Source: Salinirussus salinus (lineage in GTDB: Archaea > Halobacteriota > Halobacteria > Halobacteriales > Haloarculaceae). Taken from it: a DNA stretch of 64,000 bases. Below, one piece after another: positions 1 through 64,000 of the stretch. The notes under the pieces are model-generated. The model had not been told where the DNA came from, made no database searches, and saw only the letters and a program-made list of their open reading frames with translations. The stretch covers positions 682,001 to 746,000 of the forward strand of contig NZ_WOWO01000002.1 of the NCBI RefSeq assembly GCF_009831455.1, read 5' to 3'. The translations under genes and the position numbers were made by a program. Numbering within the stretch: position 1 is the first letter of the stretch; each line of letters starts with the position of its first letter.

Positions 1-2
1 CG

Positions 3-1169
3 GGGCAGGCCGTCGCCGACCAGGAGATCGAGATCGTCGAGCGCAAGGGGGTGGGCCACCCCGACTCGGTCTGTGACGGGGTCGCCGAGAGCGTCTCGCG
101 GGCGCTCGCGCGGACCTATCTCGACCGCTTCGGCACCGTCCTCCACTTCAACACCGACGAGACCCAGCTCGTCGCGGGCACCGCCGCGCCCGCCTTCGGC
201 GGCGGCGAGGTACTCGAACCCATCTACCTGCTGGTCGTCGGCCGCGCGACGAAGCAGTACCGGGGCGAGCGGATCCCCGCCGAGTCCATCGCCCTGGAGA
301 CGGCCCGCGAGTACCTCGACGAGACGCTCCCCCACCTCGACGTCGGCTCGGACGTGGTCGTCGACGTGGACCTGGGGGAGGGCAGCGGCGACCTCCAGAA
401 CGTCTTCGGCGAGGACGACGCCGTTCCGATGGCCAACGACACCAGCTACGGCGTGGGCCACGCCCCGCTGACCGAGACCGAGCAGGTCGTCTACAACACC
501 GAGCGCCGCCTGGTCACCGAGTACGCCGCCGACAACCCCGAGGTCGGTCAGGACGTGAAGGTGATGGGCAAACGCGAGGGCGACCACGTCGACGTCACCG
601 TCGCCGTCGCGATGGTCGACGAGCACGTCGAGGACATGGCCGCCTACCGCCGTGCGGTCGACGGCGTCAACGAGTACGTCCGGGACCTCGCGGGCGAGTA
701 CACCGACCGCGACGTGACGATCCACGTCAACACCGCCGACGACTACGAGGAGGGGTCGGTCTACCTCACCACCACGGGGACCAGCGCCGAGCAGGGCGAC
801 GACGGCTCGGTCGGCCGGGGCAACCGCGCCAACGGCCTCATCACCCCCAACCGCCCGATGAGCATGGAGGCCACCAGCGGCAAGAACCCCGTCAACCACA
901 TCGGCAAGATCTACAACCTCCTCTCCACCGAGATCGCCCAGGCCGCCGTCGAGGAGGTCGAGGGGATCCGCCAGCTCCAGGTCCGGCTGCTCAGCCAGAT
1001 CGGCGAGCCCATCGACCAGCCACACGTCGCCGACGCCGAACTCGTCACCGAGGAGGGCGTGGACGTGGCCGACGTCCGCCCCGACGTCGCGGCAGCCATC
1101 GACCGCGAACTCGCCGACGTGACGTCGGTCACCGAGCGGGTCATCGAGGGCGACCTCTCCACCTTCTGA
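3..1169 (+). CDS. mat: S-adenosylmethionine synthetase, archaeal type (5' end outside window)
   Basis: Makes S-adenosylmethionine from methionine and ATP in the cytoplasm. The reading frame is open from the first bases of the window, so the gene begins upstream. About 388 residues are visible, and only some 10-20 N-terminal residues should be missing given the usual archaeal length near 400. Near the start lies [14 protein letters not shown], the conserved archaeal MAT segment; later [18 protein letters not shown] and [20 protein letters not shown] are family blocks that bind the ATP polyphosphate and methionine. The archaeal enzyme is not alignable simply with bacterial MetK. It ends 1 nt before the stop of the convergent Mut7-C gene. 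The internal GTG at 51 is not the start, because the conserved family sequence continues upstream of it. Family assignment is firm; the start cannot be seen. Confidence 0.96.
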
Positions 1170-1170
1170 A

Positions 1171-1629
1171 CTACAGGCCCGCGAGCGTCCCCGCCATCCG
1201 CTCCCAGTGGCTCCCCTTCCAGAAGTGCTGGCCGCAGTCGACACACCGCCAGACGCGAAATCCCTCGGAGTCGGAACTGGCAGCTACCGGCGCGTACCCC
1301 GGGGTCGGCTCGCCGGCAGGCACCCGCTCCAGTACTCCGTTACAGGAGCCACAGCGGGTCGGTTCGTCGGGAACGGAGAGGTCGAGCCCCTGCCCGGCCA
1401 GTTCCGCGAGCTGGTCCTCGACGTCGCGTTCGGTCAGCAGGAAACTCCCGGAACCGCGGGCGGCAAGGCCGCGGTCCCGTGTGACGAGCCGCCTGTTCTC
1501 GCGGTCGGCCAGCCCGAGGACCGCGTCGTCGGCCTCGACCCCCTCCTCCAGCGCGTAGGCGGTGTCGTGGCCCGCAAAACGGAGATAGGTGGTGAGCGTG
1601 CCGAGCATCGCGTCCGTCAGCAGGCGCAT
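1171..1629 (-). CDS. Mut7-C RNAse domain protein
   Basis: A 152-residue protein matching the Mut7-C family: an N-terminal PIN-like half (MRLLTDAMLGTLTTYLRFAGHDT, with acidic residues and VTRDRGLA typical of PIN nucleases) and a C-terminal zinc ribbon with CGSCNG and WRCVDCGQHFWKGSHW, giving a four-cysteine site. The inferred role is ribonuclease or RNA binding; substrate unknown. The start was placed at the ATG beginning MRLL because upstream in-frame sequence is only the shadow of PolX. The start is 1 nt from the PolX stop, so it is probably the last gene of the DUF5788-PolX-Mut7C operon on the minus strand. Confidence 0.85.
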   Translation of the reverse strand: MRLLTDAMLGTLTTYLRFAGHDTAYALEEGVEADDAVLGLADRENRRLVTRDRGLAARGSGSFLLTERDVEDQLAELAGQGLDLSVPDEPTRCGSCNGVLERVPAGEPTPGYAPVAASSDSEGFRVWRCVDCGQHFWKGSHWERMAGTLAGL

Positions 1630-1630
1630 G

Positions 1631-3385
1631 TCAGCCGAGGAAGTCCCGGACACCGTCGGCGTCCCGCGCGTTGAGCACCTGGTCGGCTTCAGCCCACCCC
1701 CGGCGAGCCGTGTGGACGCCGTAGCGCAGGTAGCCGTACTCGTCGGGGTGGTGGGCGTCCGTGTTGACGGCGACGGTCGCACCCGCGTCGACGGCCGCCC
1801 GAACCATGCTCCCGCCCAGGTCCAGCCGGTGGGGATTGGCGTTGACCTCGAGGGCTGTCCCGGTCTCCGCGGCGACTGCGGCCAGCCGGTCGACGTCGAC
1901 GTCCATCCCGGCCCGCTCGTTGAGTCGGCGGCCCGTCGGGTGACCGACGACGTCGACCGCGGGGTGTTCGCAGGCCGCGACCAGCCGGTCGGTGCCGTCT
2001 CCCTCCAGCGCAGCGTGGGGCGAGGCGACCACCAGGTCCAGGTCCGCCAGCAGGTCGTCACCGACCGAGACCGTCCCGTCCGAACCGATGTTCGCCTCAA
2101 CGCCCGCGAACACGTCGACGTCGGCGTCGTCACCGGCTTCCCGGACCGCGGGCAGTTGCTCGCGGAGGCGGTCGTCGTCCAGTCCGACGCCGCCGACCAT
2201 CCCCGGCCCGGTGGCGTGGTCGGTGACCGCGACGTAGTCGTGGCCCGCGGCCCCGGCGCCCGCCACCATCTCCGCCAGGGTGGCGCGGCCGTCCGACCAG
2301 TCGGTGTGGACGTGCAGGTCCCCGCGCATCCCCTCGACGGTCACCAGGTCGGGCAGGTCTCCGGCAGCGGCGGCCTCGATCTCGCCGCGCCCCTCGCGGA
2401 GTTCGGGGGGGATCCACGGCAGGTCCACGGCGTCGTACATGCTCCGCTCGGTGTCGCCGGCGACCCGCTCGCCGGCCCGCTGGCCGTCTCCGCCGTGGTC
2501 GGCGTTCCCCTCCGCGACGTCCGAGACGTCGAAGACGCCGTACTCGTTGACTTTCAGCTCGCGGTCGATGGCGCGGTTCCGGAGCGCGACATTATGATCG
2601 CGGGAGCCCGTGAAATACTGGAGGGCGCTGCCGAACTCCTCGGGGACGACCGCCCTGAGGTCGACCTGGATGCCCTCGATGCGGGCGCTTGCCTTCTGGT
2701 CGCCGGCCTCGATGACGGTGTCGACCGCCTCGAGGGAGGTGAAGGCCTCGACGGCCGCGGCGGGCTCGTCGCTGGCAGCCAGCACGTCGACGTCCCCGAC
2801 GGTGGGCTTCCAGCGCCGGAGCGAGCCGGCCAGGTCACAGTCGGTCACGGCCTCGTGGGTCTCCAGGGCTGCGAGCACGCGCTCGCCCTGCGGGCGCCCC
2901 TCGCCGAGCAGGTGGCGGCCGTGGGCCTGCCGGGCGAATGGGATCCCCTCGAGGATGTTCTGCTCCGTCTTCTCCCCGAACCCCGACACCTCGCGGATCT
3001 CGCCGGCCTCGGCGGCGGCCTCGAGGTCGTCCAGGTCCTCGACGCCGAGCGCCTCGTACAGCTGCCCGGCGGTCTTGGGGCCGACCCCCTCGACGCTCGT
3101 GAGCGCGTCGATGTCGACCGGGAGCTGCTCGCGCAACTCCTCCAGCTCGCCGATCTCGCCGGTCTCGATGTACTCGACGACCTTCGCGGAGATGGCGTCG
3201 CCGACGCCCTCGATCCCGGCGACCGCGTCCGGCCCCTCGCGGGCCAGGTCCTCGATGGCAGCCGGGTGGTCCCGGACGTTCTCGGCGGCGTTCCGGTAGG
3301 AGCGTGGCTTGTACTCGACGCCGGTCGCTTCGAGGCGGTCGGCGAACTCCTCGAGCCGCCGGGCGACCTCGTCGTTGCGGCTCAT
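1631..3385 (-). CDS. polX: DNA polymerase X family protein with PHP domain (PolX)
   Basis: A 584-residue family X DNA polymerase, thought to act in gap filling and base-excision repair. The order is an N-terminal helical 8-kDa-like region, helix-hairpin-helix motifs (GVGDAISAK, GVGPKTAGQL), the nucleotidyltransferase site GSLRR followed by DVDVL (Asp198, Asp200) and VDLRAV (Asp242), then a C-terminal PHP phosphoesterase domain. PHP metal ligands look complete: DLHVHTDWSDG, VTDHATG, GVEANIG, ASPHAAL, GHPTGR and NTDAHH. In PolX enzymes this domain gives 3'-5' exonuclease or AP-endonuclease activity. The start is the ATG at 3385 (MSRNDEVARR), because the 27 residues upstream in frame are low-complexity and overlap the neighbouring gene. 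It starts 1 nt before the end of the upstream DUF5788-like gene is reached, so the two are probably cotranscribed. Confidence 0.94.
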   Translation of the reverse strand: MSRNDEVARRLEEFADRLEATGVEYKPRSYRNAAENVRDHPAAIEDLAREGPDAVAGIEGVGDAISAKVVEYIETGEIGELEELREQLPVDIDALTSVEGVGPKTAGQLYEALGVEDLDDLEAAAEAGEIREVSGFGEKTEQNILEGIPFARQAHGRHLLGEGRPQGERVLAALETHEAVTDCDLAGSLRRWKPTVGDVDVLAASDEPAAAVEAFTSLEAVDTVIEAGDQKASARIEGIQVDLRAVVPEEFGSALQYFTGSRDHNVALRNRAIDRELKVNEYGVFDVSDVAEGNADHGGDGQRAGERVAGDTERSMYDAVDLPWIPPELREGRGEIEAAAAGDLPDLVTVEGMRGDLHVHTDWSDGRATLAEMVAGAGAAGHDYVAVTDHATGPGMVGGVGLDDDRLREQLPAVREAGDDADVDVFAGVEANIGSDGTVSVGDDLLADLDLVVASPHAALEGDGTDRLVAACEHPAVDVVGHPTGRRLNERAGMDVDVDRLAAVAAETGTALEVNANPHRLDLGGSMVRAAVDAGATVAVNTDAHHPDEYGYLRYGVHTARRGWAEADQVLNARDADGVRDFLG

Positions 3386-3386
3386 C

Positions 3387-3872
3387 TCACCGCCCCCCGA
3401 GACCGCCGCCTCCGCGGCCCCCGCTTCCGCGTCCGCCCCGGCCGACGCCGCCGGAGTCGTCGTCACGGCCCAGGGCCTGCCGGAGGAAGTTCATCCACCG
3501 CTTGCGGTCGGCGGCCTCCTTCGCCTCGACCTCGGCCTCCAGGTCCGTCGGCCCGAGCTGCTCTAAGGCGTTGAGCGCGCGGTCGATCCCGACCACCGAC
3601 TCGACCAGCCGCTCGCCCTCCTCGTAGCTGATGTCGGCGTCCTCGATGCGCTGTTTGCGCTGGAGGCGCTCGCGCCGGAGGTTCTTCTTCGCGCGCTCGA
3701 CGCGCTCGCGCTCGCCGGGCGGGACCGTCTCCCGCTTTCTCGTCTCGAAGACGAACTCCTGGAGCGCGACCGTCTCCCCCTGCACCTCGACCTCCTCGGG
3801 GATCGACGCCCCCACCGTCGCGCCCTCGCGCTCGATGCGCTCCAGCAGTTGCTTGCGCTCGAACTCTCTCAC
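3387..3872 (-). CDS. DUF5788-like haloarchaeal protein
   Basis: A 161-residue soluble protein of unknown function that I associate with haloarchaeal family DUF5788. The N-terminus (MREFERKQLLERI) is followed by a predicted strand region (VEVQGETVALQEFVFE), a highly charged helical stretch rich in Arg and Glu (about residues 50-85), a conserved-looking segment EEGERLVESVVGIDRALNAL, and a Gly/Arg-rich tail (about 138-161) of the sort often seen in nucleic-acid-binding proteins. It is the first gene of an apparent operon with PolX and the Mut7-C protein, which hints at a nucleic-acid role, but that is inference only. The DUF number is from memory and should be checked. Confidence 0.7.
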   Translation of the reverse strand: MREFERKQLLERIEREGATVGASIPEEVEVQGETVALQEFVFETRKRETVPPGERERVERAKKNLRRERLQRKQRIEDADISYEEGERLVESVVGIDRALNALEQLGPTDLEAEVEAKEAADRKRWMNFLRQALGRDDDSGGVGRGGRGSGGRGGGGLGGR

Positions 3873-3903
3873 ACCTCTCCGTACTCGCCTCGGGCACTTC
3901 GCT

Positions 3904-5862
3904 CTAACGCCGGGGAGTCTCGACGCCGCGGAACTCGAAGCGGGCGCCGCCGGCGTCGCTCTCGGTAACCGAGACCCTCCAGCCGTGTGCCGTCGCGATC
4001 TCGTGGACGATACTGAGGCCGAACCCGGTTCCGGTGTCGCTGGTGGTGTACCCGGCGTCGAAGACGTCCTCGCGCTCCGCTTCGGGGACCCCGGGGCCGT
4101 CGTCTTCCACGTAGAATCCCTCCTCGAGGCTGCCGACCGTGACGGTCACGTCCCGGCCGCGCTCGGCCGCGTCGTCGACCTCCGGCCGACTGCTCGTGGA
4201 GCCGTGCGCCACGGCGTCCCGACGAGCCTGCGAGTCGGGGTTCGTCGAACCGTGTTCGACGGCGTTGCGGAAGAGGTTCCCCAGCAGCTGGTGGAGCCGG
4301 CTCCGGTCGGCCCTGACCGCGAAGTCGTCGGCGACGGTCACCGTCGCGCCCTCCGTCTCGACGGTCGCCCAGCACTCCCTGACGAGCGCCCCGAGGTCGA
4401 CGGTCTCCACCTCGTCGACGTCGTCCCCGCTGCGCGCGAGCGTCAGCAGGTCCTCGATGAGGCCGTCCATCCGTTCGACCCCCCGCTCCGCGCGGTCGAA
4501 CTGTTCGGCGTCCCCGGTCTCGCGGGCCATCTCCAGGGACAGCCCGACCACGTTCAGCGGGTTCCGCAGGTCGTGGCTGACCACGCTCGCGAACTGCTCC
4601 AGGCGCTCGTTCTGTCGCTTGAGCCGGCGCTCGCTGCGCTCGCGGCTGTACTCCGTGCCCGCCCACTGTGCCACCAGCTCGACGAACGCCCGGTCGAACT
4701 TCGAGAACTCCACCGTCATCTCCTCCGGCCCGACGAAACACAGTGTCCCCTGTCGGTTGTCGCCGAGGTCGACCTCTGCGCCGATGTAACAGCCGAGCTG
4801 GAAGGTCTCGTAGGCGGGGTCGTCCGCCCAGCCCTCGGCGACCGCGTCCTCGACGGCGAGGGCGCCGTCGGTCCGGATCGTCTTGCGGCAGTAGGTCTCC
4901 GAGAGGTCGGATTCCTCCCCCGGCTGGAGGAGTTCGTGGTCGCCGTGGGCCTCGGCGATGGTCTGTGTGCCCTCCTCCTCGTCGATCCTGGTCAGGAAGG
5001 CGTAGGGCAGCCCCAGCTGTTCGCGGCCCAGCTCCAGCAGGTCACGGAGCGTCTCCTCGAAGGGGCGGTCGGCGGCGAGCAGTTCCGCCAGCCGCGCCAG
5101 CGTCCGCTCGCGCTCCTTCCGGTCGGTCACGTCCCGGAAGTAGACCGACAGCCCGCCGCTGTCGTCGGGGTAGATGTCGGCCTCGAACCAGGTGTCCAGC
5201 CCCTCGAAGTACTCCTCGATGGTCCGGGGCTCGCGGGAGGCCATCACGTCGCGGTAGACCTCGCCGAAGGGGCTCTCGGAGAGCGCCGGGAACACGTCCC
5301 AGACCCGCTCGCCGAGTATCTCCGGGCGCTCCACGCCCAGCAGCTCCAGCGCGCGGTCGTCGACAGTCTTGACCCGCCAGTCGGCGTCGATCTGGGCGAC
5401 GGCGTCGGTCACTCTGGTGGCGACGTCCGTCGCGAGTTGCCGTGTGCGGTGTCGCCGGGCCGCGCGCTCGATGCTTTCGGCCAGCGACGCGGCGTGGCCG
5501 TCGACATCCGACCGGACGTAGTCTGTGACCCCCGCCGAGATGGCCGCGCTCGCGAACGCTTCGTCCCCCCGCCCGGTGTAGAGAACGAACGGGAGGTCCC
5601 CGTGGCGCTCCCGGACGGCCGCGAGGAAGTCGAGCGCGTCGCACTCCGGGAGGCCCCGCGCGCTGACCACGCAGTCGACCCCGCCGGACCCGAGTGCCTC
5701 GAGTGCCGCCTCGACGCTCCCCGCGGTCCGGACGGCGAACGCCCCCTCGTGCTCGTCGAGAGCGGCCACGACGCGGTCGTCGAACCCCGGGTCCTCGGCG
5801 ACGTGGAGCACGACCACCGGCCGCCCGTCCCCACCGGAGCCCGGCGGGGCCTGGTCCGTCAT
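3904..5862 (-). CDS. PAS-GAF sensor histidine kinase with pseudo-receiver
   Basis: A 652-residue cytoplasmic histidine kinase with no membrane segment. The order is a receiver-like domain (about 15-135), a PAS domain (about 145-250), a GAF domain (about 255-405), HisKA with the phosphoacceptor in SVVSHDLRNPLN (His430), then HATPase with N-box LLGNLFRNAVEHG (Asn533) and G-boxes VEDDGPGVP and TGTGFGLSIV. The receiver-like domain reads VDCVVSARGLP where active receivers have VDxVVSDyxMP, so the phosphoacceptor Asp is replaced by Ala68 and it cannot be phosphorylated there. After the N-box is an insertion with two copies of AVxHGST 16 residues apart. The start at the ATG at 5862 was chosen because upstream in-frame sequence is unlike a protein and a T-rich box lies 26-31 nt upstream. 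Ligand and partner regulator are unknown. Confidence 0.92.
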   Translation of the reverse strand: MTDQAPPGSGGDGRPVVVLHVAEDPGFDDRVVAALDEHEGAFAVRTAGSVEAALEALGSGGVDCVVSARGLPECDALDFLAAVRERHGDLPFVLYTGRGDEAFASAAISAGVTDYVRSDVDGHAASLAESIERAARRHRTRQLATDVATRVTDAVAQIDADWRVKTVDDRALELLGVERPEILGERVWDVFPALSESPFGEVYRDVMASREPRTIEEYFEGLDTWFEADIYPDDSGGLSVYFRDVTDRKERERTLARLAELLAADRPFEETLRDLLELGREQLGLPYAFLTRIDEEEGTQTIAEAHGDHELLQPGEESDLSETYCRKTIRTDGALAVEDAVAEGWADDPAYETFQLGCYIGAEVDLGDNRQGTLCFVGPEEMTVEFSKFDRAFVELVAQWAGTEYSRERSERRLKRQNERLEQFASVVSHDLRNPLNVVGLSLEMARETGDAEQFDRAERGVERMDGLIEDLLTLARSGDDVDEVETVDLGALVRECWATVETEGATVTVADDFAVRADRSRLHQLLGNLFRNAVEHGSTNPDSQARRDAVAHGSTSSRPEVDDAAERGRDVTVTVGSLEEGFYVEDDGPGVPEAEREDVFDAGYTTSDTGTGFGLSIVHEIATAHGWRVSVTESDAGGARFEFRGVETPRR

Positions 5863-5887
5863 GCTCCATGGTAATGCCCCCGGCAGC

Positions 5888-5893
5888 AAAAAA
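5888..5893 (-). promoter_or_regulatory. T-rich TATA-like box for the histidine kinase
   Basis: A run of six T on the minus strand lies 26-31 nt before the kinase ATG at 5862, the spacing expected for a leaderless haloarchaeal promoter. No transcript data. Confidence 0.4.
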
Positions 5894-5954
5894 CGGTTGG
5901 TGCGCGGCCCGCAGGCGTTCGAAAGCCCCGGCAGACAGCCACGCCCCGGACGCC

Positions 5955-6395
5955 TCAGACGTCGAAGACAACGTAGGCGTGCCACCCCTCGTCGGTCTCG
6001 GTCAGTTCCATCTCGGAGTAGGTGACGGCCTTGAGGTCGCGGGCGCCGAGCCCGGCGAGCGGGACGCCCCGGTAGGAGCCCTCCAGGGTCCAGGTCCCGC
6101 CGGCGTCGGGCCCCGAGTCGGCGTCCGGCCCCGGAGGCGTGACTCTCGCCTCGTTGTCGACCGGTAACACCGACCGGACGTCGCGCTCGTAGATGAGTTC
6201 GTCCAGATAGTCGAACAGGAGCGCCTCGCGGCCCTCGGCGCTCACCTCCAACGAGCGGCGGTCGCCGCCGTCGGGGACCTGGTCGGCCATCGCGGCGGCC
6301 ATGCCGTCGGCGACGGCGGCCATCACCCCGCCGAGTGTATCGGCGGTGGCCTCGACGGCGACGTCAGCGGTATGCGAGCGGAGGCGGAAGCTCAC
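5955..6395 (-). CDS. Archease
   Basis: A 146-residue archease, the small activator of the RtcB RNA ligase in tRNA splicing and RNA repair; it helps guanylylation and multiple turnover of RtcB. Family landmarks are the N-terminal RSHTADVAVEA (His and Asp metal site), ALLFDYLDELIYERD and the C-terminal KAVTYSEMEL...AYVVFDV. Length and termini match the family. There is a short acidic insertion around PPGPDADSGPDAGG. Its 5' end overlaps the DUF502 gene by 4 nt (ATGA), so the two are probably cotranscribed and translationally coupled. No rtcB gene is in this window. Confidence 0.95.
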   Translation of the reverse strand: MSFRLRSHTADVAVEATADTLGGVMAAVADGMAAAMADQVPDGGDRRSLEVSAEGREALLFDYLDELIYERDVRSVLPVDNEARVTPPGPDADSGPDAGGTWTLEGSYRGVPLAGLGARDLKAVTYSEMELTETDEGWHAYVVFDV

Positions 6396-7180
6396 AGCCG
6401 CCCCCCGGGTCCGGGTCGGCTCTCGGTGTCGGCGTCTCCCGCCGAACGCCGGTCCCGGCTGCGCTCGTCGACGCCGCGGTCTTCGGGTCCGTGCTGGCGC
6501 CCCCTGACGCCGTCGGCGTGTTCGTCGACCGCGACTCCCGAGGAGACGATAGCCTGGATCCCCTCCTCGACGGTCATGTCCACGTCGTAGACCCGGTCGG
6601 CGGCGACGTGGATGACGAAGCCGCCCATGAAGGGGTTGGGCGCCATGGGCAGAAACAGCGAGACCATCTCCTGGTGGCTGGTGGCGCTCCGGACCGCCTC
6701 GCCCGGCTCCGCGGTGAGGAAGGCGATGGTGTAGGACCCCTCGCTGGGGTACTCGACGAGCTTGACTTCCTTGAAGCTGTCAGTGTCCCGGCTCAGGAGG
6801 ATCTTGCTCATCTCGTTGAGGGACTCGTAGACCGAGCCCAGCCCGGGGATGCTGCTGATGAACGCCTCGACGCGGGGCTCGATCCGGCCGCTGCCGTACT
6901 GGCTCTCGGCGACGACGCCGACGAGAAAGATGAGCCCGACGAGCGTGCCGACGGCGAAGACCTGCAGCGTGAGCCGCGAGAACGACTCGGTGAACCCGAA
7001 GACACCCTCGAGAGCGAGCACCAGCGGGTCGAGCGCGCCGGCCAGCAGGTCCAGGGCGAAAAACAGGACGAACAGCGTCACGAGAAGCGGGACCGTGAGC
7101 GCCAGCCCGGTCAGCAACACCTGACGGACGTACTCGCGGACGCCCCTGGCTCTCCGTGAGCCGGGCAGTTCCGTACTCAT
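6392..7180 (-). CDS. DUF502 membrane protein
   Basis: A 262-residue integral membrane protein of the DUF502 family. Two strong transmembrane helices occupy about residues 20-50 (VLLTGLALTVPLLVTLFVLFFALDL) and 73-95 (LQVFAVGTLVGLIFLVGVV). They are followed by the family region with IPGLGSVYESLNEM, VKLVEYPSEGSYTIAFLT and MAPNPFMGGFVIHV. The C-terminal 35 residues are charged, low complexity and probably disordered. Molecular function is unknown; plant relatives are linked to membrane trafficking, which says little about archaea. It is upstream of and overlaps archease. Confidence 0.88.
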   Translation of the reverse strand: MSTELPGSRRARGVREYVRQVLLTGLALTVPLLVTLFVLFFALDLLAGALDPLVLALEGVFGFTESFSRLTLQVFAVGTLVGLIFLVGVVAESQYGSGRIEPRVEAFISSIPGLGSVYESLNEMSKILLSRDTDSFKEVKLVEYPSEGSYTIAFLTAEPGEAVRSATSHQEMVSLFLPMAPNPFMGGFVIHVAADRVYDVDMTVEEGIQAIVSSGVAVDEHADGVRGRQHGPEDRGVDERSRDRRSAGDADTESRPGPGGRL

Positions 7181-7230
7181 GTCCCGTCACACGGCCAGAG
7201 CGGGTGAAAGCGTTGTGGCTCTCCCGGTGG

Positions 7231-7240
7231 AATTAATACC
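7231..7240 (+). promoter_or_regulatory. TATA-like box before the GNAT gene
   Basis: The AT-rich aattaatacc stands out in GC-rich surroundings and is 24-33 nt upstream of the GTG at 7264. This favours 7264 over 7258 as the first codon of a leaderless message. Confidence 0.45.
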
Positions 7241-7263
7241 CTGTCTCCCGTCACCCGGTGGTA

Positions 7264-7746
7264 GTGAGTGTCAACGTCCGACGGGAAGTCGTGAGCCCGG
7301 GCGACGACACCCGCGTCGACCAGGCCTGGGAGCTCAAAGAGCGGATCCGCGAGTCCGAGGGGGTACTCCGCCAGCGGGAGTCGTTTTTCACCAGCGCGTA
7401 CCGGCGGTCGACGGTGTTCTGTTACGTCGACCGCGGCGGGGACGACCTCGTCGGCTTCGCCGCCGTCCGCCGGGACGGCTACATCCTCTTTCTGGCCGTC
7501 GACGAGGCCTACCGCGGGCAGGGCTTCGGCAAGCGGCTGGTCGCCAGCGTCTCCGAGGAGTACGACACCGTCACCTGCCACGCCCGGACGACCAACCGCG
7601 ACGCCCTCCGCTTCTACCGCCATCTCGGCTTCGAGGTCACACGCCGGGTCGACTCCTACTACGAGGACGGCGGGGACGCCTACTACCTGAAGCTGGGCGA
7701 GAAACGGGGGATCCGCGAGCGGCTGGCCGACCTGCTGGCGCGGTAG
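7264..7746 (+). CDS. GNAT family N-acetyltransferase
   Basis: A 160-residue single-domain GNAT acetyltransferase. The acetyl-CoA motif is visible as LAVDEAYRGQGFGKRLV (Q/RxxGxG/A type), followed by TCHARTTNRDALRFYRHLGFE, the usual beta5-alpha4 region, and YYLKLGE at the end. The N-terminal region LKERIRESEGVLRQRESFF may form the substrate side. The substrate cannot be told from sequence; ribosomal proteins, small amines and antibiotics are all possible. There are two candidate GTG starts, 7258 and 7264. I prefer 7264 because of TATA spacing and because VSVNV looks like the normal N-terminus of haloarchaeal relatives. Confidence 0.88.
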   Translation: MSVNVRREVVSPGDDTRVDQAWELKERIRESEGVLRQRESFFTSAYRRSTVFCYVDRGGDDLVGFAAVRRDGYILFLAVDEAYRGQGFGKRLVASVSEEYDTVTCHARTTNRDALRFYRHLGFEVTRRVDSYYEDGGDAYYLKLGEKRGIRERLADLLAR

Positions 7747-7821
7747 CCGGCGGCGACCGGGCAACGACGAGCGGTGAGCCAAGCGAAATCCCTTTGCTGA
7801 CCCCACCGGTAGCGGGGTGCG

Positions 7822-8985
7822 ATGGAAGCGCGGACCAGGGCGTACCTGCGCGGCCGCTTCGGCGACCACTACCGCCGCGCGGAGGTGACGCCCCCGCCCG
7901 AGGCCAACGAGCGCGAGTGGGGTTACGTCCCCTGGACCGAGGGGCCCGGCGACACGTACGTCCGGCACAACTCGCTGCTCGACCTGGGCGACCTGGGGGA
8001 GTTTCTGACCCGCGAACGCCCCCGGCACGTCTACTTCTCTGCCGGCCGGTACGACGACCCCAGCGCCACCACGATGAGCGGGAAGGGGTGGCGCCGGTCG
8101 GACCTGGTCTTCGACCTCGACGCCGACCACCTCCCGAGCGCCGACCCGGACGACTCCTACGCCGAGATGCTCGCGAAGTGCAAGGACGCACTGTACCGGC
8201 TGCTGGACTTTCTGGAGACGGACTTCGGCTTCGAGGAGCTCACCGTCGTCTTCTCCGGGAGCCGGGGGTACCACGTCCACGTCCGGGACGAGCAGGTCCA
8301 GCAGCTCGGCAGCGACGCCCGCCGGGAGGTCGTCGACTACGTCCGCGGCATCGGGCTGGACCCCGAGGGGCTCGTGCGGACGGAAGTCCGCGGGCAGGGC
8401 GGCGCCACCGCCCGCGTCCTGCAGACCGGTGGCGGGTGGGGACGGCGCGTCCACCGCCGGCTGCTGGCGTTCGTCGAGGAGCTGGCAGCGATGGGAGAGG
8501 AGGAGGCCCTCGCACGCCTGCAGGAACTGGAGGGGATCGGCGAGGGGCGCGCCTCGACGGTCTACGGCGCCGTACAGGCCAACCCCGAGGCGATCCGCGA
8601 GGGGAACCTGGAGGCCGGCGGCCCGGGCATCCGGACGCTCGTGGAGTCGCTGGTCGGCGAGACGGTCGAGGCCGAGAACGCGCCCATCGACGAGCCAGTC
8701 TCGACGGATACCAACCGGCTGATCCGGCTTCCGGGCAGCCTCCACGGCGGGAGCGGACTCGCAGTCAGGCGGCTCGACAGGGACGCACTCGACGCCTTCG
8801 ACCCGCTCACCGACGCCGTACCGGAGACCTTCCGCAGCCACGACATCGCGGTCGAGGTGACCGAGGGCGGAACGGTCGAACTCGACGGCGATAGTTTTAC
8901 ACTCCCGGAGCGAATCCATACCGTTCCGGAGTCGCTCGGCGTGTTCCTGATGTGTCGTGGACGCGCCGAGAAGGCACGGGAGTAG
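7822..8985 (+). CDS. priS: DNA primase small (catalytic) subunit PriS
   Basis: A 387-residue catalytic subunit of the archaeal/eukaryotic-type primase, making the primers for DNA replication with PriL. The active-site acidic pair is in SDLVFDLDADHL (Asp98, Asp100), with REWGYVPW and GSRGYHVHVRD as further signature blocks (SRGYHVH carries the nucleotide-binding Ser and His), and the downstream DEPVSTDTNRLIRLPGSLHGGSG block. Length is normal. The GINS gene begins 1 nt after its stop, an arrangement known in haloarchaea that couples primase and CMG-helicase components. priL is not in the window. Confidence 0.97.
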   Translation: MEARTRAYLRGRFGDHYRRAEVTPPPEANEREWGYVPWTEGPGDTYVRHNSLLDLGDLGEFLTRERPRHVYFSAGRYDDPSATTMSGKGWRRSDLVFDLDADHLPSADPDDSYAEMLAKCKDALYRLLDFLETDFGFEELTVVFSGSRGYHVHVRDEQVQQLGSDARREVVDYVRGIGLDPEGLVRTEVRGQGGATARVLQTGGGWGRRVHRRLLAFVEELAAMGEEEALARLQELEGIGEGRASTVYGAVQANPEAIREGNLEAGGPGIRTLVESLVGETVEAENAPIDEPVSTDTNRLIRLPGSLHGGSGLAVRRLDRDALDAFDPLTDAVPETFRSHDIAVEVTEGGTVELDGDSFTLPERIHTVPESLGVFLMCRGRAEKARE

Positions 8986-8986
8986 C

Positions 8987-9907
8987 ATGGACCTGGACGA
9001 ACTCCAATCGGTACGCGACCGCGAGCGCCAGACCGACAAGCTCCAGCAGCTGCGCGAGTCCTTTTATGCTGATGCCGGGGAGTTCATCCAGCAGCTCCGT
9101 CGCGAGCGCGAGCGGGCCGCCGAGCGCGCCGACGACCCGTTCGACTCGCCGGAGGTCAACCGTCTCACCGACGAGATCAACACCGCGGAGGGGACCGTCG
9201 AGGCCATCTTCGAGCGCCGGATCGGCAAGATCGTCAAGGCGGCGTCGCTCGCCGCGGCCGACCAGCCACTCGACGCAGAGGGGATGACTGCCGAGGAGAC
9301 GGTCCTGTTCGACGACCTGGTCGACGACATCGTCGCGACCCGCCAGCGCGTGTTCGACACGCTCGACGGCGAACCGACCGGGGACCCGGACCCCGCGTCC
9401 GGTTCCGGCGAGCGCGCACCGGAACCGGGCGGCGATCCGGTGGAAGATACCGACCCGGCGCGGACCCCGGACGAGCCCGCCGGCGGGGCGGGAACCACCG
9501 ACCGGGACGCCGACGGCGTCGCCGCCGCCGACCTGATGGGGGACGGGACGGGACCGGACTCCGGGCCCGGAACGGGTCCCGGGTCGGACCACGGGGGTGA
9601 GCCGGGGCCGGAATCCGAGTCCGAGCCGGGTCGGGGCTCCGGGGGCACTCCGGCCGTCGCCGGAACGACGGAGACGGGGCAGTCCGGGTCGCCCGGTTCG
9701 GGCGGCAAACCGGGCGACGGTGACGCGCCGGTCCGGAAGGACGGCGGGACCGTCGCCCGCGAGACCGTCCGGATCACCGACGACGTCGGCGAGATCTTCG
9801 GCGTCGACGAGCGCGAGTACGACCTCGTGACCGACGACGTGGTCCAGCTGCCGGCGGAGAACGCCCGCCCGCTCGTCGAGCGCGGCGCGGCCGAGCGGCT
9901 GGACTGA
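8987..9907 (+). CDS. DNA replication complex GINS protein
   Basis: A 306-residue archaeal GINS subunit, a part of the CMG-like replicative helicase with MCM and the GAN/Cdc45 protein. The N-terminal helical A-domain is about residues 1-125 (LDELQSVRDRERQTDKLQQLRESFYADAGEFI...). A very long acidic Gly/Pro/Asp/Glu/Ser-rich linker follows (about 130-250). The small C-terminal B-domain (about 258-306, VRITDDVGEIFGVDEREYDL...VVQLPAENARPLV) is the canonical ending of this subfamily. The ATG at 8987 was chosen over one 30 nt upstream, because that one lies inside priS and the haloarchaeal N-terminus begins MDLDEL. It is cotranscribed with priS. Confidence 0.93.
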   Translation: MDLDELQSVRDRERQTDKLQQLRESFYADAGEFIQQLRRERERAAERADDPFDSPEVNRLTDEINTAEGTVEAIFERRIGKIVKAASLAAADQPLDAEGMTAEETVLFDDLVDDIVATRQRVFDTLDGEPTGDPDPASGSGERAPEPGGDPVEDTDPARTPDEPAGGAGTTDRDADGVAAADLMGDGTGPDSGPGTGPGSDHGGEPGPESESEPGRGSGGTPAVAGTTETGQSGSPGSGGKPGDGDAPVRKDGGTVARETVRITDDVGEIFGVDEREYDLVTDDVVQLPAENARPLVERGAAERLD

Positions 9908-9960
9908 CGAACATTCCGGTGGGGAACGAACAGCCGGACGAGCCCCCGGCTCGCGGTTGT

Positions 9961-11124
9961 CTACGGTTCGGGCCGCGACGCGAGCCGCAGCCGGACCTGC
10001 TCGGTGCGCTCGTCGCGGATCACGGTGACGGTCACCGTATCGCCGGGCGAGGTCTCGAGCGCGAGGAAGGTCCCGAGGTCCTGGCGGGTCTGGATGACCG
10101 TCCCGTCGATGTTGACGACAACGTCGCCGCCGGTGGGGATCTCCCGGCCGTCGACGACCGCCGAGCCGGTCGACCCCCGGAGGACGCCGTCGGCGGGCGT
10201 GCCGGTTCGGGTCTCGTCGATGTAGACACCCCACGTGACCGGGAGGTTGTTGGCCCGGGCGAGGTCCGGGCCGACGTCGACGGGGGCGACCCCCACGTAG
10301 GAGTGCTCGTACTCGCCGCGGGCGACGAGCGCGGGGACGACCCGCTCGGTCAGGGCGGCGGAGATGGCGAAGCCGACGTTGTCACCGCCCCGGACACCGG
10401 AGTTGATGACGCCCGCGACCTCCCCGTCGAGCGTCACGAGCGGGCCGCCGCTGTTGCCGGGGTTGGCGGCGGCGTCGGTCTGGACCGCGTCGGGGATGGA
10501 GAACCCGTTGGGCGCGTCGAGGCTGCGGTCGTTCCCGCTGACGATCCCGGCGGTCACAGACCCGGAGAGCCCGAAGGGGTTGCCGACGGCCACCACCTCC
10601 GTCCCGACGGGTGCCTCGGCGTCGACCAGCGCCAGCGGGACGGCGTCGTCCGGCGGGTTCGCGACCCGGACCACGCCGAGGTCGCTGTAGACGTCGCTGC
10701 CGACGATCGACGCCTCGCGCCAGCCGTCGTTTCGGAAGCGGACCGCGGCCGACCGGGCCTCGCCGACGATGTGCTCGTTGGTCACGAGGTGGCGGTCGTC
10801 GTACATCCACGCGGTGCCCGACCCCCCTCCGGAGGGCGTCTCGACGCGGATCGCGGTCACCGAGTCGATGACCTCCCGGTACACCCGCGTGTACGGCGAG
10901 TCGGAGGGTGGGGCCTCGGTCTCGCGCGGGGTCTCGATATCCAGGTCGGGGGGCGTTCGCTCCGGCAGGTCCGAGTCACCGGGGCCCGGGGCCGACGTGC
11001 CGGTCTCGCCGGTCCCGTCGGCTTCCTCGCGAGCGGGCGCCCCAAGCGAACACCCCGCGAGCCCTCCGGCGAGACCGGTCCCGAGGGCAGCGATGAGGCG
11101 GCGGCGGGAGACCTCGTCATCCAT
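9961..11124 (-). CDS. HtrA/DegP-like S1C serine protease, Tat-exported lipoprotein
   Basis: A 387-residue exported serine protease for quality control of extracytoplasmic proteins. The N-terminus has a twin-arginine motif (SRRRLIAALG) and a lipobox LAGC with Cys25, so it should be exported folded by Tat and lipid-anchored, as is common in haloarchaea. A disordered acidic/Pro spacer (about 30-77) precedes the trypsin-like domain with its triad His118 (VTNEHIVG), Asp148 (YSDLGVVRV) and Ser225 (NPGNSGGPLV). A single PDZ domain (about 290-380) ends the protein. It is convergent with GINS. A TATA-like AATTTAACC lies 23-31 nt before its ATG. Confidence 0.95.
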   Translation of the reverse strand: MDDEVSRRRLIAALGTGLAGGLAGCSLGAPAREEADGTGETGTSAPGPGDSDLPERTPPDLDIETPRETEAPPSDSPYTRVYREVIDSVTAIRVETPSGGGSGTAWMYDDRHLVTNEHIVGEARSAAVRFRNDGWREASIVGSDVYSDLGVVRVANPPDDAVPLALVDAEAPVGTEVVAVGNPFGLSGSVTAGIVSGNDRSLDAPNGFSIPDAVQTDAAANPGNSGGPLVTLDGEVAGVINSGVRGGDNVGFAISAALTERVVPALVARGEYEHSYVGVAPVDVGPDLARANNLPVTWGVYIDETRTGTPADGVLRGSTGSAVVDGREIPTGGDVVVNIDGTVIQTRQDLGTFLALETSPGDTVTVTVIRDERTEQVRLRLASRPEP

Positions 11125-11146
11125 GGGGGTGATACGTGTTTCGGGC

Positions 11147-11155
11147 GGTTAAATT
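11147..11155 (-). promoter_or_regulatory. TATA-like box of the HtrA gene
   Basis: On the minus strand this reads AATTTAACC, 23-31 nt before the ATG at 11124, consistent with leaderless transcription. Confidence 0.5.
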
Positions 11156-11352
11156 GCCTGCCGGGGTGCACGCCCGGCGGATTCCACCGTCACCCGACGG
11201 GACTCGTGGCCGTGTCGTCCTCCGTGACCGGCCGAGGGCCCGTCGGCGCCGGGCCGAAGACCGCCGTCCACCATCTCCCGTGTGAGTGGGTAACAAAAAT
11301 CCGCCTTTGAGTGACCGGTGACTACTATGACCTCCAGTAAGCAGCACAACAC

Positions 11353-13800
11353 ATGCAACGCCGAGCGCTCTCAGCGTGCTGTCTCGTCGCCCTGGTGGTC
11401 GCCAGCACCGTCGCGATAGCGGTGCCGGCGACCGCGTCGGCGCCGGCACAGCCCTCCACGGCGTCGGCGACCGAGACGGCCGACAGCACGACCCAGGTGG
11501 ATAGACGGTTCAACGGAACGGCCTTCCTCGCCGTCGACGAGGCGAGCGACGGCGACCTCGTCGCCGGAGGCTTCGGAATAGCCGCGAACGGCAGCGACAG
11601 CCAGCCGGTCCTGACCGACACCACCGCCACGCTCGTCCGCGTCGGCGAGAACGGGGCGGCCGAGTGGTCGACAAGCATCGAGGGCGAGAACGCCACGCGG
11701 GTCGTCGACGTGCTCGCTGCCGACGACGGCATCTACTTCCTCCTCGTCGAGGATTCGCCGGATTCAACCGGCCTGCAGTCGGTGGACCTGCGGCTCGGGA
11801 AGGCGACCAGCGACGGTGACGTCAGCTGGCAGCGGTCGCTGAACACGAGCCTCGGCCTCGGCTTCGGTCTCGGTGCCGGGGGGACGCTCGTCGACACTGA
11901 CGGGGGCGTGGCGCTCGCCCGGCAGGTCCCGGACGGCGGGGTCCGCCTGGCCGAGTACAGCGGCGGGGACGTCGCCTGGGAGCGGACCTACGACGTCGAC
12001 GCCGGCGTGCGTTCCGTCCGGGCGACCGGCGACGGCTTCCTGCTCGCCGGGTCGGTCGGCTTCGACGAGCCGTGGGTGCTCCGGACCACCGAGTCGGGCC
12101 GGCCGACGTTCAACGAGACCTATCCCGGCATCACGAGCAGCGGCGTGCTCGGCGCGGTGCCCACCGACGACGGCGGCGTGGTGCTCGCCGGCCAGCACCG
12201 GTCCGGACTCGAGGGTGGCCTCACCGCGTGGACCGCCGGCATCGACGGCGACGGGGAGGTGCGCTGGACCCGGGTCCACGGCGCCGGCTCGGACGTCCAG
12301 TTCAACCGCGTCTTCGACGCCGAGAACGGGCTCCTGCTCGCCGGCCAGAACCTGGTGGACCCTCCGGGCGAGAGCGGTGTCAGACTCGTCGGCGTCGGCG
12401 CTGACGGCGCCCGGCTGTTCGACGAGGAAGTCGAGGACGCGCCCCGTATCACCGCGATGACGAAGAGCGGTGACAGGCTGCGCGTCGCCGGGCTGGCGGA
12501 CCTCGACCCCACGACTGGCGAACTCACCGGCGCACTCGCGGAGATCCCGGTCCCGGCCGTCGACGCCGAGGGTAACGCGACCCTCGAGGCTGACGCCGGT
12601 CTCGCCTCGAACGGGACCTTCTACCGTGGACAGGACCTCCGGGTGAGCACCCGCGGGCCGACGGACACCTACGACCTCGTCAGGCTCCCCGGCGAGCGCG
12701 AGTCCGGCCCGCAGGTCGTCCGGAGCGTCTCGCTCGGGGACGACGACACGGCGGTCATCGAGTCGGCGACGCTCCCCCGCGGCGAGTACGTCCTCCGGAC
12801 GCCCTACGACCGGGCGGCCGCCCTCGAGGACGGTCGCGTCTCGGGCTTTGCCGACCGGCGTGAGGCGGCGTTCCGGCTCGAGAGCCAGGACCTCTTCCGC
12901 GTCGAGACCAACCGCACGTTCGTCGACGCCGCGGCCGGCCAGCACGGCGTGTCCTTCACCTTCGACTCGGAGCGCTCGAACTACGACGTCCACGTGCGCG
13001 CCGACCGGTTCCGCGGCGACGCCGCGGGCGCCGACGACCTCCACGCGGCCTTCGGCGGCGTCGACGGGTTCGAGGGTATCGACGTGGTCGAGGGACAGCC
13101 CGCCGCACGGATCGAGGTTGGCGACGACCCCCGGGTCAGGCTCAACGCGACGGTCAGTGCCTTCGACCCCGGCCTCTACGACGTGGTCGTGAGTGCCGTC
13201 GACACCCGCGACGGCGGCGCGGTCGCCGACGGGCGGGTCGTCGTCGGCCTCCCGGAGGAGCGGCCGGTCGGGCTCGAACTCGCGAACCGGTCGCTCGGCG
13301 TGGCCGCCGGCGAGGAGGTCGCGACCAACGTGACGCTGAGCAGCCTGACCGAGGGCGTCGGCGCGCTGGCGCTGAGCGCCAACCGGACAGGTGAGCCCGG
13401 CGTCAGACTCCGCCTGCGTGCCGAGGTGGACGCGAGCCGTCTCAGCAGCGGCGGCAGCATCTCCCAGCGGGAGTCGACCACCGAGATGATGGCCTTCGAC
13501 GCGAACACCTCCACCGGCGCCGTCGAGGTGGCACGCTTCCGTGTCCGGGCGGAGAGCCTCGGTCGCGACCCCATCACGAACGGCACCAACACCGCCACCC
13601 TCCGGGTCGACTGGGTCGTCGACGACGATGGCGTTCCCTACACGCTTCCCGACCCAGTCACGGTCACCTACGAGGTGACCGACGCCGGGAACGCGACCGG
13701 CGACGGCGGCCCCGGCGAGGAACGCGGCACCGCCAGTGGCGAAGGAGGCGCCGCGGGCGCTGCCGAAGGGAGCGCTTCGGGGGCCGGCGGTTCGGCCTGA
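11353..13800 (+). CDS. Secreted beta-propeller-like surface protein
   Basis: An 815-residue secreted protein of unrecognised family. A Sec-type signal peptide (MQRRALSACCLVALVVASTVAIAVPATA) is followed by a Ser/Thr/Ala-rich spacer and about five or six degenerate repeats of roughly 50 residues (about 45-420). These have a pattern like GDGFLLAGS, GGVVLAGQ, GLLLAGQN followed by DGDGEVRWTR or ENGAAEWST, as in bacterial quinoprotein-like or delta-60 repeat propellers. The second half (about 420-770) looks like beta-sandwich domains (LRVSTRGPTDTYDLVRL..., LANRSLGVAAGEEVATNVTL). The last 40 residues are Gly/Ala/Glu/Ser-rich with no membrane anchor and no PGF-CTERM signal. Many N-glycosylation sequons (NGT, NAT, NRT, NVT) fit an S-layer-side location. 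Ligand unknown. Confidence 0.7.
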   Translation: MQRRALSACCLVALVVASTVAIAVPATASAPAQPSTASATETADSTTQVDRRFNGTAFLAVDEASDGDLVAGGFGIAANGSDSQPVLTDTTATLVRVGENGAAEWSTSIEGENATRVVDVLAADDGIYFLLVEDSPDSTGLQSVDLRLGKATSDGDVSWQRSLNTSLGLGFGLGAGGTLVDTDGGVALARQVPDGGVRLAEYSGGDVAWERTYDVDAGVRSVRATGDGFLLAGSVGFDEPWVLRTTESGRPTFNETYPGITSSGVLGAVPTDDGGVVLAGQHRSGLEGGLTAWTAGIDGDGEVRWTRVHGAGSDVQFNRVFDAENGLLLAGQNLVDPPGESGVRLVGVGADGARLFDEEVEDAPRITAMTKSGDRLRVAGLADLDPTTGELTGALAEIPVPAVDAEGNATLEADAGLASNGTFYRGQDLRVSTRGPTDTYDLVRLPGERESGPQVVRSVSLGDDDTAVIESATLPRGEYVLRTPYDRAAALEDGRVSGFADRREAAFRLESQDLFRVETNRTFVDAAAGQHGVSFTFDSERSNYDVHVRADRFRGDAAGADDLHAAFGGVDGFEGIDVVEGQPAARIEVGDDPRVRLNATVSAFDPGLYDVVVSAVDTRDGGAVADGRVVVGLPEERPVGLELANRSLGVAAGEEVATNVTLSSLTEGVGALALSANRTGEPGVRLRLRAEVDASRLSSGGSISQRESTTEMMAFDANTSTGAVEVARFRVRAESLGRDPITNGTNTATLRVDWVVDDDGVPYTLPDPVTVTYEVTDAGNATGDGGPGEERGTASGEGGAAGAAEGSASGAGGSA

Positions 13801-13833
13801 TACGGTTGCTGTGAGTCAGTCCCGGGTCGACCG

Positions 13834-13853
13834 TACGACCGCGTGCGGTCGTA
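13834..13853. repeat. Perfect 9-bp-stem palindrome
   Basis: TACGACCGC, a 2-nt spacer, then GCGGTCGTA, starting 34 nt after the stop of the secreted protein and ending 95 nt before the hydrolase gene. It could be a transcript-end hairpin or an operator; there is no T-tract beside it. Confidence 0.45.
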
Positions 13854-13948
13854 TCGGTAGCCAGTCATGGCGAGCCGTATGGGGTCCGGCCACACGTCCG
13901 CCCGGTCTCGGGTAGCATTAAGTGGCCGTCGGGCGTACCCACACCCGT

Positions 13949-14671
13949 ATGCAAGTCACCTGGCACGGCCACGCGACGTGGCACGTCGAAGTCGGATCGA
14001 CGGAGCTGCTCATCGACCCCTTCTTCGGCAACCCCAAGACCGGCCTGGAGCCCGAGGACCTGGACACGCCGGACGCCGTGCTCGTCACACACGGCCACGA
14101 CGACCACGTCGGGCACGTTGGCGCGTTCGCGGACACGACCGTCGCCGGCACCCCGGAGGTCGTCGGTCACCTCGCCGAGCAGCACGGCATCGCCGAGGAC
14201 GACGCGCTGGGATTCAACCTCGGCGGCACCGTCGAGATCGGCGACGCCTACGTCACGATGCACCGCGCCGACCACACCAACGGGATGGGCGAGGGGTTCG
14301 TCGCCCCCAGCGGCGGCTCGCCCGCGGGCTACGTCATCTCCGACACCAAGCCGACCCAGGTCTCCGACGCCGACTCGACGACGTTCTACCACGCCGGCGA
14401 CACCGGGCTGATGACGGAGATGCGTGACGTCATCGGGCCGTTCCTCGAGCCCGACGCCGCGGCCGTCCCCATCGGCGACCACTTCACGATGGGGCCGATG
14501 CAGGCCGCGGTCGCCGTCGACTGGCTCGACGTCGACTACGCCTTCCCGATGCACTACGACACCTTCCCGCCCATCGAGCAGGACCCCCAGGACTTCGCCA
14601 ACGAGGTCGCCGGTACGGGGAGCGACGCCGAGGTCGTCGCACTCGACGGCGACGAGTCCTACGAGCTCTAA
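13949..14671 (+). CDS. Metallo-beta-lactamase-fold metal-dependent hydrolase (UPF0173/UlaG-like)
   Basis: A 240-residue MBL-fold hydrolase. The N-terminal strand [12 protein letters not shown], the zinc signature [10 protein letters not shown] (HxHxDH), ADHTN and YHAGDTG with the late MHYDTFPPI complete the metal site. Length and layout match UPF0173 metal-dependent hydrolases, relatives of UlaG lactonase. The natural substrate is unknown. The start was set at the ATG of MQVTWHGH, since relatives begin there and the nine extra upstream codons have no family match. It is monocistronic as far as visible. Confidence 0.9.
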
Positions 14672-14757
14672 ACGGGAGAGTCGCCACTCCCGCCGTTTTC
14701 GTCCCCCTCCGGGCCCGGCCGCCCCGTTATTTATTCTCGGAAACCAAACAGCGTGAC

Positions 14758-15318
14758 ATGGCGGACTGGACGGGCCAGTACACCCGTACCCTCCCTCACC
14801 CGCCCCGCAGTCTGGTCCGCGGGCTCTCGGCGGGAGCGAAGGCGTACTTCCTCGCTCTGTTCGGGACCGCGGTTGCCGTCGAGGTCGGGGCAGCCGCGGG
14901 TCTCCACGGAGCCTCGGTGCCGCTGCTGGCACCGTTCCTGCTCGTCTTCTGGGTGTACGGTCTCCACGCCAGCCTCGGCGGGTACGCCGCGGGCTCGCTC
15001 GGCTCGCCGACAGTGATCTTCGGCGCGGTTCTGGTGTGTACACTCGTCGTACTCGGGTACGTGACTGCCGGGAAGGGCGAGCCCGCGACGGTCGTGTCCG
15101 CGGTCGCACGGGGGATGAGCCTCGCAGTGGGGTACCTCCCGGTTCTCGTGCTCAGCCACGTCCTCGTCGCGGCCACCGTCCCCAGCGTGTCGCCGTTCGA
15201 CGCCGTCGCCATCCGGCTGTTCGTCGACGTCGGCGCCCTCTACCCCGTCGTCTTTGGCGGGCTCGGGGGCTTTCTCTACGGCTGGTGGTCGCTGCCGGCC
15301 GGCAGCAAGGGGCTGTGA
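14758..15318 (+). CDS. Hypothetical multispanning membrane protein
   Basis: A 186-residue hydrophobic protein with about five predicted transmembrane helices (about 28-48, 55-75, 85-102, 118-140 and 150-175). The N-terminal 27 residues carry Arg and Tyr and probably face the cytoplasm. I do not recognise the family. An AT-rich stretch (gttatttattctcgg) 25-35 nt before the ATG should be its promoter. Its stop codon directly abuts the stop of the convergent small membrane protein, with no spacer. Confidence 0.65.
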   Translation: MADWTGQYTRTLPHPPRSLVRGLSAGAKAYFLALFGTAVAVEVGAAAGLHGASVPLLAPFLLVFWVYGLHASLGGYAAGSLGSPTVIFGAVLVCTLVVLGYVTAGKGEPATVVSAVARGMSLAVGYLPVLVLSHVLVAATVPSVSPFDAVAIRLFVDVGALYPVVFGGLGGFLYGWWSLPAGSKGL

Positions 15319-15543
15319 TCAGGGGCCGACGAGCCGCCAGAGCCCCCAGACGCCGAGAACGAACGTCGCCGCGAGACCGACCGGCGGGAGCGAACGCACC
15401 GTCCGGAGCACCGGCGCGAGGAAGGCGGTGTCGGAGACCAGCGGGGGGACGGTGACGGCCCCGACGTTGACGGCGATCCCGGCGCCGACCGCTGCGAGCA
15501 GGCTCACGTACCCCAGCCCGACGGCCACCCGAGCCGCGTCCAT
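15319..15543 (-). CDS. Small two-helix membrane protein
   Basis: A 74-residue hydrophobic protein beginning MDAARVAVGLGYV. Two transmembrane helices (about 5-28 and 48-70) are separated by a short loop with VPPLVSDTAFLAPVL. The start at 15543 was chosen because the 41 residues upstream in frame are Arg/Gly/Pro-rich antisense noise. Function and family are unrecognised. It is convergent with the preceding membrane protein, stop to stop. Confidence 0.55.
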   Translation of the reverse strand: MDAARVAVGLGYVSLLAAVGAGIAVNVGAVTVPPLVSDTAFLAPVLRTVRSLPPVGLAATFVLGVWGLWRLVGP

Positions 15544-15680
15544 GCCACTCCCTGGTTCCGGACGGCCCAAAGGTGTTGCCGTCCGAGCCGGCCGGCGGGG
15601 CACGCATCCGTCGTCCCCGTCGCGTGTGCCGCGGACCGGGCGGCGCAACCGTTTTCGCCCCGGCACTCGTCCGTGGCGGT

Positions 15681-16079
15681 ATGCCAGACATCGAAGTCAC
15701 GAGCCGGAGCGAGGAAGGCTACGCTGTCACCGGGGTCGCGGGCGAGTGGGAGCTGACGACCGACGCGACCGGCGAGACGGGGCCGACGCCGAACCAGGTG
15801 CTCGCGGCCGACTACGCGGCCTGTTTCATCCCGGCCTTTCGGGTGGCGGCGAACAAGCTGGGCCACGACGACATCGGCGTGGTCGAGGTCGACGTCGGGG
15901 TCGACCTGGACGAGGACGACGACCTCGAGAGCGTCAGCTTCGACATCCAGGTCGAGGCCGCACTCGGCAACGAGGTCGAGGCGATCGTCGACCGGGCCGA
16001 GGACATCTGTCACGTCCACAGCGCGCTCCGCGAGGAGCTGCACGCCGACGTCACGGTCCGCGACGAGCGGGACCTGTAG
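15681..16079 (+). CDS. OsmC family peroxiredoxin-like protein
   Basis: A 132-residue OsmC/Ohr-type protein, a family of thiol hydroperoxide reductases. The two conserved cysteines are present: Cys48 in ADYAACFIPAF and Cys110 in RAEDICHVHSAL, with the helix between. The spacing fits OsmC rather than a degraded homologue. The start at the ATG of MPDIEVTSR agrees with family length. The following gene starts 52 nt later on the same strand, so the two may be cotranscribed. Physiological substrate unknown. Confidence 0.9.
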   Translation: MPDIEVTSRSEEGYAVTGVAGEWELTTDATGETGPTPNQVLAADYAACFIPAFRVAANKLGHDDIGVVEVDVGVDLDEDDDLESVSFDIQVEAALGNEVEAIVDRAEDICHVHSALREELHADVTVRDERDL

Positions 16080-16131
16080 CGTCCGCGCGGAGGACCTGTA
16101 AGCCTATAGGCGCGAGCGTCCAAGGCCAGGT

Positions 16132-16593
16132 ATGACCAGCGACTGGCAGGACCATCTCGCCGGCGCACGCATGCGGGTCGACCAGCAGTTCGAACAGCGC
16201 GTCCGGGACTCCCGCTTTTCGAGTCAGGAGTGGGGGCTCATCATGACCGCCGTGGAGTTCGAGGTCCGGTCGGCGGACGACCCCGACAGCGCACGCCTCG
16301 TCGCGGACACGGACAAGCTGGGGGCGGTCGTCCCCGAACTCGGGAAGATCCAGGAGGAGATGGGCGGCGCGGCCCGCCCCCCCAGCGGCTCCTCCGGCGG
16401 CGGTCTCTTCGGCCGGCTGCGGCAGTACCTCGGCGGGCTCACGAGCGACTCCGGTCCCGAGGGGTCGAGCGACGAGCAGCTGGAGGCGGCCCGCACCCTG
16501 GCCGACGACTACGCGGTCGAACTCCAGGCCTACCTCGAGGAGCAGGGCCGGTGGGCCGACGTCTGTGCGCTCGCCGCGGACGCTGAGAGTTGA
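16132..16593 (+). CDS. DUF5799-like haloarchaeal protein
   Basis: A 153-residue soluble protein that I associate with haloarchaeal DUF5799. The conserved N-terminal half reads DHLAGARMRVDQQFEQRV...FSSQEWGLIMTAVEFEV, then ARLVADT. The middle (about 80-115) is a Gly/Ser/Pro-rich linker, and the C-terminus is a helix (LEAARTLADDYAVELQAYLEEQGRW). Function is unknown. The family name is from memory. It is convergent with the PP2C gene of the phosphosignalling operon. Confidence 0.7.
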   Translation: MTSDWQDHLAGARMRVDQQFEQRVRDSRFSSQEWGLIMTAVEFEVRSADDPDSARLVADTDKLGAVVPELGKIQEEMGGAARPPSGSSGGGLFGRLRQYLGGLTSDSGPEGSSDEQLEAARTLADDYAVELQAYLEEQGRWADVCALAADAES

Positions 16594-16617
16594 GTCCGGG
16601 GCGTTCCGAACAGCCAG

Positions 16618-17793
16618 TCACTCCTCGACGACAGTCTCGCGGCGGTGGGCCGGGTGAGGGTCGCGGCCCCGCACCGGGAGCCGCGACGGCGTCTCGGGCA
16701 GTGTGGGGTCCTGTGCGAGCAGGACCGAGAGGTTGTCCTTGCCGCCGCGGTCGTTTCCCTCCGTGATCAGCCGGTCGGCGGCCGCCGACAGCGAGTCCGC
16801 GCCGAGCACCCACTCCCCGATGTCGGCGTCGGTGACGACCTGCTCGCGGACCCGGGCGGCGGCGTCCTCCCCCCGCCCGCTGCCCACGTACCGGTCGTAC
16901 AGGGCGGGCGCGTCGCTCTGGGCGTCGGGGAGCCCGTCGCTGGTCAGCAACAGGACGTCCTCGGCGAACAGGTCGACCGAGGCCGTCTCGACGGTCACGT
17001 CGGCGGCGTCGCCGCGGCCGCCGACCGCCCGGGTGAGTTCGTTGCCCCGCGGGTGGACGTGGGCCTCGACGCCGTCGAGTTCCCCGTCGGCGTAGAGTTG
17101 CTCGACGACCGCGTGGTCCTCGGTCAGCCGGGCGATATGGTCGTGGGCGCCGTTGCAGACGTAGGCCCGCGAGTCGCCGACCCACCCGTAGTGAAACCGC
17201 CCGTCGACGACCAGCCCCGCGACCACGGTCGTGTAGGCAGCGGTGCCGGCCTCGGACGCGTACGCGAGCACGTCCTGGTGGGCCTGCTGGATGGCCGCCT
17301 CGATGGCGCCGTGGAACCGGTCCTGGCGTGGCCGGCTGGAGGACGCGGGGTCGCTCCCGACCCCGGTACCGTTCCCGCTCTCGCCCTCGGCCCGTGCCGT
17401 CGGGTCTCCCTCCTCGGCCGGCGGTGCTCCGCCGACCGAGACGGTGTCGGGGAGGTCGAGGCCGAAGGCGCCGGGGTCCTCTCCGGCCGCACGGACCGCG
17501 AGGGGCGCCAGCTCCTCGGCGACCCGCGTCGTGGCGATGTAGGAGGCGACGTCCCCGGCCTCGTGGCCGCCGGCGCCGTCCGCGAGCACCACCACCGCGG
17601 TGCTCCTGGTCGTTCCCGGGTCAGCGTCTCCGCGGGCGTTCGGGTCCCCGTTCGCGCGCGAACTCGGGTCGCGGTCCGGGCCCAGATACCCCTCCCGGTG
17701 CCCGTCCTCGAAGACCGAGACCGCGAGGCTGTCCTCGTTGATGCCGTCCGGACGCTTGCGCTCGCCGACGTCGTAGCGGGTTGCGTATCTCAT
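16618..17793 (-). CDS. PP2C-family serine/threonine phosphatase
   Basis: A 391-residue Mn/Mg-dependent phosphatase (PPM/PP2C). Metal-ligand motifs are complete: GINEDS (Asp21), VVLADGAGGHEAG (Asp72, Gly73; DGAGGH for the usual DGMGGH), GWVGDSRAYV, RLTEDHAVVEQL, LLLTSDGLPD (Asp286) and GGKDNLSVLL (Asp353). Two acidic Gly/Pro-rich insertions (about 36-64 and 120-158) are unusual in bacterial PppA-type enzymes and are probably loops. It is the last gene of the vWA-kinase-phosphatase operon and overlaps the kinase gene by 4 nt (ATGA). Expected job: dephosphorylating the kinase and its targets. The start was fixed at 17793 because upstream in-frame sequence is the shadow of the kinase. Confidence 0.93.
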   Translation of the reverse strand: MRYATRYDVGERKRPDGINEDSLAVSVFEDGHREGYLGPDRDPSSRANGDPNARGDADPGTTRSTAVVVLADGAGGHEAGDVASYIATTRVAEELAPLAVRAAGEDPGAFGLDLPDTVSVGGAPPAEEGDPTARAEGESGNGTGVGSDPASSSRPRQDRFHGAIEAAIQQAHQDVLAYASEAGTAAYTTVVAGLVVDGRFHYGWVGDSRAYVCNGAHDHIARLTEDHAVVEQLYADGELDGVEAHVHPRGNELTRAVGGRGDAADVTVETASVDLFAEDVLLLTSDGLPDAQSDAPALYDRYVGSGRGEDAAARVREQVVTDADIGEWVLGADSLSAAADRLITEGNDRGGKDNLSVLLAQDPTLPETPSRLPVRGRDPHPAHRRETVVEE

Positions 17794-18995
17794 GTGCGGA
17801 ACTGGAAGGTGAGGCCGTAGCTGGGGTGGACCAGGGCGACGAGGTCGCCGTCGCTCAGCTCGTAGGACTCGGGCGGGACGAAGCCGTGGCGGTCGGTCGG
17901 GTCCTCGCCCTGGCGTTGCAGGCGCTCGCGGCCGGCCGCACACAGCACCCGCTGCCAGCCGTCGCCGGTCTGGACGTAGGTGCCGTTGAGACTGCTGTCC
18001 CGGAGCCGCCAGCCGCCGTCCTCGTACTCGAACTGGACCTGGACCGTCGAGACGTACTCCTCCTCGTCGCGGACGGCGATGGAGGGGGCCGGCCCGGCCG
18101 CGTCCCGCCGGCCCAGCGTGTCGCCGGGGTAGACCGAGTACTCCTCGTCGCCGTCCTGTCGGACCAGCGAGGCGCTGGGGGGCGGCGTGGAGTCGCGCTC
18201 CCGGAGGACCCGCTCCATCGCCGTGGCGTTGCGGTACCGCTCGTCGGGGTCGGACCGGGTGGCCTTCTCGACGGTCTCCGCGAGGTAGGGCTCGCAGTCG
18301 ACGCCGAAATCGCGCGGGTCGACGCCGTCCTTGTGGGGGACCGCACCCCGGAGCAGGAAGAGGAGGATCTTCCCGATGGAGTAGACGTCGGACCACGGCC
18401 CCTGGCGGGCGTCGGTCTCGGTCGCTTCGGCCACCTCAGGGGGCTTGTAGGGCCCGAGGATGGTGGTCTCGCCGACACCGCCGGCCGCCGAGGTGGCGGT
18501 GTTGAAGTCGATGAGGATCGGAGTGACGAGCCCGTCGCGTTCGGTGAGCATGACGTTGTCCGGCTTGAGGTCGCGGTAGACGATCTCGTTGCCGTGGAGG
18601 AAGGCCATCGCGCCACAGAGCGCGACTCCCACCTGCCGGACCTCCTCCTCCGGGACGTCCGTCCTGTCGATAGCCTCGTCGAGCTCGTAGCCGTCGACGA
18701 ACTCCACGACCAGGTAGGGGAGGCCGTCGACCTCGCCGCGGTCGAGCAGCGACATGATGTTGGGGTGGCCGCCCGCGGCCTCGACGGTCTCGAGCAGGTC
18801 GGCCTCCGTCTCGAAGTACTGCTCGACGACCGCCGTGCTGTTGCTGGAGTCGTAGTTGGGGTACTTGACGGCGACGGTCTCGCCGGTCTCGGTGTCGACG
18901 GCCTCGTAGGCGACGGCGAAGCCGCCGGCCCCGGCCTTCTCGCCCAGCCGGTACCGCCCCGCGAGCGTCTCGCCGGTCGCCGGGACTGCGGTCAC
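17790..18995 (-). CDS. Ser/Thr protein kinase with C-terminal FHA domain
   Basis: A 401-residue Hanks-type kinase, cytoplasmic. The Gly-rich loop GAGGFAVAYE (22-31), VAVK with Lys44, the catalytic loop VYRDLKPDNV (Asp142, Asn147) and YKPPEV (APE-like, 183-188) are clear. The Mg-binding DFG motif reads DFN (163-165), a rare change. A Pro/Ser-rich hinge leads to a C-terminal FHA-like domain (about 285-400) with LRDSSLNGTYV, the phosphothreonine-recognition loop, and LSDGDLVAL. It begins with GTG 7 nt after the vWA gene and overlaps the PP2C gene. A kinase with its own FHA module plus vWA and PP2C neighbours recalls TerY-P and type VI PpkA/PppA/Fha circuits. Activity is inferred. Confidence 0.92.
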   Translation of the reverse strand: MTAVPATGETLAGRYRLGEKAGAGGFAVAYEAVDTETGETVAVKYPNYDSSNSTAVVEQYFETEADLLETVEAAGGHPNIMSLLDRGEVDGLPYLVVEFVDGYELDEAIDRTDVPEEEVRQVGVALCGAMAFLHGNEIVYRDLKPDNVMLTERDGLVTPILIDFNTATSAAGGVGETTILGPYKPPEVAEATETDARQGPWSDVYSIGKILLFLLRGAVPHKDGVDPRDFGVDCEPYLAETVEKATRSDPDERYRNATAMERVLRERDSTPPPSASLVRQDGDEEYSVYPGDTLGRRDAAGPAPSIAVRDEEEYVSTVQVQFEYEDGGWRLRDSSLNGTYVQTGDGWQRVLCAAGRERLQRQGEDPTDRHGFVPPESYELSDGDLVALVHPSYGLTFQFRT

Positions 18996-19002
18996 GGCTC
19001 TC

Positions 19003-20190
19003 TCACTCTATCCGCTCCTCGTCGACGATCTCCGTCGCCCGGCTGCGTTCGGCCTTGCCGCCCTCCTTGACGACCTGGGTCTCGCGGGCGACGTCCTCGA
19101 CGACCTCGGTCTCGCCGTGGATCCGGGTCATCTGCTCGACCTGCGTCTCCGCGGCCTCGACGTTTCCCTTGCCGAGTTCGGTGCGGACGACCGTCTCCTG
19201 GTGGTCGAGCTGGACCTCCTCGTTTGCCTCCGCGAGCTCCTCGCTCTCCTCGCTGTAGTCGACGGTGATCCGGTCGGTCGCCTCGTCGCCGCGGGCCCGC
19301 AGCCGCACCTGGACGAGCGGGACCCCCTCCGCGGGGTCGTGGGCCGGCGCCGCCACCTTCATCACGACACGCTGGCGCTCCCGTTCGGTGAGGTCCGGCA
19401 GCTTCACCGTGGCGGTGTTCGCCTCCCACTCGGGCTCGACGTCCTGGGCCTGGGGGAGCGCCCGGTAGATGTCGCTGACCTCCACGCCGTTTGCCGCGTC
19501 GAGTTCGAGTTCCGCGTCGGCGGCCACGACCTGGGAGGCGGACTCGACGGCCTCGCCGAAGAAGGCCTCGATGTCCCCGGCTTCCTCCAGGTGGGTCCAC
19601 TTCCCCCGGGCGGTCGTTCCCAGGGTGCGGATCGTGTCCTGGTTGTAGTCCTCGCCGATCCCCGCGGCCTCGATCCGGACGCCCGAGCCGTCGATGTCGC
19701 GGGCCAGCCCCTCGAACTCCGCGACGGTGTGGTCCTTGTCCTTGCCGTCCGAGAGCAGGAGGAGCCGGCGAACCGCGTCACCGCTCGCTCCGGGGTCGTG
19801 GTCGAGCGACGCCAGCGACTCGCTGGCGGTCTCCAGCCCGGCGTACATGTCCGTGCCGCCGCCCGCCGAAAGTTCCTCGACCATCCCCATCGCCTCGTCC
19901 CGGCCGAGGTCGCCCCAGCGAACCGGTCCCAGCAGTACCTCAGCGGTCGAGTCGAAGGCCACGACGCTGACGTAGTCGGTCGGTTCCAGGAGGCCGAACA
20001 CCCAGGACGCGCCGTCCCGGGCACGGCTGATCTTCGCACCGCTCATCGACCCGCTGGTGTCGATACAGAGCGCGATGTGACGCTCGACGCCGCCGGTCTG
20101 CTCGCCCGGCTCGACGTCGACCTCGGCCGTGATCCGCGCGCCCTCCGGCGGGACCGCCGGCCTGTTAACCTCGGTCTCGATGCTCGCCAT
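19003..20190 (-). CDS. vWA-domain protein (TerY-like)
   Basis: A 395-residue cytoplasmic protein with a von Willebrand A domain (about 35-225). Its MIDAS metal site is intact: DTSGSMS (Asp44, Ser46, Ser48), GGTDMY (Thr113) and LLSDGKDKD (Asp148). A beta-rich second half follows (about 230-330, ending in RVVMKVAAPAHD... and RITVDYSEE), then a long charged helical tail (about 330-395) rich in Glu, Thr and Val that could carry phosphorylation sites read by the neighbouring FHA domain. It is the first gene of the vWA-kinase-PP2C operon. A minus-strand ATACATA-like box lies 24-32 nt before the ATG. No signal peptide, so it is probably the intracellular scaffold or target of the kinase. Confidence 0.9.
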   Translation of the reverse strand: MASIETEVNRPAVPPEGARITAEVDVEPGEQTGGVERHIALCIDTSGSMSGAKISRARDGASWVFGLLEPTDYVSVVAFDSTAEVLLGPVRWGDLGRDEAMGMVEELSAGGGTDMYAGLETASESLASLDHDPGASGDAVRRLLLLSDGKDKDHTVAEFEGLARDIDGSGVRIEAAGIGEDYNQDTIRTLGTTARGKWTHLEEAGDIEAFFGEAVESASQVVAADAELELDAANGVEVSDIYRALPQAQDVEPEWEANTATVKLPDLTERERQRVVMKVAAPAHDPAEGVPLVQVRLRARGDEATDRITVDYSEESEELAEANEEVQLDHQETVVRTELGKGNVEAAETQVEQMTRIHGETEVVEDVARETQVVKEGGKAERSRATEIVDEERIE

Positions 20191-20213
20191 ACTCCCCCGT
20201 GGTCGCTCGGCCG

Positions 20214-20222
20214 GTATGTATC
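20214..20222 (-). promoter_or_regulatory. TATA-like box of the vWA-kinase-PP2C operon
   Basis: Reads GATACATAC on the minus strand, 24-32 nt before the vWA ATG at 20190. Fits a leaderless promoter. Confidence 0.5.
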
Positions 20223-20241
20223 TTGCCCGCACCCCGCAACT

Positions 20242-20258
20242 GCTTTGCGATGCAAAGC
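20242..20258. promoter_or_regulatory. Perfect 17-bp inverted repeat between divergent operons
   Basis: GCTTTGC, 3-nt spacer, GCAAAGC. It sits midway between two divergent promoters, where an operator is expected. A shorter related palindrome TTTGGCAAA follows at 20265-20273. The winged-helix regulator that ends the ABC operon is the obvious candidate ligand. Confidence 0.5.
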
Positions 20259-20274
20259 GAATTCTTTGGCAAAC

Positions 20275-20280
20275 TTTATT
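20275..20280 (+). promoter_or_regulatory. TATA-like box of the ABC-transporter operon
   Basis: tttatt, 25-30 nt before the ATG at 20305. The flanking palindromes lie directly upstream and downstream, so binding there would block TBP or the polymerase. Confidence 0.5.
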
Positions 20281-20301
20281 GCACTGGACAGTACACTGCA
20301 A
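20279..20301. promoter_or_regulatory. Imperfect 23-bp inverted repeat over the start site
   Basis: Begins TTGCACTG and ends ACTGCAA; 9 of 11 half-site positions are symmetric. It spans from the TATA-like box to 4 nt before the ATG, the classic place for an archaeal repressor operator. Confidence 0.45.
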
Positions 20302-20304
20302 CAC

Positions 20305-21174
20305 ATGGCAACGGACACGCAGACACCCTCCAGAGCGAGTGCCGACCGGCGGCAGGTGTGGGCCGGCCAGGCCCGGGCCTTCGCCGAGCGGTACGCCCGC
20401 GAACTGTTCCGGAACAAGGTCGTCCTCTTCTGGTCGGTGGCCTTCCCGGTCGCCTTCTACCTGCTGACGATCACGGTGTTCATCGACACGGGGGCAGTCC
20501 CCGATACGGTCGTCCCCTACCAGAAGGCGGGTGTGGCGGTCAGCTACGGGATGTTCGGCGCCATCGTCGCCTCGCTGAACTCCTTCGGACAGCAGCTGGC
20601 GGCGGATTTCGAGGCCGACAGGTACATGCAGTACCGCTCGCTGCCGCTGGCGCCGAGTGCCGACCTGGCCGGCCGGGCGGTCGCGGGGCTGGCGCTGTCG
20701 GTCGTCGCCTTCGTCGCCGTCCTCGTCGTGGCGGTCCCGACCGGCGCGGCGTTTTCCCTGCGGGCGGCGGCGTCGGTCCCCGTCGTCGTGCTCGCGGTCC
20801 TCACCTTCGCCGTGCTGTGGATGATGCTCGCGGTCGTCGTGGCCACGCTCGTCCGGGACGCCCGGTACGCCTCCGTGGTCACGATCAGCATCGCGCTGGG
20901 CGCGTACTTCCTGACCGGGTACAACGGCACCGACCCCGGCGCCTTCGCCGGGCCGGACTGGCTGCTGAACTGGCTGCCCTTCACGCTCGCGACCCGGCTC
21001 GTCAGCCACAACATCGTGGTGTTCCCCGATACTGGAGTGCTCGGGTCGGGCTCGCTGCTCTCGGTCCCCTCGCTTTCCTTCGGCGTCGGGCTGCTGGCCG
21101 CGACGACTCTGGCCGCCGTCGCCGTCGGCCTGCTGGTCATGCGCCACGCCGTCTACGGGGAGGTGCGGCCATGA
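20305..21174 (+). CDS. ABC transporter permease (ABC-2 type)
   Basis: A 289-residue membrane subunit of an ABC exporter. After a short cytoplasmic N-terminus come about six transmembrane helices: around 37-57 (VVLFWSVAFPVAFYLLTITVF), 78-98, 125-148, 152-178, 190-205, and 255-280 near the end. The layout (large first loop, SVAFPVAFY, then YRSLPLAPS) is typical of ABC-2 permeases such as those exporting drugs, lipids or polysaccharides. Substrate unknown. The stop overlaps the ATPase start by 4 nt (ATGA). It leads a four-gene operon with an ATPase, another membrane protein and a winged-helix regulator. Confidence 0.9.
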   Translation: MATDTQTPSRASADRRQVWAGQARAFAERYARELFRNKVVLFWSVAFPVAFYLLTITVFIDTGAVPDTVVPYQKAGVAVSYGMFGAIVASLNSFGQQLAADFEADRYMQYRSLPLAPSADLAGRAVAGLALSVVAFVAVLVVAVPTGAAFSLRAAASVPVVVLAVLTFAVLWMMLAVVVATLVRDARYASVVTISIALGAYFLTGYNGTDPGAFAGPDWLLNWLPFTLATRLVSHNIVVFPDTGVLGSGSLLSVPSLSFGVGLLAATTLAAVAVGLLVMRHAVYGEVRP

Positions 21175-22037
21175 CCGCCATCGAGAGCCGCGGCGTCGCG
21201 AAGGAGTTCGGCGCCGACGACGTCGTCCGCGGGGCCGACCTGGCCGTCGAGGAAGGGGAAGTCCTCCTGTTGATGGGACCGAACGGGGTCGGGAAGACGG
21301 TCCTGCTCTCCTGTCTCGCGGGCAGCCGGGAGCCCACGGAAGGGGCCGTCGAGGTGTTCGGGCGCCCGGTCGGGGAAGACGGCGGCGACAGCCTGACCTT
21401 CCTGCTGCAGGATTCGATGGCCGTCGAGACGCTGACCGGCCGGGAGAACGTCGACTTCTACTCGCGGCTCCACCACCGCTTCACCGACCGCTGGCGCGAG
21501 TACGTCGACCGGCTGGGGTTGACCGACGACCTGGACAAGCGCGTCGAGCACTACTCCGAGGGGATGAAACGGAAGCTCGAGCTCGCGCTGACGATGGGCG
21601 TCGACGTGCCGGTCTACCTGCTCGACGAACCCACCGCTGGCGTCGACCTGACCAACATTCAGCGTTTCCACGACATCATCCTCGAGGCACGCGACGCGGG
21701 CAAGACCGTCCTGGTCTCCAGCCACCGCCCCATCGACGCCAACATCGCCGACCGGGTGGCGTTCATGCCCGACGGCACGGTCTCGACGGTCGGCGAGCCC
21801 GACGGACTGATGGAGCAGGTGCCGACGGTGGTCCGCGTGACCGGCAGCGAGGCTATGCGGACCGCCGAGGAGTACGTCGACGGCCAGCTGTTCCCCGTCG
21901 GCGGGGAGGCGCGGGGCTTTCTCGCCGAAGACGTCGCGTTCGAGGACCTGGCGGGGGCCGTCGAGAGCGGGGGCGTCGAGCGCATCGACCCGACCTACAC
22001 AGACCTGTTCAACTACTACATCCACGTCGAACCATGA
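21171..22037 (+). CDS. ABC transporter ATP-binding protein
   Basis: A 288-residue nucleotide-binding subunit. Walker A is GPNGVGKT (about 36-43), the Q-loop lies in FLLQDSMA, the signature is YSEGMKRKLELAL, a variant of LSGGQ with SEGM, Walker B is VYLLDEPTAG, and the switch His is in VSSHRP. The C-terminal part (about 205-288) is the extension common in ATPases paired with ABC-2 permeases. It overlaps both neighbours by 4 nt, so the three proteins are likely made in a coupled way and form one complex. Confidence 0.95.
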   Translation: MTAIESRGVAKEFGADDVVRGADLAVEEGEVLLLMGPNGVGKTVLLSCLAGSREPTEGAVEVFGRPVGEDGGDSLTFLLQDSMAVETLTGRENVDFYSRLHHRFTDRWREYVDRLGLTDDLDKRVEHYSEGMKRKLELALTMGVDVPVYLLDEPTAGVDLTNIQRFHDIILEARDAGKTVLVSSHRPIDANIADRVAFMPDGTVSTVGEPDGLMEQVPTVVRVTGSEAMRTAEEYVDGQLFPVGGEARGFLAEDVAFEDLAGAVESGGVERIDPTYTDLFNYYIHVEP

Positions 22038-22663
22038 GCGGGGAGATAGAGCCGGACGACCTACGGGAGGAACTGGAGACGATCAAGGAGGCGATGGGCC
22101 TCGAGGAACGGTACAGCGGGGCCACCTCGATGTGGCTGCTCTTCGGCCTGGCGGTCCCCGTCGCCAGCGGGGTCTCACAGTACGTCTTCACCGAGCGGCT
22201 GGCCCCGTGGCTCCACGCCGTCGTCTGGGCGGTCGTTCTCGGCGTCGGCTTCGCCATCTGGTACGCGACCGCCGGGAAGGAGGAGGGGGACATCGGCGTC
22301 GGAGCCGGCGCCAGGCCCAACCTCTTCGTGCAGTTCGGCCTCGTCTACTTCACCGTGATCCCGGTCCAGGCCGCGGTCGCTCCCTTCCTCCAGGACCTGG
22401 GCTACGTCGAGGAGGCGCTGTTCGTCCAGTCGCTGATCGTCGTGTTCATCGGGCTCGCCTACGGCATCCTCGGCTCCTCGCTCGCGGCCTACCGGGTCCG
22501 GTTCCGGGACCGCATGCTCTTCTACGTCGGCACCGTCTGGATGGTGGCGCTGGGGGTCGCCATCCCGCAGGTCGAGTTCCTCCGGACTCTCCCACACGCG
22601 ACCTTCGGCGGGGTATACCTCGTCTACGCGCTGGGAGCGTACGCCGTGCTCACACGGACCTGA
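22034..22663 (+). CDS. Membrane protein of the ABC operon
   Basis: A 209-residue integral membrane protein. The N-terminal cytoplasmic helix (EIEPDDLREELETIKEAMGLEERYSGATS) is followed by about six membrane helices (about 32-50, 60-78, 95-120, 128-152, 162-180 and 185-205). It is not a second copy of the ABC-2 permease. The family is unrecognised; position and 4-nt overlap with the ATPase argue for an accessory subunit or a membrane sensor for the transporter. The regulator gene begins 2 nt after its stop. Confidence 0.7.
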   Translation: MSGEIEPDDLREELETIKEAMGLEERYSGATSMWLLFGLAVPVASGVSQYVFTERLAPWLHAVVWAVVLGVGFAIWYATAGKEEGDIGVGAGARPNLFVQFGLVYFTVIPVQAAVAPFLQDLGYVEEALFVQSLIVVFIGLAYGILGSSLAAYRVRFRDRMLFYVGTVWMVALGVAIPQVEFLRTLPHATFGGVYLVYALGAYAVLTRT

Positions 22664-22665
22664 CC

Positions 22666-22953
22666 ATGGAGTTCGACAAGCTCGTCCACCAGCCGACGCG
22701 ACTCCAGGTGTTCGCCTACCTCTACCGGCACGGCGAGACGGGCTTTTCGGACCTGGTCGAGGAACTCGACCTGACCGAGGGCAACCTCGCCAGCCACCTC
22801 CAGCGGATGGAGGAAGCGGAGGCCGTCGCGGTCCACAAGGAGTTCGTCGACCGCAAGCCCCGCACGACCTACGAACTCACCGAGGAGGGCCGGGAGCTGT
22901 TCGAGGAGCACATCGAGACCCTGGAGGCGCTGATCGGCGACCTCGACGGGTAG
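22666..22953 (+). CDS. Winged-helix transcriptional regulator
   Basis: A 95-residue one-domain DNA-binding protein. LVHQPTRLQVFAYLYRHGETGFSDLVEEL then LDLTEGNLASHLQRMEEA is a winged HTH of the ArsR/MarR-like HTH_27 type (recognition helix about 36-51), followed by the wing RKPRTTYELTEEGREL and a C-terminal dimerisation helix. Small regulators of this sort usually sit in the operon they control. The palindromes at 20242-20258 and 20279-20301 in front of the operon are the natural candidate sites. The inducer may be the exported compound, but that is inference. Confidence 0.9.
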   Translation: MEFDKLVHQPTRLQVFAYLYRHGETGFSDLVEELDLTEGNLASHLQRMEEAEAVAVHKEFVDRKPRTTYELTEEGRELFEEHIETLEALIGDLDG

Positions 22954-22991
22954 GGAGACCGGCGGTCGGGCCGCCGCGACACCTCCTGCGG

Positions 22992-23441
22992 TCAGGGCTC
23001 CGACAGTACGGTGACCACCGGACACTCGGCGTTGAGTATCACGGACTGGGTCACGCTGCCGAAGATGGCCTTCCCCGTCGGCGACCGCTTTCTCCCGCCG
23101 ACCACGAGATACCGCGGGCCGACCGCGTCCGCCTCCGCGATGATCGTGCTCGCGGGGTCGCCGATCCGCCCGACCGGCTCCACGTTCCCCAGTTCCGTCT
23201 CCCCGAGCGCAGTCTCGGCCATCGTCCGCGCGACATCCCGGGCCCGGCTCTCCTCGGCGGTGAACGACACGTCGCTGAACTCGTCGATCGACCGGAGTTC
23301 CTCGAGGTGGCTGTCCGCCTCGTCTTCCGGGATGACGTGAAGCACCTGCAGGTCGTCGCCGTAGGCCGTGGCGAGGTCGGCGGCCTGCCCGATGACCCGC
23401 TCCTGGTCGCGTTTCTCCCCGACCGCGGCCAGTATCACCAT
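22992..23441 (-). CDS. Universal stress protein (UspA family)
   Basis: A 149-residue Usp-fold protein. The first strand MVILAAVGEK and LQVLHVIPE are typical, and the ATP-binding glycine motif appears late as VVGGRKRSPTGKAIFGSVTQSVI (G2xG9xGS/T type), ending PVVTVLSEP. It therefore belongs to the nucleotide-binding class. The role in haloarchaeal stress is not defined. An agatacttg box lies about 28-36 nt upstream of the ATG on the minus strand. It is divergent from the folate gene. Confidence 0.92.
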   Translation of the reverse strand: MVILAAVGEKRDQERVIGQAADLATAYGDDLQVLHVIPEDEADSHLEELRSIDEFSDVSFTAEESRARDVARTMAETALGETELGNVEPVGRIGDPASTIIAEADAVGPRYLVVGGRKRSPTGKAIFGSVTQSVILNAECPVVTVLSEP

Positions 23442-23644
23442 GCCGAGACGTCAGCGGGAGTCCTCAAGTATCTTGCTCCGGGCTGGCTTCCGTGGAGCCC
23501 TCACTCCCGCCGAACGGACCCGAGCGACAGACCCGGGTACTCAGCGGCGGCCAGCGACGCCCACCGCTGTCGGGCCGTCCGGCGTTGCTCCCGGCGGTTT
23601 CCAGGTCCGACAGGCTAAAGCCGGGCGGTCCACGCATCACGGGC

Positions 23645-26092
23645 ATGGAGTTTCACGAGGCGGCCAACTACCTCTTCGACCTGCGGCGCTTCGCGCCGCG
23701 CCCGGGCACGGACGCGACTGCGGACCTGCTCGCCCACCTCGGGAACCCCCACGAGGGGCTGACCTGCGTCCAGGTCGCCGGCTCGAACGGGAAGGGGTCG
23801 ACCGCCCGGATGCTCGACTCCGTCCTCCAGGAGGCGGGGCTCTCGGTCGGCCTCTATACCTCCCCGCACCTGGACGACGTCCGCGAACGGGTCCGGGTCG
23901 ACGGCCGCAAGCTCTCGGAGGGCGCGCTCGTCGAGTTCGTCGACGCCATCGAGAGCTACGTCACCGACCGGGCGACCGAGGGAGCGGCGCCCACATTCTT
24001 CGAGACTATCACCGCGCTGGCGCTCTGGGAATTCGACCGCCGGAACGTCGACGTCGCCGTTCTGGAGGTCGGTATCGGCGGCAAGTACGACGCCACGAGC
24101 GTCGTCGACCCGGCCGCGGCCTGCGTCACCAGCGTCGCCCTGGAGCACACGGACACGCTGGGCGACACGGTGGAGGAGATCGCCCACGACAAGGCCCACG
24201 TCGCACCCGCCCACCGCCCGCTCGTGACCGCGGCCGACGGCGCCGCCCTCGAGGCAGTCCGTGAGGTGGCCGGCGACGTGGTGACCGTGGGGTCAGACGG
24301 TGACGTCCGGGTGGCCGACGGCGGCCGCGACGGCCTGGAGTGGCGGGTGGCCATCGAGGGCGGCCCGGTGGACGGAGATGGAAACGAGGACTGGAGCGTC
24401 GACACCGCCCTCCCGCTGCTTGGCTCCCACCAGGTCGACAACGCCGGCGTGGCGGCGGCGCTGGCCCGCCAGGTCGCCGACGTCGACGCCGCTGACCTGG
24501 AGCAGGGGCTGCGCAACGCCCACTGGCCCGGGCGGTTCGAGGTGATGGGCCGGGAGCCGCTGGTGGTCCTCGACGGCGCCCACAACCCCCGGGGGTGTAC
24601 CCGCGTCGCCGAGACGCTGGAGGCCTTCGAGTACGACGACCTCCACCTCGTCGCGGGGGCGCTCGCGGACAAGGACCACCGCGGGATCGCGGCAGCGTTC
24701 GACGCCGCCGACACCGTGGTCGCCTGCGAGCCCGACCGGGACCGCGCCGAGGACGAAGGGGTGCTCGCGGAGGCCTTCCGCGCCGAGACCGGCGCCGAGG
24801 TGCGGACGCGCTCGGACGTGCCGGGCGCGCTCGACATCGCGCTCGATACCGCGGAGTCGGGCGACGCCGTCCTCGTCACGGGCTCGCTGTACACGGTCGC
24901 GGAGGCCCGGACCCGCTGGGCACGGGTCGAGATCCCGAAGCGGGTCGACTCTATCGCCGCCTCGCGGGCGGCGATCAAGGGAACCCACGTCACGGACGCG
25001 GGCGCCTGGCGGATGCGCGGGAAGGGCGTCCACCGCGTGCTGAAGACCCGCGTCCGACCCCGGCAAGCCCAGTACCTCAAGGAGGAACTGCTCTCGCTGG
25101 GCGGGGAGTGTGCGGTCTCGGGGCTGAACGACCAGGACCAGGAGTCGCTCGGCGTGCTCATGATGGCGACGATGGCCCAGTTCAAACGGCTGGCCGACAA
25201 GCTGGACGGCCAGCCCTACGGGCTCGCGAGCTTCGGCGACGAGCTCCGGGAGACGCTGGGGATCGGCGTCGAGCCAGACGAGCGGGGCTACCCCTGGGAG
25301 GGCGGCACCGCCGTGATGGGCATTCTCAACGTCACCCCCGACAGCTTCCACGACGGCGGCGAGTACGAGGACGCCGGCGACGCGGTCGCGCGCGCAGAGG
25401 AGATGGTCGCGGCCGGCGCGGACATCGTCGACGTCGGCGGCGAGTCGACGCGGCCGGGCGCCGACCCGGTCCCCGCCGACGAGGAGCGCGAGCGCGTCGT
25501 CCCGGTAATCGAGGCGCTCGCCGACATGGACGTCCACGTCTCCATCGACACCCGGAAAGCCGAGGTGGCGCGGGCGGCACTCGCCGCCGGCGCGGACATC
25601 CTCAACGACGTCTCCGGGCTGGAGGACCCGGAAATGCGGCTCGTGGCCGCCGAGCACGACGTCCCCGTGGTCGTGATGCACTCCATCGACGCACCGGTAG
25701 TTCCGGGCAAGGACGTCCACTACGACGACGTGGTCGAGGACGTCGTCGACGAGCTGACCGAGCGGGTCCTGCTGGCAGAGAAGGCCGGGCTCGACCGCTC
25801 GCAGGTCATCGTCGACCCCGGCCTGGGCTTCGGGAAGTCCGGCGAGGAGAGCTTCGAGCTGCTGGGGCGGCTCGGCGAACTCCGGGGGCTGGGCTGTCCG
25901 GTTCTGGTCGGCCACTCACACAAGTCGATGTTCGCGGAGGTGGGCCGGGCGGCCGGCGAGCGCTTCGAGCCGACCGTCGCGGCGACGGCGGTGGCCGCCG
26001 AGCGCGGCGCCGACATCGTCCGCGTCCACGACGTCGCCGCGAACCGCGCGGCGGTCGACGTCGTCGAGGCCGCCGACCCCGATTCGGCGTAA
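23645..26092 (+). CDS. folCP: Bifunctional folylpolyglutamate/dihydrofolate synthase - dihydropteroate synthase
   Basis: An 815-residue fusion. The N-terminal FolC (about 1-420) has the P-loop AGSNGKGSTARML, HTDTLGDTVEEIA and VLDGAHNPRG, and adds glutamate to dihydropteroate or folates. The C-terminal FolP (about 440-815) starts with the N-terminal extension found in some dihydropteroate synthases (MMATMAQFKRLADKLDGQPYG). It then has MGILNVTPDSFHDGG, VDVGGESTRPGAD, VHVSIDTRKAEV, ILNDVSG, VIVDPGLGFGKS, VGHSHKSM and the late VHDVAANRAAV, all expected substrate-binding blocks. This fusion is known from other haloarchaea. The start is at the ATG at 23645 (MEFHEAANYLF). It supplies folate for the PurN-PurH enzyme encoded downstream. 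Confidence 0.95.
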   Translation: MEFHEAANYLFDLRRFAPRPGTDATADLLAHLGNPHEGLTCVQVAGSNGKGSTARMLDSVLQEAGLSVGLYTSPHLDDVRERVRVDGRKLSEGALVEFVDAIESYVTDRATEGAAPTFFETITALALWEFDRRNVDVAVLEVGIGGKYDATSVVDPAAACVTSVALEHTDTLGDTVEEIAHDKAHVAPAHRPLVTAADGAALEAVREVAGDVVTVGSDGDVRVADGGRDGLEWRVAIEGGPVDGDGNEDWSVDTALPLLGSHQVDNAGVAAALARQVADVDAADLEQGLRNAHWPGRFEVMGREPLVVLDGAHNPRGCTRVAETLEAFEYDDLHLVAGALADKDHRGIAAAFDAADTVVACEPDRDRAEDEGVLAEAFRAETGAEVRTRSDVPGALDIALDTAESGDAVLVTGSLYTVAEARTRWARVEIPKRVDSIAASRAAIKGTHVTDAGAWRMRGKGVHRVLKTRVRPRQAQYLKEELLSLGGECAVSGLNDQDQESLGVLMMATMAQFKRLADKLDGQPYGLASFGDELRETLGIGVEPDERGYPWEGGTAVMGILNVTPDSFHDGGEYEDAGDAVARAEEMVAAGADIVDVGGESTRPGADPVPADEERERVVPVIEALADMDVHVSIDTRKAEVARAALAAGADILNDVSGLEDPEMRLVAAEHDVPVVVMHSIDAPVVPGKDVHYDDVVEDVVDELTERVLLAEKAGLDRSQVIVDPGLGFGKSGEESFELLGRLGELRGLGCPVLVGHSHKSMFAEVGRAAGERFEPTVAATAVAAERGADIVRVHDVAANRAAVDVVEAADPDSA

Positions 26093-26159
26093 CCGGGCCG
26101 TTACTGGCGACGGTCGGGAGACGGCCCACTGCCGGAAGCGGTCGGTCCCCGAGCCGGAC

Positions 26160-26546
26160 TCAGACCGCGTCCTCTTCCTCCTCCGGCCGGGCCAGCAGCT
26201 CCTCCTGGTACGCGGCCACCGCGCCGACCACGCGGTCGGCGTCCTCCTCGGGGACATCGAAGGCCGCGAGACTCTCGCGGAGCAACTCGACCGCTCGCTG
26301 AATGTCCGCCGGCGTGAACGGAACGTGGAGGTGGGCCTCCCGGACCGGCTCGGCGTCGTACGTCTCGGGGCCGCCGGCGGCCTGACAGAGGAAGTCCGTC
26401 TGGGTCCGGCGCAGCTTCGCCATGTCCGCGCCCTCGAAGAACGGGCCGAGGCCGTCGTCTGCGAGCAGCCGGTCGTAGAAGTCGTCGACGACCGCGCGGA
26501 TCCCCTCGCGTCCACCCAGCCGGTCGTACAGCGTCGGCTCCGACAT
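26160..26546 (-). CDS. Truncated hemoglobin, group I-like
   Basis: A 128-residue 2-on-2 globin. LYDRLGGREGIRAVVDDFYDRLLADDGLGPFFEGADMAKLRRTQTDFLCQAAGG is characteristic, as is AHLHVPFTPADIQRAVELL, whose first His is the likely proximal haem ligand. Roles in O2/NO/CO chemistry are known for the family but the one here is open. The ATG at 26546 starts the canonical sequence; 20 upstream residues in frame are not conserved. The protein has an acidic tail (EEEEDA). Confidence 0.92.
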   Translation of the reverse strand: MSEPTLYDRLGGREGIRAVVDDFYDRLLADDGLGPFFEGADMAKLRRTQTDFLCQAAGGPETYDAEPVREAHLHVPFTPADIQRAVELLRESLAAFDVPEEDADRVVGAVAAYQEELLARPEEEEDAV

Positions 26547-26618
26547 GTACCGTCGTTGGGCCCCGGAGAGCAAAAGAGCGCGGCGAGTTCCGGAATCTTG
26601 CCACAACGCAGGGAGTCA

Positions 26619-27680
26619 CTACAGCAGCCCGTACTCGGCAGTCAGCCGCTCGTAGGCGTCGACGTACCGGCCGGCGACGGCGTCGTGGTCGTAGCCCGCC
26701 CAGGAGTCCTCGACGCTCAGTCGCTCGAACTCGCCGCAGTCGACGATGGCGTCGGCGAGCTGCTGGGGGTTGGTGACCCGGAAACTTCGCTCGTAGTTCT
26801 CGATGAGCTCGTGGGCGCTTGACTCGGCCTGGTACTCGACGATGCCGATGCAGCCACACGCCAGCGCCCACAGGAGCTCTGTCGCGAAGTACTCCCGGTA
26901 GGCGGTCTGGACGAAGGCGTGGGCGCCGCGGTAGATGGCAAGGCGGCGCTCGCGGTCGCAGGCGCCGACGAATTCCACGCGGTCGTCGATCCGCAGGTCC
27001 GCGGCCTGGCGCTCGTAGGCCTCCCGCTGTGGGCCGTCGCCGATGACCCGGGCCGACCAGTCCCGGTCCCGGAGTTCCGCCAGCCCGAGCAGGAGACTCT
27101 CGACGTTCGCGCTCCCGTCGAGCGGGTGCGCGTAGGCGACGTCCACCTCGCGGGCGGGTTCGACCTCGCGGACCCGGTCGAAGTCGATGCTCTCCGGGAT
27201 GACTTCGACCCGCTCGCCGGGGACGCCGAACTCCCTGACCCGGGTCCGGACCAGTTCCGAGGGGGAGACCACGAGCTGTGGTCGCGAGACCGCAGCCCGG
27301 GTCAGCCGCCGGTCCGTGTCCAGCCCCTCGTCGCCGTACCACTCGATAGCCAGCGGGGCGCGCGCGAGCGTCCCGCCGACGCTCGCGGCGAGGACCTGCC
27401 CCGGCGGCGTCGGTCGGGTGTGGACGACATCGGGCCGGTAGCGGGCGAGCACGGCCGGCAGCGAGGCGTAGAACGAACTCGGAGCGTGGCCGATGGTCAC
27501 CGGGCGGTAGCGGACGCCGTCGACGACCCGCTCGGACTCGGTGCCGCGCCAGAACTGGGTGCAGAAGACGGTGACCTCGTGGCCCCGCCCGGCCAGCCCG
27601 CGAGCCACCTGTTCCAGCCGGCGGTTCCCCGGAGTGTCCGACAGGTGGCTCGTCTCCATCGCGACCAGCGCCACGCGCAT
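26619..27680 (-). CDS. Glycosyltransferase family 4
   Basis: A 353-residue GT-B glycosyltransferase. The N-terminal Rossmann half has MRVALVAMETSHL...RRLEQVARGLAGRGHEVTVFCT. The C-terminal GT4 half has SARVIGDGPQREAYERQAADL, RVEFVGA and the ELLWALACGCIGIVEYQ segment, where relatives have the E(x7)E nucleotide-sugar site; here SSAHELIENY follows. Probably builds surface glycans or glycolipids. The start was placed at MRVAL, nine codons after an upstream GTG, because the fold begins there and a T-rich box precedes it at about 27-31 nt. It is a single gene; no glycan cluster surrounds it. Confidence 0.88.
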   Translation of the reverse strand: MRVALVAMETSHLSDTPGNRRLEQVARGLAGRGHEVTVFCTQFWRGTESERVVDGVRYRPVTIGHAPSSFYASLPAVLARYRPDVVHTRPTPPGQVLAASVGGTLARAPLAIEWYGDEGLDTDRRLTRAAVSRPQLVVSPSELVRTRVREFGVPGERVEVIPESIDFDRVREVEPAREVDVAYAHPLDGSANVESLLLGLAELRDRDWSARVIGDGPQREAYERQAADLRIDDRVEFVGACDRERRLAIYRGAHAFVQTAYREYFATELLWALACGCIGIVEYQAESSAHELIENYERSFRVTNPQQLADAIVDCGEFERLSVEDSWAGYDHDAVAGRYVDAYERLTAEYGLL

Positions 27681-27745
27681 ACCCGGCGGGTCGGCGCCGG
27701 CCGTCAAAAATCCCGTCCCTCCGTCTCACCGCGCGGGACCGGGTA

Positions 27746-28981
27746 TCAGCCGACTGTCACGGTCGCGTCCGTCCCCGCGACGAAGGAGCCGTTGCCGAGC
27801 AACAGGACCGTCGACCGTTCCGAGGGCGCGAGGACACGCGCGCTCAGGCCGTCGTCGATCGCCCACTGTCCGGCCCGGCGCTCGCCGCGTGCGTCCAGAT
27901 ACGCGCGCAGCGCCCGCTCGAACTCCGCGGCCTCGCCGGCGTCGTCCCAGGCGAAGGTCCAGGCGTAGCTGGCGGTTCGCTGGCCGGGCGTCCGGTAGAC
28001 GTACAGCCTGTCGTTGCCCCAGCCCGCCGCCGCCCGGTCGGCGCGCTCCTGGGTGACGCCGACCGCGAGCGTCGTCCGGACGAACGCCTCGCCGAGCCGG
28101 TCGGTCCCGACCTCGCGCCACCCTCCGGCGGGTTCGACGGCCGCGTCGAGCGCGACCGGCGGCTCCTCGTCGGCGGTGAGGTTGTGGATGACCTGCTCGC
28201 TGGTCGTCGGCGGCGATTCGTAGACGCGCGGGATGTCGGCGGGGTCGTCGACCCGACTGGCGACGTACTCGAACCCCTCGGCGTACTGGCTGTTGCCGTA
28301 CCGGCCGACGTGACCGGGGGGAAGGGCCTCGGCGATGGCGCGGTAGACCGGCGAGTTTTGCGTCCCGTTGTCGGTGTACCGCTCGAGATAGGCGTCGGTC
28401 GTGTAGACGGCCGGCCCCTCGAGCAGGCTGCGGACCACGTAGCTCCCGTCGGTCGTGCTCGTATCGACCCGCTGGCGGAGCTGGGCCGACCGTCCCTGCT
28501 TGAACTGGACGTAGTGGACGAACTCGTGGGCCACAACCAGGCGGACGTCGTCGGTCGTCGCGTTCGGGCCGGCGTAGACGACCACCGTCCCCAGTGCCGA
28601 GGTCTGGCCGGCGAACTGCAACCCGACGTCGCTGGCGTTGGGCACGGGACCGGTCTTCAGCCCGACCGCCTCCTGGAAGGGCGGAAGCCCGCCGCCACCC
28701 AGCGAGGCGTTCCCGTAGTCGCTCTCGTTTCCGAACGCCCGGACCCGCTCGGGCGGGGTCACGTTCGTCCCGGCGACGGTCTGGACCCGTGCGAACACGA
28801 GCCCGGGGTCGACGGCGAGCGTCCCGTTCTGGACTGTAATGTTCGCTGGCTGGCGGTCGGCACCGGCGGGCCCGCCGTCCGGTGCCGGGCCGCCGCCAGC
28901 AGGGCCGGCGACGGGTGCCTGACACCCCGCAACCACGAGCACGGCCGCGAGCGCAACGAGGGCGAGCCCGCGGCGGGTCAT
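27746..28981 (-). CDS. Hvo_1808-family surface lipoprotein with HExxH motif
   Basis: A 411-residue exported lipoprotein. The signal peptide MTRRGLALVALAAVLVVAGCQAP has a lipobox with Cys20, followed by a Gly/Pro linker. The mature part contains RLVVAHEFVHYVQFKQ, an HExxH zinc-metallopeptidase motif, and later EGPAVYTTDAYLERY, where an E could be the third ligand. SQYAEGFEYVASR and WAIDDGLSARVL are further conserved-looking segments. I assign it to the Hvo_1808 family; peptidase activity is not proven. It overlaps the upstream lipoprotein gene by 4 nt, so the two are coupled. Confidence 0.8.
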   Translation of the reverse strand: MTRRGLALVALAAVLVVAGCQAPVAGPAGGGPAPDGGPAGADRQPANITVQNGTLAVDPGLVFARVQTVAGTNVTPPERVRAFGNESDYGNASLGGGGLPPFQEAVGLKTGPVPNASDVGLQFAGQTSALGTVVVYAGPNATTDDVRLVVAHEFVHYVQFKQGRSAQLRQRVDTSTTDGSYVVRSLLEGPAVYTTDAYLERYTDNGTQNSPVYRAIAEALPPGHVGRYGNSQYAEGFEYVASRVDDPADIPRVYESPPTTSEQVIHNLTADEEPPVALDAAVEPAGGWREVGTDRLGEAFVRTTLAVGVTQERADRAAAGWGNDRLYVYRTPGQRTASYAWTFAWDDAGEAAEFERALRAYLDARGERRAGQWAIDDGLSARVLAPSERSTVLLLGNGSFVAGTDATVTVG

Positions 28982-29817
28982 GAGGCGAGCGCGGTCGTGG
29001 CGTTGACGGCAGTGCTCGCGCCTTCGGGCAGCGTCACCGACACCGGCTCGGCGGTGACCCGGGCGTCCGACGTCGACCGGACGTCGATCTGCTGGCCCTG
29101 CAGCGAGAGCGAGGCGTTCGTGGCGCTCACGACCCGGAGCGGCTGGCCCGTCTCGGCCGACGCGTAGACCGTGATGGCCGCGTCGGTCACGTTGACCGAC
29201 CCGCCCAGCCCCGAGGACTGCAGCGAGCCCAGGGCGTAGGCCTCGATGGCCGACCCGTTCACCTCGGCCTCGAGGACGTACGCCTCGGTGCCGTCGACCC
29301 GGGTGGTGCCGTTCAGCGACAGCGCGGTGGCGTTCTCCAGGCCGACATCGACCTGCTGGAGCAGGTCGACGGTCCGGAACGTCCGGGAGACGTTCTCCGA
29401 GACGTCCTGTTTGATCCACTCCGAGGAGTAGGCCTGAACGAAGGCGTCGCTGCGCTGGTAGAAGACGCCGTCTTTCAGGTAGGCTTCGGCCTCGGTCGTC
29501 TGGCCGAGGACGCTCGTCGTCTGGTCGGCCACGAACTCCCGGTTCGCGCGGTCGACCCGGGTCTCGCTCTCGACGGTGATCCGCTGTTCCTGGTTGTTCG
29601 CCAGCACCGTCACGTTGGTCGTCCCGGTGGTGACGTAGCTGTTCGACCCGTCTATCGCCGAGATGACGTTCTCGCGGACGTCCTCGGCGGAGATGTCTCC
29701 GCCGGGAGCGGCGGTCGTCGTCCCGCCGCCGCCACAGCCGGCCAGCACCATCGCGGCCGCGAGCGCGACGGCCGCGAGCGCACGCCTCGAGATCCAGCGG
29801 GGCTGGGTGTCGGTCAT
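28978..29817 (-). CDS. Secreted lipoprotein, LolA-like fold possible (DUF7537-type)
   Basis: A 279-residue exported lipoprotein. The Arg-rich signal peptide (MTDTQPRWISRRALAAVALAAAMVLAGCGGGG, with SRRALAA Tat-like) has a lipobox Cys28. The mature region is beta-rich with many NGS/NGT/NVS sequons and patterns such as TNVTVLANNQEQRITVESETRVD, EAYLKDGVFYQRSD and DGTEAYVLEAEVNGSA. These resemble LolA/DUF6612-type convex beta-sheets used for lipid or hydrophobic ligand binding. That fold call is tentative. The first gene of a two-gene operon with the Hvo_1808-type protein. Confidence 0.7.
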   Translation of the reverse strand: MTDTQPRWISRRALAAVALAAAMVLAGCGGGGTTTAAPGGDISAEDVRENVISAIDGSNSYVTTGTTNVTVLANNQEQRITVESETRVDRANREFVADQTTSVLGQTTEAEAYLKDGVFYQRSDAFVQAYSSEWIKQDVSENVSRTFRTVDLLQQVDVGLENATALSLNGTTRVDGTEAYVLEAEVNGSAIEAYALGSLQSSGLGGSVNVTDAAITVYASAETGQPLRVVSATNASLSLQGQQIDVRSTSDARVTAEPVSVTLPEGASTAVNATTALAS

Positions 29818-29845
29818 CGTGCCCCCGGCTACGGCCCCGTACTAC

Positions 29846-29853
29846 GTATAAAC
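29846..29853 (-). promoter_or_regulatory. TATA-like box of the lipoprotein operon
   Basis: GTTTATAC on the minus strand, 29-36 nt before the ATG at 29817. It is the strongest AT-rich box in the local GC-rich gap. Confidence 0.45.
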
Positions 29854-29917
29854 CCCTCAATCGTCGCCGGGCCGGCGAACGGGAGGTAGATTTTTATGCG
29901 GGAACGGGAGGCGCGGC

Positions 29918-31540
29918 TCAGTCGTGACGGAACGCCCGGCTGCCGGTGAACACCATCGCCATGTCGTGCTCGTCGGCAGCCTCGATCACCCTGTCGTCGT
30001 TCTGTGAGCCGCCGGGCTGGATGACCGCCTCGATCCCCGCCTCCGCGGCGTGCTCGATCCCGTCGGGGAACGGGAAGAAGGCGTCCGAAGCCATGACCGC
30101 TCCGTCGGCGCTTTTGCCCTCGGCGTGCTCCTCGGCTTTCATCGCCGCCAGCCGGACGGCGTCGACCCGCGAGACCTGTCCCATCCCGACGCCCACGGTT
30201 TCAGTACCCTTCGCGAAGAGAATGGCGTTCGATTTGACGTGCTTGATCGTCTGCCAGGCGAATATCATCGACTCCACCTGCTCGTCGGTCGGCTCGCGGT
30301 CGGTGACGACCTCCAGGCCCTCGGGCGTGACCTGCTGGGTGTCCCGCTCCTGGACGAGCCGCCCGCCGACCAGGGGCTTCTCGGTCATCGGCTCCGTGAC
30401 CTCCATCTCCCCCTCGACCTCCAGCACGCGGAGGTTCTCTTTCTCGAAGAGGGTCGCGAGGGCGTCGTCGGTGTACCCCGGCGCGACGACAACCTCCTTG
30501 AACGAGTCGACCACCTGCTCGGCGGTGGCGGCGTCACACTCCCGGTTGAGGGCGACGATGCCGCCGAAGGCGCTCATCGGGTCCGTCGACAGCGCGTCCG
30601 CGTAGGCCTCCGCGAGCGTGTCCGCGGTCGCGCAGCCGGCGGGGTTGGTGTGTTTGATGACCGCCGCCGCGGGCTCGTCGAACTCCTTGACCAGGTTCAG
30701 GGCGGCGTCGGCGTCATTGTAATTGTTGTACGACAGGGCCTTCGCGCCCTCGTTGCGCTGGTCGGCGTGGACCACACTCGCCTCCTCCGTGGTGTAGTCG
30801 GCGTAGAGGGCGGCGTCCTGGTGGGGGTTCTCGCCGTACCGGAGGTCCGCGGCGCGGTCGTGGGACGCGAGCCGGCGCTCAGGGAGGTCACCGCCCGTGT
30901 CACCCTCGACTGTCACCGCCGTGGGCTCGCCGTCGGCGTCGGTCTCGACGGTCACCCGGTCCTGGGCGAACCACTTGACTGCGCGGGGGTAGGCCTGGAA
31001 CTCCCCCTGGTAGAGCACCCGGTCTTTCAGCGCGTCGGCGTCGTCGTCCTCGTAGACGGGAACCGGCTCCTGGGTGACGACCGGGCCGCCGTCGACCTCG
31101 TCTTCGAGGACCTCGCCGTTCTCGTCGGTGGCGTCGGTGACGAGGTGGACCGTACACCCGGACACGGCCACGCCGGCGTCGAGCGCGTCCCCCCAGGCGT
31201 CCATCCCCGGGAAAGAGGGGAGCAGGGAGGGATGGACGTTCAGCGTCGTCGGCGCGGCGTCGAGGAAGGTGTCGGAGAGCACGCGCATGTAGCCGTCCAG
31301 GCAGACGAGGTCGAGGTCGTAGCCGTCGAGCGCGTCCAGCACGCGGCGCTCGTGGGCGCGGCGGTCGTCGCCCTCCCGCTCGACGACCTCCGTGGGAATG
31401 TCGCGCTTCTCGGCCTTTTCGAGGACCGGCGCGTCGGCGTCGTTCGTGAGGACGACGGCGAACTCGGCCCCGCCGGGCGCCCGGTCGGCGACGTTCATCA
31501 GGTTGCGGCCGCGGTTGCTGGCCATGCCCGCGAGTTTCAT
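29918..31540 (-). CDS. purH: PurN fused to PurH AICAR transformylase domain
   Basis: A 540-residue fusion. The N-terminal domain (about 1-185) is glycinamide ribonucleotide transformylase-like: MKLAGMASNRGRNL, VLTNDADAPVL, DGYMRVLS, NVHPSLLPSFPG and a late DGGPVVTQEPVPV. The C-terminal domain (about 215-540) is the AICAR transformylase half of PurH: LRYGENPHQDAALY, VIKHTNPAGCA (catalytic Lys-His), DPMSAFGGIVALN and ASDAFFPFPDG...QPGGSQND. The IMP cyclohydrolase domain that normally precedes it in bacteria is absent and replaced by the PurN-like domain; archaea use PurO for that step. The ATG at 31540 begins the recognised fold. It is divergent from purB. Confidence 0.93.
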   Translation of the reverse strand: MKLAGMASNRGRNLMNVADRAPGGAEFAVVLTNDADAPVLEKAEKRDIPTEVVEREGDDRRAHERRVLDALDGYDLDLVCLDGYMRVLSDTFLDAAPTTLNVHPSLLPSFPGMDAWGDALDAGVAVSGCTVHLVTDATDENGEVLEDEVDGGPVVTQEPVPVYEDDDADALKDRVLYQGEFQAYPRAVKWFAQDRVTVETDADGEPTAVTVEGDTGGDLPERRLASHDRAADLRYGENPHQDAALYADYTTEEASVVHADQRNEGAKALSYNNYNDADAALNLVKEFDEPAAAVIKHTNPAGCATADTLAEAYADALSTDPMSAFGGIVALNRECDAATAEQVVDSFKEVVVAPGYTDDALATLFEKENLRVLEVEGEMEVTEPMTEKPLVGGRLVQERDTQQVTPEGLEVVTDREPTDEQVESMIFAWQTIKHVKSNAILFAKGTETVGVGMGQVSRVDAVRLAAMKAEEHAEGKSADGAVMASDAFFPFPDGIEHAAEAGIEAVIQPGGSQNDDRVIEAADEHDMAMVFTGSRAFRHD

Positions 31541-31667
31541 GTGTGAGTGGGCGCCCGGCGCGCGCAAAGGCGTTGCGAAAGTCCGCACGGCTGACCGGGT
31601 CGCGAGCGGGGGGTCTCGTCTCCGCCCCGACCGGCAGGCTTTTTCCCGGAGTCCGACAGGGAGAGAT

Positions 31668-33050
31668 ATGGACAGAGGCCCGCTGTCGGCCGTCTCGCCA
31701 CTGGACGGCCGGTACGCCCGCTACACGGAGCCGCTCGTCCCCTACGCCAGCGAGCGCGGACTGATGCGCGCCCGCGTCGAGGTCGAGGTCGAGTATCTGG
31801 TCGCGCTCGCGGACCTCGACGCCGTCCCGCTGGCGCTCGACGACGGGGAGCGCGCCGCGCTCCGCGCGCTCTACGAGGAGTTCGACGCCGAGGACGCCGC
31901 CCTCGTCAAGCAACTCGAAACGGAGGGGTACGGCGACTACCCGGCCACCAACCACGACGTGAAGGCCGTCGAGTACTTCATCCGCGAGCGCTCGCCGGTC
32001 GACGTGGGCGAGTGGGTCCACTTCGCGCTCACCAGCGAGGACGTCAACAACCTCGCCCACCGGCTGCTGGTCGGCCCGGCGGTCCGGGAGGTGATCCTGT
32101 CCGAACTCCGCGAGGTGCGGGACGCGCTCGCCGGGATGGCCCGCGAGTACCGGGACCTCCCGATGCTCGCTCGCACCCACGGCCAGCCGGCCACGCCGAC
32201 GACCTTCGGCAAGGAGATGGCGGTCTACGCCTCCCGGCTGGGGCGGGCGCTTGGCCGGGTGGAGGCGGCCGTGAACGAGCTCTCCGGCAAGCTCGCGGGC
32301 GCGAGCGGGAGCTACGCCGCCCACCACGCCGCCTACCCCGAGGTCGACTGGCGTGCCTTCTCCCGGGACTTTGTCGCCGGGCTCGGCCTCGACCACGAGC
32401 CGCTGACCACGCAGGTCAACCCCTGTGACGACCTCGCGGCGCTGTTCGACGCGCTCCGGGGCGCGAACAACGTCCTGCTCGACCTGGCTGTCGACTGCTG
32501 GCTCTACGTCTCCGACCGCTATCTCGGTCAGGAGGCCGTCGAGGGCGAGACCGGCTCCTCGACGATGCCCCACAAGGTCAACCCGATCGACTTCGAGAAC
32601 GCGGAGGGGAACCTCTCGAAGGCCAACTCGGACCTGGTCTTTCTCGGCGACTACGTCACGAAGTCCCGGCTCCAGCGGGACCTCTCGGACTCGACGGTCA
32701 AGCGCAACGTCGGCGGCGCGCTCGCGCACTGTCTCGTCGCCTACGGCAAGCTCGGGACGGGGCTCGGCAAGGTCGTCCCCAACGAACAGGTGATGCGCGA
32801 GGACCTCGAGACCACCCCGGAGGTCATCGGCGAGGCCGTCCAGACCCTGCTGCGCCGGGAGGGCCACACCGACGCCTACGAGCGGGTGAAGGCGCTCACC
32901 CGCGGGGAAGCGGTCACCCTGGCCGACTTCCGGGACCTCTTTGCGGAGCTCGACGTCCCCGCGAGTGTTCGTGAAGAGCTCCGGGCCCTGACGCCTGCCG
33001 GGTACACGGGTGTGGCCGCGGACCTCGTGGACGAGCTGGACCAGGGATGA
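31668..33050 (+). CDS. purB: Adenylosuccinate lyase PurB
   Basis: A 460-residue lyase of the fumarase/aspartase superfamily; it cleaves SAICAR and adenylosuccinate in purine synthesis. Present are SPLDGRYARYTEPL at the N-terminus, the catalytic-His block LARTHGQPATPTTFGKEMAVY, and the signature loop GSSTMPHKVNPIDFENAEGN containing the catalytic Ser. TNHDVKAVEYFI and TSEDVNNLA are also diagnostic. Length is normal. A T-rich box (ctttttcccgg) precedes the ATG by 24-30 nt. It shares the intergenic region with the divergent purN-purH gene, making a small purine cluster. Confidence 0.97.
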   Translation: MDRGPLSAVSPLDGRYARYTEPLVPYASERGLMRARVEVEVEYLVALADLDAVPLALDDGERAALRALYEEFDAEDAALVKQLETEGYGDYPATNHDVKAVEYFIRERSPVDVGEWVHFALTSEDVNNLAHRLLVGPAVREVILSELREVRDALAGMAREYRDLPMLARTHGQPATPTTFGKEMAVYASRLGRALGRVEAAVNELSGKLAGASGSYAAHHAAYPEVDWRAFSRDFVAGLGLDHEPLTTQVNPCDDLAALFDALRGANNVLLDLAVDCWLYVSDRYLGQEAVEGETGSSTMPHKVNPIDFENAEGNLSKANSDLVFLGDYVTKSRLQRDLSDSTVKRNVGGALAHCLVAYGKLGTGLGKVVPNEQVMREDLETTPEVIGEAVQTLLRREGHTDAYERVKALTRGEAVTLADFRDLFAELDVPASVREELRALTPAGYTGVAADLVDELDQG

Positions 33051-33167
33051 GGGCCGTCGGCGAGCGAGACCCGAGGTGAGTGGCGGCGGGCTGGACCGGG
33101 AGTGGAGGGCGGCGGGCTGAATCGGGAGCGAGGGGTCGTCCCCGCGTCGCGGGAATCCCCTTTCGCT

Positions 33168-33177
33168 TTTTATATTT
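33168..33177 (+). promoter_or_regulatory. Strong TATA box of the CBS-protein gene
   Basis: tttttatatt, 21-30 nt before the ATG at 33198, in an otherwise GC-rich gap. One of the clearest leaderless promoters in the window. Confidence 0.6.
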
Positions 33178-33197
33178 CGGAGTCCGTACAATACAGC

Positions 33198-33659
33198 ATG
33201 GAGATAACCGAACTCGCCAGCGAGGACGTGGTGACAGTCTACCTCGACGAGAGCATCCTCGAGGTCGCCGAGACGCTCCGTGAGGAACGGGTGGGGAGTG
33301 CGGTCGTTCTCGACTCGAACGACGACGTGCTCGGGGTCGTCACCGACCGGGACCTGGTCGTCTACGGCCAGCAGTTCGTCGACTCGCTCGCGACGACCAC
33401 GGTCAACGACATCCTCTCGATGGGCGTGCTCTCGGTCGGCCCGGACGAGAGCGTCCTCGGGCTGACCGAACTGATGCGCGAGGAGGGCGTCCGCCGGGTC
33501 CCGGTCGTCGAGGACGGCGAGATCCTCGGGATCGTCACCCTCGACGACGTCATCGTCGGGCTCGCCGAAGACCTGGAGAGCCCGGAACTCGAGAATCTGG
33601 CGGCGGTCATCGAGGCCGAGTCGCCGCGCGGACGGAGCGGCCCCGACGACGACCGTTGA
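33198..33659 (+). CDS. Tandem CBS-domain protein
   Basis: A 153-residue protein with two CBS domains (about 1-60 and 68-128), each ending in a GVVTDRDLVVYG / GIVTLDDVIVGL motif. Such pairs bind adenosyl ligands (AMP, ATP, SAM) and regulate partner enzymes or channels. No catalytic partner is fused. The last 20 residues (EAESPRGRSGPDDDR) are disordered. The start at 33198 follows a strong TATA box; 32 in-frame codons upstream lie in the promoter and are rejected. Partner unknown. Confidence 0.92.
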   Translation: MEITELASEDVVTVYLDESILEVAETLREERVGSAVVLDSNDDVLGVVTDRDLVVYGQQFVDSLATTTVNDILSMGVLSVGPDESVLGLTELMREEGVRRVPVVEDGEILGIVTLDDVIVGLAEDLESPELENLAAVIEAESPRGRSGPDDDR

Positions 33660-33764
33660 GGCTCCCCACTTTTCTGCGCGAGCCTCCAAGTCCCGGCAGC
33701 GAACCGACCCGACCTTTGATAACTGCCGGCCGGCAAACCGGTGACAGCCACCCCGGCGTCACAC

Positions 33765-35879
33765 ATGACTTCCCGCCACTCCCGCCGGCCGGTCCGGGAG
33801 AGCGACCGGGCCCAGGCCCGGCAGCTCCCGCTGCTGGCGCTGTGTGTCTTCGGTCTGGTGGTCGCGGCGCTGGCCCTCCCGCCCGCCGACGCGAACGGTG
33901 CCAGTTCCGACGGCGGCGCCCTGCCCGAGCTCCCGGAGTTCGACGGGAACGTCACCATCGACCCCGGAGACGTCCCCATCGACATCGAGCTCCCGGAGGG
34001 CCGGATGCCCGACAGCGGCTGTCTCGTGGTCCTCGGCGGCGAGCCGGTACCGGGCAGCGACCTGGCGGTCTACGTGGTCCGGGACCGCCAGCCGGTCCCC
34101 GACACCCGCGTGTGGTTCAACGGCCGCCGGGTCGGCCGGACCGACGACCGCGGACGGGTCGTCGGACGGGTTCCCTACGACCGCGAGCTGAACGTCCGGG
34201 TCGGCCTCGCCGCGGAGTGTGCCTTCGTCACCCCGGACGGCCGCCGGTACGACCAGTCCCTCGCCGGCGGAGCCGACGCGGCCGCCCTCACCGGCGGGCC
34301 GGAGTTCGGCGCGACCGGGGACCGGGTCCGCCAGACCGGCACGGCAGGGAACGACTCGGCGACAGTGCCGGTCGACGGCGAGGTACAGGTCGGCGTTCGC
34401 GGGGAGCCGTACCCCGGCGAGACGGTCACTGTGGCCGCCGCCGTCAGTGGTGTCCCGTTCCGGAACGCCGGTGTATTCGTCGACGGCGAGCGCGTCGGCC
34501 GGACCGACGACCGGGGTCGCTACCGGCTCCAGGTTCCCGACCGCGAGCGTGTCACCCTCCGGGTCGAACGCGGCGACTTCGCGGGTGCGCGCACCCTGCA
34601 GGTCTGGACGCTCTCGGTGAGCGTCCAGCCCCGCGGCCTGCTCGCGGTCCCCGGCGAATCCGGAACCCTGCAAGCCACACTCGGCCCCCGGCCGGCCGCG
34701 GACGCACCGGTGTTCGTCGACGGCGAGCGCGTCGGCCGGACCGACAGCGAGGGACAGCTCCGGCTCGACCTCCCCGACTCCGGCGCGACCGTCGAAGTCC
34801 GCGCCCGCGGCCAGGTCGAACAGCTCCCGATGTGGGCCGTCTACCTCCCCTCGGTGGCGCTCGTCGCCGGCCTGCTCGGGCTCGCGACCGGGTCGACCGC
34901 CGCCGCGGGCCGGCGGTACGGCAGGCGGGTGGGCCTCCTCGCCGCGGCGGGCTGGCTGACCACGGTCGCGCTGCTCGCCGGCTACGTCCTGGGGGGCTGG
35001 CCGGGGCTCGCAGCCGCCGCGGGGCTCGTCGCGGTCCCCTGGGCCGCTATCGCGGTCCGCTACCGGGGCGAGGACCTGGTCCCGGCGGGCGCCGACGGCG
35101 GCGGCCTGCTCGGCCGGCTCGCACGGCGTGGCAAGGCGGTCGCGCTGGCGCTCGCCGACGGCCTCTCGGGAGCCGCCGACCGGCTGCTCGCAGGGCTGCG
35201 TGGCGGCGTGGCCTGGTGTCGCGCCCTCCCGGCCCGGCTCCGGGCGGTGCTGGCCGCGCCGGCCCAGTGGCTCGCCGCCGCGCCCGGCCGTCTCGTCTCG
35301 GCCGCCGCAGCGTTCGCGGAGGCCGTCGGGGCCGTCCCGGGCCGCGCGCTCGGGAGGTACGGGCGCGTTCGCATCCTCGTCGCGGGCGCGCTCCTGGTGG
35401 CTGCCGTCTCTGCCGGGTACGTGCTCGCGGATGCCGGAGGTGCCGTCGCCGGGCTCGGCGTCTGGACGGTCGCCGTGGTCGCGCTGGCACTTCTCCGCCG
35501 GCGGCCGGACCCCGACCGGGCCGACGAGTCACCCGGCGAGACCACGGTGAGGGCAGGTCCGAACGCCGCATCCGCCCCGGAGAGCGAACCCGGCGAGGCG
35601 GCCGAGCAGGGGCCGGAGACGCTCCGCGAACTCTGGCGACAGGTCGCACGCCGCGTGGCTCCCCGACGGTGGCGATCCTCGACGCCCGCGGAGGTGGAAC
35701 GGGCCGCGACCGACCGCGGGCTCCCGGCCGAGCCCGTCGAACGGATCGCGGAGGTGTTCCGCGAGGTGGAGTACGGCGACCGCCCGCTCTCGGACCGGCG
35801 GTGGCACCGCGCCCGCGCGGCCTACGACCGGCTCCGGGAGACCTGGGACGAGCGCGACCGGGGAGGGCGCGAAGAGTGA
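33765..35879 (+). CDS. DUF4129-domain membrane protein with beta repeats
   Basis: A 704-residue membrane protein. One N-terminal helix (about 23-43) exports a beta-rich region (about 45-365) with three repeats of the pattern VxVDGERVGRTDDxGR followed by a strand, like carboxypeptidase-regulatory beta-sandwiches. Then come membrane helices around 365-385, 395-418, 420-440 and 543-590 with a cytoplasmic Ala/Arg-rich loop between. The C-terminal DUF4129-like domain (about 625-704) has RRWRSSTPAEVERAATDRGLPAEPVERIAEVFREVEYGDRPLS. DUF4129 domains accompany transglutaminase or MoxR/DUF58 clusters. The next gene overlaps by 4 nt. Confidence 0.8.
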   Translation: MTSRHSRRPVRESDRAQARQLPLLALCVFGLVVAALALPPADANGASSDGGALPELPEFDGNVTIDPGDVPIDIELPEGRMPDSGCLVVLGGEPVPGSDLAVYVVRDRQPVPDTRVWFNGRRVGRTDDRGRVVGRVPYDRELNVRVGLAAECAFVTPDGRRYDQSLAGGADAAALTGGPEFGATGDRVRQTGTAGNDSATVPVDGEVQVGVRGEPYPGETVTVAAAVSGVPFRNAGVFVDGERVGRTDDRGRYRLQVPDRERVTLRVERGDFAGARTLQVWTLSVSVQPRGLLAVPGESGTLQATLGPRPAADAPVFVDGERVGRTDSEGQLRLDLPDSGATVEVRARGQVEQLPMWAVYLPSVALVAGLLGLATGSTAAAGRRYGRRVGLLAAAGWLTTVALLAGYVLGGWPGLAAAAGLVAVPWAAIAVRYRGEDLVPAGADGGGLLGRLARRGKAVALALADGLSGAADRLLAGLRGGVAWCRALPARLRAVLAAPAQWLAAAPGRLVSAAAAFAEAVGAVPGRALGRYGRVRILVAGALLVAAVSAGYVLADAGGAVAGLGVWTVAVVALALLRRRPDPDRADESPGETTVRAGPNAASAPESEPGEAAEQGPETLRELWRQVARRVAPRRWRSSTPAEVERAATDRGLPAEPVERIAEVFREVEYGDRPLSDRRWHRARAAYDRLRETWDERDRGGREE
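34476..34508 (+). repeat. 33-nt direct repeat, copy 1
   Basis: An exact 33-nt sequence within the DUF4129 gene, encoding FVDGERVGRTD. Its identical partner is at 34713-34745, 237 nt apart (79 codons). A diverged third copy is near 34114-34146. Confidence 0.85.
34713..34745 (+). repeat. 33-nt direct repeat, copy 2
   Basis: Identical over 33 nt to 34476-34508, including third codon positions, so the two beta-repeat units were recently duplicated or converted. Confidence 0.85.
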
Positions 35880-38185
35880 ACCGGACTGCCGTCCGCGCCC
35901 TCGCGGGGCTGGGCGCGCTGGCCGTGCTCGCCGCGCTCGCGGTCGCGCTCGTCGGCGCCGACCTCCCGGCGGAGGACGTCGACCGCGCGGTCCGGCTCGC
36001 CGGCGTGCTGGCGTTTCTCGCCGGGCTCTATCACCTCTGGCGGCTGGCAACCGGCACCGAAGGGTACGCGCTCGCGCCGTGGTCGGTCGGTGGCAGCATC
36101 GTCTCCGGCCGGCCGGAGGAGACGCCCTCGGCGCACCCGCTGTCCGGCGAGCGCCTCGCAGGGACCCTGGAGGAGGCCGAACGGGCCGCCCACCGCGACC
36201 GGCGCGTCGAGGACGGGCTGGACGTCGTCCGGCCGGCCTTGCGCGAGAGCCTGCTCGCCGCGCTCGTCCAGGGCGGACGGGACCGCGAGGCCGCGGAGGA
36301 GGCGCTGGCGGCAGGCACCTGGACCGATGACCCGGTCGCGGCGGCGACCCTCGACCGCCGGGCCGGCAGCCCCGAGCGCTCGGTCCGGCGGCGGGTCCGG
36401 TCCTGGCTGTTCCCCGCTCGCGAGGTCCGGACCCGGGTCCGCCGTGCGGTCGGCGCCATCGCCGAGGCCGCCGGCGGGGCGCTCCCGGCGGTCGTCGGTC
36501 AGCGGGCACCGCGAACGAACCCCGTCGTCCAGCCGCGGCTGGAGCGGCTCCGTCGCGGCGTCGACGGCCGGCTCGACCCGGCTGCCAACCCCGACAGCCT
36601 GGCGCGCGGGCCCGAGCCCGCCGACCCGGGCGGTCCTGCTGACCCGGGCGACGGAGACGGCGGGCCCGCGGCCGACGGCCCGCCCGACCCGGCGTCGGCA
36701 CTGGCCGACGACGGCCAGGAGGAGGGCCTCGGATCCGACGGCGACGGAGGTGACGGCACGGCACCCGGTGTGTCGGTCGAGAGCGCGCTCGACGCACTCG
36801 AGGGGGAAGACGCGGACGGTCCGTCCGCGGGCCGGAGCGTCGAAACGAGGGACAGTCAGCGGACGGCCCGCTGGCAGGGCGGGGTCGCGGCCGCCGTCGC
36901 GCTCGCGACGGCCGGGCTCGTCACCCGCCAGCCGGCGCTCGTGCTCGCCGCGGTCGTCCCGCTGGGCTACGTCGCCTACGGGTCCGCGGGGACCGCGGCG
37001 ATGCCCGGTGGACTCGTAGCGGTCCGGGAGGTGGCGCCGACGCCAGCCCCACCAGGGCGGTCGGTCCGGGTCCGGCTGACCGTCGCGAACCGGGGCGACG
37101 AGACCGTCTCGGACCTGCGGGTCGTCGACGGGGTTCCGGAGCGGCTAGCGGTCGTCTCCGGCACCCCCAGGGCCGGCGCGACGCTGGCCCCGGGCGAGGA
37201 GCACACCGTCGAGTACGTCGTGGTCGCTCGCCGGGGCGAGCACGACTTCGACCGGCCGACGGTCAGGGTGCGCGACGCCAGCGCGGCGAGCATGGCCACC
37301 GGGGCGCTGGCGGCCGGCGGCGACGACCGGCTGGTCTGCCGGCTCGACGCCGATGTCCCGCCCCTCGAGGAGTACGGCACGGGCTACGCCGGACAGCTCT
37401 CCTCGGACGAGCCGGGGCAGGGCGTGGAGTTTCACTCCGTCCGGAAGCACCGGCCCGAGGACCCCGCCGACCGGATCGACTGGCGCCACTACGCCAAACG
37501 GGGAGAGCTGGCAACGGTCGACTACCGCCACACCACGTCGGCGACGGTCGTGCTCGTCCTCGACGCGCGGTCGGTGAACCGGGTCGTTTCGGGCCCCGGG
37601 AGGCCGACCGCCGTCGAGCTGTGTGGCTACGCGGCGACGCGGGCGCTGGCGGCACTACTCGGGAGCGGTCACGACGTGGCAGTCGCAGTAGTGGGACTCG
37701 ACGGCCCCGGTCCGGCGGGGCTTCACTGGCTCGCGCCGGGCGGCGGCCGCGAGCAGCAGGCGGCCGCCCGGCAGCTGGTCGAGCGGGCCGTCGAGGGCGG
37801 GTCGGTCGCCCGGAGCGCCCGCACGCAGGTCCGCAAGCTCGTCGAGCTCGCCCCGCCCGGCGCGCAGTTCGCGTGGGTGTCGCCGCTTCTGGACCGCGAG
37901 GCCGCCGACGCCGTCGAGGCCTGGCACGCCCACGGTGTCCCGGTGACGGTGCTGTCGCCGGACGTGCTGCCCGGAAACACGGTCAGCGGCCAGCTCGAGG
38001 CGGTCCGCCGGCGGACCGCGCTGGCGCGGTGTCAGGCTACCGGCGCACAGACGGTCGACTGGCGCCGGGGGACGCCGCTGCCGCTGGCCCTCGAGTACGC
38101 CTTCGCCGCCGGCGAACGCCTCGGGGGCCGCGGCGGCCAGGCAGGGCGCGGAAGGGGCGGGGGACGCCCGGAGGTGAGCCGCTGA
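35876..38185 (+). CDS. Fusion of a DUF7269-like membrane region with a DUF58 domain
   Basis: A 769-residue protein starting with GTG that overlaps the DUF4129 gene by 4 nt. The N-terminal third has two membrane helices (about 5-25 and 38-58) and a basic helical region (to about 220), as in small haloarchaeal DUF7269-type proteins. A long acidic Gly/Pro/Asp linker (about 235-320) follows. Two further helices lie at about 335-365. The DUF58 part (about 375-765) contains PPGRSVRVRLTVANRGDE (beta domain), EYGTGYAGQLSSDEPGQGVEFHSVRKHRPEDPADRIDWRHYAKRGELATVDY (DUF58 signature) and a vWA-like VLVLDAR strand. Usually these are two separate genes. The protein works with a MoxR ATPase in known families. 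Family numbers need checking. Confidence 0.85.
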   Translation: MNRTAVRALAGLGALAVLAALAVALVGADLPAEDVDRAVRLAGVLAFLAGLYHLWRLATGTEGYALAPWSVGGSIVSGRPEETPSAHPLSGERLAGTLEEAERAAHRDRRVEDGLDVVRPALRESLLAALVQGGRDREAAEEALAAGTWTDDPVAAATLDRRAGSPERSVRRRVRSWLFPAREVRTRVRRAVGAIAEAAGGALPAVVGQRAPRTNPVVQPRLERLRRGVDGRLDPAANPDSLARGPEPADPGGPADPGDGDGGPAADGPPDPASALADDGQEEGLGSDGDGGDGTAPGVSVESALDALEGEDADGPSAGRSVETRDSQRTARWQGGVAAAVALATAGLVTRQPALVLAAVVPLGYVAYGSAGTAAMPGGLVAVREVAPTPAPPGRSVRVRLTVANRGDETVSDLRVVDGVPERLAVVSGTPRAGATLAPGEEHTVEYVVVARRGEHDFDRPTVRVRDASAASMATGALAAGGDDRLVCRLDADVPPLEEYGTGYAGQLSSDEPGQGVEFHSVRKHRPEDPADRIDWRHYAKRGELATVDYRHTTSATVVLVLDARSVNRVVSGPGRPTAVELCGYAATRALAALLGSGHDVAVAVVGLDGPGPAGLHWLAPGGGREQQAAARQLVERAVEGGSVARSARTQVRKLVELAPPGAQFAWVSPLLDREAADAVEAWHAHGVPVTVLSPDVLPGNTVSGQLEAVRRRTALARCQATGAQTVDWRRGTPLPLALEYAFAAGERLGGRGGQAGRGRGGGRPEVSR

Positions 38186-39636
38186 TGGCGCTTGCCGGCC
38201 CGCGGCTGGACCGGCCGTCGGCTGTCGGCGACGAGGGGCGCCCCCGGGCGACGAGTCTCACCATCGCCGCCGCAGTGGTGGTCGGGCTGTTCCTGGCCGC
38301 CGCGGCGCGGCTGAGCGGGGACCTGGGGCCGCTCGTCGGCTCGGGCGGGCCCTTCCAGCCGGTCGTCCTCGTGAGCCAGGTCGCGCTGCCGGCCGGGCTC
38401 ACGGTCACCGGCGTCGCCCTGCTCGGCCGCGAGCGGGTCGCCACCCGCGTGGTCGGCCACCTCGTCTTCCTGTTCGGCGGGAGCCTGTTGGTCGCGCTGA
38501 CGGCCGCCGCCGTCGTGTTGCCCGCCGGCCCCCTGCTCGGCGGCTTCCTGCTCGCGTGTCTCGGGATCGGGCTGACCTGGACGGACACCGCACGCGCCGA
38601 CGCCGTCTCGCGGGCGATGGTCCGGGGAGCCGCGTCCTACATCGCGATCCTGTTCGGGCTCACGGGACTGCTCCTCCTCGCCTCCTTCCTCGCGACCGGG
38701 GTCGCGTTCCTGGAGCGGGCCGCCGCCACCTCCGACCCCGGGACGGCGCTCGCCGGATTCGGCGGCGCGCTGGCTGCCCTCGGGCTCTCGGCACTCCTCG
38801 CCCTGCGCTGGCTCCCGCTGCTCCAGTGGGCCCCGCCGGCGACCCGCCAGAGCGTCTGGCGCGGCCGACGGTGGGCGCGGCGGTCGGCTGCCGCCGTCGC
38901 CGTCCTGGGGCTGGCGACGCTCGTCGCGAGCCCCATTCTGGCGGCGCCGCTGGACCGGGTCGCGGCGACGACGCCCTCGGTCGTCACCCTCCTCGAGGTG
39001 CTCTCCGCTCCCGTCGTGCTGCTGCCGCTGCTGGCGCTGGCGGGGCTCGCGCTCCTGGCTGCCGCGGGCGTCAGAGTGCTGGACGCGGTCGTCGACCGCT
39101 CCGGTGCGGCGCTCGACACCGCGCTCGCGGCCGGGACCGCCGGGGGACTCCTGGCGGTCGTCGTCGCGCCGGTCTTTCTCGGTGCCGGCGGGAGTATCGT
39201 CGCGCTGGTCGTCGTCGCTCCCCTGGGCCTGCTCGCCCTGGGGGCAGTCTTCGTCGGCGCGGTGCGACTCGGCCTGTTGCCGGACCGCGCGGCGGGGCCG
39301 GCGCTCGGCGCTGTCGGGCTGCTCGTGGCGGCCGCCGGCGCCGTCCAGGCCGGCCTGTCGGGGGTGCTCGTCTTCGGGCTCGCGACCGGAGCGCTCGTGG
39401 TCTGGGACGTCTCCGCGTTCGGCCTGGGACTGACCGCGGAACTCGGCCACCAGCCCGAAACCCGGCGTCTGGAACTCTACCACGGCGCCCTCTCGGTCGG
39501 GGTCGGGGTCGTCGCCGTGGGCGCCCTGACGGGGCTGGACTGGCTGGTCCGGACGGTCTCGACCGGGGGGGCCGTCGTCGCGGCGGCCGTCGCCGTCCTC
39601 GGGGTCGCCGTCCTGACGGTGCCGCTGGCGCGCTGA
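38185..39636 (+). CDS. Polytopic membrane protein of the MoxR/DUF58 cluster (DUF7519-like)
   Basis: A 483-residue very hydrophobic protein, about twelve predicted transmembrane helices, with almost no soluble domain. It starts with ATG overlapping the stop of the DUF58 gene (TGATG). I associate it with haloarchaeal DUF7519. Composition is extremely Ala/Leu/Val/Gly-rich. Function unknown; position suggests it completes the membrane complex made by the DUF4129 and DUF58 proteins. The MoxR gene starts 91 nt further on. Confidence 0.75.
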   Translation: MALAGPRLDRPSAVGDEGRPRATSLTIAAAVVVGLFLAAAARLSGDLGPLVGSGGPFQPVVLVSQVALPAGLTVTGVALLGRERVATRVVGHLVFLFGGSLLVALTAAAVVLPAGPLLGGFLLACLGIGLTWTDTARADAVSRAMVRGAASYIAILFGLTGLLLLASFLATGVAFLERAAATSDPGTALAGFGGALAALGLSALLALRWLPLLQWAPPATRQSVWRGRRWARRSAAAVAVLGLATLVASPILAAPLDRVAATTPSVVTLLEVLSAPVVLLPLLALAGLALLAAAGVRVLDAVVDRSGAALDTALAAGTAGGLLAVVVAPVFLGAGGSIVALVVVAPLGLLALGAVFVGAVRLGLLPDRAAGPALGAVGLLVAAAGAVQAGLSGVLVFGLATGALVVWDVSAFGLGLTAELGHQPETRRLELYHGALSVGVGVVAVGALTGLDWLVRTVSTGGAVVAAAVAVLGVAVLTVPLAR

Positions 39637-39727
39637 GCGAGGTCGCGCGCCCGTGACGGCCGACTGGCGAGGTCAGCCTGTCGGCCGCGAGGGGTGGATT
39701 CTTGTCGGTGGGGGCACACGCCCGCGT

Positions 39728-40765
39728 ATGGACGGAACGCCGGACGGGCCCGGGGAGGCGCGGGCAGTCTGCGAGGAGGTCTTCGAGCGCATCGAGTCCG
39801 CCGCGGTCGTCGACCGGGAGGTACTGGAGGCGGTGCTCTCGGCCGTCATCGCGAAGGGCCACGTCCTGCTCGAGGACGTCCCCGGCACCGGGAAGACCGT
39901 CACGGCGCGGGTCCTCGCCGAGGCGCTCGGACTCTCCTTCACACGGGTCCAGTTCACCCCCGACCTGCTGCCCGCAGACGTCACGGGGTCGACGGTCTAC
40001 GACGAGCACGAAGGGACCTTCGAGTTCTCCGAGGGGCCGATATTCGCGAACGTCGTCCTGGCCGACGAGATCAACCGCGCCCCGCCGAAGACCCAGGCCG
40101 CGCTGCTGGAGGCGATGGAGGAGAGGCAGGTCAGCGTCGACGGCACGACCCACCCGCTTCCCGAGCCCTTCGTGGTCGTCGCGACCCAGAACCCCATCGA
40201 GCAGGAGGGGACCTTCAGGCTGCCCGAGGCCCAGCGCGACCGCTTCAGCGTGAAGACGACGCTGGGCTACCCCGGCGTCGACGGCGAGATGGGGCTGCTG
40301 GAGCGGCGGGCGAGTCGCCGGACGCTGGCGCCGTCCGTCGAGCCGGTCGTCGGCCCCGGGACCGTGCTGGCGCTGCAGGAGCGCGCCGAGGAGGTACGCG
40401 TCGACGAGAAGGTCCGCCGCTACATCGTCGACATCGCGCGGGCCACCCGCGCCGACGCCCACGCCGAGGTGGGTATCTCGCCCCGGGCCGTCCAGCGGGT
40501 CTTCGAGGCCGCCCGCGCCCGGGCCGTGGTCGCGGGGCGGGACTACGTGACGCCCGACGACGTGAAACGGCTCGCCCGACCGACGATGGCCCACCGGGTG
40601 GTACTCACGACCGAGGCGACCGTCGAGGGCATCGACGCCGCCGAGGTGATCGCGGACGCGCTCGAGGCCGTCGACGTACCCGCGGTCTCGCCGGCCGCCG
40701 GCGATTCCGACGCCGGCCCCGCTCCCGAGCCCGAGGCGGAAGACGAGGCGCCGGCGGACGGGTAG
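39728..40765 (+). CDS. MoxR family AAA+ ATPase
   Basis: A 345-residue AAA+ ATPase of the MoxR branch, chaperone-like activators that act with DUF58/vWA proteins. Walker A is EDVPGTGKT (about 49-57), Walker B LADEINRAPPKTQAALLEAMEE, sensor 1 VVATQNPIEQEGTF, the arginine finger is in LPEAQRDRFSVK, and the lid sensor 2 is in GISPRAVQRVFEAAR. The C-terminal tail (about 315-345) is acidic and disordered. It follows the DUF4129/DUF58/DUF7519-like genes instead of leading them. The start was set at the ATG at 39728, because the GTG 75 nt upstream gives a sequence without family match. Confidence 0.94.
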   Translation: MDGTPDGPGEARAVCEEVFERIESAAVVDREVLEAVLSAVIAKGHVLLEDVPGTGKTVTARVLAEALGLSFTRVQFTPDLLPADVTGSTVYDEHEGTFEFSEGPIFANVVLADEINRAPPKTQAALLEAMEERQVSVDGTTHPLPEPFVVVATQNPIEQEGTFRLPEAQRDRFSVKTTLGYPGVDGEMGLLERRASRRTLAPSVEPVVGPGTVLALQERAEEVRVDEKVRRYIVDIARATRADAHAEVGISPRAVQRVFEAARARAVVAGRDYVTPDDVKRLARPTMAHRVVLTTEATVEGIDAAEVIADALEAVDVPAVSPAAGDSDAGPAPEPEAEDEAPADG

Positions 40766-40818
40766 CCGGCAGGGGCCGCCACCGACACCGTTTTGCGCGG
40801 CGCACCCCTGCGGCCTCC

Positions 40819-43506
40819 GTGAACATCCGCGGGGTCGTCACCGAGGTCGGCGAGGAGAGGGCAGTCGACACCCAGTACGGCGAGCGCGACCTGCTCGAGG
40901 TGGCGCTCCGGCCCGACCGGGGCCGCGGCGAGCCGACGACGGTGACGCTGTGGGGTGACTGGGCGGAGACCGGCGAGTACCTGGAGGCCGGGATGGAGCT
41001 TGCAGTCTACGACGCCCAGGAGCGCGAGTACCGCGGCGAGACGCAGTACACCACCGGCGGGGAGACGCGGGTGGTCGTCGAACCCGACTTCCTGGTGGAC
41101 GTGACCGACATCCGCTCGTGGGTCCAGTGCCCGCGGATGTACTACCTGAACAAGCTCGGCGGGACGCCGCTGGCCGAGCCGGTCGTGACGGGGACGGTCG
41201 TCCACGAGGTCTTCGGCGACCTGCTGCGGGGGCGGGACCTCGAGGAGAGTGTCGACGCCCGGGTGGAGGAGGCGGGACTGGACCTCGGACTGCTGGGGGC
41301 GAGCCGGGAGGCGACCGCGGAGACGGTCCGCCAGCACGCCGGCGCCATCCAGGCCTGGCTCCAGCAGGGCCGGCTCGGGGGCGGCGACGAGTGGCGCTCC
41401 GAGCAGACGCTGGTCAGCGAGCGCTACGGACTCAAAGGGCGGGCCGACGCCGTCCGCAACGGCGCGCCCGTCGAACTCAAGACCGGGAAGAACACCCGTC
41501 GGGACCCCCGCTTCCAGGACAAGGTCCAGGCCGCGTGTTACGCGCTCGTGCTGGAGGAACGCCGCGGCGAGGCTCCCGACACCGGGACGCTCCTCTACAC
41601 GAAGAACGCGGCGCTGGACGGCGAGGAGACCGACGGCGGCGACCTCTCGCCGGCCAAGGACTTCTCCATCGGGTCGGGGCTGCTGGACTTCGTCCTCCGG
41701 GAGCGCAACCACCTCGCCGCGATGGAGTACGACAGCTCGGTCCCGACGGGTTACGAGGCCGACGCCAAGTGCGAGTACTGCTTCGAACAGGACACCTGTA
41801 TGGCGGTCTCCGGCCGGCTCGACCAGGAGTCCAAGGCCGGCCAGGTCGGCACCGCCATCCCCGCCGAGGAGCAGGCGTACTTCGAGGCCTTCTACCGGGC
41901 CATCGAGCGCGAGCGGGCGGCCGTCCACCGGGAGTACGCCAAGCTCTGGGAGCAGAAGCCCGGCGAGCGCGCCGACGACGACCGGGCGCTCGTCGGGCTG
42001 GAGCCGACAGGACGAAAACAGCTCGAGGGCGGCCGCTGGGAGTTGCGCGCCCGCGGGACCGGGGCCGTCTCGAAGATCCGGGAGGGGGACGTGGTGCTCG
42101 CGAGCGACGGCGACCCTATCGGCGGGACCGCGGAACTCGCCCGCGTCGAGCGGCTCGGTGGTCCGGACGGCGAGGTGGTCGTGACGGCCGACGAACCTGT
42201 CGAACTGCGGCGGCTCGACGTCTACCCCTCGGAGCTGAGTGCGGACCGGATGCTGACGGCGCTGCACGACGCCCTCCTGACACAGCCCGCCGAGCGGAAG
42301 GACGTCCTCTTCGACCGTCGTGAGCCCGCCTTCTCGGAGCCCGGCGAGACGTTCATCGACAACAACGACGCCCAGGACCGGGCGGTCCGGAGAGCCGTCG
42401 GCGCCGAGGATTTCGCATTAGTCCACGGGCCGCCGGGGACCGGCAAGACCTACACCCTGGCGCGGATGGTCCGGGCGATGGTCGAGCGCGGCGAGCGGGT
42501 GCTCCTGTCGGCTTTTACCAACCGCGCGGTCGACAACGCGGTCGAGGCCCTGGAGGAGCAGGGTTTTACAGACATCGTCCGCGTCGGCACCGAGAGCGGC
42601 GTCCGCGAGGACATGCAGTCCTACCGGCTGCAGACCGCGGGCGACCCCGACGAGTGCGCGAGCCGGCTGCAGGAGGCGGGTGTGGTGGCAGCCACCACCG
42701 CCTCGTGTGGCTCGCGAGTGATGCGCGAGCAGTCCTTCGACGCCGCCGTGGTCGACGAGGCCGGCCAGCTCACCGAGCCCGGGACGCTCGCCGCGACGAC
42801 GCTGGCCGGGCGGTTCGTCCTCGTCGGCGACCACCACCAGCTCCCGCCGGTCGTCCAGGCCGAGGACGGGGGGACCGACGAGTACGCCCTCTCGGAGAGC
42901 CTGTTCGCGCGGCTGACCGACCTCCATCCGGAGGCGTCGGTCATGCTCGACCGCCAGTACCGGATGGCCCAGCGGATCCAGGCCTTCGCCTCCCGGGAGT
43001 TCTACGAGGGCAAACTCCGGCCGGCGACCGCCGAGGTCGCGGCCCAGCACGTCGGCGACCTCCCTGACGTGCGCGTCGACGACCTGCCGTCCCACCTCCA
43101 GGACCGCGTGGCCTTCGTCGACCCCGACGGGGAGAGCGACGGGAACACGAACCCGGCGGAGGCGGAGGCGGTCGCGGAAACCGTCGCTGCCTACCGCCAG
43201 GCCGGCGTCGACCCCGGCGACATCGGTGTCATCGCACCGTACCGGGCCCAGGTCGCGGAGGTCGGCAAGCGCGTCGGCGAGGCGGTGGCGGTCGACACCG
43301 TCGACCGGTTCCAGGGCTCCAGCAAGCAGGTGGTCGTCGTCTCCTTCGTCGCCACCGACGACCTGGAGAGTCCGATATTCGAGGACTACCGCCGGGTCAA
43401 CGTCGCGCTCACCCGGGCGAAGAAGGCGCTGGTGCTGGTCGGCGACGCCGAGGCGCTGGGGACCGACGACACCTACGCCCGGATGGTCGAGTGGGCGCGC
43501 GGGTGA
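40819..43506 (+). CDS. Dna2-like nuclease-helicase
   Basis: An 895-residue protein. The N-terminal part (about 1-90) is an OB-like beta domain. A Cas4/RecB-type nuclease with iron-sulfur cysteines follows: Cys104 in RSWVQCPRMYYL and Cys318, Cys321, Cys327 in AKCEYCFEQDTC. The nuclease core shows LKGRADAVRNGAPVELKTGK (D...ExK). The helicase is superfamily 1: Walker A VHGPPGTGKT (about 535-544), DEAGQLTEPGT, GDHHQLPPVV, LDRQYRM, then TVDRFQGSSKQVVV and VNVALTRAKKAL. This is the Dna2 architecture, acting in flap processing and end resection. The start is the GTG at 40819. Confidence 0.94.
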   Translation: MNIRGVVTEVGEERAVDTQYGERDLLEVALRPDRGRGEPTTVTLWGDWAETGEYLEAGMELAVYDAQEREYRGETQYTTGGETRVVVEPDFLVDVTDIRSWVQCPRMYYLNKLGGTPLAEPVVTGTVVHEVFGDLLRGRDLEESVDARVEEAGLDLGLLGASREATAETVRQHAGAIQAWLQQGRLGGGDEWRSEQTLVSERYGLKGRADAVRNGAPVELKTGKNTRRDPRFQDKVQAACYALVLEERRGEAPDTGTLLYTKNAALDGEETDGGDLSPAKDFSIGSGLLDFVLRERNHLAAMEYDSSVPTGYEADAKCEYCFEQDTCMAVSGRLDQESKAGQVGTAIPAEEQAYFEAFYRAIERERAAVHREYAKLWEQKPGERADDDRALVGLEPTGRKQLEGGRWELRARGTGAVSKIREGDVVLASDGDPIGGTAELARVERLGGPDGEVVVTADEPVELRRLDVYPSELSADRMLTALHDALLTQPAERKDVLFDRREPAFSEPGETFIDNNDAQDRAVRRAVGAEDFALVHGPPGTGKTYTLARMVRAMVERGERVLLSAFTNRAVDNAVEALEEQGFTDIVRVGTESGVREDMQSYRLQTAGDPDECASRLQEAGVVAATTASCGSRVMREQSFDAAVVDEAGQLTEPGTLAATTLAGRFVLVGDHHQLPPVVQAEDGGTDEYALSESLFARLTDLHPEASVMLDRQYRMAQRIQAFASREFYEGKLRPATAEVAAQHVGDLPDVRVDDLPSHLQDRVAFVDPDGESDGNTNPAEAEAVAETVAAYRQAGVDPGDIGVIAPYRAQVAEVGKRVGEAVAVDTVDRFQGSSKQVVVVSFVATDDLESPIFEDYRRVNVALTRAKKALVLVGDAEALGTDDTYARMVEWARG

Positions 43507-43704
43507 CCGTCGAGGCGCGAAACCCCGGTGACTCCCCCGGCTCCTTTTGAAGACCCGAACATGCGGGGCAGGACGGCGATGCCGCTCCGGCCCCGATAGC
43601 TATTCGCGGCACGCCGCAATCCACTGGCATGGGCACGTCGACCCGTTCGGGTCGAGACTCCCCCCGATCCGAACACCTTTTCGCCGACGTGTCGAACACC
43701 GGGC

Positions 43705-44925
43705 ATGGTCGAAGTCCCTCTCGGGGAGCGGACGGTGTCGGTGGAGCTGCCGGACTCGGCGGTGACGGTCGCCGAGCCGGCGGGCGGCGACCCCGTCGAC
43801 GTGCCCGCAGCCGCCGAGCGCGCGGTCGCGGACCCGCACGGTCCGCGGCTGTCCGAGCGCGTCGCCCCCGGCGACGACGTCGCGGTGGTCGTGACGGACG
43901 TCACCCGAGCCACGCCCGACGACGTCCTGCTGGACGCGCTGCTCGCCGAACTGGAGCGCGGCGGTGTCGACCGCGAGACGGTTCGGGTCGTCCTCGGACT
44001 CGGCCTCCACCGCCCGATGACCGACGCCGAAATCCGGGAGGCGCTGGGCGAACACGCCGACATCGCGGAGAACCACGACCCCGAGCGGACGGTAGTGGTC
44101 GGCGAGATAGAGGGTTGCCCCATCGAGATATACGAACCGGTCGCCGCGGCCGACACGGTCGTCTCGACGGGGATGGTCGAGCCCCACCAGTACGCCGGTT
44201 TCTCCGGCGGAGCGAAGACGGCCGTCATCGGCGCCGGCGGCGAGTCGGGGATCGGGTACACCCACGGCCCGGAGATGCTCTCGCGGCCGGGCGTCCGCCT
44301 TGGACGGATCGACGACAACCCCTTCCGGGACTTTGTCGACCGGGCGGGCGACCTCGTCGGCGTCGACTTCTGTCTCAACGTCACCCACGGGCCGGCGGGG
44401 ATGCTCGGCGCGAGCGCGGGCGACTCCCGGGCCGTGGTGGCGGATCTGGCCGGCATCGCACAGGACGCGCTGGCCGTCGAGGTCGAGGAGGGCTACGACG
44501 CCGTCCTCGCGGGCGTGGGTGCGCCCAAGGACGCCAACCTCTACCAGACGACCCGCGGGGCGACCTACGTCGTTCTCGGGGCACACAACCCGCTGCGGGA
44601 GGGCGGCCGGGTTATCACCCCGGCCCGGCTGACCGAGGGGGCCGGCGAGGGGACCGGCGAGCAGCGCTTCCACGAGTGGCTCTCGACGGCCGACTCCGCG
44701 GAGGCGCTCTACGAGGAGATGCGGCAGGGCTACGAACCGGGCTCACAGCGCGCGTTCGTCGTCGCGCAGGTGCTGCGCGACCACGAGCTGTGGGTCACGA
44801 ACAGCCAGGCGCCCGGCGTGGTCGAGGACTGTCTGATGCACGCCGCCGACAGCGTCGAGGCTGCCGTCGACCCCGGCAGCGACGTGCTCGTCGTCCCGGA
44901 CGCGCTGAACACGCTGCTGGTCTGA
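43705..44925 (+). CDS. LarA-like nickel-pincer racemase family protein
   Basis: A 406-residue member of the LarA family, using a nickel-pincer nucleotide to racemise or epimerise 2-hydroxyacids. Putative active residues are His102 (GLHRP), His161 (EPHQYAGFSGG), Lys171 (GGAKTAVIG, the pincer anchor) and His187 (GYTHGPEM). The spacing (59, 10, 16) matches the reported H108/H174/K184/H200 of Lactiplantibacillus LarA apart from a shorter segment, so catalysis is probably intact. Specificity cannot be told. The cofactor-making larB, larC and larE are not in the window. It lies beside, not in an operon with, the convergent carbonic anhydrase gene. Confidence 0.88.
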   Translation: MVEVPLGERTVSVELPDSAVTVAEPAGGDPVDVPAAAERAVADPHGPRLSERVAPGDDVAVVVTDVTRATPDDVLLDALLAELERGGVDRETVRVVLGLGLHRPMTDAEIREALGEHADIAENHDPERTVVVGEIEGCPIEIYEPVAAADTVVSTGMVEPHQYAGFSGGAKTAVIGAGGESGIGYTHGPEMLSRPGVRLGRIDDNPFRDFVDRAGDLVGVDFCLNVTHGPAGMLGASAGDSRAVVADLAGIAQDALAVEVEEGYDAVLAGVGAPKDANLYQTTRGATYVVLGAHNPLREGGRVITPARLTEGAGEGTGEQRFHEWLSTADSAEALYEEMRQGYEPGSQRAFVVAQVLRDHELWVTNSQAPGVVEDCLMHAADSVEAAVDPGSDVLVVPDALNTLLV

Positions 44926-44952
44926 CCGGCAAGTCGCCGGCCCGGACTCCCG

Positions 44953-45579
44953 CTACTCCTCCACGCGCGTGTTGACGGTCTCGGCGACCCGCTCGCCGGG
45001 CCGGCGGAGGTGGCCGCTCTCGACCTCGTAGACGTAGCCGTGGACCGCCGTCTCCTCGGGGATCAGGGGGTGCTCCTCCAGCAGTTCGACCTGCCGGGCG
45101 CAGGCCACGTCGATGTCGTCGGTCATCCGCACCCACTCCGCGAGGTCGGCGTCGCCGATGTTCAGCTCCGGGAGCGCGGGGTCGAGGTCGACATCCGAGA
45201 GGTCGCCCCCGGCGGCCTCGGTCAGGCCGTCGACGACCGCCTCGTCGGAGGCGCTCATCATCCCGCAGTCGGTGTGATTGACGACGACGATCTCGGTGGT
45301 GTCGAAAAACTGCGTCGTGAGCGCGGCCGACCGGACCACGTCGTCGGTCACCTTCCCGCCGGCGTTGCGGAAGACCTGTGCGTCGCCCAGCTCGATGCCC
45401 AGCGCCTCCTCGACGGGGATGCGCTCGTCCATGCAGGCGACGACCAGCAGTTGCTTGTCCGTCGGGATCCCCTCGCGTCGCCGCCGCGCCCAGTCGCTTC
45501 TGGCGTCGACGTTCTCGTCGACGCTACGGTGGACCTGACCCGCGTCCGGCTCCTCGTGGCTGTGACCGTGGTGTGGCAT
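44953..45579 (-). CDS. Beta-class carbonic anhydrase
   Basis: A 208-residue beta-carbonic anhydrase interconverting CO2 and bicarbonate. Zinc ligands and catalytic residues: Cys49-Asp51-Arg53 (ACMDER), His102 and Cys105 (NHTDCGM). The HTDCGMM segment fits the archaeal/Mycobacterium-like Cab type, and RNAGGKVTDDVVRS is the usual substrate loop. The N-terminus is His-rich (PHHGHSHEE), which might bind spare metal. The C-terminal half is shorter than in plant enzymes but normal for the Cab type. It is convergent with the LarA-like gene. Confidence 0.93.
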   Translation of the reverse strand: MPHHGHSHEEPDAGQVHRSVDENVDARSDWARRRREGIPTDKQLLVVACMDERIPVEEALGIELGDAQVFRNAGGKVTDDVVRSAALTTQFFDTTEIVVVNHTDCGMMSASDEAVVDGLTEAAGGDLSDVDLDPALPELNIGDADLAEWVRMTDDIDVACARQVELLEEHPLIPEETAVHGYVYEVESGHLRRPGERVAETVNTRVEE

Positions 45580-45660
45580 GAGTACATCGAGGGGTTCGAG
45601 GACAAGGGGGGTTCCCCTCGCGGCGAGATTCCCCCGTATCTCTGACGCGGCCGGAGCCGG

Positions 45661-48402
45661 TCACTCCGTCGCCAGGGCGCCCTCGTTTCCGTCCTCGATC
45701 TCCTCGAGAACCCGCCGGTGGAACTCCCGGAGGACCTCCGACTCGTCTTCCGCGAGGACGACGTCGGAAGCCATCAGCGTCGCCAGTCCGAACGCTCGTG
45801 GGGAGGGCGAGTCGACCCGTTCGGTGGTGACGGTCACGTCGCCGGCCTGGATAGCGGCGAGCACCCCCTGGATGCCCGCGAGGTTGAGTTTGTCCTCAAG
45901 TATCTCGCGGTAGGTCTCCTTGATGACGGCAAAGGACTCCAGTTCCTCGGCGAAGCCCAGCAGCATCTCGGCGTTGACCTGCTGCTGGCTCGCAGACTTC
46001 TCGTGGCCCTTGTACCGCTTGAGGATCATCAGCGCCCGCGTGGCGTTGATCCTGAAGTACCGCTCCAGCAGGTCCGTCCCCTCGAGGCTGGCACGCAGGT
46101 CACCGCGGGCGTCCCCGGGGTCGATGTCCTCGAGGACCCCGACCAGGTCGACCTTCCGGTTCAGGGGCATCGACAGCGTGAAGCCGTTGTCGGCGACCGC
46201 GACCTGGACGTTGGCGTTGGTCTCCTGGGCGACCCGGTAGGCCAGCAGCCGGGAGAAGCCGTCGTTGAACCGCCGGCCGTAGTTGGAGTGGACGTAGTAG
46301 CGCCGTTCGTAGGCCTCCCGGTCCAGTTCCTCCTCGACGACCAGTCGGCCGTCCGTGCTCACCCCCTCCGGGCCGAGATACCGGACCTGCTCGTCGAACA
46401 TCCGCGTGAGCGCGCGGACGCTGTGCTCGTCGAGCGGGAACTCCCGGAGCCACACCCGTACCTCGGACTTGCCCCCGTGCTTGAGGCGGGCGAGCAGCTC
46501 GCGCTGGAAGCGCAGGATCTCGCGGCCGAGGTCGTAGGAGAGAGGTAACCGCTCGGAGAACCAGGAGGGGACCGTCGGGCGCGCGCTCGTCGGGTCGACG
46601 TACACCTTCGACCCGCGGCGGTACCGGTACTCGTAGCGGCTCCCGCCGAGCACGAACACGTCGCCCGATTCCAGCGTGTCGAGGTACGCCTCGTCCAGTT
46701 GCCCGACCCACTCGTCGCCCCCGCGGGTGAACACGTCGCAGGTGAACGAGTCGGGGATGGTGCCGATGTTGGTCATGTAGATGACCCGGGCCATCCGGCC
46801 GCGCTTGCCTATCAGCCGCTGTCCCACGTCGTACTCCGGGTAGTGGTGCTCGCCGCCCGGCGGGTCGTTTCTGTCCCGCCAGACTTTCGCGTAGACGTTT
46901 TTCTCCTCCATGCCCGGGTAGTCCGCGGTGAGATACCGCATCAGCTGCTCGTAGGCGGCGTCGTCGTACTCGCGGTAGGGGTAGGCACGCCGGAGAACCC
47001 CCCTGACCTCGGCCTCGGGCCGGGGGCCGTTGATCGCCATGCCGTAGACCTGCTGGGCGGCGACGTCCTGAGCGTTCTCCGGGATGAAGACGCGGTCGAC
47101 GAAACCCTCCTCGGCCTTCTTGAGCATGACCGCACACTCCACGAGTTCGTCCCGGTCCAGTGCGACGACCCGGCCGGTGACCGTCTCGCCGAGCTGGTGG
47201 CCCGCCCGACCCACCCGCTGGAGCAAGGCGGCGACGGACTTTGGCGAGCCGACCTGGACAACCAGGTCGATGTGTGGCATGTCGATCCCCAGTTCGAGGG
47301 AGGTGGAGGTCGTCACCACGTCCAGGTCGCCCTCCTTGAGCTGCTGTTCGACCGCCTGTCGGCGGTCCTTCGAGAGGCTGCCGTGGTGGCAGGCGGAGTT
47401 GTCCTCGTCGTAGTCCGGATACCGCTCGCGGAGGTTGTGGAGGACTCGCTCGGCACCCGAGCGGGTGTTGGTGAAGACGAGCGTCTGGGTGTGCTCGGCG
47501 ACCAGGTCGTCCAGGTGGTCGTAGAAGCGACCGTTGACAACCTCCCGGGGCGTGTCGATGAGGTCGTCGGTCGGACAGGTGAGCTCGATGTCGAACTCCC
47601 GGACGAACCGGGTGTCGACCACCTCGTACTCCCGTGGCGGCCCGCCGGGCTCCTCGCGCCCGACGAGAAACTCCGCCACGGTGTCCAGCGGTTCGACCGT
47701 CGCCGAGCACCCGACCCGGGTCGGCGACTCCTCACAGAGGTGTTCGAGTCGCTCCAGCGAGACCGCCAGGTGGGTGCCCCGCTTGTTCTCCGCGAGGCTG
47801 TGGATCTCGTCGACGATCACGTACTCGACGGTCTCGAGTTTCTGCTTGAACTTCGGGGAGTTCAGCAGGATAGCGAGCGTCTCTGGGGTGGTGTTGAGGA
47901 TGTGGGGGGTCGTCTCCAGCATCGCCTGGCGGTCGCTGCTGCTGGTGTCGCCGTGGCGGATCGCGTGGCGGATCTCGACGTCCTCGCCGCGCTCGTCGAG
48001 CTTCCCGGTGATCCCCTTCAGAGGGACCTCCAGGTTCCGGTGGATGTCGTTCGCCAGCGACTTCAGCGGCGAGACGTACAGGCAGTAGACGCTGTTTTCA
48101 AGCCCATCCGCGCGGTCGCGGGCGAACAGTTCGTTGATGATCCCGGTGAAGGAGGCGAGCGTCTTCCCGCTGCCCGTCGGTGCACAGACCAGCGCGTTCT
48201 CTCCCTCGTGGATCAGCGGGATGGCCTCCTTCTGGGGCGGGGTGAAGAAGCCGCCGTTTCCGGGGACGTACGCGCCGAACTGCTCGACCCACCACTCCTG
48301 GACGACCGGGTCGAGCAGGTCGAGCACGTCGGCGTCGTCGACCGCGACGGACCCAGGGTCGAAGTCCACGTCCTGCTCGGCGAGCAGCGCGCGTCCTCGC
48401 AT
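45661..48402 (-). CDS. Lhr-type superfamily 2 ATP-dependent helicase
   Basis: A 913-residue helicase of the Lhr (large helicase-related) family, 3'-5' DNA/RNA remodelling in repair. The Q-motif region is FFTPPQKEAIP, Walker A CAPTGSGKT (73-81), Walker B VIVDEIHSLAENKRG, motif III VGCSATVEP, motif V TTSTSLELGIDMPHIDLVVQVG, motif VI LLQRVGRAGH. The C-terminal half (about 420-913) is the Lhr winged-helix and core domain (YRRGSKVYVDP..., RRFNDGFSRLL). It is a full-length core without the bacterial extra C-terminal region. The ATG at 48402 is a plausible start; no better internal one seen. Confidence 0.94.
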   Translation of the reverse strand: MRGRALLAEQDVDFDPGSVAVDDADVLDLLDPVVQEWWVEQFGAYVPGNGGFFTPPQKEAIPLIHEGENALVCAPTGSGKTLASFTGIINELFARDRADGLENSVYCLYVSPLKSLANDIHRNLEVPLKGITGKLDERGEDVEIRHAIRHGDTSSSDRQAMLETTPHILNTTPETLAILLNSPKFKQKLETVEYVIVDEIHSLAENKRGTHLAVSLERLEHLCEESPTRVGCSATVEPLDTVAEFLVGREEPGGPPREYEVVDTRFVREFDIELTCPTDDLIDTPREVVNGRFYDHLDDLVAEHTQTLVFTNTRSGAERVLHNLRERYPDYDEDNSACHHGSLSKDRRQAVEQQLKEGDLDVVTTSTSLELGIDMPHIDLVVQVGSPKSVAALLQRVGRAGHQLGETVTGRVVALDRDELVECAVMLKKAEEGFVDRVFIPENAQDVAAQQVYGMAINGPRPEAEVRGVLRRAYPYREYDDAAYEQLMRYLTADYPGMEEKNVYAKVWRDRNDPPGGEHHYPEYDVGQRLIGKRGRMARVIYMTNIGTIPDSFTCDVFTRGGDEWVGQLDEAYLDTLESGDVFVLGGSRYEYRYRRGSKVYVDPTSARPTVPSWFSERLPLSYDLGREILRFQRELLARLKHGGKSEVRVWLREFPLDEHSVRALTRMFDEQVRYLGPEGVSTDGRLVVEEELDREAYERRYYVHSNYGRRFNDGFSRLLAYRVAQETNANVQVAVADNGFTLSMPLNRKVDLVGVLEDIDPGDARGDLRASLEGTDLLERYFRINATRALMILKRYKGHEKSASQQQVNAEMLLGFAEELESFAVIKETYREILEDKLNLAGIQGVLAAIQAGDVTVTTERVDSPSPRAFGLATLMASDVVLAEDESEVLREFHRRVLEEIEDGNEGALATE

Positions 48403-48475
48403 CTACTCTCCCCCTGGGGCTGGGCAGGCTTGTGCGTTTGGCCCCGGACGGGGCGAAGGGCGCGGAGCCCCGGAA

Positions 48476-48517
48476 GGTACGTGGAACCGGTGGCTATTTT
48501 CGCTCCCGCCACGTACC
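48476..48517. promoter_or_regulatory. 9-bp inverted repeat flanking a TATA-like box
   Basis: GGTACGTGG at 48476-48484 and CCACGTACC at 48509-48517 enclose the AT-rich tggctattttcg, 20-35 nt before the ATG at 48525. Could be an operator or a looped hairpin. Confidence 0.4.
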
Positions 48518-48524
48518 GCGGGGT

Positions 48525-49073
48525 ATGCAGGTCCGGGACTGGCAGGACATCATGGAGGAGGTCGTCGACAGCGGCGCGGACCCCAAGGGGTGGCGCGCCG
48601 TCGGCGGCGACCGCTCGAGCGGGATCGGCGAAGACCTCTATATCGGGCATCCGGACACCGGCGTCTTCCAGGTGAAGACCTACGCGCGCAACCCCTTCGA
48701 GGTCCAGGGCGTCGGGGCCCGGGTCGCCCGCCAGGTCGACGACGAACTCGCGCCGCTGTTCCCCGAGCGCGGCGAGGCTCCCGGCCATTTCGGCGTCCAG
48801 GAGCCCGTCGACGAGGAGAAAGCCGAGGACGTGGCGACGAAGCTGGAGACGGTCGTCGAGACCCACGCGGAGGCACCCACCTCCCCGGAGGCGCTGTTCG
48901 ACGACATCATGGACGCGATGGACAGCCCGGCCTACGGTCCGATGGAGTTCGAGAACCACGACCGCCCCGAGGCGATGGGCGACCTCACCGACACTTTCGA
49001 GGAGGCCGAGCAGTTGCTCGAGGCGGAGTTCGAGGACGTGGTCGACGACGAGGTCGACCGGGGGTTCTACTGA
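48525..49073 (+). CDS. Conserved haloarchaeal protein of unknown function
   Basis: A 182-residue, very acidic soluble protein. The N-terminal half is a mixed alpha/beta region (MQVRDWQDIMEEVVDSGADPKGWRAVGGDRSSGIGEDLYIGHPDTGVFQVKTYARNPF), reminiscent of small nuclease-like folds with a QVKTYA strand, but no active-site motif is clear. The C-terminal half is helical and Glu/Asp-rich (EALFDDIMDAMDSPAYGPMEFENHDR...). I do not recognise the family. It is followed after 4 nt by the NTF2-like gene, so the three small genes 48525-49712 are probably one operon. Confidence 0.65.
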   Translation: MQVRDWQDIMEEVVDSGADPKGWRAVGGDRSSGIGEDLYIGHPDTGVFQVKTYARNPFEVQGVGARVARQVDDELAPLFPERGEAPGHFGVQEPVDEEKAEDVATKLETVVETHAEAPTSPEALFDDIMDAMDSPAYGPMEFENHDRPEAMGDLTDTFEEAEQLLEAEFEDVVDDEVDRGFY

Positions 49074-49077
49074 CCGC

Positions 49078-49473
49078 ATGCCATCCGCCACGCCCGTCGA
49101 GGAGCTCGTCCGCGAGTACTACGGCGCGCTCCGGGCCGGTGACCCCCTCTACCCCTACTTCCGGGAGTCGCCAGCTACAGTGAAGTACGGGCTCTCGGAG
49201 ACCCTGCGCGGCTACGAGGCCGTCGCCGCGGGGTTGCGCGAGCAGACCCGGACCACGGCCGGCTGGACCGTCGACTCCCGGAACCTGACCGCGGGCACTC
49301 GCGACGGAACGGAGGGACAGTCCGCCCCGTGTGGCTGGTTCGCCGACGACGTCTTCATGTCCTGGACGGACACCGACCGGCAGGTCAGATACGAGTTCGA
49401 GACCCGCTGGAGCGGGACCGTCGTCGACGGCGAGTTCGCCGCCATGCACGTCAGCACGGCGGAGGCGCTGTGA
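49078..49473 (+). CDS. NTF2-like (SnoaL/DUF3225-type) protein
   Basis: A 131-residue single-domain protein of the NTF2-like superfamily. VEELVREYYGALRAGDPLYPYFRE is the first helix pair typical of the fold; FMSWTDTDRQVRYEFETRWSGTVVDGEFAAMHVSTAEAL is the curved sheet. No catalytic residues can be assigned. It overlaps the next membrane-protein gene by 3 nt (TGATG region) and follows the hypothetical 182-residue gene by 4 nt. Confidence 0.8.
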   Translation: MPSATPVEELVREYYGALRAGDPLYPYFRESPATVKYGLSETLRGYEAVAAGLREQTRTTAGWTVDSRNLTAGTRDGTEGQSAPCGWFADDVFMSWTDTDRQVRYEFETRWSGTVVDGEFAAMHVSTAEAL

Positions 49474-49712
49474 TGGTCGACCCGGTGGACAACACCGAGC
49501 GGGTCGCCTTCCTCCGGAAGCTGAAGATCGGCTTCGCACTGCTCGTCGGGCTCTCCGCCGGCCTGATGGGGCTCCAGACCGGCGCGGGGCCGGTCGTGCT
49601 CGCCGGTGCCTTCGGGGCCGGGAGCCTCGTCGGGGCGTTTCTCGCCTGGCTCGCACTCCCGAACGGGGACGACCTCAACACCCGCAGCGGGCGGGGACCG
49701 CGGCGGCGGTAG
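49473..49712 (+). CDS. Small two-helix membrane protein
   Basis: A 79-residue protein with a charged N-terminus (VDPVDNTERVAFLRKLKIGF), two hydrophobic helices (about 20-38 and 42-62), and an Arg/Gly-rich tail (NTRSGRGPRRR). The start overlaps the stop of the NTF2-like gene by 1 nt. Function unknown; translation is probably coupled. Confidence 0.65.
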   Translation: MVDPVDNTERVAFLRKLKIGFALLVGLSAGLMGLQTGAGPVVLAGAFGAGSLVGAFLAWLALPNGDDLNTRSGRGPRRR

Positions 49713-49767
49713 CCGGCGTGAGGTGTCGGGACCGGCCGGGTCCCGGGACTCCACAGCGCGACCCCGT

Positions 49768-50244
49768 TCACTCCGGGTCGACGCCGAACGGGTCGGTCTC
49801 GCGCCAGTCCCAGCCGGGCACTCGCGTCTGGAATCCGGCCGCCAGCGCCGCGTCGAGGTCGTCGCCGCCGGCCGCCGCGCTGTCCGCCCGGACGTCCGCG
49901 TAGTGGAAGGTCGCCTCGGCGAGCAGCCGGAGCGGCTGCCGGCCGGCGAGCATCGCCGCCAGCTCCCGACCGAGCAACTCGTCGACGACGAAGCCCGGGT
50001 AGTCGTCGGTCACGTCCAGCTCGCGCAACAGGGCCGCGAGGGCGGCGACGTTCACTGCCAGAGCCCCGTCGGCGAACACCTCGTCGAGGGCCCGTTCGTA
50101 CTGCCGCTCGGTCACCTCGTCCACGTCGACGCCGAAGGCGCCACCGAGGTCGTCGCGGACGTCGTTGGCGAGGGCGACGACCTGCGGGCCGCGTTCGCGC
50201 AGCCGCTCGCGCTCGCGGACGACCGCGTCCGGGGAGAGCTCCAT
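49768..50244 (-). CDS. Hypothetical helical protein divergent from aCPSF1
   Basis: A 158-residue, predicted mostly helical, acidic protein (ELSPDAVVRERERLRERGPQVVALANDVRDDLGGAFGVDVDEVTERQYERALDEVF...). No membrane segment or known motif is seen, and I do not recognise the family. Its promoter region holds an AATTAAG box at about 50269-50275 on the minus strand between CGGCGG/CCGCCG arms. It is transcribed away from the aCPSF1 gene and shares that gene's upstream region. Confidence 0.6.
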   Translation of the reverse strand: MELSPDAVVRERERLRERGPQVVALANDVRDDLGGAFGVDVDEVTERQYERALDEVFADGALAVNVAALAALLRELDVTDDYPGFVVDELLGRELAAMLAGRQPLRLLAEATFHYADVRADSAAAGGDDLDAALAAGFQTRVPGWDWRETDPFGVDPE

Positions 50245-50354
50245 GTCATCCCTCCCGGTGCCGGCGGCTTAATTCCGCCGCCAGGGTCGCTCGTCCGGCG
50301 CGGGTGCTCCGTGACTGGTCGGTCCGCTCCACGGCGCCACCGTATTGCGAAGCC

Positions 50355-50362
50355 TTTTATAA
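50355..50362 (+). promoter_or_regulatory. TATA box of the aCPSF1 transcript
   Basis: ttttataa, the clearest AT-rich box upstream of aCPSF1, 166-173 nt before its ATG. If used, transcription starts near 50385 and the message has a leader of about 140 nt, unlike the leaderless neighbours. Confidence 0.5.
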
Positions 50363-50450
50363 CAGGGGACGAATAGGCGGATACAGACAGTTTTCCGGGC
50401 CGTTCGCGGTCCCCGGAGGAGACCCCATCGGGGGGAAAGACGCACCTACA

Positions 50451-50531
50451 ATGACGCCTACTGCCACGTCCTGTCACCCGTCCACCCCGTGCCGTCTTGC
50501 CGGGTGTGACGGACGGTTCACCGACACATGA
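50451..50531 (+). CDS. Small 26-residue ORF overlapping the aCPSF1 start
   Basis: A short reading frame, MTPTATSCHPSTPCRLAGCDG then RFTDT, whose stop overlaps the aCPSF1 ATG by 4 nt (ATGA). It has three cysteines and a histidine (Cys8, His9, Cys14, Cys19) that could bind a metal ion. It lies inside the predicted long leader. The overlap is what translational coupling would require. Whether it is translated is not known; chance occurrence of an open frame of 26 codons in GC-rich DNA is not negligible. Confidence 0.35.
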   Translation: MTPTATSCHPSTPCRLAGCDGRFTDT

Positions 50532-52450
50532 GTACGGTAGACAAACGACTCGAGGAGATGCGAAGCGAGGTCGAACAGGAAGTCCCCGGCGACATCACGA
50601 TAACGGAGGTGACCTACGAGGGGCCGGAACTCGTCATCTACACCCGCGACCCGAAGAAATTCGCCCAGGACGGCGACCTGGTCCGGCGGCTCGCCTCCAA
50701 GTTACGGAAGCGGATCACGGTCCGGCCGGACCCCTCATCGCTGGCGCCGCCCGAGAGCGCCCGCGAGGAGATCGAACGGATCATCCCCGAAGAGGCGGGC
50801 GTCGCGGACCTTGACTTCCACGCCGACACCGGCGAGGTCGTCATCGAGGCCGAGAAACCCGGGATGGTCATCGGCCGCCACGGCTCCACGCTCCGGGAGA
50901 TCACCCAGACGGTCGGGTGGACCCCCGAAGTGGTCAGGACCCCGCCCATCGAGTCCTCGACGGTCTCGAACGTCCGGAACTTCCTCAAACAGGAACGCGA
51001 CGAGCGCCGGGACATCCTCGAACGGATCGGCCGCCAGATCCACCGCGAGGAGATGTCCGACGACGAGTGGGTCCGGATCACGACCCTGGGCTGTTGCCGG
51101 GAGGTCGGCCGGGCCGCCTTCATCCTCTCGACGCCCGAGACCCGCATCCTCATCGACTGCGGGGACAAGCCCGGCGCGCCCGACGACGTCCCCTACCTCC
51201 AGGTGCCCGAGGCGCTGGGTGCCGGCGCGAGCACGCTCGACGCCGTCGTCCTGACCCACGCCCACCTCGACCACTCCGCGCTCATCCCCCTCCTCTTCAA
51301 GTACGGCTACGACGGGCCGATCTACACCACCGAACCCACGCGGGACCTGATGGGCCTGCTGCAGCTGGATTACCTGGACGTCGCCGCCAAGGAGGGGCGA
51401 GCCCCGCCCTACGAGTCCGAGATGGTCCGGGAGGCGATCAAACACACCGTCCCGCTGGAGTACGGCGACGTTACCGACATCGCGCCGGACATCAAGCTCA
51501 CGCTGCACAACGCCGGCCACATCCTCGGGTCCTCTATCTGTCACTTCCACGTCGGCGACGGGCTCTACAACGTCGCCTTCTCCGGGGACATCCACTACGA
51601 GGACACCCGCCTGTTCAATGGCGCGGTCAACGAGTTCCCCCGCGTGGAGACGCTCGTTCTGGAGTCCACCTACGGCGGGCGCAACGACTACCAGACCGAC
51701 CAGGAGGACTCCGAGCGCAAGCTCAAACACATCATCCGCAACACCATCGAGCGCGACGGGAAGGTCCTCATCCCCGCGTTCGCGGTCGGCCGCTCCCAGG
51801 AGATCATGCTGGTGCTGGAGGAGGCGATGCGTGAGGGGGAGATCCCGACCGTGCCGGTCCACCTCGACGGGATGATCTGGGAGGCGACGGCCATCCACTC
51901 GACGTACCCGGAGTACCTCCGGGACGACCTCCGGGACCGGATCTTCCACGAGGACGAGAACCCCTTTTTGGCTGATCAGTTCAACCACATCGACGAGGGG
52001 GAGGACGAGCGCCGGGACGTCGCCGACGGCGGTCCCAGCGTCGTGCTCTCGACCTCGGGGATGGTCGAGGGCGGCCCGATCATGTCCTGGCTCGAACACC
52101 TCGGGAAGGACAGCGACTCCACGCTCACCTTCGTCGGCTACCAGGCCCAGGGGACGCTGGGGCGGGCCATCCAGAGCGGTCGCGAGGAGATCCCCTTCGG
52201 CAACGACCGGACCGGCCGCAGCAAGACCCTCACGCTGCGGATGGACGTCGAGACCGTCGACGGCTTCTCCGGTCACGCCGACCGGCAGGGCCTGGAGAAC
52301 TTCGTCCGGACGATGAACCCGCGCCCGGAGAAGGTGCTCTGTGTCCACGGCGACGAATCGAGTACGCAGGACCTCTCCTCGGCGCTGTACCACGACTACA
52401 ACATGCGCACCTTCGCGCCCAAAAACCTGGAGACGTTTCGGTTTCTCTGA
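50528..52450 (+). CDS. Archaeal CPSF-like ribonuclease aCPSF1 (FttA)
   Basis: A 640-residue beta-CASP ribonuclease, the archaeal counterpart of the CPSF73 endonuclease, which trims mRNA 3' ends and promotes transcription termination. N-terminal tandem KH domains (about 1-180; GxxG as IGRHG near 115-119) precede the metallo-beta-lactamase core with HAHLDH (His244, His246, Asp248, His249), NAGHILGSS, FSGDIHYEDT and LESTYGGRND. The beta-CASP domain follows (VLIPAFAVGRSQEIMLVLEE), with FSGHADRQGL and LCVHGDESSTQ near the end. All metal and catalytic residues look intact. ATG was chosen at 50528, matching the MSTVDKRLEEMR family start. Confidence 0.97.
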   Translation: MSTVDKRLEEMRSEVEQEVPGDITITEVTYEGPELVIYTRDPKKFAQDGDLVRRLASKLRKRITVRPDPSSLAPPESAREEIERIIPEEAGVADLDFHADTGEVVIEAEKPGMVIGRHGSTLREITQTVGWTPEVVRTPPIESSTVSNVRNFLKQERDERRDILERIGRQIHREEMSDDEWVRITTLGCCREVGRAAFILSTPETRILIDCGDKPGAPDDVPYLQVPEALGAGASTLDAVVLTHAHLDHSALIPLLFKYGYDGPIYTTEPTRDLMGLLQLDYLDVAAKEGRAPPYESEMVREAIKHTVPLEYGDVTDIAPDIKLTLHNAGHILGSSICHFHVGDGLYNVAFSGDIHYEDTRLFNGAVNEFPRVETLVLESTYGGRNDYQTDQEDSERKLKHIIRNTIERDGKVLIPAFAVGRSQEIMLVLEEAMREGEIPTVPVHLDGMIWEATAIHSTYPEYLRDDLRDRIFHEDENPFLADQFNHIDEGEDERRDVADGGPSVVLSTSGMVEGGPIMSWLEHLGKDSDSTLTFVGYQAQGTLGRAIQSGREEIPFGNDRTGRSKTLTLRMDVETVDGFSGHADRQGLENFVRTMNPRPEKVLCVHGDESSTQDLSSALYHDYNMRTFAPKNLETFRFL

Positions 52451-52456
52451 GACTAC

Positions 52457-52461
52457 TTTTT
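52457..52461 (+). terminator. T-tract after aCPSF1
   Basis: Five T residues start 6 nt after the aCPSF1 stop codon. Archaeal terminators are U-rich tracts, so this is the likely end of the aCPSF1 transcript; a second A/T-rich stretch lies near 52500-52521. Confidence 0.5.
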
Positions 52462-52471
52462 ACTGCGTCGA

Positions 52472-52585
52472 GTGCGCTCCCTCCGGTCGCGCACCGCTCC
52501 TTGTAAAAACATAGTGAAAAACGACCTCCGAACTCGGTCGCTTCGCTCCCTCGTTCGGAGTGAACCGCGCGCCGCTGGCGCGCGG
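52472..52585. repeat. Cluster of three GC-rich hairpins
   Basis: Between aCPSF1 and the SnoaL gene are GTGCGC...GCGCAC (52472-52494), CTCCGAAC...GTTCGGAG (52526-52560) and CCGCGCGCC-gct-GGCGCGCGG (52565-52585, perfect 9-bp stem). No gene fits here. They resemble recurrent intergenic hairpins of haloarchaeal genomes, with the tcgcttcgctccctcg type of core. Confidence 0.6.
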
Positions 52586-52617
52586 ATGCTGGCTTTCCCG
52601 CCGCCCTACGCTGGTCG

Positions 52618-53034
52618 CTACTCCTCCGTTACCTGCTGTCTCAGCCCGAGCATATCGCTCTGGGTCCAGGTCTCCGCGAGCAGGCCGTCCTCGAAGCGGT
52701 TGATCTCGACCGCCGGCAACTGGACTTCCCGGCCGGTCGGTTCCTCGCCGAACAGTGACCCCTCGTGTGTCCCGGTCATCGTCCAGCGAGCCGCGACCCG
52801 GTCGCCGGCGCCGAACACGTCCTCGACGGTCAGGCGCATGTCGGGGAACACCTCGCGGGTCCCGTCGGCGAGGGCCCTGTAGAGGTCCGGGCCCCGAAGC
52901 TGTGCGGCGAGGTCGCGGTCGTGGATGAGGTAGTCGGGAGCGACCAGCTCGTCAGCGACATCCGGGTCCGCACCGTTCCAGACGCCCTCGTAGAGGGTTT
53001 CGAGCCGTCGTTCGTGCTCTTCCGGTGTCGGCAT
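52618..53034 (-). CDS. SnoaL-like polyketide-cyclase-fold protein
   Basis: A 138-residue NTF2-like protein of the SnoaL/ester-cyclase type: RRLETLYEGVWNGADPDVADELVAPDYLIHDRDLAAQLRGPDLYRALADGTREVFPDMRLTVEDVFGAGDRVAARWTMTGTHEG, where relatives have similar helices and strands. The substrate is not known; many such proteins in archaea are not cyclases. The start at the ATG at 53034 (MPTPEEHERR) was preferred because 18 upstream in-frame residues include the promoter. A TATA-like box precedes it. Confidence 0.85.
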   Translation of the reverse strand: MPTPEEHERRLETLYEGVWNGADPDVADELVAPDYLIHDRDLAAQLRGPDLYRALADGTREVFPDMRLTVEDVFGAGDRVAARWTMTGTHEGSLFGEEPTGREVQLPAVEINRFEDGLLAETWTQSDMLGLRQQVTEE

Positions 53035-53055
53035 GCGAGCGGCTACACTTCCCGA

Positions 53056-53063
53056 GAATAAAT
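53056..53063 (-). promoter_or_regulatory. TATA-like box of the SnoaL gene
   Basis: ATTTATTC on the minus strand, 22-29 nt before the ATG at 53034. Confidence 0.45.
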
Positions 53064-53138
53064 CGTTCGGGGCGAGCCCCCTCGGCACCGGGGTCCACTA
53101 CGCGCTCCGATAGTAGCTACGGCGCCGCGAACTCGACT

Positions 53139-53147
53139 GTATATATT
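53139..53147 (+). promoter_or_regulatory. Strong TATA box of the SDR-like gene
   Basis: gtatatatt, 23-31 nt before the ATG at 53170. It fits a leaderless message for the two-gene SDR/DUF6069 operon. Confidence 0.6.
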
Positions 53148-53169
53148 CGTAGCCACCGATACGTTCCGT

Positions 53170-54057
53170 ATGACACCTCCGACTGTCCTCGTCACCGGCG
53201 CCACCGGCACCGTCGGCTCTCTCGTCTGCGAGGCACTGGCCGACCGCGACTGCGAGGCCCGAGCGCTCGCCCGCGACCCCGCGGACGCGCCCGCCGGAGC
53301 GGACGGGGTCGCCTTCGACTTCGAGAAACCCGAGACGTGGGGACGGGCCTTCGACGGCGGCGACAGCCTCTTTCTGGTCCGGCCGCCCGCCATCAGCCGC
53401 GTCGGCGAATCCCTCCTGCCCGCCGTCGACGCCGCCCTCCGGTGTGGCGTCGAACACGTCACGCTGCTGTCGGTGCTGGGCGCGGAGCGGAACCCCCTGT
53501 TGCCCCACCGCCGGATCGAGAAACACCTCCTCGACGCCGACTGTACCCATACGTTCCTGCGGGCCTCCTTCTTCATGCAGAACCTCGACGAGGTCCACGC
53601 CGTCGACGTCCGCGAGCACAGCGAGATATTCGTCCCCGCGGGGGGCGGGGAAACCAGCTTCGTCGACGCCCGCGACATCGCCGACGTGGCCGCGGTGACG
53701 CTACTCGAACCGGGCCACGAGAACGCGGCCTACGACATCACGGGTGCCGAGGCGCTCACCTACGAGGAGGTCGCCGCCGTGTTCACCGAGGTGCTGGGAC
53801 GGGAGGTCACCTACCCCGACCCGTCGGTGCTTGCTTTCGCCCGACGGATGCGCGGCCGCGGCGAGAGTCCGGGGTTCGTCGCCGCGATGCTCGTCATCTA
53901 CACGACCGCGAGGTTCGGGCTGGCGGGACGCGTCACCGACGACACCGCGCGGCTGCTCGGCCGGGAGCCGCGCTCGCTCCGGGAGTACGTCGGGGACTAC
54001 GCCCCGGCGTTCGAGCCGGCCGCCGCGGCGTCCGAGCGGGAGGTGGCGGCGCGATGA
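53170..54057 (+). CDS. NmrA-type NAD(P)-binding protein
   Basis: A 295-residue atypical short-chain dehydrogenase-like protein. The dinucleotide-binding GATGTVG (about 9-15) is at the N-terminus, DFEKPETWGRAF follows, and the later part has the RIEKHLLDADCTHTFLRASFFMQNL block of NmrA/isoflavone reductase-like proteins. There is no Tyr-xxx-Lys catalytic pair, so a regulatory or redox-sensing role is as likely as catalysis. The C-terminal part is longer than in NmrA. It overlaps by 4 nt with the downstream membrane protein. Confidence 0.88.
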   Translation: MTPPTVLVTGATGTVGSLVCEALADRDCEARALARDPADAPAGADGVAFDFEKPETWGRAFDGGDSLFLVRPPAISRVGESLLPAVDAALRCGVEHVTLLSVLGAERNPLLPHRRIEKHLLDADCTHTFLRASFFMQNLDEVHAVDVREHSEIFVPAGGGETSFVDARDIADVAAVTLLEPGHENAAYDITGAEALTYEEVAAVFTEVLGREVTYPDPSVLAFARRMRGRGESPGFVAAMLVIYTTARFGLAGRVTDDTARLLGREPRSLREYVGDYAPAFEPAAAASEREVAAR

Positions 54058-54476
54058 GCGCCGTCGCCGACCGGTCGACGGAGCCACCGAGCGACACGGC
54101 GCTCGCGTCGCGGGCGGCCGTCGCGGCCGTCCTCGCGGGTGCGGTCAACGCCGCGCTGGTCGCCGGGGCCACCGCCGCCGGCGTGGGCGAGGGGTTCCGG
54201 GCGGTGTCCTACCCGCCGGTGCTCTTCCTGACTGTGGTCGGGGTCGTCGGCGCGACGCTAGTCTACGCACTCCTGCTGAGGCGGAGTCGGGCCCCCAGAC
54301 GGACGTTCGTTCGGGTGGCCGCCGCCGTGCTGGTGCTGTCGTTTCTCCCCGACCTCGCGCTCCTCGCGCTCGACCCCGCCGCAACCGTCGGCGGTGTGGT
54401 CGTGCTGATGCTCATGCACGTCGTGGTCGCGGCAGCGAGCGTGGGTGTTCTGACCCGCAGGGTCGGACTCCGCTGA
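54054..54476 (+). CDS. DUF6069-type membrane protein
   Basis: A 140-residue membrane protein with four predicted helices (about 18-38, 50-70, 82-102 and 112-134) and a short disordered N-terminus. It fits DUF6069, a family often found beside NAD(P)-binding genes. The overlap of 4 nt with the upstream SDR gene argues for cotranslation. Function unknown; it could recruit the dinucleotide-binding partner to the membrane. Confidence 0.75.
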   Translation: MSAVADRSTEPPSDTALASRAAVAAVLAGAVNAALVAGATAAGVGEGFRAVSYPPVLFLTVVGVVGATLVYALLLRRSRAPRRTFVRVAAAVLVLSFLPDLALLALDPAATVGGVVVLMLMHVVVAAASVGVLTRRVGLR

Positions 54477-54477
54477 G

Positions 54478-55578
54478 CTACAGCGGCTCCTCGCCGTCGA
54501 TGACGCGCCCGGCGCGCTCGACCAGCGCAGGCACCGCGGTCTCCAGGTCCCCGAACCCGGCCCGGTCGGAGGCGTCGGTCAGATTCCGCAGGTAGTAGCC
54601 CTCGAAGACAGTCGCGGCCTCGAACATCGCGAGCGCGCGGTAGAAGCGGTCGTGGGTGAACGTCCGACCCGTCGCAGCCTCGTAGCGTTCGACGAGACCC
54701 GACCTGGAGTGGTACCCCTCCCTGGTCGTAAAGCGGGGCGCGAACTCCCAGGGCAGCCCGCAGGCTTCGGCCTCGGTTTCGAACCAGAAGGCGAGGAGCC
54801 GCCCCAGGTCCGCCAGCGGGTCGCCGAGGCCGCCCCGCTCCCAGTCGAGCACGCCCACCAGTTCGGGCGGTGTCTCGGGGGTGAACTTCAGGTTGTCCAG
54901 CGTGTAGTCGCCGTGGACGAGTGTCCGGCCGCGGTCGTCGGGAACGTTCGCCGCCAGCCACTCGCCGACCGTCCCGGCCCCGGGAACCGCGCGGTCCGTC
55001 TGCTCGCGATAGGCCCCAAAGCGCTCGCGCCACTCCCGAATACGGGTCTCGAGCCCGCGGTCGAGGGCCGGCGACGCCGCGGTGTCGCCCCCGGTGCCCG
55101 CGTCGGCAAGCCCCGTTTCCGCGACGTCGACCGCGTGGACGTCCGCCAGCAGATCGACCAGTCCTTCGCCGAATCGCCGGCGGTGCTCACCCTCCACGTA
55201 GGCCATCGGCTCGCCGTGGCGCAACACCTTCCCGTCCAGCCGTTCGACGACGGTAAAGGGGGCACGGGCGACGCGTTCGTCCTCGACGGCCAGGACGGGG
55301 TGGGGGGTCGGGAGGTCCGTCCACTCCAGCGCCTCCAGCAGGCGGAACTCCCGGAAGACGTCGTGTGCGTCGGCGGGCGCGCCGGCCAGTGGCGGCCGCC
55401 GGACGACGAAGCGCCGGTCGCCCCACACCAGAAAGAGGGTCTCGTTGCCCAGGCCGGGCTCGTGGGGCGACAGCGCCCAGAAACCCGGCTCGCCGAGCGT
55501 CTCCGCGAGCGCGGCGTAGAGCCCCTCGGTGTCGAGATACCGGCTCGCGCCGCCGGGCTCGGTCTCGGTACCGGTCAT
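54478..55578 (-). CDS. Aminoglycoside phosphotransferase-like kinase
   Basis: A 366-residue protein kinase-like phosphotransferase, related to the N-terminal kinase part of ACAD10/11 and to choline and aminoglycoside kinases. The phosphate-transfer motif is LVHGDYTLDNLKF (Brenner motif, catalytic Asp) and the Mg site GVLDWERGGLGDPLADL. The N-terminal lobe has LGNETLFLVWGDRRFVVRRPP (lysine replaced by Arg in part). Likely substrate is a small hydroxylated molecule, perhaps a hydroxyacyl compound as for ACAD11. It overlaps endonuclease III by 4 nt, so the two share a transcript. Confidence 0.87.
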   Translation of the reverse strand: MTGTETEPGGASRYLDTEGLYAALAETLGEPGFWALSPHEPGLGNETLFLVWGDRRFVVRRPPLAGAPADAHDVFREFRLLEALEWTDLPTPHPVLAVEDERVARAPFTVVERLDGKVLRHGEPMAYVEGEHRRRFGEGLVDLLADVHAVDVAETGLADAGTGGDTAASPALDRGLETRIREWRERFGAYREQTDRAVPGAGTVGEWLAANVPDDRGRTLVHGDYTLDNLKFTPETPPELVGVLDWERGGLGDPLADLGRLLAFWFETEAEACGLPWEFAPRFTTREGYHSRSGLVERYEAATGRTFTHDRFYRALAMFEAATVFEGYYLRNLTDASDRAGFGDLETAVPALVERAGRVIDGEEPL

Positions 55579-56465
55579 CGGTCCGCCCCTGTCCTGCCGG
55601 CAACGCCCTCTGCGGGGTCGACGACCTCGCCACGCTCCGGAAAGACGCCGACCTGGTCACAGAGCCCCGCCAGCGGGCAGGCTTCGGGGTCGTCCAGGCA
55701 GGCCGGCTTGCGGGCCGAGCAGTACTCCCGACCGAACTGGATCATCGCGGTGTGGCCGAAGCCGCACTTCTCCGGAGGGACGTCCCGTTCGAGGGCCTCC
55801 CGGACGCCCTCGTGGTCGGCGTCGGCCGGCGCCAGCCCCATCCGCCGGGCGATCCGGTGGACGTGGGTGTCGACGGGAAAGACGCCGCCCCGGCCGCCAG
55901 CAAAGAGGAGGACGCAGTCGGCCGTCTTGGGGCCGACGCCGTCGACCGACAGCAGCGTCTCCCGCACCTCCCCGGGGTCGCCGCCGGTGACGAACTCGTC
56001 GAAGGCGGCCTCGGAGCCGAACTCCTCGAGCACCCACTCGGCGGCCCCGATGATCTTCTCTGCCTTCTGGTTGTACAGTCCAGCGGAGCGGACCGTCTCG
56101 GCGAGTTCCGCGTGGTCGGCGTCGGCCAGCGCGGCCGCGAGGTCGTCGTGGGGAGCGCGGGACTCGGTCGCGTCCGTCCCGTAGGAGGAGCCGCGGTCGG
56201 CGTAGCGGTCCATCAGCGCGTCGTGGGCGGGCTGGCTGGCCGTGTCGGAGGTGTTCTGACTCAGGATCGTCCGCACCAGACACTCGAAGGCCGGCCGGCC
56301 GCCGTAGGTGTCCGCCCAGTCGCTCACCTCGTCGTCGGCCTCGATGGTCGGCGTCTCCCCCTCCGGGAAGAGCATGAACTCCTCCGGGTCAAGGTCGTCG
56401 TGGTAGAGCAGTCCCAGCGCGTCCACGACCGCCTCGGCGCGCGTGTCGGCGTGCAACTCCGGCAT
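55575..56465 (-). CDS. nth: Endonuclease III (DNA glycosylase/AP lyase)
   Basis: A 296-residue HhH-GPD superfamily DNA glycosylase that removes oxidised pyrimidines. The helix-hairpin-helix VDGVGPKTADCVLLF supplies the catalytic Lys, and VDTHVHRIARRM supplies the catalytic Asp. An iron-sulfur cluster is formed by four Cys in REYCSARKPACLDDPEACPLAGLC; the gaps are 6, 6 and 5 instead of the classical 6, 2 and 5, so the second gap carries a four-residue insertion. The N-terminal extension (about 1-45) and acidic patches are common in haloarchaeal versions. It is cotranscribed with the phosphotransferase. Confidence 0.93.
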   Translation of the reverse strand: MPELHADTRAEAVVDALGLLYHDDLDPEEFMLFPEGETPTIEADDEVSDWADTYGGRPAFECLVRTILSQNTSDTASQPAHDALMDRYADRGSSYGTDATESRAPHDDLAAALADADHAELAETVRSAGLYNQKAEKIIGAAEWVLEEFGSEAAFDEFVTGGDPGEVRETLLSVDGVGPKTADCVLLFAGGRGGVFPVDTHVHRIARRMGLAPADADHEGVREALERDVPPEKCGFGHTAMIQFGREYCSARKPACLDDPEACPLAGLCDQVGVFPERGEVVDPAEGVAGRTGADR

Positions 56466-56625
56466 ACCCGAGAGTAGGGCTGATTCCTCTTGGCCCTTCG
56501 GCCTCGCGGGGTGGTGTTGGCCGTCGAACGGCTCCCGGCAGTACCATCCGCGGCGTCACGCGTGCGTCAGACGTCCGTCAGACGGAGCCTCAGGCTTTAA
56601 GACCGCCGAACACGCCTACTAGAGC

Positions 56626-57600
56626 GTGCCGATATTCCGCTCGGACCCCCTCGACGAACTGGTCATCCCGGACGGGACCCACGTCGAGGAACACGACCTC
56701 GTGACCGACGGCGACGTGCTCGTCGGCGGGCAGAGCCACGTGGAGTTCGGGGTCCGCGGGGGCAACGTCATCGCGGGCGAGCGCGTCGGCTTCGGCGGCA
56801 ACATCGAGGCCGCCGGCGACTGCCGGCTGGACATGTGGTGTGAGGTCGACGGCGACGTTCTGGTCGGGGAGGACGCCTACCTCGGCGAGCGCGTCCACGT
56901 CGGCGGCCAGCTCAAGGTCGCCGGCGATCTGGACATCGGCGACGACGTCGACATCGACGACGGCTTCGAGGCCGCGGGCTGGATCGTCATCCGCAACCCG
57001 ATGCCCACCATCACCTTTCTGTTCGTCTACCTCTCGCAGCTGTTGCGGATCGGCGAGGAGGAGGCCGCCGAGGAGATGCTGGAGGCGCTGATGAGCGACG
57101 AGCGCGAACACCAGCCGGTCGTGATCCCCCGCTCGGCCCGCGTGGGCGACGACGCCTGGCGGGTCTCGACCCCCGGCCGGATCGGCAACGACTGTCGGCT
57201 CCACGGCAACGTCCGCGCGGAGTCGCTGGTCGTCGGCCGGGACAACGAGATATTCGGCAGCCTCCGCGCGAAGGAGGGTGTGACCGTCGGGGCCGGCACC
57301 GAAGTGACGGGCAACGTCACCACCCGCTCGGGGACGGTCCGTATCGGCCCGGGCGCGGAGGTCCGCGGCGACGTCTCCGGGGACTACGTCGAGGTTCACC
57401 ACGAGGCGGCCGTCGAGGGTGCCATCCGCGCCCGCGACGAGATGTCGATGGTCTCCGAGCCCGTTCTGGACGACGAGGTGGTCACTGGGGAGCGGCCGAC
57501 GGCCGAACCGGAGTCGGTTCCGGACCCGGACCCGACCCCGGCGATCACCCGGGTCGACGGCGAGAGTGGGGCGGAGCCCGAAGCCGAAGCGCCGGAATGA
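56626..57600 (+). CDS. Bactofilin-like polymer-forming cytoskeletal protein
   Basis: A 324-residue bactofilin-type protein with right-handed beta-helix repeats. The first block (about 1-115) has regular strands such as VTDGDVLVGGQSHVEFGVRGGNVIAGERVGF; a hydrophobic central segment (about 120-150) is followed by an acidic loop, then a second beta-helical block (about 165-285). The tail (about 285-324) is disordered and acidic. It is in the family of haloarchaeal halofilins linked to cell shape. Whether this paralogue has that role is inferred only. The start is GTG at 56626. Confidence 0.85.
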   Translation: MPIFRSDPLDELVIPDGTHVEEHDLVTDGDVLVGGQSHVEFGVRGGNVIAGERVGFGGNIEAAGDCRLDMWCEVDGDVLVGEDAYLGERVHVGGQLKVAGDLDIGDDVDIDDGFEAAGWIVIRNPMPTITFLFVYLSQLLRIGEEEAAEEMLEALMSDEREHQPVVIPRSARVGDDAWRVSTPGRIGNDCRLHGNVRAESLVVGRDNEIFGSLRAKEGVTVGAGTEVTGNVTTRSGTVRIGPGAEVRGDVSGDYVEVHHEAAVEGAIRARDEMSMVSEPVLDDEVVTGERPTAEPESVPDPDPTPAITRVDGESGAEPEAEAPE

Positions 57601-57705
57601 GCCGGGCGTCCGGGCCGGCCGGTGACAGCCGGCCCGTCAGTTCCACGCACCCGCAGGCAGGCCGGTAACCGAAAGGCGCTTTCCGCTCTCGGGAGTACCC
57701 CGGGT

Positions 57706-58884
57706 ATGATCTCCCTCGCGCTGGCCGGCAAACCGAACGCCGGCAAGTCCACCTTCTACCGGGCGGCCACGATGGCCGACGTGGAGGTGGGTAACTACCC
57801 CTTCACGACGATCGACCCCAACCGCGGCGTCAGCCACGTCCGGACGGAGTGTCCCTGCCTGGACCGCGACCGGCGGTGTGACAGCGACGATTGCCGCGAG
57901 GGCAAGCGGTACGTCCCCGTCGAGTTGCTCGACGTGGCGGGACTGGTGCCGGGCGCCCACGAGGGGCGGGGGCTGGGCAACCAGTTCCTGGACGAACTCA
58001 CCACGGCCGACGCGATCCTCCACGTCGTCGACGCCTCCGGCGGGACGAACGCCGAGGGCGAACCCGTCGAGGTGGGCGAGCACGACCCCGTCGAGGACCT
58101 CGCCTTCATCGAGACGGAGATGGACCGCTGGCTCGCCGGGATCGTCGCCGACAACTGGGAGGGCGTCGAGCGCCAGTCCCGCTCGCCCGATTTCGACATC
58201 GACGAGGCCCTGACGGAGATGCTGACCGGCGTGGGCGCGACGGCAGCCGATGTCGGAGCGGTGTTGCGCGCGGTCGACTACCCGTCGGACCCGCGGGAGT
58301 GGGGCGAGGAGGACCGCCGGCGGCTGGCCTCGGCGGTGCGCGAGCGGACCAAACCCATCGTCGTCGTGGCGAACAAGGCCGATGTCGCGCCCGAGGGGAC
58401 CATCGACCGGCTGCGCGAGCACGCCGAGCGGGTCATCCCGGCGACCGCGGAGGGCGAGCTCGCGCTCCGGCGGGCCGCGGAGGCGGGGCTGGTCGAGTAC
58501 GACCCCGGCGACCACGACTTCGCGGTGGTGGGCGGGCTGAGCGACCAGCAGGAGCAGGGCCTCGAACAGGTCCGGGAGGTGATGGAGCGCTACGGCGGGA
58601 CGGGCATCCAGGCGGCACTCGACACCGCCGTCTACGACCTGCTCGACAGGATCACCGTCTACCCCGTCGAGAACGAGACCCGGTGGACCGACGGCCAGGG
58701 CCGGATGCTCCCGGACGCCCACCTGCTCCCGTCGGGGGCGACCCCGCCGGACCTTGCCTACGCCGTCCACTCGGACATCGGTGAGGGGTATCTCTACGCC
58801 GTCGACGCCCGGCGGGACCGGCAGGTCGGCGAGGACCACGAACTCTCGGAAGGAGACGTGATCAAGGTCGTCAGCGCGAACTGA
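57706..58884 (+). CDS. YchF/Ygr210-type GTPase
   Basis: A 392-residue OBG-family GTPase of the YchF/Ygr210 archaeal branch, linked to translation. G1 is GKPNAGKST, G2/Mg region NYPFTTIDPNRG, G3 DVAGLVPGAHEG, G4 NKAD. Between G2 and G3 there is a Cys-containing insertion with ECPC and later RRCDSDDC, usual in archaeal members, where it may bind metal. A C-terminal TGS-like domain follows (VYPVENETRWTDGQGRMLPDAHLLPSGATPPDLAYAVHSDIG). ATG at 57706 gives the family N-terminus. Nucleotide preference (ATP or GTP) is not deducible. Confidence 0.94.
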   Translation: MISLALAGKPNAGKSTFYRAATMADVEVGNYPFTTIDPNRGVSHVRTECPCLDRDRRCDSDDCREGKRYVPVELLDVAGLVPGAHEGRGLGNQFLDELTTADAILHVVDASGGTNAEGEPVEVGEHDPVEDLAFIETEMDRWLAGIVADNWEGVERQSRSPDFDIDEALTEMLTGVGATAADVGAVLRAVDYPSDPREWGEEDRRRLASAVRERTKPIVVVANKADVAPEGTIDRLREHAERVIPATAEGELALRRAAEAGLVEYDPGDHDFAVVGGLSDQQEQGLEQVREVMERYGGTGIQAALDTAVYDLLDRITVYPVENETRWTDGQGRMLPDAHLLPSGATPPDLAYAVHSDIGEGYLYAVDARRDRQVGEDHELSEGDVIKVVSAN

Positions 58885-58914
58885 ACGCGGGGTGTCCGGG
58901 GAGGGTGTGCCGGC

Positions 58915-59376
58915 TCAGATGATGGCGGCGACGTAGCCGTCGATGAGGAAAAACAGCACCTGGTAGCCAGCGTACGCGAAGACGATGAGACCGGCGCCGA
59001 GTGCTCCCTTGGGACGGTCGAGCGGGACGTCGCGGCGGGCTTCGGCCTTGCGGGCCTCGAACTCGAAGAAGTCCGCGAGGAACAGGCCCAGCACGAGCAC
59101 GGACATCACCGTCCCGGCGTGGGCGTCGAGGGTCAGGTAGTACAGCGAGACGGCTATCAGCGCGACGTTGGCGACCTCGTGGGGGAGAAACCGGGAGACT
59201 GCCTCCGGGCCCTCCTCGGCCTGGCGCCGGTGGCGAGTGTGGGCGAGAAACCTCGTGACGAAGTTCCCGACCACCAGGAGGAGCAGGAGCACCTCGACGA
59301 CGAGCACCTCGCCGATGCCCACCTCGGCTCCCAGCACCCCGTCCACGGGGCCGAACAGTCTGACGATTGGGGCCAT
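58915..59376 (-). CDS. Haloarchaeal membrane protein of unknown function
   Basis: A 153-residue membrane protein with four predicted helices (about 21-42, 68-84, 88-105, 125-150). Between the first and second are TRFLAHTRHRRQAEEGPEAVSRFLPHEV, and FLADFFEFEARKAEAR in the middle has charged residues flanking the membrane. I think it corresponds to a haloarchaeal DUF family (perhaps DUF7313), but this is uncertain. It is convergent with the GTPase gene and lies opposite the GGPP synthase gene. Confidence 0.65.
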   Translation of the reverse strand: MAPIVRLFGPVDGVLGAEVGIGEVLVVEVLLLLLVVGNFVTRFLAHTRHRRQAEEGPEAVSRFLPHEVANVALIAVSLYYLTLDAHAGTVMSVLVLGLFLADFFEFEARKAEARRDVPLDRPKGALGAGLIVFAYAGYQVLFFLIDGYVAAII

Positions 59377-59562
59377 ACCCGAACGTCCACACTACCCGCA
59401 TTAGAACTTTTCCACTCGCTCCCGACGCCGACCCGGTGCGCCGTCGGGGTCGCTCCCGGAGCCGGCCGCCGCGGCCGGCCTGCCGGCACGCCGGGGCGCC
59501 TCCTGCGAGTCCCATCGTACCGAGTGGGTGGTTTTTTCAGCCCGCACACCGAGAACTCCGGT

Positions 59563-60627
59563 ATGCAGGACGTACTCGCCGAGTGGCGGCCGGCGGTCGA
59601 CGAGGCCATCCGCGAGCTGCTGCCGCGGGAGGTCGACGACGCGTACCTGGGCGAGTTCTTCGGCGAGCCGACCCACCGCTACCACGCGGAGGCGATCCAG
59701 CGCGCGCTGGCCGACCCCATCTGGGAGCTGCTGGACCGCGGGGGCAAACGCTGGCGCGCCATCCTCTTTCTCATCACGGTCGACGCCTTCGGCGAAGACC
59801 CCGAGGCGTATCTCCCCTACGCCACCATCCCCGAGATCCTCCACAACGGGACGATCATCGTCGACGACGTGGAGGACGAGGCACGGATGCGCCGGGGCGG
59901 GCCGGCGCTGCACCACCAGCACGGGACCGACATCGCGCTCAACGCCGGCAACGCGATGTATTTCATCCCGCTGAAAGTGATCGCCCGCAACTCCCGGGAC
60001 CTCTCACCGGGCCAGCAGCTCGAGGCCTACGAGATGCTCACTTACGAACTCAACCGCACCCACCTCGGCCAGGGGATGGACATCTACTGGCACAACCAGA
60101 AGGAGGTGACCGTCGACGAGTCCCAGTACTTCGAGATGTGTGCCTGCAAGACCGGCTGTCTGGCGCGCATCGTCGCGCGGCTGGCGGCCATCGTCACCGA
60201 CCAGCCCGAGGACGTCCAGCGGAAAGTCGCCCGGTACGCCGAGGAGATGTCCATCGCCTTCCAGATCGGCGACGACATCCTCGACATCGAGCACACCCTC
60301 GACCAGGCCGGCGAGTTCGGCAAGGAGTTCGGCAACGACATCCGCGAGGGCAAGAAGACGCTGATGGTCATCCACACCGCGGAGGTCGCCCCGCCCGAGG
60401 ACGTCGCCCGGCTGGAGGAAATCCTCTGGGCGGAGGAGAACACCGACGAGGAGATCCTGGATGCCATCGACACGATGCAGGAGGCCGGTGCCGTCGAGTA
60501 CGCCCGCAAACAGGCCCGCGAGCTGGCGGAGAGCGCCCGCTCGCATCTCGACGACCTCGACCTGGAGCCGGGTCCGGAGGAGCAACTGCGGGAGTTCACC
60601 CGCTTTGTCGTCCAGCGGGAAGCCTGA
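59563..60627 (+). CDS. Geranylgeranyl diphosphate synthase-type polyprenyl synthetase
   Basis: A 354-residue trans-isoprenyl diphosphate synthase, making the C20 or C25 chains for archaeal membrane lipids and carotenoids. The first aspartate motif is IIVDDVEDEARMRRG (Asp101, Asp102, Asp105) with GGKRWRAILF upstream and ALNAGNAMYF, and the second is GDDILDIEHTL, with KEFGNDIREGKKTLM following. Chain length control is not deduced. The T-rich box gttttttcag lies about 25-33 nt before the ATG. The next gene begins 42 nt later on the same strand. Confidence 0.94.
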   Translation: MQDVLAEWRPAVDEAIRELLPREVDDAYLGEFFGEPTHRYHAEAIQRALADPIWELLDRGGKRWRAILFLITVDAFGEDPEAYLPYATIPEILHNGTIIVDDVEDEARMRRGGPALHHQHGTDIALNAGNAMYFIPLKVIARNSRDLSPGQQLEAYEMLTYELNRTHLGQGMDIYWHNQKEVTVDESQYFEMCACKTGCLARIVARLAAIVTDQPEDVQRKVARYAEEMSIAFQIGDDILDIEHTLDQAGEFGKEFGNDIREGKKTLMVIHTAEVAPPEDVARLEEILWAEENTDEEILDAIDTMQEAGAVEYARKQARELAESARSHLDDLDLEPGPEEQLREFTRFVVQREA

Positions 60628-60669
60628 CCTTTTTGTCGACCGGTGGCGATAGCCCGGTAGTGACAGGTC

Positions 60670-61341
60670 GTGGCGACTGACCACACCGAGGTCGTCGAAG
60701 ACGTCACCTCGGTCACCGAGCGGGTCCCGCCGACCGATGCCGGTGACGTCCTCGTCTGTGGGCCGGCGATGAGCGGCAAGACCCGCATGGCCCTCGAGCT
60801 GCTGGTCGCGGCCGTCGTCGAGACCGAAGGGCGGCCCTTCTACATCACGACGGCGGGCTCGGCGACCGACGCGCGCGCCCGGCTGGACGCGCGAACGCCC
60901 GAGGGGGCCTCCCTTCCGAGACCCGCGGTCATCGCCTGCGACGGCGGCCCGGCGGGAGACGAGTTCACCCGGTCGGTCGACACGCCGGGCAACCTCACCG
61001 GGATCGCGAGCGCGCTCACGGAGATGTACGACGCCAGCCGGCGGAGCCGCCGGCTCGGCTCGCGCGTGCTCGTCGACAACGTCACCGCGCTGCTGGTCGC
61101 GACCGACCTGGAGCCGGTCTACCGGTTCATGCACGCCCTGACGGCCCGCGTCGCGGACGCCGGGGGGCAGACGATCGCCACCCTCGACACGGACGGGCTC
61201 GCCGGCGGGGAGCGGCCGGCGCTGACCGGCCTGTTCGACACCGTCGTCGAGGTGCGCCACCCCGACGGCTCGGACCCGGAGTACCGACTTCACGACGGCG
61301 ACGGCTGGCACGGCTACCTGCCGCGGGAGGAAAGACAATGA
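60670..61341 (+). CDS. RecA/KaiC-like ATPase paired with DICT protein (DUF7504-type)
   Basis: A 223-residue P-loop protein of the RecA/KaiC superfamily. Walker A is CGPAMSGKTRMALELLV (about 33-49), and VLVDNVTALLVAT is a Walker B-like strand with Asn after Asp. The fold is short and lacks a DNA-binding extension, so it is probably a signalling ATPase; haloarchaea have many such KaiC-like proteins next to sensory genes. It starts with GTG. It overlaps the DICT gene by 4 nt, so the two proteins probably act together. Confidence 0.75.
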   Translation: MATDHTEVVEDVTSVTERVPPTDAGDVLVCGPAMSGKTRMALELLVAAVVETEGRPFYITTAGSATDARARLDARTPEGASLPRPAVIACDGGPAGDEFTRSVDTPGNLTGIASALTEMYDASRRSRRLGSRVLVDNVTALLVATDLEPVYRFMHALTARVADAGGQTIATLDTDGLAGGERPALTGLFDTVVEVRHPDGSDPEYRLHDGDGWHGYLPREERQ

Positions 61342-62063
61342 AAGCGCTGCTGGAACACCTCAGAGACCGGGCGCGGACGCTGACCATCTACGACTACGAC
61401 GGCACCCAGGAGCGCCTGGAGACGCTCGCGGGACACCTCGCCGGCTACGGGGTCGCGGTCCGGACGGCGGTCACCGACCGCGGGAAACCGACGAACGTCC
61501 CCGTCTTCCACCACGGCGACGAGGTACTCGGGACCGTCGACCTCGACACGCTGCTCCCCGAGGACGGCATCGAGCGGGCCTTCGCCGGCGAGGAGCCGTT
61601 CGACCCGGACGTCCTGCCGTTCGACCCCGACGCGGACGTGACGGTCTCGCCGGGGACCAGCCACGGCCAGATGGTCGACGTCTCCCGGCAGTTCGAGCGG
61701 CAGGCACTCGCCAGGGGCGAGGGGTGGCTCCGGGTCGGCTTCCAGCAGCTCTCGGCGATCGCCGAATCCTCCCGGACGCGGTCGGTCTACCGCCGGCTTG
61801 CCGAGGCCGGCGTGGACGTGGCGGTCGTCGGCTACCCCGACGTCGACCTCTCGGGTCAGTCCTACGAGGTCGTCCCCGACGAGGAGGGGACCTTCCGGGA
61901 CTTCTGGTTCCTGCTGTACGACGGTGGCGGGCCGGAGGCGAAGGCGGCGCTCGTCGCGAAACACCGCGACCCGTCGCTGTACGAAGCCTTCTGGACGGTC
62001 GACCCCGAGACCGTCGACGAACTGGTCGGGATGGCACGCGAGCGCTACCCCGTGCTCGGGTAA
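61338..62063 (+). CDS. DICT sensory domain protein
   Basis: A 241-residue protein dominated by a DICT domain, a sensory fold often joined to histidine kinases or regulators in archaea and cyanobacteria. RTLTIYDYDGTQERLETLAGHLAGYGVAVRTAV starts the domain and DVDLSGQSYEVVPDEEGTFRDFWFLLYDGGGPEAKAALVAKHRDP... is the core. There is no fused output domain, so output probably passes through the overlapping RecA-like ATPase. The stop codon is directly beside the end of the TnpB element; the last residues PVLG may or may not be original. Confidence 0.85.
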   Translation: MKALLEHLRDRARTLTIYDYDGTQERLETLAGHLAGYGVAVRTAVTDRGKPTNVPVFHHGDEVLGTVDLDTLLPEDGIERAFAGEEPFDPDVLPFDPDADVTVSPGTSHGQMVDVSRQFERQALARGEGWLRVGFQQLSAIAESSRTRSVYRRLAEAGVDVAVVGYPDVDLSGQSYEVVPDEEGTFRDFWFLLYDGGGPEAKAALVAKHRDPSLYEAFWTVDPETVDELVGMARERYPVLG

Positions 62064-62200
62064 ACTACCCTACCCTACTTCGCTCGGGGGCAATGGCCCC
62101 GCTCGCTCGTTGAGGGGAGGGCTTTCGCGTGGACTCCTGTTCTACGCCTCGGATGAGGCGGGAAGGTTGTACTCTCCACTCACGTTCAGCGTCCCGCGAT
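62064..62200 (-). ncRNA. Candidate omega RNA at the tnpB 3' end
   Basis: In active TnpB systems the guide RNA spans the 3' end of tnpB and the right end, and its spacer is the adjacent host sequence. Here this is the minus-strand segment through the tnpB stop and the stem-loop at 62068-62121; the guide would then be read from the DICT gene end (below 62064). Inferred by position and hairpin only. Confidence 0.35.
62068..62121 (-). repeat. Right-end stem-loop of the tnpB element
   Basis: Outer arms CCCTACCCT and AGGGGAGGG pair with one mismatch; an inner GGGGC/GCCCC stem closes the aatg loop. It shares CCCTACTTCGCTCG-like and GCTCGCTCGTTGAGGG blocks with the hairpin at 63495-63544. Confidence 0.6.
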
Positions 62201-63350
62201 TCAAGCGCACGTCTACGGGTGCGCCTCCGTCGTTTGCGTTTTGCCGACGACGGAGATACTGCAAACCGATATTCTTACTGGCGTTGTAGTCCGCGTGGTT
62301 CTGGTAGCCGCAATCCAGACACTCGAAGTCCTCTCCGTGGCGGTTGCCGTCGTGGGTAAACCCACAGGTCGAACATCGCTTCGAGGTGTTCCGTGGGTCT
62401 ACTTGCACGGCTTTGACGCCCTGTTCTCTGGCTTTGTATGCGACGTTCTCGTAGAGGCGACGGAACGCCCATAGATGGTGCCACGACGCCTGTGGCACGT
62501 TCTCACGGATGTGGGTCAGGTCCTCGAACACGATGTGCGAACAGTCGTGAGAGAGGGCTTCGGCGACGATTTCGTTGGCGACACGATGCAGGAATATCTC
62601 AAAGCGCCCGTCTTCTTTGCGCTCAACACCTGCAATCGCGTCGTGTGCTTCTCGCGTTCCACACTGTTGGAGGTCGCCAACCCGCTTCTCGTACTCTCGT
62701 TTCCAGTGGTTAAACTCGTCTGCCGACCAGAACCGTCCGGTCGAAGCGACCGCGAGTTGATTCACACCGAGGTCCACCCCGAGGACTGTTCTGTGCCCGG
62801 TGGTGGTGTCGGTGTCGTCGTCCTCTTTGAGCATCGACGCATGGAGATACCAGTCGCCGTCACGTCGATGGAGTGTCGCCCGCCGAAACTCGTAGTCCTC
62901 GTCGGCGACGTACTTTGTCGGCGGGACGTCGGTATCGTCGGGAAGAATATAGTCACACTCGATACGCCCATCCGGTGTCGAGAGCGACACGTGGTCGCGG
63001 TGGAAGGTGGCACTTCGCTTGTCGTAGACGGCGGTATCAGCCGTGAACGTCGGACGAGACGTATTTTGGTCATTCTTGAGCCGCTCGACGCCGCTCTTGA
63101 CTGATTCGACGGCTTGGCGAATCCCCTTCTGGACGAGATTTGCGGTCAACTCCGTCTCCTCACGTAGCTGGTCGTACAGTGCATCCTCGGCCTTCGCTTT
63201 CGATGTGACGTGGTAGCCGTCATCGCCGTGCCAGCACCACTCGCTCGCGGTGTTGGCGCAGTAGTTGAATTGCTCGACAGTCTCCCGCAGGCGTGCATCC
63301 GCGCCTTCGGGTGTTTCGAGCTTGATAACGGCGGTTCGACGGCAGTCCAC
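62142..63350 (-). CDS. tnpB: RNA-guided endonuclease TnpB
   Basis: A 402-residue TnpB of IS200/IS605-type elements, the ancestor of Cas12. The RuvC residues are Asp193 (LGVDLGVNQLAV), Glu276 (IVFEDLTHI) and Asp354 (NHADYNASKNIG). The zinc ribbon has CSTCG (Cys326, Cys329) and CLDCG (Cys344, Cys347). The N-terminal half holds the wedge/recognition domain (CANTASEWCWH, DKRSATFHRDHVSLSTPDGRIECDYILP). All catalytic residues look intact, so it may be an active nuclease. The start is GTG at 63350 (then DCRRTAV). Codon use is less extreme in GC than for neighbours, a sign of transfer. Confidence 0.93.
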   Translation of the reverse strand: MDCRRTAVIKLETPEGADARLRETVEQFNYCANTASEWCWHGDDGYHVTSKAKAEDALYDQLREETELTANLVQKGIRQAVESVKSGVERLKNDQNTSRPTFTADTAVYDKRSATFHRDHVSLSTPDGRIECDYILPDDTDVPPTKYVADEDYEFRRATLHRRDGDWYLHASMLKEDDDTDTTTGHRTVLGVDLGVNQLAVASTGRFWSADEFNHWKREYEKRVGDLQQCGTREAHDAIAGVERKEDGRFEIFLHRVANEIVAEALSHDCSHIVFEDLTHIRENVPQASWHHLWAFRRLYENVAYKAREQGVKAVQVDPRNTSKRCSTCGFTHDGNRHGEDFECLDCGYQNHADYNASKNIGLQYLRRRQNANDGGAPVDVRLNRGTLNVSGEYNLPASSEA

Positions 63351-63494
63351 GATGTTTTCACATATGTAGTTGTAGTTACTTAATTATTGGGAGTTAGCAG
63401 GCAACAATCTGGTGGCCGGTCAGTACCGTGTCGGCTTCTGCGCGCGGGCTTCGCCCGCTCGCGCGGCCCGCGGAACTTCGTTCCGCGCTGTCCT
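63351..63494. other. Gene-free stretch: left-end region and GC-rich hairpins
   Basis: After the tnpB start codon comes an AT-rich tract (63360-63398), then two GC-rich hairpins: GCGCGCGGGC-ttc-GCCCGCTCGCGC (about 63439-63464) and GCGGAAC-ttc-GTTCCGC (about 63470-63487). No ORF in it looks like a gene. Confidence 0.5.
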
Positions 63495-63544
63495 CCCCAC
63501 CCTACTCGCTCGCCACAGCAGTGGCTCGCTCCTTGAGGGTGGGG
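63495..63544. repeat. Second, related right-end-like stem-loop
   Basis: Outer arms CCCCACCCT and AGGGTGGGG (perfect 9-bp), inner GCCAC-agca-GTGGC. Sequence blocks match the stem-loop at 62068-62121. It lies upstream of tnpB, where a left end without a hairpin of this kind would be expected. Possibly a remnant of another element. Confidence 0.5.
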
Positions 63545-63558
63545 CCTCCGCCTCGAAT

Positions 63559-63642
63559 TATAGTAGGTCTTGAAAGTCATTGCACACTCGACCGCACGAC
63601 TGCAGTGTGGTCGATGTGTAAATCGTTTCAAGACCTACTATA
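63559..63642. mobile_element. 84-bp MITE-like palindrome
   Basis: Perfect 17-bp terminal inverted repeats (TATAGTAGGTCTTGAAA, and its complement at 63626-63642) enclose a 50-bp interior that is itself nearly palindromic (ATTGCACA...TCGACCGCAC around a gactgca loop). The whole can fold into one hairpin. TA at both tips is suggestive of a TA target duplication. No coding capacity. Confidence 0.6.
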
Positions 63643-63734
63643 GGTGAGGCCGCCGGCGGTTCCCCCGAGAGCCGGGAAGAGCCGGCGACGACAGTCCCCG
63701 AAGGATTATTCGTCGCGCGACACCAAGGAGTGGT

Positions 63735-64000
63735 ATGGCTGTCTTCCCGGACCTGCTGCAGGTGGGTCTTCCGACGCTCCTGTTGCTCATCGGCACGGGG
63801 CTCATCGTAGCAGAGGCCTTCGCCCCTGGCGCACACTTTTTCGTCGCCGGCGTCTCGCTGTTCGCCGCCGGGCTCGTCGGGTTCGTCCTCCCGCCGGCGC
63901 TGGGTATCTTCAACGTCCTGATCCTCGCGGCGGTCGTCCTGGCGACCGGCGGCGCGACGCTGTACGCGTACCGCCAGTTCGACATCTACACCGGTGCGGG
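63735..64000 (+). CDS. NfeD-family membrane protein (3' end outside window)
   Basis: The first 88 residues of an NfeD-like protein. Three hydrophobic segments are visible: about 5-28 (LLQVGLPTLLLLIGTGLIVAEAF), 32-52 (AHFFVAGVSLFAAGLVGFVLP) and 56-76. The segment EAFAPGAHFFVAG is the characteristic start of the family. NfeD proteins act with stomatin-like SPFH partners in membrane microdomain organisation; a stomatin gene often follows. The cytoplasmic OB domain expected after the last helix lies beyond the window. ATG at 63735; frame open to the end. Confidence 0.85.
   Translation, partial: MAVFPDLLQVGLPTLLLLIGTGLIVAEAFAPGAHFFVAGVSLFAAGLVGFVLPPALGIFNVLILAAVVLATGGATLYAYRQFDIYTGA

Follow-up and report, generated by a model that had tools for sequence, protein, structure and literature searches.

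In a 64,000-nt stretch of a Salinirussus salinus contig, hereafter the window, three adjacent genes at positions 16618-20190 of the minus strand encode a vWA protein, a Ser/Thr kinase and a PP2C-type phosphatase (Table 1). An initial annotation, made from the letters alone, had taken them for one operon. Consistent with this, the vWA and kinase genes are separated by 7 nt (18996-19002) and the kinase and PP2C genes overlap by 4 nt (17790-17793), as it had stated. A TATA-like element, AAGATACATA, precedes the vWA gene and also lies upstream of the vWA gene in Salinirussus LUM.44, and two Halovenus-type loci have AAGATACATT there; it is the probable promoter of the operon. A scan for sigma-70-type promoters, which are not expected in archaea, gave no match.

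Table 1. Features of the triad (positions are those of the window)
Feature	Position	Strand	Description
PP2C-type phosphatase gene	16618..17793	-	ATG 17793, 391 aa; metal-binding motifs intact
PP2C T387 codon	16633..16635	-	R-[ED]-T-[VI], invariant in 14/14, near C-terminus
Kinase gene	17790..18995	-	GTG start 18995, 401 aa; Hanks-type Ser/Thr kinase with C-terminal FHA
Kinase FHA domain	17793..18143	-	about residues 285-401
vWA protein gene	19003..20190	-	ATG 20190, 395 aa; ArnB-like
vWA T386 codon	19033..19035	-	invariant in 22/22 homologues; inside disordered tail
vWA C-terminal helices and tail	19033..19221	-	residues 324-386; predicted phosphorylation region
vWA domain	19570..20077	-	about residues 38-206; MIDAS D44, S46, S48, T113, D148
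TATA-like element AAGATACATA	20215..20224	-	25-34 nt upstream of vWA ATG

The Pfam matches of the triad are VWA_2 (1.1e-13), Pkinase (1.6e-30), FHA (1.9e-5) and PP2C_2 (7.1e-8). The five MIDAS residues of the vWA protein are invariant among relatives, as are K44, E64, D142, N147 and D163 of the kinase and the phospho-Thr-binding positions R296, S316 and N337 of its FHA domain (both in 20 of 20). The acidic motifs of PP2C (D21, D72-G73, D286-G287 and D353-N354) are likewise invariant in 14 of 14, and its T387 is a predicted phospho-Thr docking site. The kinase, whose nearest solved relative by sequence and fold is PknB, has no transmembrane segment and is soluble by hydropathy. These matches and intact residues agree with the initial annotation, which had read the locus as a little-described archaeal phosphosignalling circuit of a vWA protein with intact MIDAS, a Ser/Thr kinase with its own FHA domain and a PP2C.

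Relation of the vWA protein to ArnB

An AlphaFold model of the vWA protein (pLDDT 88) places the vWA domain within a beta-sandwich formed by strands 3-27 and 221-312, followed by a helix bundle (316-386) and a disordered tail. When solved structures were searched with the profile of the vWA family, the best match was Sulfolobus ArnB (8s05_A, E 6e-19), followed by ArnE/vWA2 (5a8j) and then 4fx5. Foldseek with the model returned 4fx5, 8s05_A, 8s05_B and 5a8j as its top four, in that order, with the second-ranked ArnB chain at E 3.6e-24 and TM 0.69/0.71. By profile and predicted fold, the vWA protein is thus an ArnB homologue. It matched no TerY model. A separate group of vWA matches, in loci L065-L072, was set aside, since the genes there form another set that includes Hsp70 but lacks a kinase.

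ArnB is phosphorylated in its C-terminal helix bundle (PMC6509490, PMC12852372), and the C-terminal sequence of 8s05_A holds the ArnB phosphopeptides published in PMC6509490. Residues 324-386 of the vWA protein are equivalent in position to this bundle. Seven threonines in this region (T333, T337, T349, T355, T361, T371 and T386) are kept in most relatives, and the conserved threonines of the tail are predicted to be phospho-threonine docking sites.

Conserved partners and a threonine tag beside zinc ribbons

The initial annotation had called for a survey of haloarchaeal genomes and held that its reading would be refuted if relatives rarely kept the three genes together. Among 292 sampled haloarchaeal genomes, 38 carry the triad, and in all 38 the vWA, kinase and PP2C genes lie within a few kb of one another, which removes that objection. 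The protein distance matrices correlate with r = 0.93-0.96 over 31 loci, a value reached in none of 1000 label permutations. The triad occurs in both gene orders, and genomes G138 and G281 hold a second, laterally acquired copy. All 15 sampled genomes of one genus, Haloarcula by its named matches, keep the triad, and across the Haloarcula loci that were compared it occupies one conserved site. Outside Halobacteria, a search of 393 genomes of the phylum, overlapping the class sample, gave one distant kinase match (E 1e-30).

In almost all relatives, two further genes adjoin the triad. The fourth family (F2) combines N-terminal zinc ribbons with a C-terminal FHA domain and adjoins the triad in 23 of 27 named loci and 30 of 31 class loci. 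The fifth is a polytopic membrane protein (F5) with a T-R-[VI]-[FY] motif and a C-terminal zinc ribbon; it or a homologue, F44, lies beside the triad in most loci, as scored per locus by tblastn (composition-based gene calling misses membrane proteins). The initial annotation had suggested a stand-alone triad. Both missing partners are present in this genome, however, sitting together on the same contig 68 kb from the triad (F2, E 4e-37; F5, E 5e-81), and a fully stand-alone triad is therefore ruled out. The zinc-ribbon-FHA partner was found by alignment-based search, a Pfam FHA search of the genome having missed both it and the kinase FHA. Across its ribbons, its profile matches the ArnA chains 8s05_C (3e-5) and 5a8i (8e-5), a weak match to zinc ribbons that are of a generic type. 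In Haloarculaceae, this genome included, its FHA domain has H in place of the canonical Ser and NP in place of NG, and the protein may therefore bind phospho-Thr poorly.

The membrane-protein tag T-R-V-F is invariant in 6 of 6 and reads TRVY in this genome; a DNA pattern for TRVF[ST]P found no match in the genome because the local form is TRVYTP. A more general form of this motif, T-x-[VI]-[FY], is found on 30 of 43 zinc-ribbon proteins within 25 kb of the kinase in related islands and on none of 7 zinc-ribbon proteins taken as controls from genomes that lack the system. It lies near the zinc ribbon in nearly all cases, and kinases and zinc-ribbon-FHA readers are depleted in it. The same T-x-V-F occurs in the GarA/OdhI kinase-substrate peptide VETTSVFRADF (PMC8546545). 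We predict that the tags on zinc-ribbon proteins are phospho-threonine docking sites.

A probable phospho-switch and its alternatives

We consider it rather probable that the operon makes up most of a haloarchaeal ArnA/ArnB-type phospho-switch with a dedicated writer and eraser. The vWA protein would be the ArnB-type scaffold, and the FHA-kinase would phosphorylate threonines both on partner proteins and in the helices and tail at the C-terminus of this scaffold. These phospho-threonines would be bound by the kinase FHA and by the ArnA-type zinc-ribbon-FHA protein, turning a loose, zinc-ribbon-held complex into a tight one, and PP2C would reverse the phosphorylation. The invariant threonine in the PP2C tail suggests that PP2C may be recruited by the same FHA reading, and the membrane protein, which bears a T-R-V-[YF] tag as well as a zinc ribbon at its C-terminus, would be a likely membrane input or anchor. 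That this fifth component is an integral membrane protein is the single pointer towards the surface or envelope stress that the initial annotation had suggested as a possible trigger. We infer the kinase, FHA, PP2C and membrane-protein steps by analogy with ArnAB and GarA/OdhI, while the five-gene association, the intact catalytic and binding residues, the ArnB architecture and the conserved threonines are established by sequence and structure prediction. Counting against the switch are the altered FHA residues of the zinc-ribbon-FHA protein, the weak ArnA match of its generic ribbons, the mapped sites of ArnB, SIETT and VEQT, which do not have the T-x-[VI]-[FY] form, and the split of the operon from both partners in this genome. 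An ArnB-like architecture is also found in vWA proteins of other roles, such as Sec23/24 and Hsp70-linked vWA proteins, and the fold alone therefore leaves the function unfixed.

Besides the kinase, no gene of this genome has a protein-kinase domain scoring above the Pfam cut-off, and the PP2C gene is the genome's only PP2C_2 match; the pair could therefore serve many substrates, with the vWA gene unrelated and merely co-transcribed. We regard such a general housekeeping pair as very improbable, because the vWA gene stands with the other two in every one of the 38 carriers and in both gene orders, recurs in the laterally acquired copies and has conserved threonines in its tail. The ArnB homology could instead mean that the system regulates archaella or pili and is functionally Sulfolobus ArnAB. 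Archaellin genes are present in 36 of 38 carriers versus 198 of 254 other genomes, a difference whose p of 0.015, uncorrected for relatedness, relatedness alone could explain. Archaellin matches are missing from two carriers (G228 and G223), the system is absent from many motile haloarchaea and no archaellum gene was recognised beside the triad; this role is thus unlikely. Slightly less likely still is a TerY-P-type anti-viral or stress module, in which the three proteins would switch a defence effector. The enzyme classes are the same, TerY-P-like triads whose kinase has an OB-fold act on their own as antiphage systems (PMC11090510), presence is patchy across the sample and the kinase matches PADLOC kinase models. 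However, the best of these are generic kinase-domain matches, the vWA protein and PP2C match no PADLOC model, the compact form has no effector linked to it, and the sampled Haloarcula genomes all keep the triad, at one site in the loci compared, as is usual for core genes. On the same grounds of generic matches and a conserved Haloarcula site, a PADLOC-type anti-phage system was rejected.

Beyond the switch itself, we tentatively propose a portable phospho-threonine label in haloarchaea: T-x-[VI]-[FY] beside a zinc ribbon on many unrelated proteins, which FHA-kinases would write, FHA domains read and PP2C erase, with the ArnB-type vWA protein as organiser. Proposed bearers include beta-propellers, HEAT repeats, cold-shock, IF5A-like, winged-helix DNA-binding, pentapeptide and membrane proteins. 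That the motif forms a strand or serves processing and accompanies zinc ribbons without being a phospho-site would explain its position near the ribbon in almost every case; we find this less likely, since the threonine is kept while its neighbours vary, the motif agrees with the FHA-linked substrate motif of GarA/OdhI, and it is absent from the controls and depleted in kinases and readers.

Comparison with known systems and significance

The initial annotation had drawn parallels to the TerY-P triad and to PpkA/PppA/Fha; by profile and fold, the closest known system is instead ArnA/ArnB of Sulfolobus acidocaldarius, which regulates the archaellum together with the kinases ArnC/ArnD and the phosphatase PP2A. 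Both have a three-part vWA scaffold with a threonine-rich C-terminal helix bundle, a partner with an N-terminal zinc ribbon and a C-terminal FHA domain, a Hanks kinase and a Ser/Thr phosphatase. Unlike in Sulfolobus, the haloarchaeal kinase sits in the operon with its own FHA domain, the phosphatase is a PP2C in the operon rather than PP2A, and a tagged membrane protein is added. PMC12852372 mentions Halorubrum only for a related structure, not for the five-gene set.

TerY-P also has vWA, PP2C and kinase classes side by side with PP2C in the same operon, but in its kinase a zinc ribbon or OB-fold (PMC11090510) takes the place of the C-terminal FHA seen here, and TerY is a stand-alone vWA, in contrast to the vWA with beta-sandwich and helix bundle here. 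The kinase C-terminus and the three-part ArnB fold of the vWA protein rule out membership. PpkA/PppA/Fha of type VI secretion likewise unites a kinase, a PP2C and an FHA reader in a single circuit, whereas the haloarchaeal kinase is soluble, its FHA is fused to it and the vWA protein is of ArnB type. The initial annotation had seen no Ter or type VI secretion genes beside the triad, and none were seen in the neighbourhoods examined (for type VI secretion, in a library scan covering part of the neighbours); nor were there conserved neighbour families there beyond the named components. With no linked secretion genes in these neighbourhoods, membership in a type VI secretion module is ruled out.

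Actinobacterial GarA/OdhI with PknB/PknG also ties FHA recognition to a T-x-V-F phospho-motif (PMC8546545), but it targets metabolism and has no vWA scaffold or zinc-ribbon tags. Actinobacterial GAP1-N2 GTPase systems place kinase, PP2C and stand-alone vWA genes side by side (PMC7159879); they are GTPase-centred, and their core genes were not recognised here. ESCRT Halo_FHA loci combine kinase, phosphatase and FHA and are defined by Vps4/ESCRT-III (PMC10936438), neither of which was seen among the conserved neighbours of the triad; this identity was rejected.

Most of what is known of Ser/Thr signalling in archaea comes from Sulfolobus, whose arnA-arnB operon includes neither ArnC nor the PP2A phosphatase, and to our knowledge the ArnA/ArnB motility switch has so far been known only from this heat-loving genus. 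We know of no earlier proposal of a portable phospho-label in archaea. If the label network is real, the compact five-gene form of this genome would be its minimal version, and if T-x-[VI]-[FY] is phosphorylated, the substrate set would be predictable from sequence alone. In culturable Haloarcula, a version of the switch whose scaffold, writer, eraser and reader are identified along with a candidate membrane partner would make its logic directly testable.

The vWA, kinase and phosphatase genes

In this stretch of haloarchaeal DNA, coordinates and Pfam matches confirm the gene arrangement described in the initial annotation: adjacent vWA, FHA-kinase and PP2C genes, with a 7-nt gap between the first two and a 4-nt overlap between the last two. 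The TATA-like element upstream of the vWA gene is identical in Salinirussus sp. LUM.44 (MAG), the closest named relative (vWA protein 88% identical) and apparently a congener, and differs by one base in two Halovenus-type loci. Given this conserved element, the three genes are likely transcribed together as a single transcript.

Features of the vWA-kinase-PP2C region (window coordinates)
Feature	Position	Strand	Remark
vWA gene	20190-19003	minus	Pfam VWA
Kinase gene with FHA domain	18995-17790	minus	Pfam Pkinase + FHA
PP2C gene	17793-16618	minus	Pfam PP2C
TATA-like AAGATACATA	25-34 nt 5' of vWA ATG (first gene)		shared with congener
Perfect inverted repeat GCTTTGC-ATC-GCAAAGC	20242-20258		between vWA operon and divergent ABC-transporter genes
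DUF5799 gene	16132-16593	plus	convergent with operon

The vWA protein has an intact MIDAS (D44/S46/S48/T113/D148). Kinase residues K44, E64, D142, N147 and D163 and FHA residues R296, S316 and N337 are kept in 20/20 relatives, and the PP2C acidic motifs in 14/14. The kinase is the sole Hanks kinase over the Pfam cut-off in the whole genome, and the phosphatase the sole PP2C_2 match. Around the operon, the inverted repeat is absent 5' of the LUM.44 vWA gene, and a gene of the size and orientation of the DUF5799 gene likewise lies 3' of the LUM.44 operon; elsewhere, the conserved cassette does not include this gene.

Distribution and further components

A kinase-linked vWA gene occurs in 38 of the 292 sampled genomes of the class, and kinase and PP2C genes adjoin it in all 38 carriers, so relatives do keep the three genes together, as the initial annotation had proposed checking. 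Its idea of a stand-alone triad does not hold. We mapped 40 loci and 27 named loci (from Haloarcula, Halomicrobium, Salinibaculum, Halovivax, Natrinema, Halorubrum and others), and a fourth gene, F2, adjoins the others at 30 of the 31 kinase loci in the class set and at 23/27 named loci. Where a locus is of the Natrialbaceae type, F2 lies 5' of the vWA gene; in Haloarculaceae it lies 3' of the PP2C gene. Its product has zinc ribbons at the N-terminus and an FHA domain at the C-terminus, joined by an acidic linker. Next to F2, downstream or divergent, is a fifth gene (F5 in Haloarculaceae, its homologue F44 in Natrialbaceae) encoding 5-8 predicted transmembrane segments, a long tag-bearing linker, in which T-R-V-F is invariant in F5 (6/6), and a C-terminal zinc ribbon.

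Neither F2 nor F5 adjoins the triad in the window. Profile searches nevertheless found both in the same genome (E 4e-37 and 5e-81), adjacent at 627245-630338 of contig C2, 68 kb from the triad, with F5 carrying NTRVYTPP; the gene set is thus still complete but divided between two loci. Across 31 loci, the distances for the vWA, kinase, PP2C and F2 proteins correlate with one another (r = 0.93-0.96), and two Haloarculaceae genomes (G138 contig C1, locus L063; G281 contig C14, locus L064) hold a second, Natrialbaceae-type F2-vWA-kinase-PP2C cassette beside their own copy, a sign that the entire unit was transferred laterally. Together, these observations point to one functional unit able to move as a whole.

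A second group of related haloarchaeal vWA proteins (L065-L072; e.g. L066:9544-10713) occurs without the kinase, beside an Hsp70 homologue (L066:11591-13225), coiled-coil GrpE-like and transglutaminase-like proteins and, in some loci, a Tubulin_2 protein. At L165:14297-16158, with L165:16316-17470, a probable signal peptidase gene adjoins several small exported proteins of the same genome, whose signal regions are near-identical (LTRRNALIGLGSLVAGSGALVGTGAFSSVEADR...).

Resemblance to ArnAB and a threonine tag

The best PDB match of the vWA profile is 8s05_A (E 6e-19), from the Sulfolobus ArnAB complex, followed by 5a8j and 4fx5, and the aligned C-terminal stretch of 8s05_A holds published ArnB phosphopeptides (PMC6509490). 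Within the ArnAB complex, ArnA binds ArnB through both its zinc finger and its FHA domain, the latter once ArnC has phosphorylated the ArnB C-terminal helices (PMC6509490, PMC12852372). The AlphaFold model of the vWA protein (pLDDT 88), with two N-terminal strands, the vWA domain, a beta-sandwich, helices at 316-386 and a disordered last 15 residues, shares the layout of ArnB. Foldseek placed 4fx5, 8s05_A/B and 5a8j as its top four matches, with Sec23/24 lower, in agreement with the published ArnB fold (PMC12852372). F2 has the layout of ArnA, and its profile matches ArnA chains, weakly. A related structure is named for Halorubrum (PMC12852372); the open-licence papers searched contained no description of this haloarchaeal gene set.

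Threonines are conserved in two tails. Within the C-terminal 71 residues of the vWA protein, T386 and G377 are the sole fully conserved columns among 22 homologues, and T333, T337, T349, T355, T361 and T371 are 68-95% conserved. In the PP2C tail, T387 (R-[ED]-T-[VI]) is invariant in 14/14 while the surrounding end varies.

A T-x-[VI]-[FY] tag recurs in the linker beside a C-terminal zinc ribbon in many unrelated proteins of the larger Halorubrum-type and related islands: PQQ propellers, cold-shock, HEAT, winged-helix, pentapeptide, IF5A-like and membrane proteins. Most of these families have 4-7 copies of the motif per 1000 residues. By comparison, 488 neighbours have 0.65, and the kinases and F2 readers have about 0.2-0.3. 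Zinc ribbon and linker tag occur together (11/18 versus 14/200 non-redundant proteins; p 9e-8, descriptive only, as the motif was spotted before counting). Tagged zinc-ribbon proteins numbered 30/43 within 25 kb of the kinase, 1/6 farther away and 0/7 in control regions. Because GarA/OdhI substrates contain VETTSVFRADF (PMC8546545), it is reasonable to read the tag as a candidate phospho-Thr recognition site. In a Halorubrum kinase island, a homologue of the IF5A-like family of L063 (L062:19044-19637, minus strand) has an added T-K-V-Y tag and C-terminal zinc ribbon.

Predicted mechanism and alternative roles

Most likely, the system works as an ArnAB-type switch that has an FHA-kinase and a PP2C of its own, a prediction weakened by the loss of the canonical Ser and N-G from the F2 FHA domain in Haloarculaceae. 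A role in motility is possible: archaellin is present in 36/38 carriers versus 198/254 other genomes (raw counts, kinship ignored), although there are exceptions among carriers. Defence is less likely, since vWA and PP2C had zero PADLOC model matches and all 15 sampled Haloarcula genomes retain the cassette, at one conserved site across the compared loci.

The gene set singled out by the initial annotation is thus real, conserved and interpretable, while its identity needs partial revision, to the ArnAB kind. It is probably a variant of that kind, possibly within a wider phospho-tag network.
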